Shown here piece by piece: positions 1 to 33,861 of a DNA stretch of 33,861 bases (position 1 is its first letter; every line of letters begins with the position of its first letter). Both the position numbers and the translations under genes were made by a program. The stretch comes from an uncultured Actinomycetes bacterium (GTDB lineage: Bacteria > Actinomycetota > Actinomycetes > UBA12327). Location of the stretch: positions 1 through 33,861 of the forward strand of contig CAIXNN010000020.1 of NCBI GenBank assembly GCA_903920865.1, given 5' to 3'. The notes under the pieces are model-generated. The model was not told the DNA's origin, did no database searches, and was given only the letters and a program-made list of their open reading frames with translations.

Positions 1-51
1 GGCTACAGCAAGGAGCTGGTGCATCGCGACGATTTGGTCTTGCTGACCTAG
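1..51 (+). CDS. proB: Glutamate 5-kinase, C-terminal end only
   Basis: Only the last 16 codons are in the window, in frame 1, reading GYSKELVHRDDLVLLT before a TAG stop. The VHRDDLV ending is the usual C-terminus of actinobacterial glutamate 5-kinase (end of the PUA domain), which makes the first step of proline synthesis from glutamate. The assignment rests on this short tail, and on proA, which catalyses the next step, lying about 2.9 kb downstream on the same strand. In most actinobacteria I know, proB and proA are closer. The short match is the main uncertainty. Confidence 0.7.
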   Translation, partial: GYSKELVHRDDLVLLT

Positions 52-55
52 GAGT

Positions 56-71
56 GGGGACGTAGGTCCCC
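56..71 (+). terminator. Small GC-rich hairpin after proB
   Basis: GGGGAC and GTCCCC pair perfectly around the loop GTAG, five bases after the proB stop codon. There is no T-tract, so as an intrinsic terminator it is weak. It may mark the original end of the proB transcript before the inserted genes. Confidence 0.35.
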
Positions 72-127
72 TTGTGGATGCCGTCGAACCCTGCGATGGT
101 CAGTAGGGGCTTATCCGGAGCTTCTTA

Positions 128-601
128 GTGAACTTCCATGGAAGCTTGCGAACCGCTCGTTCCGAACCGTATGTGTGGACGTCGTCAAAGCACTTAGTTC
201 CGGTGTATTACACGCAAGCTCGTTCATCCGTTCCGGGATACGCCTCAGTGTGTGCGTCTGGGCAATCGACGACGACCTTTTGCGGATTAGCTGCCAGTCA
301 ACCGGATACCACGGTCCTGTATTGCGACACAACTGCTTGCGCAAGGAATCCAACTGTTGACAATGTTCACTTGATGAAAGGTCTGACTCGGGTGACGAAA
401 TCTTCAGGTTTGTGCACTCAGCCTGGAGACTCCGGTGGGGCAATATATGTTCCTGCGCTGGGTCCGCATGGCGAGCATGGCGGGGTTCGAGCTGTAGGAA
501 TTCTCAGCGGAGTAAGCACCAGTGACTACTGCACTGTCTTCTACACTCCGGTGTACGTGGCACAAAAACTTTTTCACGCGCGCATCCTGACTATTGGTTG
601 A
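128..601 (+). CDS. N-terminally truncated trypsin-like serine protease (S1 family remnant)
   Basis: The 157-residue product contains the S1 active-site serine motif PGDSGG at residues 99-104 (Ser102) and several cysteines spaced as in streptogrisin/alpha-lytic type proteases. It corresponds only to the C-terminal half of that fold. The signal peptide, pro-region and the half carrying the catalytic His and Asp are absent, because the proB stop lies only 76 bases upstream. A GTG start at 128 has GGAG seven bases before it. The same frame continues upstream through a TAG at 104-106, and the residues after that stop (GLIRSF) resemble the DYGLVR-type segment that follows the catalytic Asp in this family. 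The homology therefore seems to run across a stop codon, and this is probably a decaying pseudogene. Without His and Asp it could not be an active protease. Confidence 0.5.
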   Translation: MNFHGSLRTARSEPYVWTSSKHLVPVYYTQARSSVPGYASVCASGQSTTTFCGLAASQPDTTVLYCDTTACARNPTVDNVHLMKGLTRVTKSSGLCTQPGDSGGAIYVPALGPHGEHGGVRAVGILSGVSTSDYCTVFYTPVYVAQKLFHARILTIG

Positions 602-607
602 TCAAGG

Positions 608-1069
608 GTGGTGGTCCCTAAGCCCCGACGAACTTTTCGTTACGCAGTGTTGATTGCGCTGGTGGTTGCGCTAGTGGTTGGCGCAACTGCGGCGGGTATT
701 TACTACGTGAATCGCGTGCGCCCTAGGACTGCTCCTAAGGTTGAATTATCGTGTCCCAAGTCAACGCCAATTTCTGATGAGCGCATCAGCCCAGAATTCC
801 TAAATTTCACCCAGGCAGATGTGCGCGTCAGCGCCTTTGCTCCAGATACAGCAGTACTGCTTTGTGACTATCCAGGACCGATCTCGGCCTGGGCTGGCAA
901 GGCTGGTTCCGGTGGCGAGGTGTCCATTCCGCACCATGTTCAGGCCTGGCCGGCGGGCGCCAAACCAGGCGTTGGAAAGTTGACCTTTGTTCTTCTTGGC
1001 ACAAAGGCCAACGGCGATCGGCGAGTGATGGTTGAAGTCGTCGAATTTGCATCTACCTCAACCAGGTAG
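608..1069 (+). CDS. Membrane-anchored protein of unknown function
   Basis: I do not recognise this 153-residue protein. It begins with a basic stretch (KPRRTFR) and one hydrophobic segment at about residues 12-33, with no clear signal-peptidase site. The rest is a soluble, presumably extracytoplasmic domain of about 115 residues with two cysteines (SCPKS and LLCDYP) that could form a disulfide. It starts six bases after the stop of the protease remnant, so the two may be translationally coupled. GTG at 608 and GTG at 611 are both possible starts, and neither has a well-placed ribosome binding site. It lies inside the insertion between proB and proA. Confidence 0.6.
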   Translation: MVVPKPRRTFRYAVLIALVVALVVGATAAGIYYVNRVRPRTAPKVELSCPKSTPISDERISPEFLNFTQADVRVSAFAPDTAVLLCDYPGPISAWAGKAGSGGEVSIPHHVQAWPAGAKPGVGKLTFVLLGTKANGDRRVMVEVVEFASTSTR

Positions 1070-1162
1070 CGCCCAATTCGAAGGTCAAGGTCTGCACCGC
1101 CGAGCCTGAGTGCGCAGCGGGGGTGGTAGTCATTTTCGGCGTGCCGACCCTTGAAATTGCGC

Positions 1163-1191
1163 GGCTGGTGCCCGTTCACGGCACCATAGCC
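1163..1191. repeat. Inverted repeat abutting the start of the membrane-SDR gene
   Basis: GGTGCC (1167-1172) and GGCACC (1180-1185) pair perfectly around a seven-base loop. The stem extends with GGCT (1163-1166) against AGCC (1188-1191) after a two-base bulge. It ends two bases before the ATG at 1194. It could be an operator in the core promoter, or an RNA hairpin over the ribosome entry site. A smaller dyad, TCGGC-GT-GCCGA, lies a little further upstream. Confidence 0.5.
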
Positions 1192-1193
1192 AC

Positions 1194-2864
1194 ATGACCT
1201 TCATGATTAAAGATGCCAACTGGCCAGCCGCGATCGCCTTTGCAGCTCTTGGAATTGTTTTTGTGCTGTGGCTTAAGACGTACTTACGTGGCAAACAAGT
1301 CTGGCGCTACGACACCAAGGCGGCGTGGCTGCGCGCCTTCGCTGCTTTCTCTTTTGCTTGGGCCATTGCTATGGCAAGCGGAACAGTGCCGACGATCTTA
1401 GGCAATGCCTGGATCCTTCCCGGTCAAACCAGCGACATCTACTGGGTCATTTACACCATCGTCTTAACCGTTGTCGTCTTTGTGGGCTACTGGATCATCT
1501 GGCCCATCGGCACTTTGCCGCACGGCCGCAAAATCGTTTTCCCTGACACCTTCATTTTTGGTCTTTTGTGGGGAATCAGCGAAGGGTTGTTCTTTGGCTC
1601 GGTGTGGTTGCTTGCTCGGAGATTGTGGAACAACCTACTCAGCACACATCCCTTGATCAGCGACTATGCAACCTGCTTCACCGTCATCTTGGTGTTGTCG
1701 GCATTTATTGGCATGTGGCATGCCCTGTACTGGGATATCCATATCTCGCCAAACCACAACATCATTGAGTGGAATATCCGAAAGGTGTTGCTTGCACACA
1801 ACCCGAACTTGATCTTGGGCGCGATCTACATCACGATGTGGGAGAACCTGGGCATCTGGGTCGCGTTGCAGGCATTTGCCCTGCTCGGTTCAACCCTTGC
1901 CATGCCATTCCCGACCTGGCGTTATCCGCACCCAGCCGATCCGACCGGACCTGACATGGGTGAACCCACTGATGTTCCCACGGACATGAGTGGGCAAACG
2001 GTCATCGTCACCGGTGGAGCCAATGGGATGGGCGCGATGGCCTCTGCCATGTTGGCTGACCTTGGCGCAAACGTGGTGATCCTGGACAAGGACGAGCCAA
2101 ATGCTCGGGCCAACGCGCAAGCCATTGAGAAATCAACTGGAAAAGCCGCTGATGTGATCGTGGCCGACCTGAGTGTGCAATCGCAGGTTCGACAGGCGGC
2201 CAAAGACATCTTGGCGAAATATCCAAAGATTGATGTCTTGATCAATAATGCCGGCATCTTCACCGAGCTGTATTCGGAGGTTGATAACGGCGTGGAACGC
2301 ACGCTGGCCAACAACCACCTGGGCGGCTTCATGTTGACTCAGCTTTTGATGACTCGATTGCAAGAGTCCAAGGCGCGGGTTGTCTTTGTCAGTTCCGATG
2401 CGCACCGTCAAGCTATGAAGGTCAATTGGGATGACATCAATGGCAAAGCGCTATGGAAGGGCAAGGACCGCAATCCCAACGCGGGGTTTGCTCAATACAA
2501 CCTTTCCAAACTCTTTGTTGCATCGGCGGCTATTGAACTGGCTGAGCGTACGAAGGGCACTGGGGTCACCATTAACACCATCGCTCCTGGAGCCTTGATC
2601 CCGACCGGAATCTATGACGATGCCACCGGACCGTTGCCGCTGATCATTAAGTACTTCCGCCCCCTTCTGCGCCAACCGGAAAAGGCCATGATCACCTACA
2701 TATATTTGGCCACTTCGCCAGAGGTTGCCAATGCCAGCGGGTGGTATTGGAAGGACGGCAGATTCCTCGATGCCAGCGAGCTTGCAAGCAGTCAAGAGGT
2801 TCGCGATCAGGTGTGGGAATGGTCAATGAGTCAAACCGGCTTGAGTGCAGCAGCCAACTCGTAG
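1194..2864 (+). CDS. Six-helix membrane domain fused to a short-chain dehydrogenase/reductase
   Basis: The 556-residue product has two parts. Residues 1 to about 240 hold roughly six hydrophobic segments (about 9-30, 45-68, 82-108, 117-140, 158-182 and 205-235). Helix 5 and the following loop carry His176, His183 and His188. Residues from about 265 on are a classical SDR: the nucleotide-binding TGGANGMG at 273-280, NNAG at 351-354, Ser400/401 and the catalytic Tyr435 and Lys439 in a YxxxK motif. The SDR part looks like the retinol-dehydrogenase-like group, so it probably oxidises or reduces a lipophilic alcohol or carbonyl with NAD(P). The membrane half is not a family I can name, and the substrate is unknown. 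No Shine-Dalgarno is visible before the ATG. The gene lies between proB and proA, with no evident link to proline synthesis. Confidence 0.8.
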   Translation: MTFMIKDANWPAAIAFAALGIVFVLWLKTYLRGKQVWRYDTKAAWLRAFAAFSFAWAIAMASGTVPTILGNAWILPGQTSDIYWVIYTIVLTVVVFVGYWIIWPIGTLPHGRKIVFPDTFIFGLLWGISEGLFFGSVWLLARRLWNNLLSTHPLISDYATCFTVILVLSAFIGMWHALYWDIHISPNHNIIEWNIRKVLLAHNPNLILGAIYITMWENLGIWVALQAFALLGSTLAMPFPTWRYPHPADPTGPDMGEPTDVPTDMSGQTVIVTGGANGMGAMASAMLADLGANVVILDKDEPNARANAQAIEKSTGKAADVIVADLSVQSQVRQAAKDILAKYPKIDVLINNAGIFTELYSEVDNGVERTLANNHLGGFMLTQLLMTRLQESKARVVFVSSDAHRQAMKVNWDDINGKALWKGKDRNPNAGFAQYNLSKLFVASAAIELAERTKGTGVTINTIAPGALIPTGIYDDATGPLPLIIKYFRPLLRQPEKAMITYIYLATSPEVANASGWYWKDGRFLDASELASSQEVRDQVWEWSMSQTGLSAAANS

Positions 2865-2912
2865 GGATCTGCGCTTTGACCGTGCTGTGACCACCCGCCG
2901 CTGGCCTTGGCT

Positions 2913-2918
2913 TACCCT
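2913..2918 (+). promoter_or_regulatory. -10 element TACCCT for leaderless proA transcription
   Basis: TACCCT is followed by exactly six bases and then the proA ATG. No Shine-Dalgarno precedes the ATG. The arrangement TANNNT-N6-ATG recurs at comEA, at the HIT gene and at the leuA leader peptide in this window. It suggests proA has its own promoter inside the inserted segment and does not depend on readthrough from proB. Confidence 0.55.
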
Positions 2919-2924
2919 TGACCC

Positions 2925-4199
2925 ATGAGCATGACTGAGTTGGAAGCCATCACGCAGGTGTGTCAAAACGCGCGGCAGGCATCCTTTTCGCTCGCCTCAA
3001 TGAGTCGGGCCACCAAGGACGCGGCCCTGCGCACCATCGCAGATGCACTCGTGGCTGACACGGCGATCATTGTTGCCGCTAATGCGGCCGATGTTGAGCG
3101 CGCTACCAACGATGGCACCTCTGATGCGTTGATCGATCGCCTCACGTTGAACCCTGAGCGGCTCAAAGCCATCGCCGATGCATTGCGCGATGTTGCTGAA
3201 CTGCCAGACCCCATTGGCGAAGTTCTTCGCGGCTACACCTTGCCCAATGGTTTGCAGATCCGCCAAGTTCGGGTTCCCCTAGGTGTGGTCGGAATGATTT
3301 ATGAAGCCCGCCCCAATGTCACCGTTGATGCTGCTGGCCTGTGCTTGAAGTCTGGCAATGCTGCGCTTCTGCGCGGCTCGTCTTCGGCCTATGACACCAA
3401 TGTGGCTTTGGTTGCGGTCATGCAAGATGGACTCGAGGCCGCTGGATTGCCCCGCAATGCCATCCAGCTGGTGCCGGGCACAAGTCATGATTCGGTCAAA
3501 CACCTGATGGCTGCTCGCGGTTTGGTTGATGTCCTTATTCCGCGCGGTGGTGCAGGCTTGATCAAATCGGTGGTTGAAGGCTCAATCGTTCCGGTGATTG
3601 AAACTGGCGTTGGAAATTGCCACGTTTATGTCGATGCTGCTGCAGATATTGACAAGGCCATCAACATCATCGTCAATTCCAAGACTCAGCGGGTGAGCGT
3701 GTGTAATGCGGCTGAGACCTTGCTCGTACACGCAGACATCGCCCAAGAGTTTTTGCCCAAGGCCTTGGCAGCACTGAAGGAAAAGGGCGTCACCATCCAC
3801 GGCGATGAGGCCATCAAGCCGTATTGCACAGCAGCCGGGATTGAATTTGCTCCCGTTACGCAAGAGGATTGGTTTGCTGAGTTTTATTCGTTAGATTTGG
3901 CTGCCGGAATCGTAAACAGCGTTGAAGAGGCCATTGATCACATTCGCCGCTACACCAGTGGTCACACCGAAGCCATTGTCAGCGACAGCGCTAGTGCCAT
4001 CCAAACCTTTGTGTCCAATGTCGATTCGGCAGCTGTGATGATCAATGCCTCAACTCGATTCACCGATGGTGGTGAGTTTGGCTTTGGTGCCGAAATCGGT
4101 ATTTCAACCCAAAAACTGCATGCTCGTGGCCCGATGGGATTGGCTGAATTGACCTCAACAAAATTTATTGTCACCGGTGACGGTCACATCCGCGGCTAG
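2925..4199 (+). CDS. proA: Gamma-glutamyl phosphate reductase (glutamate-5-semialdehyde dehydrogenase)
   Basis: ProA reduces gamma-glutamyl phosphate with NADPH to glutamate-5-semialdehyde, the second step of proline synthesis in the cytoplasm. The 424-residue length is normal. Family features are the segment [15 protein letters not shown], the PRGGAGL region and the active-site cysteine Cys260 in the context [10 protein letters not shown]. The ATG at 2925 is preferred because it sits six bases after a TACCCT -10 box. An ATG two codons later would be a minor alternative. The gene is cut off from proB by the accessory insertion and is followed by the small membrane protein and nadD. Confidence 0.97.
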
Positions 4200-4204
4200 T
4201 TGTC

Positions 4205-4210
4205 TAGACT
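4205..4210 (+). promoter_or_regulatory. -10 element TAGACT before the small membrane protein and nadD
   Basis: TAGACT lies five bases after the proA stop and thirty bases before the ATG at 4240. That leaves room for a short leader carrying the GGAG ribosome binding site at 4231-4234. The same hexamer occurs before hrcA. No good -35 is visible, so the call rests on the -10 and its position. Confidence 0.4.
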
Positions 4211-4239
4211 AAAGGCACATTCACAAACTTGGAGAAGTA

Positions 4240-4377
4240 ATGGTTCCGTTTTTGGCCGAAGGTTCACAGGAAGTTCAGAAGTCCTTCCCGCTGCCACCCA
4301 TTGGTTTTGGATTGCTAGCTCTAGGTGTGCTGATGCTCGCGCTTTACGTGGTCACTCGATTCAACCCAGATCGCTGA
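4240..4377 (+). CDS. 45-residue single-span membrane protein between proA and nadD
   Basis: An ATG at 4240 has GGAG five bases upstream and opens a frame of 45 codons. A short polar N-terminus with LPLPPIGFG leads into one hydrophobic helix (about residues 22-39), and the protein ends in a basic, polar tail (TRFNPDR). The LPLPP entry followed by one helix and a short charged tail resembles small hypothetical proteins I recall beside nadD in other actinobacteria, but I cannot name a function. Its stop is seven bases before the nadD GTG, which has no clear ribosome binding site of its own, so the two are probably translationally coupled. Its size means automatic annotation could miss it. Confidence 0.7.
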   Translation: MVPFLAEGSQEVQKSFPLPPIGFGLLALGVLMLALYVVTRFNPDR

Positions 4378-4384
4378 ATCTCTC

Positions 4385-4969
4385 GTGCGCATTGGGGTGA
4401 TGGGTGGAACCTTTGATCCACCACACCTTGGGCACTTGGCTGCAGCAACTGCCGCCCGCACCAAACTCTTTCTTGACTCTGTCGTTTTTGTTCCAGCCAA
4501 TGAGCCATGGCAAAAGACAAGTCAAAGCCCGGCCGCTGATCGCTTGGCCATGACTCGACTTGCGGTGCAAGGACATGACGGCTTTGAGGTCAGCGATGTT
4601 GATCTAACGCGCGGGGGCCCCACGTACACGGTCGATACCCTCACCGATCTTCATGCTGAATATGGGCCGCATGCGCAGTTGTACTTGCTCCTGGGTGCCG
4701 ATGCCGTAGCTAACCTGATGTCTTGGCATCGTGCATTGGAATTGCCCTTGCTTGCCAAGCTCATTGCCCTTTCGCGTCCCGGTCATGCGCTGGAGATCCC
4801 CACTGAATTCGCCGACACCATTGAGGTGGTCTCAATTGAGGCTTTAGATATTTCGTCAACGATGTGCCGTGAGTTGCTGCAATCGGGGCGCAGCGCTGAT
4901 CAATGGGTGAGGGAGAATGTGCTGACCTATGCCGCAGATGCGGGACTTTATTCAACCGTGAGAGGCTAG
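4385..4969 (+). CDS. nadD: Nicotinate-nucleotide adenylyltransferase
   Basis: NadD adenylates nicotinic acid mononucleotide to deamido-NAD in NAD synthesis. The 194-residue product starts with the nucleotidyltransferase signature GGTFDPPHLGH (residues 7-17, with the two catalytic His) and has the C-terminal ISST motif near residue 155. Length and motifs are complete. It uses a GTG start at 4385 without a clear Shine-Dalgarno, seven bases after the stop of the small membrane protein. It is followed by rsfS and the phosphatase, the order also found in Mycobacterium. Confidence 0.96.
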   Translation: MRIGVMGGTFDPPHLGHLAAATAARTKLFLDSVVFVPANEPWQKTSQSPAADRLAMTRLAVQGHDGFEVSDVDLTRGGPTYTVDTLTDLHAEYGPHAQLYLLLGADAVANLMSWHRALELPLLAKLIALSRPGHALEIPTEFADTIEVVSIEALDISSTMCRELLQSGRSADQWVRENVLTYAADAGLYSTVRG

Positions 4970-4997
4970 ACCCCTACCGATCCACGACGGAGGATGA

Positions 4998-5390
4998 GTG
5001 AGCGCAACACCTCGGGCTATTGAAGTCGCCATCGCTGCGGCAGAAGCTGCTTCAGACAAACTAGCCCAGGACATCGTGGCTATCGATGTCAGCGATCAAC
5101 TCGTCATCACCGACATCTTTGTCATCTGCTCTGGCAATAACGAGCGTCAAGTCAAAGCAATCGTCGATGAGGTCGAAAAGCAGCTTCACCAAATCGGCGT
5201 TCGCCGCATTCGACGTGAGGGCCATGCCGAAGGTCGCTGGGTGCTTCTTGATTTCGGTGACATCGTGGTTCATGTTCAGTTAGCTGAAGAGCGAGTTTTC
5301 TACGATCTTGAACGGCTGTGGGGGGATTGTCCAAGCGTTGAATTGCCCCAGGCCGTGAATCAGCACACCGCCGCTGCTCAAGATGCGTGA
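4998..5390 (+). CDS. rsfS: Ribosomal silencing factor RsfS
   Basis: RsfS binds ribosomal protein uL14 on the large subunit and blocks subunit joining when nutrients are short. The 130-residue protein shows the family pattern: the VIDVSDQLVITDIFVICSG-type core near residues 28-48, RREGHAEGRWVLLDFGDIVVHV, and ERVFYDLERLW near the end. The GTG start at 4998 has GGAGG four bases upstream. It lies 28 bases after nadD and three bases before the phosphatase gene, so the three are probably one transcript. Confidence 0.95.
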   Translation: MSATPRAIEVAIAAAEAASDKLAQDIVAIDVSDQLVITDIFVICSGNNERQVKAIVDEVEKQLHQIGVRRIRREGHAEGRWVLLDFGDIVVHVQLAEERVFYDLERLWGDCPSVELPQAVNQHTAAAQDA

Positions 5391-5393
5391 TGT

Positions 5394-6035
5394 ATGACCC
5401 GCATAGTGTGGTTAAGGCACGGTCGAACGGCGTGGAATCAAGAAGGCAGATTTCAAGGCCAGATTGATATTCCTCTCGATGACATTGGGCAGGCACAAGC
5501 TGAGCGCGCCGCTTCCTATTTAATCCACCTAGAACCAAGCGTGATCGTAAGTTCAGACCTTGAGCGCGCGGTTCAAACTGCCAGGCCGCTTGCTGACTTA
5601 GCGGGGATCTCCATTTCCACCGATGCCCGGTTGCGCGAAACCCATGCTGGAAGTTGGCAGGGATTAACCCACGGTGAAATCCGTGAGCAATTTGGCCCGA
5701 GTCTGGATCAGTGGACTGCCGGAGTTGATGTGCGTCCTGGTGGGGGAGAGACTCGACGTGAAGTTGGACAGCGGGTCAGCGAATCGGTAGCCGAGTACGT
5801 AGACACCCATGAGGGCAAAACCATCGTGGTGGTAACTCATGGTGGGTCAGCCCGCGCCGGAATCGGGATGTTGCTGGGACTGCCCGATCACCTGTGGCTT
5901 TCGTTGGGGGTGCTGGCGAACTGCTCGTGGTCGATCATGACCCCATCAGGTCACCAGCCACCTGCACCCCCGTGGAGACTGACCGAGTACAACGCTGGCA
6001 GTTTGCCAGCGCCGGTGCTTGGTGATGATCGCTAG
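5394..6035 (+). CDS. Histidine phosphatase of the phosphoglycerate mutase family
   Basis: The 213-residue enzyme has the phosphatase signature RHGRT with the phospho-accepting His9 near the N-terminus, SSDLERAVQTA in the middle, the acid LRE near residues 82-84 and a second catalytic histidine, His149, in VVTHGG. In Mycobacterium the gene in this place after rsfS encodes glucosyl-3-phosphoglycerate phosphatase (GpgP), which acts in methylglucose lipopolysaccharide synthesis. That is the best guess here, but the family is broad and position alone does not prove the substrate. It starts three bases after the rsfS stop. The C-terminal 30 residues are proline-rich and less conserved. Confidence 0.88.
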   Translation: MTRIVWLRHGRTAWNQEGRFQGQIDIPLDDIGQAQAERAASYLIHLEPSVIVSSDLERAVQTARPLADLAGISISTDARLRETHAGSWQGLTHGEIREQFGPSLDQWTAGVDVRPGGGETRREVGQRVSESVAEYVDTHEGKTIVVVTHGGSARAGIGMLLGLPDHLWLSLGVLANCSWSIMTPSGHQPPAPPWRLTEYNAGSLPAPVLGDDR

Positions 6036-6040
6036 CCCAT

Positions 6041-6070
6041 TCGTCACCAAAAGTTGTGCGCAGTTATGCT
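6041..6070 (+). promoter_or_regulatory. Possible promoter of tRNA-Ala
   Basis: TATGCT at 6065-6070 is a fair -10, eighteen bases before the mature tRNA 5' end. TCGTCA at 6041-6046 is a weak -35 at 18-base spacing. The call rests mainly on position. Confidence 0.3.
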
Positions 6071-6088
6071 GTGACCCTCGTTGAAAGC

Positions 6089-6161
6089 GGGGCTGTGGCG
6101 CAGCTGGTAGCGCACCTGCATGGCATGCAGGGGGTCAGGGGTTCGAGTCCCCTCAGCTCCA
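6089..6161 (+). tRNA. tRNA-Ala (anticodon GGC)
   Basis: A complete cloverleaf is visible. The acceptor stem GGGGCTG pairs with CAGCTCC with one G-U. The D-arm is GCGC...GCGC. The anticodon stem CCTGC/GCAGG encloses the loop ATGGCAT with anticodon GGC, and the T-arm contains GGTTCGAGTCC. The discriminator is A, and CCA is not encoded (the next bases are CAAAG). GGC reads the alanine codons GCC and GCU. The tRNA has 73 bases. A weak hairpin (GATTC/GAATC) lies just downstream. Confidence 0.96.
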
Positions 6162-6223
6162 CAAAGTCTTAGATTCACTCAGAATCAGTCGGCTCATCGC
6201 GTTGTGTATCGCCTACGACAATC

Positions 6224-6259
6224 CCCAGGCTCAACGTGCCGTCGCGCTCTAAGCCTGGG
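6224..6259. terminator. Inverted repeat between tRNA-Ala and the convergent fkbM gene
   Basis: CCCAGGCT (6224-6231) and AGCCTGGG (6252-6259) form a perfect 8-bp stem around a 20-base loop, overlapping the stop codon of the minus-strand gene. It could end transcription from either side. There is no T-tract, so the role is uncertain. Confidence 0.35.
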
Positions 6260-7040
6260 CGACTGCTTCCATCCAGACATCTCGCCGCACGAAGACCGTG
6301 TTGATGCAATCCTTAAAGACAATGTGGTAACCGCTATCGAGAATGTGCAAACCCAATTGGGCATCTTTGCCAGCCGTGGTCGACAAGTCCGGATGCGTAT
6401 CGGCGAGCTCAATGATCAGCAGGCGCGGGCGCCATTTACTAAGGTCAAAACCTGCGAAGACTTCAGTTTCTAATCCCTCCACGTCCACAACTAGAACTTC
6501 AAACCCTTCAACGATACTTCGAGAATCGAGAAAATCGTTGAGCGTCTGGCACGGAACCACGACCTGAGAAGTTGTTAATGCATCAGAGGCCCAATCAATC
6601 GTTGAATATTCGGCAAAAACGTCCGCATTTCCGGTGGTCAGCGTTCCCGCAAGTTTCAAGGTGATGCTGTCAGTTCCTGGCGCGCCGATGGCCGATTCGA
6701 TGACTTCAATATGTGGATGTGTTGAGTGGTTGGCCCGGCATCGCTCAGCTAAGTAAGGGACGGGTTCAAGCATGAATCCGTTCCACCCGCGCTCAGCCAG
6801 CCCCCAGGTATTGCTTACGAAAGTTCCATCGTAAGCGCCGACCTCAACGAAGGTACCCGATTCGCGTTCACCCAAGAATCGGGAAAACAAGAACCACAGG
6901 TACGGGATTTGACAGGATTCCTGTTGCGGGTAGTAGGCCCTTGATCGAGCCAGTTCGTCAGAGGAGCGGGGAGCAATAATTCGTGAAATCCTGTGGCGAA
7001 CGCCACGCTGAATCCGCGTGATTGAGCTATTGGTTGGCAT
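6249..7040 (-). CDS. FkbM-family SAM-dependent methyltransferase
   Basis: The 263-residue protein has the FkbM pattern: FVEVGAYDG (the SAM-binding glycine loop) at about residues 64-72, FMLEPVP after the next strand, VIESAIG, and VLVVDVEGLETEV followed by LLIIE near the C-terminal third. Enzymes of this family methylate sugar or other hydroxyl groups on glycans, lipids and antibiotics, so a cell-envelope glycan is a reasonable but unproven substrate. AGGGAG lies seven bases before the ATG. The gene stands alone on the minus strand, convergent with tRNA-Ala and divergent from the lysozyme gene. No other glycan genes are near, so its context is no help. Confidence 0.85.
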   Translation of the reverse strand: MPTNSSITRIQRGVRHRISRIIAPRSSDELARSRAYYPQQESCQIPYLWFLFSRFLGERESGTFVEVGAYDGTFVSNTWGLAERGWNGFMLEPVPYLAERCRANHSTHPHIEVIESAIGAPGTDSITLKLAGTLTTGNADVFAEYSTIDWASDALTTSQVVVPCQTLNDFLDSRSIVEGFEVLVVDVEGLETEVFAGFDLSKWRPRLLIIELADTHPDLSTTAGKDAQLGLHILDSGYHIVFKDCINTVFVRRDVWMEAVAQA

Positions 7041-7250
7041 TCTCGTTCTCCCTGGGTTCTGCCCGTAGTGGTTTTCAGGATAGCCCTGAGCTGCTGTTGT
7101 GGCATGAAAGTCTGCATGGATCCTGATTTCCGTTCAGGGCCCGGGGATTTACTAGAGCCTGAGAAGAGCTTTTTGCGTTCATTGCTCGCAAGGTGCGACT
7201 TGATTTCTCAGTTGCAGGTGCCGATACAGTAGTGAATCGGAGGTTGAATC
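7041..7250. promoter_or_regulatory. Divergent promoter region of fkbM and the lysozyme gene
   Basis: For fkbM, TATCCT on the minus strand (7077-7082) would give a leader of about 30 bases. For the lysozyme gene, TACAGT at 7225-7230 is a good -10 with TTGATT at 7200-7205 as a possible -35 (19-base spacing). GGAGG at 7239-7243 is the ribosome binding site. No other structure is clear in this 210-base gap. Confidence 0.4.
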
Positions 7251-8918
7251 ATGCGCGAAGCCTTTTCACGCCCTAGCTTGTATCGGGCGCGCAATCGGTT
7301 CGCTGTTGTTGCCTCAACCCTTGCCCTCATTGTCGGCGCATTCACTGTTGTTCATGCTGAAGCAGCAACCACCATTACCGGCGTTGATGTTTCGCGCTGG
7401 GATCACTCAGCCACCACCGCTTACCCCAAGGGCACGCCTATTGACTGGGTCAAGGTCAAGGCCGCTGGGCGAAGTTTCGCCATTGTCAAAGCCAGTGAGA
7501 ACACCAACTATCGAAGTCCTTACTTTGTTTCTGACTATCAGCAGGCGCGAGCTGCCGGTTTGGTGGTTGGTTCCTACCACTTCGCTCGACCTGCGTTGCC
7601 GCTTTCAACGGCAACCGATCAAGCCAAGTACTACGTAAGTACGGTTTTGCAAGCCGGGGCGTTCAATGCCAGGGATTCATTCCCGCCGATCCTCGACCTT
7701 GAAGTAACCGGCGGGCTTTCCCGATCAAACCTGATCGCTTGGACTCAACAGTTCTTAACTACATCTCGCGCGCTGACGGGGCGCACACCGATTCTGTACA
7801 CCTATGACTCCTTCGTTCGCAACACGATGGGCAATACGAAACTGTTTACCAGTTATCCACTGTGGTACGCGCGCTACAGCTCGATTGTTCCCACTTCTGC
7901 AACATTGCCTGGTGGCTGGAATCAATGGACCATGTGGCAGTACACCTCCACGGAAACCACTAACGGGATTATTGGCAAGGGCGATGTCAGTCGTTGGAAT
8001 GGAACCATTTCTGCACTGCACATTTTTGCCGATGGTCGAAAGACCGGATATGCACCACCGTCTGCTCCCAATAACCCTGTTGTTACACCAGGCGTTGCTT
8101 CGGCAACGTTGAATTGGGAGCTTCCCACCGATGAAGGTGGCGTTGTGGTGAACCGCTATCGCGTGAGCATTGATTCCGGGCTCGAGACTGTGACCCCTTC
8201 AACATCCTTTGTTGCTATCGCTTTGACTCCTGGCAATCACACCTATTCCATTTCGGCAGAAAATGTTGCCGGTATCGGTCAGGCGGTAACGGGCACCTTC
8301 ACGATGCCCCCCTTTGACGCGAACGCCACGATCACTCCCGTGGCTTTGACTCTGACATCGGTTAACGCACCGACCGGCTCCGCACTAACTTCTAATGTTG
8401 TTCAAGTTCAACTCTCCCGTGCAGATACCGGCCAAGCCATTAATGGCGCAACGGTCAACATTTTGGTGCGACCCGAACTGGGAACAGTGTGGACCACGGC
8501 AGTTATCACCACCGATGTTGAAGGAGTGGGAACCACAACCTTCAAAGCACCGGTTGATGCCAGTATCACTGCAACCACCCAAGCCGGAGTTTGGTACAAC
8601 GCTTCGCGTGCTCGCTCATACATCCGCATTAAGCCAGCGTTGAGCGCAGTCTTGAGCACGGTGAGTGTGAAGCGCACCGGATTGGTCAAACTTCGTGGTG
8701 GCACCACTGCCCTCTTAGCTGGACAAAAGATCTATCGCCAGGTTTACGCCGGCGGCCGATGGAACACGGTGGCTTCGTCCACCATTTCGCCTTCTGGGCG
8801 CTATGTCTTCACCGTCCCGACCAACACCAAGGGCGTCAAAAAGGTGCGTGCGTACCTGCCCTTGACCCCCCGTCACCTTGCGGTGGGTTCTCGCACCGTG
8901 GTGCTGACCGTTCGCTAA
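7251..8918 (+). CDS. Secreted GH25 lysozyme with fibronectin-III and Ig-like C-terminal domains
   Basis: The enzyme should hydrolyse the N-acetylmuramyl-N-acetylglucosamine bond of peptidoglycan outside the cell. Residues 1 to about 39 are a signal peptide with a basic start and an AEA/A-type cleavage site. Residues 43 to about 260 are glycoside hydrolase family 25: GVDVSRWD at the start, the catalytic pair in DLE (Asp149, Glu151) and MWQYTS near the end. Residues 270 to about 370 look like a fibronectin type III domain (VVNRYRVSID, SISAENVAG). The remaining 185 residues are beta-rich and Ig-like, and the last 90 resemble the C-terminus of the subtilisin at 30025-32064. GGAGG lies seven bases before the ATG. 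It could act in wall turnover or against competitors. Confidence 0.9.
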   Translation: MREAFSRPSLYRARNRFAVVASTLALIVGAFTVVHAEAATTITGVDVSRWDHSATTAYPKGTPIDWVKVKAAGRSFAIVKASENTNYRSPYFVSDYQQARAAGLVVGSYHFARPALPLSTATDQAKYYVSTVLQAGAFNARDSFPPILDLEVTGGLSRSNLIAWTQQFLTTSRALTGRTPILYTYDSFVRNTMGNTKLFTSYPLWYARYSSIVPTSATLPGGWNQWTMWQYTSTETTNGIIGKGDVSRWNGTISALHIFADGRKTGYAPPSAPNNPVVTPGVASATLNWELPTDEGGVVVNRYRVSIDSGLETVTPSTSFVAIALTPGNHTYSISAENVAGIGQAVTGTFTMPPFDANATITPVALTLTSVNAPTGSALTSNVVQVQLSRADTGQAINGATVNILVRPELGTVWTTAVITTDVEGVGTTTFKAPVDASITATTQAGVWYNASRARSYIRIKPALSAVLSTVSVKRTGLVKLRGGTTALLAGQKIYRQVYAGGRWNTVASSTISPSGRYVFTVPTNTKGVKKVRAYLPLTPRHLAVGSRTVVLTVR

Positions 8919-8998
8919 CCCCAGCGTGGGAAGATGTCACCCGTGCCCAGAAGGGCAATCGGATATCGCGATGTCAGACAGGGATGTTGGCGTAGGTC

Positions 8999-11491
8999 AT
9001 GACCGAAGTAACCCCAGAAGGTGGCGCTGAGCGCTACGACGTTGCTGCTGTTCAGGAAAAGTGGCTTCCGATCTGGGATGAGCTTGCTCCGTTTAAATCT
9101 GGGCAGCCAGGGGATACCCGTCCAAAAAAGTATGTGCTCGACATGTTTCCGTATCCATCCGGTGATTTGCACATGGGTCACGCTGAGGCGTACGCCATTG
9201 GCGACATCCCAGCGCGTTACTGGATGCTTAAGGGCTACGACGTCTTGCACCCGATTGGGTGGGATGCCTTTGGATTGCCGGCCGAAAATGCCGCGATTAA
9301 ACGTGGCGCTGACCCGGCCGCGTGGACTTACGAAAATATCGCAACCCAAAAAGCGTCCATGCGCCGTTATGCCTGCTCCTTTGACTGGGATCGGGTGCTC
9401 AATACCTGTGACCCTGAGTATTACCACTGGAATCAGTGGATTTTCCTGCAAATGTTTGAACGCGGTCTTGCCTATCGCAAACCATCCAATGTCAATTGGT
9501 GCCCCAACTGCCAGACCGTGCTTGCCAATGAACAAGTTGTTGGCGGATTGTGCGAGCGTTGCGACACGGCAGTGACAAAGAAGAAGCTCACTCAGTGGTA
9601 CTTCCGCATTACTGATTACGCCGACCGTTTACTCGATGACATGGAGCAGCTCGAAGGCCAGTGGCCGGACAAAGTTCTGACCATGCAACGTAATTGGATT
9701 GGCCGCTCCACCGGCGCTGAAGTCAACTTCGTGGTTGAGGGCCGAGATGAGCCCATCACGGTGTACACCACGCGCCCCGACACGTTGTTTGGTGCAACAT
9801 TTTTTGTGGTGGCCGCCGACAGTGATCTAGCCGCTGAACTTGCAGCCGATGCATCCCCTCAGGTGCAAGAAGCTTTTGATGCCTACCTTGAAGAAGTCAA
9901 AACCACTGCGGACATCGATCGCCTCGCTACGGATCGTCCCAAGACGGGCGTGTTCCTCAATCGCTTTGCAATCAACCCAGTCAACGATGAGCGACTGCCG
10001 ATATACGCCGCTGAATATGTCTTGTCTGATTACGGCACAGGCGCGATCATGGCTGTGCCTGCCCACGATCAGCGCGACCTTGACTTTGCTCGAGCCTTTG
10101 ACTTGCCAGTGCGGGTGGTGGTGGCCACCGACTTAGACGACCCAGCTACTTCCGGTGTTGCAACCCCAGGTGATGGCCTGCTGATTAATTCAGGTTCGCT
10201 TGATGGTTTGAACAAGGCCGATGCCATTGCCAAGATCATTGCCGAACTTGCTGGAAACGGCCGTGGGAAAGCGGCGAAGAACTACCGCCTTCGCGACTGG
10301 CTCATTTCTCGTCAGCGTTACTGGGGCACCCCGATCCCGATCATTCACTGCCCCGATTGCGGAATGGTCCCTGTTCCGGTTGATCAGTTGCCTGTGAAAT
10401 TGCCATCCTCACAAGGACTTGACCTCAGCCCGAAGGGAACATCCCCGCTCGGGGGTGCCACGGATTGGCTGAATGTTTCATGTCCCTCATGTGGCAAAGA
10501 TGCTCAGCGAGATACCGACACGATGGACACCTTCGTAGATAGTTCCTGGTACTTCCTGCGCTTCCTTTCACCGCGACGCGATGACGTTGCCTTTGACGTT
10601 GAGCAAGCAAAACATTGGTTGCCTGTTGACCAATACGTCGGTGGCGTAACGCACGCTATCTTGCACCTGCTCTACGCGCGTTTCTTCAACAAAGTCCTCT
10701 TTGACTTAGGTCTGGTACCTGTCGTCGAACCGTTTGCGCGACTGCTGAATCAGGGCATGGTGCAAATGGATGGCTCGGCGATGAGCAAGTCGCGCGGAAA
10801 TCTGGTGCGCTTAAGTGATGAGCTCGAAAAGCACGGCGTCGATGCCATTCGGCTAACCATGATTTTTGCTGGTCCACCGGAAGATGATGTGGACTGGGCT
10901 GATGTTTCACCGTCGGGCTCAGCGAAATTCTTGGCGCGGGCCTGGCGACTATCCGGAGAGGTCACCAGCGCTGTTGGAGTTGACTTTGCCGCTGGCGATT
11001 TAACTTTGCGACGGGTCACCCACCGGGTGCTTAATGATGTTGATGTCGCAATTTCAACATCTCGTTTCAATGTCGCAGTTGCTCGGACCATGGAGCTGGT
11101 TAATGCCATTCGCAAGGCCGTGGATTCAGGGTGTGGGGCAGCTGATCCAGCCGTGCGCGAAGCCGTCGAGGCCACAGCGATCATGTTGTCCATGTTCGCG
11201 CCGTACACAGCTGAAGATATGTGGGAGCGCCTTGGTCATCAACCGTGCGTGGCATTGACCTCATTTCCGACCGTAGATCCGGCACTGCTCATTCAGGACT
11301 CAGTGATCTGCGTAGTGCAAATCTCGGGCAAAGTTCGCGAACGCCTTGAGGTATCACCAAGTATCACCGCCGATGAGCTCAAAGAATTGGTGCTCAGCAA
11401 TGAAGCCGTGCAAAAGGCACTCGATGGCGCGCAGATCAAGACCGTCATCGTTCGCGAACCCAAATTGGTCAACATCGTTCCAAGCGCATAA
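8999..11491 (+). CDS. leuS: Leucyl-tRNA synthetase
   Basis: LeuS charges tRNA-Leu with leucine. The 830-residue length is typical of the bacterial enzyme. The class I signatures are present: the HIGH-type motif in [11 protein letters not shown] (about residues 52-62) and the KMSKS-type motif as AMSKS (Met595-Ser598). The CPNC...CERC zinc-type module is near residue 170, and the editing domain ([16 protein letters not shown] and [12 protein letters not shown]) lies in between. The ATG at 8999 has no good Shine-Dalgarno, and no leaderless box sits at the usual distance. The 80-base gap upstream holds only short hairpins (CCCA-GCG-TGGG right after the lysozyme stop) and an 8-bp palindrome ATCGCGAT. 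There is not enough room for a T-box. Confidence 0.98.
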
Positions 11492-11527
11492 TCCACAACG
11501 CGACTAACTCCACAAACTCATGGCAGT

Positions 11528-11565
11528 TTGGGTACCCAATGTGGGCTTATTCCTAGCCTGCATCC
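11528..11565 (+). promoter_or_regulatory. Leaderless comEA promoter with a 12-bp perfect palindrome
   Basis: TAGCCT at 11554-11559 lies six bases before the comEA ATG, the leaderless pattern seen elsewhere in the window. TTGGGTACCCAA at 11528-11539 is a perfect palindrome centred about 32 bases before the start codon, on the -35 region. It is flanked by CCACA (11510-11514) and TGTGG (11540-11544). No consensus -35 is present. The palindrome is a good candidate binding site for a regulator of the uptake genes. Confidence 0.5.
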
Positions 11566-12312
11566 ATGGCCGATGATCCACTGACCCGATTACGTTCGGT
11601 TCTCGGTATTGACCTGCCCGCTAAAGAACAAACGCACACTTCTCTTGGTGCTTCCCGCAATCTCAGCCGCGGTCTGGTTGTGGTGTGTGTGGTAGTTGTT
11701 GGATTCACTGCGCTGATCTTTATCCGCAGCCGCCCCATACAAACCTTTCCGTCATCCACAACAGTCACATCACCCTCCGAAGCAGCCTTGGGCCTGCCCA
11801 CCTCTTCACCGAGCGCTAGTGCCCTCTCAGGTGCTTCAACTCCTCTGGCAGAAGTTGTGGTTTATGTGACCGGGCGGGTCCGGCATCCGGGGCTAATCAC
11901 GCTGCCGAAGGGTTCGCGCGTTGGCGATGCCGTTGCCGCCGCCGGTGGTTTGCTGCGGCGCACGGATCCAGCAACGATCAATCTTGCACGGCTGGTGATC
12001 GATGGTGAACAAATCAACATCGGTCAAGCCGGTTCGGTTCCAGGCTCAGCGAGTGCACCGAGCGCTTTAACTGCACCGGGGGCTTTAACTGCACCGGGGG
12101 CTGCAACCGCAGGTGGGTTGCTAGATATCAATACCGCCACCTTGGAGCAATTTGATTCCTTGCCGGGTGTGGGTCCGGTCTTAGCGCAGCGCATTGTTGA
12201 TCAACGCACCAAGGTCGGTGGCTTCACCTCCATCAATGACTTGCGCGATGTCAGCGGGATTGGCGCAAAGAAGTTCGCCGATCTATCTGCCTTGGTTCGG
12301 TGTGCGAACTGA
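11566..12312 (+). CDS. comEA: ComEA-family DNA-binding protein
   Basis: ComEA binds incoming double-stranded DNA at the cell surface and passes it to the ComEC channel. The 248-residue protein has a cytoplasmic N-terminus, one membrane helix at about residues 36-53, and a Ser/Thr/Pro-rich spacer. An SLBB domain follows (VVVYVTGRVRHPGLITLPKGSRVGDAV, about 95-145), then a short alanine/proline repeat linker (164-181) and a C-terminal helix-hairpin-helix pair (INTATLEQFDSLPGVGPVLAQRIV...FTSINDLRDVSGIGAKKF). This domain order is the usual Gram-positive one. comEC starts inside its last codons. Pilus or other competence genes are not in the window, so natural transformation is possible but not shown. 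Confidence 0.93.
   Translation: MADDPLTRLRSVLGIDLPAKEQTHTSLGASRNLSRGLVVVCVVVVGFTALIFIRSRPIQTFPSSTTVTSPSEAALGLPTSSPSASALSGASTPLAEVVVYVTGRVRHPGLITLPKGSRVGDAVAAAGGLLRRTDPATINLARLVIDGEQINIGQAGSVPGSASAPSALTAPGALTAPGAATAGGLLDINTATLEQFDSLPGVGPVLAQRIVDQRTKVGGFTSINDLRDVSGIGAKKFADLSALVRCAN
12055..12108 (+). repeat. Three tandem 18-bp units inside comEA
   Basis: Three consecutive 18-base units (12055-12072, 12073-12090 and 12091-12108) have the form GCACCGGGGGCTTTAACT. The first differs in two bases and the third in its 3' part. They encode an APGALT-type linker repeat between the SLBB and helix-hairpin-helix domains. Length change by whole units would keep the frame. Confidence 0.85.
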
Positions 12313-14656
12313 TCGCCTGCTTGTGGCGGTGGCTTTGGCTGCATGGTTGGGTGCGGCCCTTGGTGTGACCAAAGCTGCACTCATCGCGGTTTCGATTGTC
12401 CTAGTACTGGCTCTTGTTGCGTTTTGGCTGGTTAAACGTTGGTCTTCTTTAGATCTCAACGCGGGGTGGTTGAGTCTTCTTGCGGTGGTGCTGTGTGTCT
12501 TTGCCTTTGCTTCAGCAACCCGACTTGCGGCAAACAGTCACAACGCGGTGGCGGCCCTGGGTCGGGGTGAGTTCACCACTCGAGCAATCTTTGTGCTGGC
12601 CAGCGATCCGGTGGCGATCCGCGATGGCACCGGATCACTTCCGCAAAGCGCTCCTTCATACCGCATGGCCGTTCGGGTGGCCCAAGTTTTTGATCATGGC
12701 CAGTGGCGGCGTACACATTCACCAGCGGTGATCGTTGGATCCGACGGCTGGCAGCGACTCATCCCGGGCACCAGCGTAGAGGCGACAACGTCGTGGAAAC
12801 CATCCCGCACTCGCGATGTGTCAGCTGTGGGATTTGTTCGAGCGCCGCCAAAGGTTCTGGGTTCGCCACCTTTGTTTCAACGCATTGCCGTGTACCTGCG
12901 GCATGGCCTGGTGGAAGCAACCGCCGGTGATGACCTAGGTGATGGCCTGGTGCCAGCCCTTGTGGTTGGGGATACCTCACGGGTGCCGGAGTACCTCACC
13001 GATGACATGCGCGCGTCAGGCTTAGCCCACCTGAACGCGGTCAGTGGAGCCAACGTTGCCATCGTTTTGGGCTTCATGCTTTTGCTAGCTCGTTGGTGCG
13101 GTGTCCGCGGTCGATGGCTGACGCTAGTTGGGATGACCACTATTGCCGCCTTTGTCATCATTGCGCGCCCGGAACCTTCGGTACTTCGGGCTGCAGTGAT
13201 GGGGGTCATTGGCCTTCTAGCGGCGCTTCGTGGTGGTCTTCAAAAATCGCTGACTGTTCTAGCCGCCGCAGTTCTTGTCCTGGTCATTGTTGATCCGCTG
13301 CTAGCCACCAACCTCGGCTTCGTCTTGTCCGTGGTGGCAACCGCAGGTTTGATTGTCGTATCTCCCTGGTTCGTCGCACGACTTCACCGGGCAATGCCGC
13401 TGTGGTTAGCACAGCTGTTAGGAATCGGGATCGGCGCGCAACTTGTTCTCGCACCGATCATCGCGGGCATCTCCGGGCGCATCGAACCTGTCTGCGTGTT
13501 AGCCAATGTTCTCGCCGAACCGGCAGTCCCACCGGCAACGATCCTGGGATTCCTCGCCTTACTGGCTCATCCGGTCAGCGCACAGTTGGCAGCACCACTG
13601 GGATGGGCGGCCCATTTGTGTGGGCTCTGGATTGCATGGGTGGCGACCTGGGCAGCACATCTTCCGCTGGCCACCTTGCCGTGGCCCAATGGTTGGCTAG
13701 GAACAACAGCTCTGATTCTTGTGCTGGTCACCTTCGGACTTGCACTTGTGCGTTGGCCTCATCGCGCGGTGCGATCAGGTGGACCAATCCTGACGGTCTT
13801 TGGATGCTGCGTGGCGCTGTGTTTGGCCACCCTCGTGGGCTTTCCCACGCTTAGGGCAACGTCATGGCCACCATCAGGCTGGTTAGTTGAGGTCTGTGAT
13901 GTGGGACAGGGCGATGCGATCGTCCTCAATGCAGGTCGGGGAGCGGGCATCGTCATTGACGCTGGACCGGATGCTCGAAAAATTGATCGTTGCCTTTCCG
14001 ATGCTGGGATTGGGGATATTAAGGCGATTTTCCTTACCCATTTTCACGCAGACCATGTCAACGGTTTGCTTGGCGCTGTTCGCCATCGACATGTGGGGGC
14101 GGTGTTCGTTAGCCCAGTGTTTGAACCATTACATCAAGCTAACTGGGTCAAATCTGTTGTGTCCCGACTCAATGTTGAAGAACGCGTTGTGCGTCACGAT
14201 GCACAAGCCACCATCGGATCATGGTCGTTTACGGTGCTTGGGCCATTAGGCGATGGGCAAACCATTTCGAAACTTGATGGTTCTGTACCCAATAACGCCA
14301 GCATCGTTCTGCTCGCTGCCCATGAAGGCGTTCGCCTGTTGTTGACCGGGGATATTGAATCTCCAGCGCAGGCGTTGGTTCTGCAAGCCCATGGCGACCT
14401 GATAGCCAATATTGACATTCTCAAAGTGGCCCATCACGGGTCGGCCAAACAAGACGGGCAGTTCTTGGCCCGGGTTAACCCGCGGATCGCCTTGATCAGC
14501 GTGGGGCAGGGCAATAGGTACGGCCACCCAGCCCCAGAGACCATCTCGAAACTGGTTCAAGCCGGCGCGAGAATTGGTCGCACCGATGAGCAGGGGGATC
14601 TGGTCGTGGTCAAGACCAAAGGTGGGCTCAGATTGCTCACTCGGCCCACGGCATGA
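12302..14656 (+). CDS. comEC: ComEC/Rec2 DNA-uptake channel
   Basis: ComEC forms the membrane channel that brings single-stranded DNA into the cytoplasm. I place the start at GTG 12302, 11 bases inside comEA. Upstream codons in this frame only translate the shadow of comEA, while from the GTG a normal membrane start follows (VRTDRLLVAVALAAWLGA). The 784-residue product has N-terminal helices, an OB-like soluble part, and the diagnostic competence-domain segment LVVGDTSRVPEYLTDDMRASGLAHLNAVSGAN (quoted in part: GLAHLNAVSGAN). Further helices follow, then a C-terminal metallo-beta-lactamase domain with HFHADH at residues 580-585, which is the probable nuclease. holA overlaps its stop by four bases. 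Confidence 0.93.
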   Translation: MRTDRLLVAVALAAWLGAALGVTKAALIAVSIVLVLALVAFWLVKRWSSLDLNAGWLSLLAVVLCVFAFASATRLAANSHNAVAALGRGEFTTRAIFVLASDPVAIRDGTGSLPQSAPSYRMAVRVAQVFDHGQWRRTHSPAVIVGSDGWQRLIPGTSVEATTSWKPSRTRDVSAVGFVRAPPKVLGSPPLFQRIAVYLRHGLVEATAGDDLGDGLVPALVVGDTSRVPEYLTDDMRASGLAHLNAVSGANVAIVLGFMLLLARWCGVRGRWLTLVGMTTIAAFVIIARPEPSVLRAAVMGVIGLLAALRGGLQKSLTVLAAAVLVLVIVDPLLATNLGFVLSVVATAGLIVVSPWFVARLHRAMPLWLAQLLGIGIGAQLVLAPIIAGISGRIEPVCVLANVLAEPAVPPATILGFLALLAHPVSAQLAAPLGWAAHLCGLWIAWVATWAAHLPLATLPWPNGWLGTTALILVLVTFGLALVRWPHRAVRSGGPILTVFGCCVALCLATLVGFPTLRATSWPPSGWLVEVCDVGQGDAIVLNAGRGAGIVIDAGPDARKIDRCLSDAGIGDIKAIFLTHFHADHVNGLLGAVRHRHVGAVFVSPVFEPLHQANWVKSVVSRLNVEERVVRHDAQATIGSWSFTVLGPLGDGQTISKLDGSVPNNASIVLLAAHEGVRLLLTGDIESPAQALVLQAHGDLIANIDILKVAHHGSAKQDGQFLARVNPRIALISVGQGNRYGHPAPETISKLVQAGARIGRTDEQGDLVVVKTKGGLRLLTRPTA

Positions 14657-15720
14657 CGGCCACTCGTGGGATGCTCAACCTGATGAGTAGCCACCAAAGC
14701 CCCCCCCCAATCCCACCAGCGCTGACGCTAGTGGTGGGCAGTGAGGAGCTGCTGTCCGATCGCGCGGTCTCAAGCGTGGTCAACAATGCGCGATTGATTG
14801 ATCATCAAAGTGACGTTCGTGAAGTTTCGGCAGGGGATCTGAGTTTTTCTGCAGTCCAAGAATTCCTCAGCCCCTCGCTCTTTAGCGAACGCCGGGTCGT
14901 GGTTGTCCGTGGTCTCGGCATGGGTCGAGCCGAAGAGGCCGATGATGGTGATGAAGATTCCACGTCAGGATCCCTTGACGAGGGTGTGGTCACGGCATTG
15001 GTTGATCACTCCAAAGATGTCCTTCCTGACGTGCATTTTGTTTTGGTTCACCGCAATGGCAACAGCGGGCGGGGTCAACTCAACGCTCTGAAGAAGGGCA
15101 AGCCAACCGTGGTTGACTGCAAAAGCCCAACGCGCAAGGGCTACACCGATTTCGTTGCCGCTGAATTTGCGTCCCTGCATCGACCGATCACCGCAGATGT
15201 TCCCGATGCATTGGTGCTAGCGGCCGGTCGCGACTTGCGGGCCCTAGCTGCGGCGTGCGGTCAACTCTCGGCTGACTACCCAGCCAAGGGTCGCATTGAT
15301 CGCAAGGCCGTTGAGACGTTCTTTGCTGGCCGAGTAGAAGTTGATGCCTTCGCTATCGCTGATGCGATTTTGTCGGGCAATACTGCTCAAGCCCTTGTTG
15401 CCGCTCGACAGGCTGTCGCCGGTGGCGCCACTGGCCCAGCCATCACGGCCGCCCTTGCTTTCAATTTCCGAAACTTGATTAAGGCATCTAGTGCGCCGCG
15501 TTCGCTGCCGCTAGATCAAGCAGCTGCTGCTGTTGGTCTACGTGATTGGCAATTGCGCAAAGCCCGTGGGCAGCTTGCCGGTTGGTCGCCAGAATCAGTG
15601 GCTCGTGCATTGCGAGCACTTGCTGAAGCCGATGCTGATGTTAAAGGCGCTGCCGTTGATGCGGAGTACGCCATTGAGTTGATGATCATCAAACTCGGGC
15701 GCGCGCGCCGAGCTGGCTAG
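14653..15720 (+). CDS. holA: DNA polymerase III subunit delta
   Basis: HolA opens the sliding clamp in the clamp-loader complex. The 355-residue protein has the expected layout: an N-terminal AAA+-like part starting at LTLVVGSEELLSDRAV, a middle region (SLFSERRVVVVRGLG) and a C-terminal helical collar domain (AVETFFAGRVEVDAFAIADAI). The ATG overlaps the comEC stop in an ATGA. In-frame ATGs at 14671 and 14683 are alternatives, and all three lie before a run of nine C residues in the coding sequence. The gene ends two bases from the stop of the convergent copD-ctaG gene. comEA-comEC-holA is a common actinobacterial order. Confidence 0.93.
   Translation: MTATRGMLNLMSSHQSPPPIPPALTLVVGSEELLSDRAVSSVVNNARLIDHQSDVREVSAGDLSFSAVQEFLSPSLFSERRVVVVRGLGMGRAEEADDGDEDSTSGSLDEGVVTALVDHSKDVLPDVHFVLVHRNGNSGRGQLNALKKGKPTVVDCKSPTRKGYTDFVAAEFASLHRPITADVPDALVLAAGRDLRALAAACGQLSADYPAKGRIDRKAVETFFAGRVEVDAFAIADAILSGNTAQALVAARQAVAGGATGPAITAALAFNFRNLIKASSAPRSLPLDQAAAAVGLRDWQLRKARGQLAGWSPESVARALRALAEADADVKGAAVDAEYAIELMIIKLGRARRAG
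14700..14708 (+). repeat. Run of nine C in the 5' coding part of holA
   Basis: Nine consecutive C residues encode part of a Ser-Pro-Pro-Pro stretch between the possible start codons and the first conserved strand of HolA. It is the longest single-base run I noticed in the window. A one-base slip would put holA out of frame. Confidence 0.9.
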
Positions 15721-15722
15721 GG

Positions 15723-17714
15723 CTACTTGTCGCGTTGAGAAAGTTTTGCCAGGTAAGCGTTGTAATCCCCGAGCTCGTCAGGTCCACCGTCGCCTCGTTC
15801 AGCTCTGTCGGCTTGCCGATCAGAGCGTTTGGCGTCTCGATCATCGGATCGTGACCACTGCACAGCAAGTGTGATCATCACGGCTAGCAGTGGCAGTTCA
15901 CCCAGGGCCCAACCAATTCCTGCGCCGACCCGTTGATCGGCTAACAGGTCTGTGAGGTAGCTGCGTTTGATGGATGCGAAGTAAGTAGGCGCTAGTACTT
16001 GATTTGATAACAAAATCGCAATGTTAAAGAACGCGTGCATAGACATGGTGGCTAGCAAAATAAGGATGCGAATGGGGTAGCCAGCGCGCTTTGGGCCTGG
16101 GTCAATGCCGATCATGGTCCAAAAGAACACATAGCCAGCTAGCAGGAAGTGGACTTGCATCAGGGTGTGGCCGAAATGGATGGCCATCAGAGAGGGGAAA
16201 ATCGGCGTGAAGTACAGGCCAAAGAATCCACTAACAAAAATAATTGCGGCCACGATCGGCCGGCTGACAAAGTGAATGAATCGTGAGTTCAAGACGGCCA
16301 CGATGATCTCGCGCACTCCTGCACCATTGTTGCCCGTGGGCACTGCCTTCAAGGCCAACATCACTGGCGCACCAAGGACTAAGAAAATGGGTGCAACGGT
16401 GCTGAGCATCATGTGTTGCACCATGTGTGCGCTGAAGAGGACCTGCGAGTAGGTGGCGATTCCGCCGCTGGTTGACCAGAGGACAACAATCCAACCCAAG
16501 ATCCACATGATGGTGCGACCTACCGGCCAATGTTCACCATGGGCTCTGAGCTTTTTGACTCCGACCAGGTACAAAGCAGTTGCCAGGAGCGCCACGAAGA
16601 TCCACAAGAAATCAGGTCGCAGGTTAGTAAGAACTACCTGGAGCGCAGTTGGGGGAGGGGGTAGTTCGAAGCCAAGTACGAGCCGAGCAGCCGAGGCCTT
16701 ACTCAGATCGACTGCATCGGTGAGCGGTGGCGCTGTTTGAGACAGTGCAACACCTGCCCCGATGGTGCTCACCATGATGATTGCTTCGACTGTGGCGAAG
16801 GTAATAAAGGTTGCGGGTTTCGTGTGCTGGACCAATTCAGGGATGGATCGTTTGCGGTGTAACCAGCCAAGCCAGCCAAGGGTGACAACGAAACCGGTCT
16901 TGAGTAGCAGCACGTGGCCGTATCCGGTGGTCCACAGATCAGAGATCCCGGTCAATCGGATCCACGCATTCGCAATCCCGCTTGCAGCAACTGCGATGTA
17001 GGCCCAAAGTGCCAGTGACGAATACCGGGGGACAGCAGAGCCGAGGGCTTGCTTATCCCATCGCGCGATCGCCACCAAGGCCAACAGTCCACCGACCCAT
17101 AAGGAAACAAAAACGAGGTGAATCATTAATGACGAGATGGCAATTTCATGTCGATCAGAGGCGCCCGAGTGACCAGTCAGGGCCGGCGGGATAAGGCTGA
17201 TCAGCGCACCGGTTAAAGCCACCAGTGCAGGTTGGACGCGAGTTATGGTCCAACAGGTGAGCGCAAGAAGAACAGCGCCAAAAAATTGGAAGAGGAGTGC
17301 TTTTCCTTGGTTGGTTTGGGTCAGGTAACTCTGAGCAACGGTTAGGTCAAAAATTTTGGACACCGGAGCACCGAAGCTATAGGACAACTCGAAGACAAAT
17401 TCCAAGGCAATGGACAACGCCCACAGACCAGCGCTCGCCGATGCCGCAACCACGCACCGAATAGCTACCGAACCGAGCTCACCCTTTCGCGAATCAAGTA
17501 GGAGCGCGGCGGCTAGAAGTAAACCCACCGTCATCACGGCGAACAGATCGTTCAAGCCGTGAAGCAACGGATAGGCCCATCCGGTGCCAAGTCCAGGATC
17601 TGGCAAGCCCGGATAAGCACGTTGAGGAGTGTTTGAGCCAAGCGCGAGCGCCAATGCAACCGCCGCAATCGTGATCGCTGCAGCCATTGCGCTCAGGCGA
17701 GTGGCGGTCTTCAT
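15723..17714 (-). CDS. CopD-CtaG fusion: copper import and cytochrome oxidase assembly membrane protein
   Basis: The 663-residue polytopic protein joins two families. The N-terminal half (to about residue 340) is CopD-like, with helices and the conserved GHSGASDRHEIAISSLMIHLVFVSLWVGG region, whose histidines are likely copper ligands. The C-terminal half is caa3_CtaG-like (about 365-625), with FSAHMVQHMMLSTVAPIFLVLGAP and MSMHAFFNIAIL. This fusion is common in actinobacteria and supplies copper for cytochrome c oxidase assembly. The last 40 residues are a charged cytoplasmic tail. The ATG directly follows the copC stop (TAGATG), so the two are coupled. The three-gene copper cluster lies between holA and rpsT on the opposite strand to holA. 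Confidence 0.9.
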   Translation of the reverse strand: MKTATRLSAMAAAITIAAVALALALGSNTPQRAYPGLPDPGLGTGWAYPLLHGLNDLFAVMTVGLLLAAALLLDSRKGELGSVAIRCVVAASASAGLWALSIALEFVFELSYSFGAPVSKIFDLTVAQSYLTQTNQGKALLFQFFGAVLLALTCWTITRVQPALVALTGALISLIPPALTGHSGASDRHEIAISSLMIHLVFVSLWVGGLLALVAIARWDKQALGSAVPRYSSLALWAYIAVAASGIANAWIRLTGISDLWTTGYGHVLLLKTGFVVTLGWLGWLHRKRSIPELVQHTKPATFITFATVEAIIMVSTIGAGVALSQTAPPLTDAVDLSKASAARLVLGFELPPPPTALQVVLTNLRPDFLWIFVALLATALYLVGVKKLRAHGEHWPVGRTIMWILGWIVVLWSTSGGIATYSQVLFSAHMVQHMMLSTVAPIFLVLGAPVMLALKAVPTGNNGAGVREIIVAVLNSRFIHFVSRPIVAAIIFVSGFFGLYFTPIFPSLMAIHFGHTLMQVHFLLAGYVFFWTMIGIDPGPKRAGYPIRILILLATMSMHAFFNIAILLSNQVLAPTYFASIKRSYLTDLLADQRVGAGIGWALGELPLLAVMITLAVQWSRSDDRDAKRSDRQADRAERGDGGPDELGDYNAYLAKLSQRDK

Positions 17715-18284
17715 CTACGGCGAACTCGTAGGTTTTCTGCGACGGGCAATGAACACCCCAGATACTCCTCCGGCTAGTGCGCCGATGAGGACTCCGAGAA
17801 GTACTACGCGACTTGGTCCCGTTGTGGATCCAGCAGTTTGGCCTGCAGTGTCATTCGCCGATGTAGGTGATGACGTTTGTGTGCCGGGTTGGAACGTGAA
17901 GGAGTAACTCGATGAGACGACGTGTCCATCGGCTGAAACGATGCGATAGGCAACCGTGTAGGGGCCCTTAGTTGTCAGGGATTTTAGTTTCGCACTGGCA
18001 GTGGTTGACTTGATAACAACAGTTCCTTGATCAAAACGCTTGCCAGTTGCATCGGTGACAACTATTCCATTTCCGACGTCACCAATTTTTTCGCCAAAAC
18101 TTAGAGTTACATGTGCAGGACTGCTGCTGACTACCTGCCCCTTCGCGGGATTGGCAGATTCAAGTTCGGCATGTGCTGATGCTGCACCGGTACCGAGCAC
18201 AGTGGCGAACAAACAAAAGGATGCCAAGGCCATGAGGCGAAGAACAGGAGTCCTCAAGGTCAATACGGAACCCGATTGGCTCAT
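17715..18284 (-). CDS. copC: CopC-family copper-binding protein
   Basis: The 189-residue protein has a signal peptide ending in ASA before His38, the N-terminal His that binds Cu(II) in CopC proteins (HAELESANPAKG). The second conserved histidine, His121, is in VSADGHVVSSSYSF. After the CopC beta-sandwich there is a Ser/Thr-rich linker and a C-terminal membrane helix (about 160-180) followed by RRRK, so it is membrane-tethered on the outside. It should pass copper to the CopD-CtaG protein encoded directly downstream. AAAGGAG lies seven bases before the ATG and overlaps the end of the upstream paralogue. Confidence 0.9.
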   Translation of the reverse strand: MSQSGSVLTLRTPVLRLMALASFCLFATVLGTGAASAHAELESANPAKGQVVSSSPAHVTLSFGEKIGDVGNGIVVTDATGKRFDQGTVVIKSTTASAKLKSLTTKGPYTVAYRIVSADGHVVSSSYSFTFQPGTQTSSPTSANDTAGQTAGSTTGPSRVVLLGVLIGALAGGVSGVFIARRRKPTSSP

Positions 18285-18287
18285 GGG

Positions 18288-18782
18288 CTAGCTCCTTTTC
18301 TTTAAGGCTCGCCTGCCGACGAGGGTGATGGCGCCAATAACTAGGGCAAATATTCCTGCAATCAAAGCTAGATTGCCCACGAGTTCTTTAAGACCAGTGG
18401 TGACAGCTGGGGGCGCAATGGGCTCACGAAGTTTGTAGATAAACGGGTAGACCACGGAGGTCTCACTTCCATCCTCGGTGACCACGTTCGCGCGCACCAC
18501 ATAGTTGCCGGGCTTGACGATATTGACCTTTTGGGTGATCACTGGCCCTTGGATTTCAGGCTGTCCCACTTGAATGGGATTGCTGTTGACGTCAAGGACT
18601 TTGAACGTTGTTCCCTTTTTCACGACTTGCTTATCAAAACTCAAAAGCACAACGGGTGGGGCTTCATTGACGGTTTGCGCTTTTGCGGGGTTGGAAAAAA
18701 CTAGGTTAGCGTCAGCCCATGCCGGCGTTGTTGACATCAGCGCACTGATGATTACGGCGAAAGCAATGGCGAATTTCTTCAT
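18288..18782 (-). CDS. CopC-like protein lacking the copper-binding histidines
   Basis: The 164-residue protein has a signal peptide (cleavage after AWA, before Asp24), a CopC-like domain (DANLVFSNPAKAQTVNEAPP, SFDKQVVKKGT, and YVVRANVVTEDGS followed by VVYPFIYK) and a C-terminal membrane helix with a basic tail. Aligned with the neighbouring copC, the N-terminal copper-binding His is replaced by Asp24, and the His of DGHVVS is replaced by Ser in DGSETS. It probably keeps the fold without the classical copper site, so the role may be structural or regulatory. AAGGAGG is five bases before the ATG. It is the first gene of the copC2-copC-copD/ctaG operon, with three bases to copC. Confidence 0.8.
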   Translation of the reverse strand: MKKFAIAFAVIISALMSTTPAWADANLVFSNPAKAQTVNEAPPVVLLSFDKQVVKKGTTFKVLDVNSNPIQVGQPEIQGPVITQKVNIVKPGNYVVRANVVTEDGSETSVVYPFIYKLREPIAPPAVTTGLKELVGNLALIAGIFALVIGAITLVGRRALKKRS

Positions 18783-18808
18783 GTGAGCCTCCTTACGTCA
18801 CCACTGAA

Positions 18809-18819
18809 CGTACTGTACG
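18809..18819 (-). promoter_or_regulatory. Promoter of the copper operon with palindrome CGTACTGTACG
   Basis: CGTAC-T-GTACG is a perfect 11-base dyad. On the minus strand it contains TACAGT, a good -10 placed to give a leader of about 20 bases before the AAGGAGG site. An operator overlapping the -10 would fit repression. It does not match the copper-regulator boxes I know (CsoR, CopY). No clear -35 is visible because the rpsT terminator lies there. Confidence 0.4.
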
Positions 18820-18821
18820 AC

Positions 18822-18854
18822 AAAAGAAAAACCGGCCTGCAAAAAGCAAGCCGG
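18822..18854 (-). terminator. Intrinsic terminator of rpsT
   Basis: On the minus strand CCGGCTTGC and GCAGGCCGG form a 9-bp stem (one U-G pair) around a TTTTT loop, followed by TTTTTCTTTT. This is a textbook rho-independent terminator 25 bases after the rpsT stop. It separates rpsT from the copper operon. Confidence 0.92.
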
Positions 18855-18878
18855 CTTCCCATAAGATTTGTGCGTTCC

Positions 18879-19139
18879 TTAAAGGCTCGCGGCCTTTTTC
18901 GCCATGGCCGATTTGCGGTTGGCGGCTTGGTTCTTGTGAATAACACCTTTGCTGGCGGCGCGGTCGAGCTGGCGTGATGCGTGCTTGAGGGCATCCTGCG
19001 TAGCGGAGGCATCGCCGGTGGCCACAGCCTCACGGAATCGGCGCACGGCGGTCTTCAGCCCGGAACGAACCGCCAAGTTGCGCTGGCGGGCCTTTTCGTT
19101 GGTCTTGATGCGCTTGATTTGAGACTTGATATTTGCCAC
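18879..19139 (-). CDS. rpsT: 30S ribosomal protein S20
   Basis: The 86-residue, strongly basic protein starts [20 protein letters not shown] after the initiator and has [19 protein letters not shown] near the end, the standard bS20 pattern. S20 binds 16S rRNA early in small-subunit assembly. It uses a GTG start with AAGG nine bases upstream. It is divergent from lepA and ends in a strong terminator. The nearby holA and lepA keep the order known from other actinobacteria. Confidence 0.98.
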
Positions 19140-19293
19140 TGAGGAATGCCTTAGGTGTCAGGGCGACTGCGAAGTCACCGCGAGAAACAGGGAAGATCAG
19201 GGCTAAAAGATACCAGCGCCCCTACGGGTCGAGGCCCACAGGGGCAGGCGTGGGACGATAGGGGCCTACCTACCGACTCGAGGTGCTTTTCGC
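19140..19293. promoter_or_regulatory. Divergent rpsT-lepA intergenic region with GC-rich inverted repeats
   Basis: TATCTT on the minus strand (19207-19212) is a possible rpsT -10, giving a leader of about 65 bases. Towards lepA there are overlapping inverted repeats: GCCCCT (19218-19223) with AGGGGC (19240-19245), and CCCAC (19235-19239) with GTGGG (19250-19254). These could fold in a lepA leader. GAGG at 19280-19283 is the likely lepA ribosome binding site. No clear lepA promoter is visible. Confidence 0.35.
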
Positions 19294-21162
19294 GTGTCTG
19301 CGTCACCGGCGCCCAAGCCCAGCGCCACTCCGCCAGAGTTGCTGCGCAACTTCTGCATCATCGCGCACATCGACCACGGTAAATCAACGCTGGCCGACCG
19401 GATGCTGCAGCTCACTGGAGTCGTTGAGGCCCGCAATATGCGCGCCCAGTACTTGGACCGCATGGACATTGAGCGCGAGCGCGGAATCACTATTAAGTCC
19501 CAGGCTGTTCGCTTGCCGTGGGCACCCAAGGCTGGTCCGAATGCGGATAAAACCCACATCTTGAATTTGATTGATACCCCCGGTCACGTTGACTTCACCT
19601 ACGAGGTGTCCCGCTCGCTGGCCGCGTGTGAAGGCGCGATCTTGTTGGTCGATGCCGCGCAGGGAATTGAAGCCCAAACGCTGGCCAACTTGTACCTAGC
19701 GATGGAAAATGATCTCCACATCATTCCGGTGCTGAACAAGATTGACCTACCAGCAGCGCAGCCTGAAAAGTATGCGGCCGAGCTTGCGCGCCTGGTGGGC
19801 TGCGAGCCGGACGAAGTATTGCGCGTATCGGGAAAGACGGGCGAAGGCGTCATCGAACTCTTGGACCTAGTCGTTGACACCATGCCAGCACCAAAGGGCG
19901 ACCCCAATGCCCCTGCTCGAGCACTGATTTTTGACAGTGTTTATGACACCTACCGCGGCGTGGTGACCTACGTGCGAGTCATTGACGGTCATTTGACTAA
20001 GCGTGATCGCATTTTGATGTTGTCTACTCATGTTCAACACGAAATGTTGGAAGTCGGCGTTATCGCCCCAGAGCCGGTTTCGAGTCAGGGATTAGGCGTT
20101 GGCGAAGTGGGCTACCTGATCACCGGTGTGAAAGATGTTCGACAGTCTCGCGTTGGTGACACCGTCACAACCGTGACCAATCCGGCCACTGTTGCTTTGG
20201 GTGGTTACAAGGACCCAAGGCCCATGGTCTTCTCTGGGCTGTATCCACTGGATGGATCTGATTATCCGGACCTGCGTGAGGCACTCGATAAGTTGCAACT
20301 CAACGATGCCGCCTTGGTGTATGAACCGGAAACCTCTGTGGCCCTCGGGTTTGGTTTTCGTTGCGGCTTTCTTGGCCTGCTTCACCTAGAAATTGTTCGC
20401 GAACGTCTTGAACGAGAAGCTGGCCTTGCTTTGATTTCCACTGCACCCAATGTGGTGTATCGCGTGGTGATGGATGATGGCAAAGAATTTACCGTTACCA
20501 ACCCCAGCGAATTTCCTACCGGAAAGATCCTGGAAGTCAATGAACCCGTTGTTCGGGCAACAGTGCTTGCTCCGTCGGAGTTTGTCGGCACGATCATGGA
20601 GCTGTGTCAGACTCGTCGCGGTCAATTGCTCGGCATGGACTATTTATCCGAAGACCGCGTTGAACTGCGCTACCAACTTCCACTCGCCGAGATTGTCTTT
20701 GACTTCTTTGATGCCTTGAAGTCACGCACTCGTGGGTATGCCTCACTGGATTACGAACCCATCGGTGAACAGGTCGCTGACTTGGTCAAGGTGGACATCT
20801 TGTTACAAGGTGAAGCAGTCGATGCCTTCAGCGCAGTGGTACACAAAGACAAGGCCTATGCCTACGGCGTGAAGATGGCCTCACGGTTGAAGGATCTGAT
20901 TCCCCGTCAGCAGTTTGAAGTGCCCATTCAGGCTGCCATCGGGGCTCGGGTGATTGCTCGTGAAAATATTCGAGCGATCCGTAAGGATGTTTTGTCAAAG
21001 TGTTACGGCGGTGACATCACCCGAAAGCGCAAACTGCTCGAGAAGCAAAAAGAGGGTAAGAAGCGCATGAAGATGGTGGGACGGGTTGAAGTGCCACAAG
21101 AGGCGTTTATCGCCGCACTTGCAAGTGAGCCTGACCCGACGAAGGAATCCGGCAAAAAATAG
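19294..21162 (+). CDS. lepA: Elongation factor 4
   Basis: LepA is a ribosome-binding GTPase of the translation factor family that acts on stalled or maturing ribosomes. The 622-residue protein has G1 AHIDHGKS (residues 24-31), the switch [13 protein letters not shown]3 DTPGHVDF and G4 NKIDLPAA. It also has the family-specific C-terminal region ([22 protein letters not shown], quoted in part: [14 protein letters not shown]). The GTG at 19294 gives the usual short N-terminal extension. The gene faces away from rpsT, and hemW follows after 45 bases. Confidence 0.98.
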
Positions 21163-21207
21163 GTGATGCGGGTAGTGATTGCACCCTGACTAGTTCACAC
21201 TGAGACG

Positions 21208-22422
21208 GTGCCATCTACCTTGCCCGTTGGCGAACCAGTACCAGCCGATGGAGCCCTGCCGCAAAGTGCTCGCAAGGGCACTGGCGATCTTGGTTTGTAT
21301 CTGCATGTTCCCTTTTGTTCCACGCGTTGTGGGTACTGCGACTTCAATACCTATACGGCCGAGGAGTTAGGCCCAGGCGTATCACGCGCGAACTATCTAG
21401 AAACAGCAACGCGTGAACTTGCCCTGATGCAATCAGTGCTTGGCAATTCGCTTCGTCCCGTTACCACCATCTTCGTTGGTGGCGGAACTCCCACCTTGTT
21501 GCCACCAGCGCAGTTTGCGACTTTTCTTGACCTGGTTCGTGACGAGGTGGGTATTGCACCTGGTGCAGAGATCAGTATCGAGTCCAATCCTGAATCAGTC
21601 GATGCCATCGATTTAGAAAAGCTGCGTGCGGCTGGCTTTACTCGGGTCTCCTTTGGCATGCAAAGTTCAAATAGCGCAGTTTTGAAAACCTTAGATCGCA
21701 AACACACTCCAGGGCGCGTAGTACATGCCGTAGCCGAAGCTCGTGCTGCCGGTTTTGAGCACATCAATGTGGATTTGATCTATGGCGCTCCCGCAGAGAG
21801 CGATCAGCAGTGGCAGGAATCACTAGAGGCTGCTGTTGCATTGGAACCCGATCACATCAGTGCCTATGCCTTGATTGTTGAAGATGGCACAAAGCTGGGG
21901 GCGCAGGTTGGGCGCGGTGAAGTCCAGGTGGCAGATGATGACGCTTTAGCTATTCGCTACCTGATGGCCGAAGAGATACTGAGTGCAAACGGCATGCAAT
22001 GGTATGAAGTCTCAAACTGGGAAAAGCCAGGTGGTGCCTGTGCCCATAACTTGGCGTATTGGAAAAGTCAGGATTGGTGGGGGATTGGTCCAGGTGCGCA
22101 TTCGCACGTGGCAGGGGTGCGGTGGTGGAACGTCAAACATCCCGTTGCCTATGCGCAAGCTCTTGAGCAAGGTCAATCGCCGGCAGCGGCCCGAGAGATT
22201 TTGACCTCAGATCAAATCTACGACGAGCAGATTTTGCTTGGTCTACGGCTTCGTCAGGGTCTGAGTGTTTCTGAACTCACGCCGGCAGGTCTAGCTCGTG
22301 GAACTGACGCGGTGGTTGAGGGGCTCTTGGAACCGGCTGATTTTGAGCATGGTCGGGCGGTTCTTACCTTGCGTGGACGCTTATTGGCCGATCGGTTGGC
22401 TGTAGAGCTCTTGAGCCTGTAG
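21208..22422 (+). CDS. hemW: Radical SAM protein HemW (HemN-like)
   Basis: The 404-residue protein has the radical SAM cluster motif CSTRCGYCDF (Cys37, Cys41, Cys44) in the HVPFC context, FVGGGTPTLL, the SxGxQS-type motif SFGMQSS and NVDLIYGAP. Members of this size in the lepA-hrcA region are HemW. They bind heme and act as heme chaperones, and do not carry out the coproporphyrinogen oxidation of true HemN. Old annotations often call it oxygen-independent coproporphyrinogen III oxidase. The start is GTG at 21208 without a clear ribosome binding site. The family is certain, and the HemW role is inferred. Confidence 0.92.
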   Translation: MPSTLPVGEPVPADGALPQSARKGTGDLGLYLHVPFCSTRCGYCDFNTYTAEELGPGVSRANYLETATRELALMQSVLGNSLRPVTTIFVGGGTPTLLPPAQFATFLDLVRDEVGIAPGAEISIESNPESVDAIDLEKLRAAGFTRVSFGMQSSNSAVLKTLDRKHTPGRVVHAVAEARAAGFEHINVDLIYGAPAESDQQWQESLEAAVALEPDHISAYALIVEDGTKLGAQVGRGEVQVADDDALAIRYLMAEEILSANGMQWYEVSNWEKPGGACAHNLAYWKSQDWWGIGPGAHSHVAGVRWWNVKHPVAYAQALEQGQSPAAAREILTSDQIYDEQILLGLRLRQGLSVSELTPAGLARGTDAVVEGLLEPADFEHGRAVLTLRGRLLADRLAVELLSL

Positions 22423-22436
22423 CCCGTTATCGGGCT
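22421..22436 (+). terminator. Hairpin at the end of hemW
   Basis: AGCCCG and CGGGCT pair around TTAT, overlapping the last bases of the stop codon. No T-tract follows, so it is a weak candidate terminator placed just before the heat-shock promoter. Confidence 0.35.
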
Positions 22437-22454
22437 CAGTCACGCTCTAGCGCT

Positions 22455-22460
22455 TAGACT
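22455..22460 (+). promoter_or_regulatory. -10 element TAGACT of the hrcA operon
   Basis: TAGACT lies directly before the CIRCE repeat, whose first T is its last base. Transcription would start inside CIRCE, so bound HrcA would block the polymerase. No clear -35 is visible. Confidence 0.4.
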
Positions 22461-22486
22461 TGGCACTTAAAGCGGCTAAGTGCCAA
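22460..22486 (+). promoter_or_regulatory. CIRCE operator (HrcA binding site)
   Basis: TTGGCACTT-N9-AAGTGCCAA is a perfect 9-bp inverted repeat with the nine-base spacer of CIRCE. The consensus TTAGCACTC-N9-GAGTGCTAA is matched at seven of nine positions in each arm, and the two changes per arm are compensated in the other arm. It lies 40 bases before hrcA, so HrcA should repress its own operon with dnaJ. Confidence 0.9.
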
Positions 22487-22526
22487 ATCAGGAAATGTCA
22501 GGGTGAGCAATCTCGGAGGTGAGGCA

Positions 22527-23546
22527 ATGAACCAAGACCGTCGACTTGCTGTCCTTCGCGCCATTGTTGAGGACTACGTGGCCACTCATGAACCAGTAGG
22601 TTCGCGGGCGTTGGTTGATCGCCACCACCTCAATGTTTCCTCAGCAACAGTGCGCAATGACATGGCCGCCCTTGAAGATGAAGGCTTCATCGCTCAACCT
22701 CACACCTCGGCCGGAAGGATTCCCACTGACAAGGGATATCGGCTCTTCGTTGATCGCCTTACCGAAGTCAGAGCCCTTTCGACTCCCGAACGTCGTGCGA
22801 TTCAAAATTTTCTTGATGGTGCCTTTGATCTTGATGAGGTCGTCGATCGCAGCGTGCGCCTGCTGGCTCAATTGACCAAACAGGTAGCGATTGTGCAGTA
22901 CCCATCGCTGCCACGCTCATCTGTTCGTCACGTTGAGCTCGTTGCCTTACTTCCTACCCGAGTCATGGTCGTGGTTATCGCCAGTACGGGTCGCATTGAG
23001 CAGCGAACCGTCGAGCTGATTGTGCCAATCTCGGAAGACACCCTGGCAAGTGTGCGCCGTGCGATCAACAATGCGGTTCAAGGTCTGCGCATGGTTGATG
23101 TTCCCGATGCAATTGTGGATGTGGCCAAGGAATTTGGTCCCAGTGATCGACCTGCGGTGCTGTCCATCGTGGCGTCATTGATGGAAACAGTGGCCGAGCA
23201 ACGCGAAGGGCGAGTCGTGATCTCTGGTGCGGCAAACCTGACCCGCGTTCCCAGTGATTTTCCGATGACTGTTCAACCGGTCTTGGAAGCCTTGGAAGAA
23301 CACGTGGTCTTGTTGCGCCTTCTTGGTGAAGTTGATGCAAGTGATGAGCCCACTGTTCGCATTGGTTCAGAAAACGATGTTGAACAATTGGCTACGGCGT
23401 CCATCGTTTCATCCGGTTACGGTGGCGAAGGTCAAACGATTGGAAACTTGGCCGTGGTCGGACCGACTCGGATGGACTATGCGGCCAACATGGCATCGGT
23501 TCGCGCTGTGGCGCGTTACCTCGGACGAATGATGACCCCGCAGTAA
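22527..23546 (+). CDS. hrcA: Heat-inducible transcription repressor HrcA
   Basis: HrcA binds CIRCE and represses chaperone genes at normal temperature. The 339-residue protein begins with the winged-helix domain ([21 protein letters not shown] and [19 protein letters not shown]) and continues with the GAF-like dimerisation domain, ending [23 protein letters not shown] start it at ATG 22527 and not at GTG 22503, because GGAGGTGAGG lies just before the ATG and the protein then begins like other actinobacterial HrcA. Its stop overlaps the dnaJ ATG by one base. The CIRCE upstream indicates autoregulation. Confidence 0.96.
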
Positions 23547-24682
23547 TGGCTAATGACTATTACGCCGTACTCGGTGTAGCTCGTGATGCATCGGCAGATG
23601 AGATCAAGCGCGCCTATCGTCGTCTTGCTCGTGAGCTTCACCCAGACGTTAATGATGACCCCAATACCCAAGAGCGCTTCAAAGAAGTAGCAGCCGCGTA
23701 TGAGGTCCTCTCGGATCCAGATAAGCGTCAAATGTTTGATATGGGCGCGGACCCGCGTGCACCACGCGGCGGTGGTGGGCCGAATCAGGGTGCAGGTTTT
23801 GGTTTTGATTTCACCGACATCATGGATGCGTTTTTCGGCGGTCAGCAACGCGGTCCGCGCACTCGGATGCGCAGAGGACAAGATGCTTTGGTTCGGGTGG
23901 AGATTTCACTTCAGGAAGCTGTCTTTGGAAGTGAGCGCGACCTTCAGCTAGAGACCGCATCTCGTTGTCCCACCTGTGAAGGAAGTTGCTGCGCGCCCGG
24001 AACCGCACCGGCTGTGTGCGATATCTGCAAGGGCCGGGGATCTGTTCAGGTCATGCAGCGTTCCTTGTTGGGTCAGGTGATGACTGCTCGACAGTGTTCT
24101 GCTTGTCAGGGCTATGGACAAACCTTGCCTTCGCCATGTCCTGAGTGCTCTGGCGAGGGGCGCGTTCTTGCTCGTCGCACTGTCAAGGTCCGCATTGTGG
24201 CCGGGGTTGATACCGGAACACGCATTCAAATGAGTCAGCAAGCTGAAGCTGGTCCAGGCGGTGGACCTAATGGCGATCTGTACGTTGAAATTGTGGTAGC
24301 CCGTCATGAGATTTTTGAACGCCAGGGAAGCGATCTGCATGCACGCTTAACCGTGCCCATGACCTCGGCTGCCCTTGGCACCACTGTGGAACTCGAAACC
24401 CTTGATGGTTTGCGGGAAGTGAGTTTGCAACCGGGAACGCAATCAGGCCAAATGGTTCGCATTGCTGGCCTTGGTGTGCCACCGCTTCATGGTCGTGGCC
24501 GCGGCGACATCGTGGTTCATATCGAAGTAGAAACGCCAATCAACCTGCAGGGGCGTCAAAAAGAACTGATGCAAGAAATCGCCATGTTGCGTGGTGAAGA
24601 ATCCGTGGCTCCCAAACTGGCACCCGTGGTCGAACCGAACAAGTTGTTCAACAAGATCAAAGATGTGTTGACCGGCCGGTGA
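23546..24682 (+). CDS. dnaJ: Chaperone protein DnaJ
   Basis: DnaJ delivers unfolded proteins to DnaK and stimulates its ATPase. The 378-residue protein has the J domain with HPD at residues 32-34, a Gly/Phe-rich linker (about 68-95), a zinc-binding domain with four repeats and the C-terminal substrate-binding domains. Repeats two to four are regular CxxCxGxG (CDICKGRG, CSACQGYG, CPECSGEG). The first reads CPTCEGSC, with Cys in place of the last Gly. It forms an operon with hrcA (1-base overlap) and rsmE (4-base overlap). This matches the hrcA-dnaJ2 pair of Mycobacterium, so it is probably the second DnaJ, separate from the one beside dnaK. Confidence 0.96.
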   Translation: MANDYYAVLGVARDASADEIKRAYRRLARELHPDVNDDPNTQERFKEVAAAYEVLSDPDKRQMFDMGADPRAPRGGGGPNQGAGFGFDFTDIMDAFFGGQQRGPRTRMRRGQDALVRVEISLQEAVFGSERDLQLETASRCPTCEGSCCAPGTAPAVCDICKGRGSVQVMQRSLLGQVMTARQCSACQGYGQTLPSPCPECSGEGRVLARRTVKVRIVAGVDTGTRIQMSQQAEAGPGGGPNGDLYVEIVVARHEIFERQGSDLHARLTVPMTSAALGTTVELETLDGLREVSLQPGTQSGQMVRIAGLGVPPLHGRGRGDIVVHIEVETPINLQGRQKELMQEIAMLRGEESVAPKLAPVVEPNKLFNKIKDVLTGR

Positions 24683-25419
24683 GCGCGCCAATGTTTGTTG
24701 CGCCCCGAGCGGACTTGCTCAGCGGCGATCACATAACACTGACCGGCCCTGAAGGACGTCACGCGGTATCTGTTGTTCGGCTAACAGTGGGCGAACCCAT
24801 TGACCTCACTGATGGCCAAGGTCTTGTGATCGCGGGAAAAGTCAGTCACGTTGAACAACCGGACCATTTAGTCGTTGAGGTCCTCGAGCGCATTATTGAA
24901 AATCCCAAACAGCCCAAACTCGTTGTGGTGCAGGCCATTCCCAAGGGTGATCGGGGGGAGCGTGCTGTTGAGCTGCTCACTGAAGTTGGAGCTGATGTGA
25001 TCATTCCTTGGGCCGCCACGCGCTGTATCGCTCAGTGGAAGGGTGAGCGCGGTGCGCGATCGCTGGCTAAATGGGAAAACGTCGCTAAAACGGCGGGAAA
25101 GCAAGCGCGCCGATCCTTCATTCCTACCGTGACCGCGGTGGCAACCACGGGGGATGTTGTATCCATGATCGCTGCTGCTGCCGGTGCTGTTGTTTTACAC
25201 GAAGAATCCACCACGGCCCTAACGAATTGGAATCCGCCGGTGGAGGGTGAAATTGTCCTCGTAGTCGGACCCGAGGGTGGAATCACAGGCGAAGAGGTCG
25301 ATGCATTTGCCCAAGCTGGTGCAGTTGTCGTACACATGGGCTCAAGCATTATGCGAACATCCACCGCTGGTGCTGCTGCTGTTGCCGTCTTAGGCGCTGT
25401 CACGGGTCGTTGGTCCTAG
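24679..25419 (+). CDS. rsmE: 16S rRNA (uracil-1498-N3)-methyltransferase
   Basis: RsmE methylates U1498 in the decoding region of 16S rRNA. The 246-residue protein has the N-terminal PUA-like domain (GRHAVSVVRLTVGEPIDLTDG) and a SPOUT knot domain with VVGPEGGIT and the late MGSSIMRTSTAG segment, all typical. The GTG start overlaps the dnaJ stop in GTGA. The hrcA-dnaJ-rsmE order is widespread in Gram-positive bacteria. The next 72 bases hold the promoter of the HIT gene. Confidence 0.95.
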   Translation: MSAPMFVAPRADLLSGDHITLTGPEGRHAVSVVRLTVGEPIDLTDGQGLVIAGKVSHVEQPDHLVVEVLERIIENPKQPKLVVVQAIPKGDRGERAVELLTEVGADVIIPWAATRCIAQWKGERGARSLAKWENVAKTAGKQARRSFIPTVTAVATTGDVVSMIAAAAGAVVLHEESTTALTNWNPPVEGEIVLVVGPEGGITGEEVDAFAQAGAVVVHMGSSIMRTSTAGAAAVAVLGAVTGRWS

Positions 25420-25479
25420 CCAGGGTTGCCACATCGTTGGCGCTTGGCCAAAAGCCCACAGATTCGCAGATTTGCGCAC

Positions 25480-25485
25480 TAACAT
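25480..25485 (+). promoter_or_regulatory. -10 element TAACAT for leaderless HIT gene
   Basis: TAACAT is followed by six bases (CTGAGC) and then the ATG at 25492. No Shine-Dalgarno is present. This is the third case of the TANNNT-N6-ATG arrangement in the window. Confidence 0.55.
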
Positions 25486-25491
25486 CTGAGC

Positions 25492-25833
25492 ATGGCTGAT
25501 TGCTTGTTTTGCTCCATCATCGCTGGTCAAATCCCAGCCGAAATTATCGCGCGCACTCAATCCTCGTTGGCGTTTAAAGACATCGACCCCAAAGCGCCGG
25601 TTCACTTTCTTGTGGTGCCACTTGAGCATTCAGAAAATCTCACCCAGATGAGCGCGCAGGCCGCTGGTCAGTTGATCAGTGACGCCACCCAGGCAGCCAA
25701 GGATTTGGGCTTGGACCCGGCCGAGCAGGGCTTTCGGCTCGTGCTGAATTCGGGGGCTGGGGCCGGTCAAACGGTCTTTCATACCCACGTGCACGTACTG
25801 GGTGGGCGAGATTTCCTGTGGCCACCTGGCTAG
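25492..25833 (+). CDS. HIT-family nucleotide hydrolase (HinT-like)
   Basis: The 113-residue protein has the N-terminal CLFCSIIAGQIPAEI segment of the HinT group and the histidine triad HTHVHVLGG near the C-terminus (His97, His99, His101). HinT proteins hydrolyse nucleoside phosphoramidates such as aminoacyl-AMP. Length and motifs are those of a complete single-domain HIT protein. It is probably expressed from its own leaderless promoter. In many actinobacteria a HIT gene lies between rsmE and phoH, as here. Confidence 0.93.
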   Translation: MADCLFCSIIAGQIPAEIIARTQSSLAFKDIDPKAPVHFLVVPLEHSENLTQMSAQAAGQLISDATQAAKDLGLDPAEQGFRLVLNSGAGAGQTVFHTHVHVLGGRDFLWPPG

Positions 25834-25919
25834 GCGCACTACGATGAAACCATCGCCAGCACAGGGCTTGCGAGCTGAGTCAAGGAAAGTAGGGCGAGGA
25901 ATGGTCTTCGGGCCAACCC

Positions 25920-26930
25920 ATGAGTCGAACGACTGAAGTGAGCACCACCATTGTCGTGCCGCCGAGTTTGCCAACAGTGACCCTGTTTGGCCCCGGCGAT
26001 GAATTTCTGCGAGTGATTGAAAAGTCATTTCCCACTGTTTCCCTCCATGCTCGTGGCAACGAGATCACCGCGCGCGGTCCGGCCGAAGATGTCACGCGCG
26101 TTCAGCGCCTGATCGATGAATTAGTCATCGTTGTGCGCACCGGCCAGGGACTCTCAGGCGATGTCATTGAGCGATCGGTAGCCATGATTCGCGGAGAACA
26201 AAGCGAAAGTCCTGCTGATGTATTGACGATGAACATCCTCAGCAGTCGTGGTCGCACCATCCGCCCTAAGACGCTCAATCAAAAACGCTACGTTGAAGAC
26301 ATTGATAAACACACGATTGTTTTTGGAATTGGACCAGCCGGAACGGGTAAGACCTACCTTGCAATGGCGAAGGCTATTCAGGCCTTGCAAGCCAAACAGG
26401 TCAACCGGATCATCTTGACCAGGCCAGCTGTTGAAGCAGGTGAGCGCTTGGGCTTCTTGCCCGGCACCTTGTTTGAAAAGATTGACCCTTATTTGCGACC
26501 GCTCTACGACGCATTGCATGACATGGTTGACCCAGAATCCATTCCTCGCCTGATGGCAGCCGGCACTATCGAAGTGGCACCTCTGGCGTATATGCGCGGT
26601 CGAACTCTCAACGATGCGTTCATCATCTTGGATGAGGCACAAAACACCTCTGCTGAGCAGATGAAGATGTTTCTCACGCGTTTGGGATTTGGTTCAAAGA
26701 TGGTTGTCACCGGAGACACCACCCAAGTAGACCTTCCATCGGGAACCATGAGCGGTCTGCGCATTGTGCAAGACATTCTCGATGACGTCGATGACGTGAA
26801 GTTCTGTCACCTTGATGCCCAAGATGTTGTGCGCAATCGACTTGTCAGTCGCATCGTGGAGGCTTACGCCGCCTTTGATGCAGTGTCGGCTCCAAATTCG
26901 TGGTCATCGAAACCGCAAAAGGGACGCTAA
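25920..26930 (+). CDS. phoH: PhoH-family ATPase
   Basis: The 336-residue protein has a KH-like N-terminal part (VSLHARGNEITARGPAEDV) and a PhoH P-loop ATPase domain with Walker A GPAGTGKT (residues 138-145) and Walker B FIILDEAQN. Together with VVTGDTTQVDLP these are typical of the PhoH-like proteins encoded next to ybeY. They are thought to act in RNA metabolism, probably as RNA helicases. The ATG at 25920 lacks a good ribosome binding site. It gives the usual N-terminus. ybeY starts three bases after its stop. Confidence 0.94.
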   Translation: MSRTTEVSTTIVVPPSLPTVTLFGPGDEFLRVIEKSFPTVSLHARGNEITARGPAEDVTRVQRLIDELVIVVRTGQGLSGDVIERSVAMIRGEQSESPADVLTMNILSSRGRTIRPKTLNQKRYVEDIDKHTIVFGIGPAGTGKTYLAMAKAIQALQAKQVNRIILTRPAVEAGERLGFLPGTLFEKIDPYLRPLYDALHDMVDPESIPRLMAAGTIEVAPLAYMRGRTLNDAFIILDEAQNTSAEQMKMFLTRLGFGSKMVVTGDTTQVDLPSGTMSGLRIVQDILDDVDDVKFCHLDAQDVVRNRLVSRIVEAYAAFDAVSAPNSWSSKPQKGR

Positions 26931-26933
26931 CCC

Positions 26934-27395
26934 ATGCCGATTGAACTCACTAACGAGTCCTCTCACACGGTTGATGAACAGCGATTGATCAACGTCGCTC
27001 AAGCCGCCATGAACGCCATGTTTATCGATCCTGCATCCGAGCTTTCTATCTCCGTGGTCAATGACGAGGTCATGGAAAAGTTGCATGTTGAATGGATGGA
27101 TGAACCTGGTCCTACCGATGTCTTGTCGTTCCCGATGGATGAGCTCCTTCCAGGTAAGGCCGGGCAGCCACTGGTAAGTGGGATGCTCGGTGACATCGTC
27201 ATTGCGCCACAATTCACCGCCCAACAAGCCAGTGCAGCTGGTCGGGCCTTTGAAGACGAACTTGATTTACTGATGGTTCACGGGGTTTTACACCTTCTAG
27301 GCTTTGACCACCAAGAACCTGACGAGCATGCAGTCATGTTTGCTCTGCAAGATGAGATCTTGGCGAACTTTCGCTCTGAGGCGGGGACAGCATGA
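26934..27395 (+). CDS. ybeY: Endoribonuclease YbeY (rRNA maturation factor)
   Basis: YbeY is a zinc-dependent RNase needed for 16S rRNA 3'-end processing and ribosome quality control. The 153-residue protein carries the metal site HGVLHLLGFDH with His116, His120 and His126, and the upstream TDVLSFPMDE segment of the family. It follows phoH by three bases, and the next gene starts inside its stop (ATGA). The phoH-ybeY-CBS protein-CDA-like-era order is the same as in Mycobacterium. Confidence 0.96.
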   Translation: MPIELTNESSHTVDEQRLINVAQAAMNAMFIDPASELSISVVNDEVMEKLHVEWMDEPGPTDVLSFPMDELLPGKAGQPLVSGMLGDIVIAPQFTAQQASAAGRAFEDELDLLMVHGVLHLLGFDHQEPDEHAVMFALQDEILANFRSEAGTA

Positions 27396-28672
27396 CCGTT
27401 GCTGGCTACCTGCTTTTGGCTGGGCTGCTGGTTGTCATTGCCGGCGCTCTAGCGGGCATGGAAGCGGCCATCTCGCGGGTTCGTCGCTCTCGCGCACTTG
27501 AACTTCAGGACGAAGGCAGGCGCGGTGCACCAGCACTGGTCACCATTGCTACCGATCCGGCTCCCTTTGTCAATGTTCTGCTGTTCTTGCGGATCGCATC
27601 AATGACAACGGCAACGGTGTTGGTGGTCAATGTGATCGTCAATAGGTGGGGGACAAGCTGGTCTTCAATTGTCATCGCCGCAGTTGTCATGCTGACCATT
27701 AACTACGTTGTCGTTGGGGTTGCTCCGCGCACGATTGGTCGGCAAAACCCGGTGCGCGTTGGACTCGCCACTGCAGGTTTTGTGCGCGCCCTGGCTCGAG
27801 TGCTTGGCCCGTTGACCCAGTTGTTGATCTTGGTGGGAAATGCGATCACACCAGGAAAGGGTTTTCGCGACGGCCCATTTAGCACCGAAGCTGAACTGCG
27901 CGAACTCGTGGACTTAGCCGAAGCCAACCAGGTCATTGAAGATGATGAACGTCAGATGATTCATTCGGTTTTCGAACTTGGTGACACGGTCGTTCGTGAG
28001 GTCATGGTGCCGCGCACCGAGATGATCTTCATCGAGCGCAATAAGACGTTGCGGCAGGCACTGTCCCTTGGACTGCGTTCAGGCTTTTCTCGTATTCCCG
28101 TTGTGGGTGAATCGCTCGATGATGTGGTGGGAGTGGTTTACCTCAAGGATGTGGCCCGCCGCTCTTTTGATAATCGTGACGCCGAATCCATTGAACGCGT
28201 GGAGTCGGTTATGCGCGCGGTCACGTATGTGCCAGACAGCAAGCCCGTTGATGAGTTATTGCGTGAGATGCAGTCAGCTCGCGTGCACCTGTCCGTTGTC
28301 ATCGATGAATACGGCGGCACAGCCGGCCTTGTCACCATTGAAGATATTTTGGAGGAAATCGTCGGTGAGATCACCGATGAGTACGACGAACAAACTCACG
28401 ACATCGAACATCGCTCAGACGGGGCCATCCGAGTTTCATCGCGGCTATCCCTTGACGATCTAGCCGACCTGCTCAAGGTCAAGTTCGGCGATGAGGTCGA
28501 TACCGTCGGTGGTCTGATGGCAGAGCGCCTTGGAAAAGTCCCCATCCCAGGGGCCGTTGTCAGCATTGATGGCTTTGAATTGGTCGCGGAATCGGCAGGT
28601 GGCCGCCGCAATCGCATTACCTCAGTTTTGATTGTGCCAGTATCTGGTGATCAAAGGAGAGTAGATGGCTGA
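27392..28672 (+). CDS. CNNM/HlyC-CorC family membrane protein with CBS domains
   Basis: The 426-residue protein has about four N-terminal hydrophobic segments in a CNNM (DUF21) domain, residues 1 to about 150. Two CBS domains follow (VMVPRTEMIFIE near 205 and an HLSVVIDEYGGTAGLVTIEDILEEI segment near 305), then a C-terminal CorC_HlyC domain (DTVGGLMAERLGKVPIPGA). The family is linked to magnesium or cobalt export and is often mislabelled hemolysin. Neighbouring ybeY, CDA-like and era genes are a conserved actinobacterial block. The ATG overlaps the ybeY stop by four bases. Confidence 0.92.
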   Translation: MTVAGYLLLAGLLVVIAGALAGMEAAISRVRRSRALELQDEGRRGAPALVTIATDPAPFVNVLLFLRIASMTTATVLVVNVIVNRWGTSWSSIVIAAVVMLTINYVVVGVAPRTIGRQNPVRVGLATAGFVRALARVLGPLTQLLILVGNAITPGKGFRDGPFSTEAELRELVDLAEANQVIEDDERQMIHSVFELGDTVVREVMVPRTEMIFIERNKTLRQALSLGLRSGFSRIPVVGESLDDVVGVVYLKDVARRSFDNRDAESIERVESVMRAVTYVPDSKPVDELLREMQSARVHLSVVIDEYGGTAGLVTIEDILEEIVGEITDEYDEQTHDIEHRSDGAIRVSSRLSLDDLADLLKVKFGDEVDTVGGLMAERLGKVPIPGAVVSIDGFELVAESAGGRRNRITSVLIVPVSGDQRRVDG

Positions 28673-29009
28673 CCAGGTAAGCGAAGAGGACCTCAAGCTG
28701 ATCACTTTGGCCAGAAGTGCGCGCGCCCGTAATTCAACCCCCGAAGGTGCAGCTGTTCGCGATGACACCGGGCGGACCTACAACGCCACCACGGTTTCGC
28801 TGTCATCGCTGAAATTGAGTGCGGTCTTGTCGGCAATTTCCGCCGCAATATCAAGTGGTGCGAAGAAGTTAGAGGCAGTTGTCGTTGTCACCGATGCTGG
28901 CCAATTAACCGCTGATGATCTGGCTGCGGCCAAGGAGCTGGCCCAAGCAGGTGCCCTGTTCCACCGGTGCAATGCTGCTGGCGATGTTATTGAAACGATT
29001 GCTTTGTGA
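28665..29009 (+). CDS. Cytidine deaminase-like protein without the zinc site
   Basis: The 114-residue protein aligns loosely with the cytidine deaminase fold: EGAAVRDDTGRTYNATTVSLSS, then a helix SAVLSAISAAISSG, then a strand VVVVTD. Where active enzymes have the zinc-binding and proton-shuttling CAE or HAE motif it has SAV, and there is no PCxxC motif. It is therefore probably not a deaminase. The same kind of small protein lies before era in Mycobacterium and Streptomyces, so it is a conserved family whose function I do not know. GGAGA lies a few bases before the ATG. It overlaps the preceding gene by eight bases and era by four. Confidence 0.75.
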   Translation: MADQVSEEDLKLITLARSARARNSTPEGAAVRDDTGRTYNATTVSLSSLKLSAVLSAISAAISSGAKKLEAVVVVTDAGQLTADDLAAAKELAQAGALFHRCNAAGDVIETIAL

Positions 29010-29920
29010 GCTATCGCAGCGGCTTTGCCTGTTTTGTTGGCCGCCCAAATACCGGCAAGTCCACGCTGACTAATGCTCTTGTTGGAAGCAAGGTGGCAAT
29101 TACCTCTGATCGTCCCCAAACCACCAGACATGCGGTGCGCGGCATCGTCAATCGCGATGATGCACAACTGATTCTGGTTGATACCCCCGGCGTGCATAAG
29201 CCACGAACCCTTTTGGGCCAGCGGCTCAATGATGTGGTGCGCGGAACCTGGGCTGACGTAGATGTCATCGCCTTTTGTGTTCCGGCCGATGAGAAGCCAG
29301 GCCCGGGAGATCGGTTTATTTTGCAAGAAGTCAGCCAAGCAACGCGCATCCCCAAAATTGCTGTGGTCACCAAAATCGACAAAATTAGTCCCAGTGCCCT
29401 GATGGAACAGCTCGTCGCAGTTCAAGAACTTGGCGCACAAGCTGGCATTCAATGGCAGGAGGTCATTCCGGTCTCGGCCGTTAAAGGCGAGCAAGTAGAA
29501 CTCCTTACCGATTTGCTCGTTGCCCTGCTTCCTGAAGGACCGAAACTTTTCCCCGATGAGATTGCCACCGACGAAACTCAATTTGTCATGGTGGCCGAAC
29601 TCATACGCGAAGCGGCCCTTGAAGGCGTGCGCGATGAGTTGCCGCACTCCATTGCAGTGGTGGTGGAAGAGATCACACCCCGCGAAGATCGCCCCGTTGA
29701 TCGACCCATGATGGACATCACGGCCTTCATCTATATCGAGCGGGACAGCCAAAAGGCCATCGTGATTGGCAAAGGTGGGCAGCGCCTCAAAGATGTGGGA
29801 ACCGCGGCTCGGCGTGAGATCGAAGCGCTGATCGGTATGCCGGTCCACCTGGATCTGAGGGTCAAAGTGGCAAAGGATTGGCAACGAGACCCAAAGCAGT
29901 TGCGAAAGCTGGGCTTCTAG
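29006..29920 (+). CDS. era: GTPase Era
   Basis: Era binds the 3' end of 16S rRNA and helps mature the 30S subunit. The 304-residue protein has G1 GRPNTGKS (residues 12-19), G3 DTPGVHKP, G4 TKID and the C-terminal KH domain with VIGKGGQRLKDVG. The length is normal. The GTG start overlaps the preceding stop in GTGA. It closes the phoH-ybeY-CBS-CDA-like-era block, where YbeY and Era both act on 16S rRNA maturation. Confidence 0.97.
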   Translation: MSYRSGFACFVGRPNTGKSTLTNALVGSKVAITSDRPQTTRHAVRGIVNRDDAQLILVDTPGVHKPRTLLGQRLNDVVRGTWADVDVIAFCVPADEKPGPGDRFILQEVSQATRIPKIAVVTKIDKISPSALMEQLVAVQELGAQAGIQWQEVIPVSAVKGEQVELLTDLLVALLPEGPKLFPDEIATDETQFVMVAELIREAALEGVRDELPHSIAVVVEEITPREDRPVDRPMMDITAFIYIERDSQKAIVIGKGGQRLKDVGTAARREIEALIGMPVHLDLRVKVAKDWQRDPKQLRKLGF

Positions 29921-30024
29921 GCCATCTGGAGGATGGCAACTGGGTGTGGAATGTGTTTCACTTTAGGTCTCGGCCTGCCGATGACACCCTTGTGGCATTG
30001 GCACGATGCCGTCTGGAGGACGCC

Positions 30025-32064
30025 ATGAGGTCTCGATCAGCCCTTGGGCTGGTGGCCGTCCTATCCGCCGTTGCGATGACCGCCGGACTCACAGGCGCGC
30101 CAGCCATTGCGGCCAGCAAAAAGGCCCCTGGGGCAGTGCGCATTACTTCGTCAGCGCACCTCAAGCGTCCAGCAACCGTGCCTGGCCAAGTCATCGTGCG
30201 CTACAAGGCCGGAGTTTCCACCGGGAGTCGAGCCGTGGTCCGTCAGAGATCAGGCGGAGCTCTCATTGAGAAATTGTCCCTAGCCCGTACCGAGACCATC
30301 AAAGTCGCATCCGGTCAAACTGTCGCCCAAACTGTGGCCCAACTGCAAAGCAATCCTCAGGTCGACCTCGCGCAACCAAATTTTCGTTACTACCCAACCA
30401 GCACGCCAGAGCCCTATGAAGGCTATGAGTGGGGACTTAATAACACCGGTCAAGTTCCTGAGCCAAATTACTGCGCAACGTGTTTTGGCACCTTCGATGT
30501 TGACATCAATGCGCCTGAAGCGTGGGCACTTCCCTCTGGAACCGGTTCCTCCAGTGTTGTCGTCGGGGTCATTGATACCGGAATTGATATCTACCATCCC
30601 GATCTAGCTTCTGCGATTTGGACCAACCCAGGCGAGATCCCTGGCAATGGCATTGATGACGATGGAAACGGTTTTGTTGACGATGTCAATGGTTGGAATT
30701 TTTACAACGGCACTAACACCGTCTATGACGGCATCACCTGCGCATCAGGATCAGCATCGGCCGGCGAAAATGAAGACCTCCACGGAACGCACGTAGCCGG
30801 CACCATCGCTGCTCAACGCAATGGCCTAGGTGTCGTTGGGGTGGCAGCTGGCGTCAAAATTTTGCCTTTGAAGGCCTTGGGTTGTGATGGCGGATCAACC
30901 ACCGATGTGATCAGCGCTTTGGAGTATGCGAAGTCCATGGGCGTGAAGATCGTGAACATGAGTCTGGGTGGGGCTGGTTATGACCAAGTCTTCAAAGACG
31001 CGATCGACGCATCAGGTGTGCTGGTCGTGGCGGCCGCGGGTAATGGCGGTAGCAATGGAGTGGGCGACAACAATGACCTAGTCGGTTCTGAAACTCCTGA
31101 GTACCCGGCTTCGTACACATCGCCGAACATCATCTCGGTTGCATCGATCAACAACGTGGGAGCCCTGTCGTCATTTTCAAACTATGGCGCAACCAGTGTG
31201 GACGTCGGTGCTCCTGGCGAATCCATCATCAGCACGATCCCACCAGTTTCCTGCAGCTCCGGATCGGGAACCTGCTACTACGCCTGGCTTGATGGCACCT
31301 CCATGGCCACCCCGCATGTCACCGGAACTGCCGCACTGGTGCTGTCCACAGATATCTCGCAGTCTGCGTCGGCAATCAAGGCCCGCATTATGAACAACAC
31401 TCGTTCGTTGAGTTCGCTCAGCGGTAAAACGGTCACTGGCGGGCTGGTGGATGCGCAAGCCGCGGTCGCCGATGTTCCAGCGGTAAAGCAGCCAACAACA
31501 CTTTCTATTACTCGGACTGCATCAACGATCACTACGGGTCAAGGTGTCAAGATTTCCACCCAGCTGCTAGCTAATGGCTCTCCGGCCGCGGGCCGAACGT
31601 TGGTTCTGCAGCGTTATACCAATGGCTGGCGAAATATTTGTTGGCCGACAACTAACAGTTTGGGGCAGGCGTCGTGTTACCTGTATCCCTCGACCTCATC
31701 GGACTACATGTGGGTCTTTTCCGGTGACCCAGGTTTGCAGCCGGCTTGGTCAAGTCACCCCATCGTGTATGTGCGCCCATCGATTGCATCGAAGCTTTCA
31801 GCGAGCACCGTTCGGCGTGGGTCAAGCGTGACCTTCTCAGGCAGTATTTCTCCGTCAAAGAAGGGCGCCCTGCTGCGCCTGCAGCGCAAGTCCGGATCAT
31901 CGTGGGTGACCATGACCAAGACTGCGATTACCTCAAGAAATACCTATTCCTTCACCTTCAAGGCGAGTGCGTCAGGGACCTATTCCTACCGCGCATACTT
32001 CTACGGGGACTCCTACAACGCGGCCCAGGCCAGCTCAACCCGTTCGCTTAAAGTCAATCCTTAG
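30025..32064 (+). CDS. Secreted subtilisin-type serine protease (S8) with C-terminal Ig-like domains
   Basis: I start the gene at ATG 30025, because GGAGGA lies five bases upstream and a classic signal peptide follows (MRSRSALGLVAVLSAVAMTA, cleavage near APAIAA). The open frame extends upstream to 29878 inside era, but that part lacks such signals. The 679-residue product has an I9-like propeptide (PGQVIVRYKAGV to about residue 120) and a subtilisin domain with Asp184 (VIDTGID), His253 (HGTHVAG) and Ser426 (GTSMATPH). DDDGNGFVDDVNGW looks like a calcium-binding loop. Two beta-rich repeats follow from about residue 490. The last resembles the C-terminus of the lysozyme at 7251-8918. It is likely a degradative or processing exoprotease. 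Confidence 0.92.
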   Translation: MRSRSALGLVAVLSAVAMTAGLTGAPAIAASKKAPGAVRITSSAHLKRPATVPGQVIVRYKAGVSTGSRAVVRQRSGGALIEKLSLARTETIKVASGQTVAQTVAQLQSNPQVDLAQPNFRYYPTSTPEPYEGYEWGLNNTGQVPEPNYCATCFGTFDVDINAPEAWALPSGTGSSSVVVGVIDTGIDIYHPDLASAIWTNPGEIPGNGIDDDGNGFVDDVNGWNFYNGTNTVYDGITCASGSASAGENEDLHGTHVAGTIAAQRNGLGVVGVAAGVKILPLKALGCDGGSTTDVISALEYAKSMGVKIVNMSLGGAGYDQVFKDAIDASGVLVVAAAGNGGSNGVGDNNDLVGSETPEYPASYTSPNIISVASINNVGALSSFSNYGATSVDVGAPGESIISTIPPVSCSSGSGTCYYAWLDGTSMATPHVTGTAALVLSTDISQSASAIKARIMNNTRSLSSLSGKTVTGGLVDAQAAVADVPAVKQPTTLSITRTASTITTGQGVKISTQLLANGSPAAGRTLVLQRYTNGWRNICWPTTNSLGQASCYLYPSTSSDYMWVFSGDPGLQPAWSSHPIVYVRPSIASKLSASTVRRGSSVTFSGSISPSKKGALLRLQRKSGSSWVTMTKTAITSRNTYSFTFKASASGTYSYRAYFYGDSYNAAQASSTRSLKVNP

Positions 32065-32067
32065 GTG

Positions 32068-32073
32068 TATGGT
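32068..32073 (+). promoter_or_regulatory. -10 element TATGGT for a leaderless leuA leader transcript
   Basis: TATGGT starts three bases after the protease stop. Six bases separate it from the ATG of the leader peptide, the same TANNNT-N6-ATG arrangement as at proA, comEA and the HIT gene. Transcription would start on the leader peptide ATG. TTCGCT-like bases about 19 upstream are only a weak -35. Confidence 0.6.
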
Positions 32074-32079
32074 TTTCAT

Positions 32080-32108
32080 ATGCGGCGATTGAACCTCCTA
32101 CTTATTAG

Positions 32109-32130
<22 letters not shown>
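32080..32130 (+). CDS. leuL: Leucine-rich leader peptide of leuA
   Basis: The short frame encodes MRRLNLLLISRDEARS and stops at TAG 32128-32130. Four of 16 residues are leucine, with three in a row followed by isoleucine, the composition expected of a branched-chain amino acid attenuator. It lies 67 bases before leuA. Its ATG is six bases after a -10 box, so the mRNA is probably leaderless. Its last codons overlap both the 5' arm of a stable hairpin and the strand complementary to the leuA ribosome binding site, which ties its translation to leuA expression. Confidence 0.75.

Positions 32131-33861
<1,731 letters not shown>

Follow-up and report, generated by a model that had tools for sequence, protein, structure and literature searches.

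A seven-helix membrane domain with an enzyme-like polar site, fused to a short-chain dehydrogenase in one actinobacterial lineage

Introduction

Classical short-chain dehydrogenases (SDRs) are recognized by a TGxxxGxG nucleotide-binding motif, an NNAG motif, a catalytic Ser and a YxxxK motif, and an Asp that ends strand beta-2 points to NAD(H). The retinol-dehydrogenase-like SDRs of eukaryotic microsomes take retinoids, steroids and oxylipins as substrates (PMC8761697).

Membrane enzymes without a family name constitute a real annotation gap, and several described multi-helix families offer points of comparison. The CREST proteins (alkaline ceramidase, PAQR and HlyIII) have seven helices and, close to one face of the membrane, three conserved His and an Asp, TM2 ending in SxxxH and TM7 beginning with HxxxH (PMC3146951). 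The CPBP/Rce1-like proteases (PF02517) display conserved His at helix ends and the motif series EExxxR, FxxxH and HxxxN/D, the steroid 5-alpha-reductases (PF02544) and DUF1295 proteins are multi-helix membrane reductases, and the membrane fatty-acid hydroxylases and sterol desaturases hold eight His in three boxes (HX3-4H, HX2-3HH and HX2-3HH).

Here we analyze a 33,861-nt stretch of DNA from an uncultured Actinomycetes bacterium, referred to below as the window, in which a single gene joins a multi-helix membrane domain to an SDR. The membrane domain is best read as belonging to an orphan family of actinobacterial membrane proteins that has an enzyme-like polar site and became fused, in one lineage, to an SDR that may act on a membrane lipid or isoprenoid alcohol.

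Results

The fusion gene opens with an ATG and is preceded by an in-frame stop at position 1152 (Table 1). As proposed in a preliminary description of this DNA, a membrane N-terminal half precedes a complete SDR, with the first half being hydrophobic and the second matching Pfam adh_short (E=1.2e-29) with full catalytic motifs. This C-terminal half is probably a retinol-dehydrogenase-like SDR, motif-complete for catalysis. Its best NCBIfam subfamilies are PRK06197 (125.3 bits against a cut-off of 268) and PRK06196 (124.2 against 414), both of which lie far under threshold, and its closest PDB relatives are 3t4x and 3rd5; in addition, the more distant protochlorophyllide reductases align across the whole domain. 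The likeness to these retinol-dehydrogenase-like proteins extends over the full length and includes the Rossmann motif, NNAG, Ser and YxxxK. Unlike the window fusion, however, the retinol-dehydrogenase-like SDR records that we met have no multi-helix N-terminal domain of ~245 residues. By the general SDR rule, the Asp at the end of beta-2 (VVILDKDE) suggests that the domain probably uses NAD(H).

Table 1. Features of the fusion gene (positions in the window; residues of the 556-aa protein)
Feature	Position	Strand	Basis
ORF of the fusion (556 aa), comprising membrane domain, linker and SDR	1194-2864	+	ORF call; orthologues in L001, L002/L007, L003/L009, L008
Membrane domain (residues 1-245) with seven predicted helices	1194-1928	+	AlphaFold2; outside Pfam and NCBIfam
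Invariant R112 codon, helix 3-4 loop, predicted cytoplasmic	1527-1529	+	12/12 homologues
H176-A-L-Y-W-D181, predicted cytoplasmic end of helix 5; invariant H176, W180, D181	1719-1736	+	alignment
Invariant H188 codon, helix 5-6 loop	1755-1757	+	12/12 homologues
K197-V-L-L-A-H202-N-P204-N205, start of helix 6; invariant K197, H202, P204	1782-1808	+	alignment
Proline-rich linker, residues 246-262	1929-1979	+	less conserved than either domain
SDR domain, residues 263-550	1980-2843	+	Pfam adh_short, motif positions
TGGANGMG (TGxxxGxG nucleotide-binding motif), residues 273-280	2010-2033	+	motif position
VVILDKDE, residues 294-301	2073-2096	+	motif position
NNAG, residues 351-354	2244-2255	+	motif position
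VSS (catalytic Ser), residues 399-401		+	motif position
Y435xxxK439	2496-2510	+	motif position

The possibility that the two halves had been joined by an annotation or assembly error, which the preliminary description had raised, can be set aside. Orthologous fusions are present in actinobacterium acAMD-2 (L002/L007), a Lac Pavin MAG (L001, near G002/L008) and a third MAG (L003/L009), and at least three other species share both the fusion and its gene order beside proA. Between orthologues, the membrane half is 84-89% and the SDR half 77-78% identical, with linker residues 251-263 falling below both domains at 69%. The corresponding dN/dS values, ~0.01-0.06 in the membrane half and ~0.06-0.10 in the SDR half, are approximate for comparisons with the window, where synonymous sites are near saturation. 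Thus, both halves are under purifying selection, the membrane half evolving more slowly, and the recurrence of the fusion in independent assemblies together with this selection excludes a chance event or artefact.

In acAMD-2 (L002), the gene order reads obg, proB, a trypsin-like gene, a small secreted-looking protein, the fusion and proA (names taken from the translations, the trypsin match alone from Pfam), and the window matches it from the trypsin-like gene onward. A sister genus (L042) has an SDR with 64% identity to that of the window ahead of proA, on a contig that stops within the SDR. The trypsin-like gene of the window (128-601) is far shorter than its 468-aa counterpart in L002; position 1 of the window is also the start of its contig. 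The acAMD-2 fusion ORF (L002 4995-6566 / L007 724-2295) has a frameshift near the SDR C-terminus, past the catalytic residues, which may be genuine or a sequencing error. A literature search retrieved neither the fusion architecture nor the name acAMD-2.

An AlphaFold2 model of the membrane domain, built from 12 sequences, reached a pLDDT of 91 and a pTM of 0.88. It places helices at residues 10-30, 41-62, 82-105, 118-148, 153-184, 191-216 and 219-236; that is, seven rather than the six originally counted. Since the stand-alone relatives from another class (see below) seem to begin near helix 2, as judged from predicted start codons, the family probably has a six-helix core to which an additional first helix has been joined in the lineage of the window. 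Positive charges (R/K) occur in loops 32-40 and 111-117 and are absent from loop 63-81, which by the positive-inside rule argues for an N-out/C-in topology.

Aligning 12 membrane domains, down to 25% identity, left just six fully invariant ionizable residues: R112, H176, D181, H188, K197 and H202. All six are predicted to lie on the cytoplasmic side, which they would share with the SDR. They were invariant already in an earlier alignment (A2) and were retained, six of six, in the divergent sequences L025 and L026 added later, an addition that removed N205, N218, V223, Q226 and G63 from the invariant list. The preliminary description had named a WH pair, two further His and an acidic residue in helix 4, all of which are present (WH 175-176, H183, H188 and E130) yet fare differently under this comparison. 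H176 and H188 are invariant, while H183 gives way to Y, W, E or R in homologues and E130 is a Ser in the stand-alone subfamily; we have therefore dropped H183 and E130 as site members. Conversely, the invariant H202 had not been listed. The proposal of a catalytic or metal-binding domain thus remains plausible, since two of the three named His are conserved at ~25% identity, albeit with a different site: the candidate is now H176-D181-H188-H202 with R112 and K197. A metalloenzyme would fit the three invariant His and the single Asp, though these are not proof of one, and with just 12 homologues known, part of the conservation may be structural.

The membrane domain family is undescribed in that it is absent from the Pfam, NCBIfam and PDB searches made here, by sequence and by fold. 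Scans of every membrane-domain homologue against Pfam and NCBIfam to E=10 gave chance-level matches only, as did a profile search of PDB sequences (GPCRs and CP47). Foldseek comparisons of two models with the PDB, and of the first model with BFVD, yielded no hit below 0.001, with TM-scores of about 0.1-0.4.

Targeted comparisons with the families introduced above led to the same outcome. While the domain resembles CREST proteins in helix number and in the His and Asp near one face, its site is carried by other helices, its motif spacing differs (there is neither an SxxxH closing TM2 nor an HxxxH opening TM7), and profile and fold similarity are absent (hhalign against HlyIII members, 0.13% probability, P=0.44). 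The CPBP proteases share conserved His at helix ends and a weak structural alignment of a CAAX protease in BFVD; here, EExxxR is absent, E130 is not conserved, and hhalign gave P=0.18-0.2. A loose PN....EW resemblance to the steroid 5-alpha-reductase/DUF1295 proteins at residues 186-193 is at odds with the stand-alone subfamily, which has no EW, and hhalign against six actinobacterial PF02544 members gave P=0.17-0.25. As for the fatty-acid hydroxylases and sterol desaturases, the only spacing in the window protein that recalls their His boxes is H183-x4-H188, which includes the unconserved H183, and there is no Pfam match to E=10.

The homologue searches covered sampled genomes of one phylum, a public genome collection (full-length protein query, one scan), viral contigs and plasmids. 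Stand-alone homologues, for which the preliminary description had suggested looking, indeed exist, both in the order of the window and in another class. The genome of the window holds three copies: the window fusion, a second fusion on contig C11 (L012) and a stand-alone gene on contig C9 (L015), the last 25-29% identical to the window membrane domain. All six genomes of this order examined have at least one copy, and in a class-wide scan the same six were the only carriers among 395. In the rest of the phylum the domain is rare: another class contributed three credible stand-alone copies (L022, L025 and L026), a further scan of 395 genomes of that second class added no homologue, and plasmids and viral contigs had no relatives. 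The weak matches L027 and L028, with E-values between about 7e-4 and 9e-4 and internal stops in the latter, were left out of these counts, and a match in an MraY region (L023) was rejected as false. Profile-profile comparison links the subfamilies at 99.7-100% probability, indicating a single family.

The further suggestion that stand-alone copies might adjoin separate SDR genes did not hold on the contigs that we read, where no neighboring SDR was recognized; this check consisted of reading translation starts, most neighbors being without a Pfam scan. Instead, within the order of the window, the stand-alone gene is divergent (head-to-head) from a TauD/TfdA dioxygenase gene in five genomes of two genera (L010, L011, L013, L014 and L015, the Pfam match having been obtained from the L015 copy). 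On its other side, a helicase-like gene is convergent in the four contigs that reach that far. Because the neighborhood is generally conserved, helicase gene included, the TauD linkage is weak functional evidence. The other-class relatives have no redox neighbor in common.

The second fusion in the genome of the window (L012 1435-3018; 527 aa, reading frame intact) provides a comparison of the two halves. Its SDR half has lost TGxxxGxG (now TGVGSSTI), NNAG (now DDWA), the Ser and YxxxK. Compared with the window copy, this half is 24% identical with a pairwise dN/dS of 0.4-0.5, as against 51% and 0.10-0.17 for the membrane half, which on these sequence measures is the better-preserved part. Since this paralogue keeps a dead SDR, SDR catalysis is apparently not always required. 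A FAD_binding_3 monooxygenase gene lies two genes downstream, with an IclR regulator beyond.

Discussion

Our tentative reading, which we hold to be a real possibility while stopping short of calling it probable, is that the fusion is a membrane-embedded oxidoreductase whose membrane domain handles a hydrophobic substrate for the attached SDR. The membrane domain would pick a lipid, isoprenoid or other hydrophobic alcohol or ketone out of the bilayer and hold it at the conserved His3-Asp-Arg-Lys site, predicted to be at the cytoplasmic membrane surface, possibly with a metal and possibly performing chemistry of its own. The substrate would then be handed to the SDR, predicted to be cytoplasmic and tethered via the short proline-rich linker, which would oxidize or reduce it, probably with NAD(H). 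We favor this reading because the six invariant residues map to the same end of helices 5 and 6 and to loops that their charge predicts to lie inside, on the SDR side; because the SDR motifs are complete, with similarity to retinol-dehydrogenase- and protochlorophyllide-reductase-like SDRs; because the membrane half is the slower-evolving of the two; and because the family keeps company with three kinds of redox partner, namely the fused SDR, the TauD/TfdA dioxygenase and, in the C11 stretch, a flavin monooxygenase. A more far-reaching version, which we consider rather unlikely, is the first recognized example of a new integral-membrane metalloenzyme fold (His3-Asp) in a two-step enzyme, whose membrane site would make or release a lipid alcohol that the SDR then oxidizes before it can leave the membrane surface.

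Alternatively, the membrane domain might be a non-catalytic lipid-binding or anchor module, its invariant residues binding a lipid through its phosphorylated or carboxylated head group and all chemistry being left to the SDR (or to TauD in trans). The presence of Arg and Lys in the invariant set would suit such a role, as would the pairing of the same module with different redox partners, and with E130 and H183 unconserved, there is no complete classical metal box. However, three invariant His and one Asp would be unusual in a mere anchor, and the other-class stand-alone copies have no shared enzyme neighbor; we regard this explanation as unlikely, albeit one to be taken seriously. The dead SDR of the C11 paralogue, which retains the two-domain layout despite the loss of TGxxxGxG, NNAG, Ser and YxxxK, points in another direction: a seven-helix sensor or receptor for a membrane-soluble ligand, with the Rossmann half reporting NAD(H) state or ligand binding and catalysis being secondary. 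This seems improbable to us, as the window copy has all its catalytic residues retained under purifying selection in several species, and a signaling output domain is absent.

The invariant His that helices 5 and 6 place close to one face of the membrane could also be heme or quinone ligands, making the fusion an electron-transfer dehydrogenase. There is, however, no Pfam cytochrome match to E=10; a His pair with the spacing or depth of known b-type heme proteins is not apparent here, and SDRs are not normally known to pass electrons to heme, which leaves this idea with very little weight. Finally, an intramembrane metal hydrolase or protease acting like CREST (ceramidase/PAQR) or CPBP enzymes is suggested by a likeness to CREST (PMC3146951) in having seven helices and, close to one face, three His and an Asp, and by a CAAX protease being among the higher TM-scores for named proteins in BFVD (TM 0.34-0.38, but E=1.5). 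Given the different motif layout (no SxxxH at TM2 end, HxxxH at TM7 or EExxxR), profile comparisons at P of about 0.2-0.47 and a PDB fold search without a significant match, such an activity appears very unlikely.

In this gene, an enzyme-like invariant site lies in a confidently modeled seven-helix domain that has no Pfam, NCBIfam or PDB counterpart and is joined to a dehydrogenase. The fusion, the stand-alone gene and the copy whose dehydrogenase is dead amount to a natural set for testing what the membrane half does.

Elsewhere, the window encodes an FkbM-domain methyltransferase (6249-7040, minus strand) near a tRNA-Ala gene (6089-6162, plus strand), a secreted-looking GH25 lysozyme-like protein of 555 aa (7251-8918) and a subtilase that has an Ig-like domain and a prodomain of the Fervidolysin type (29878-32064).
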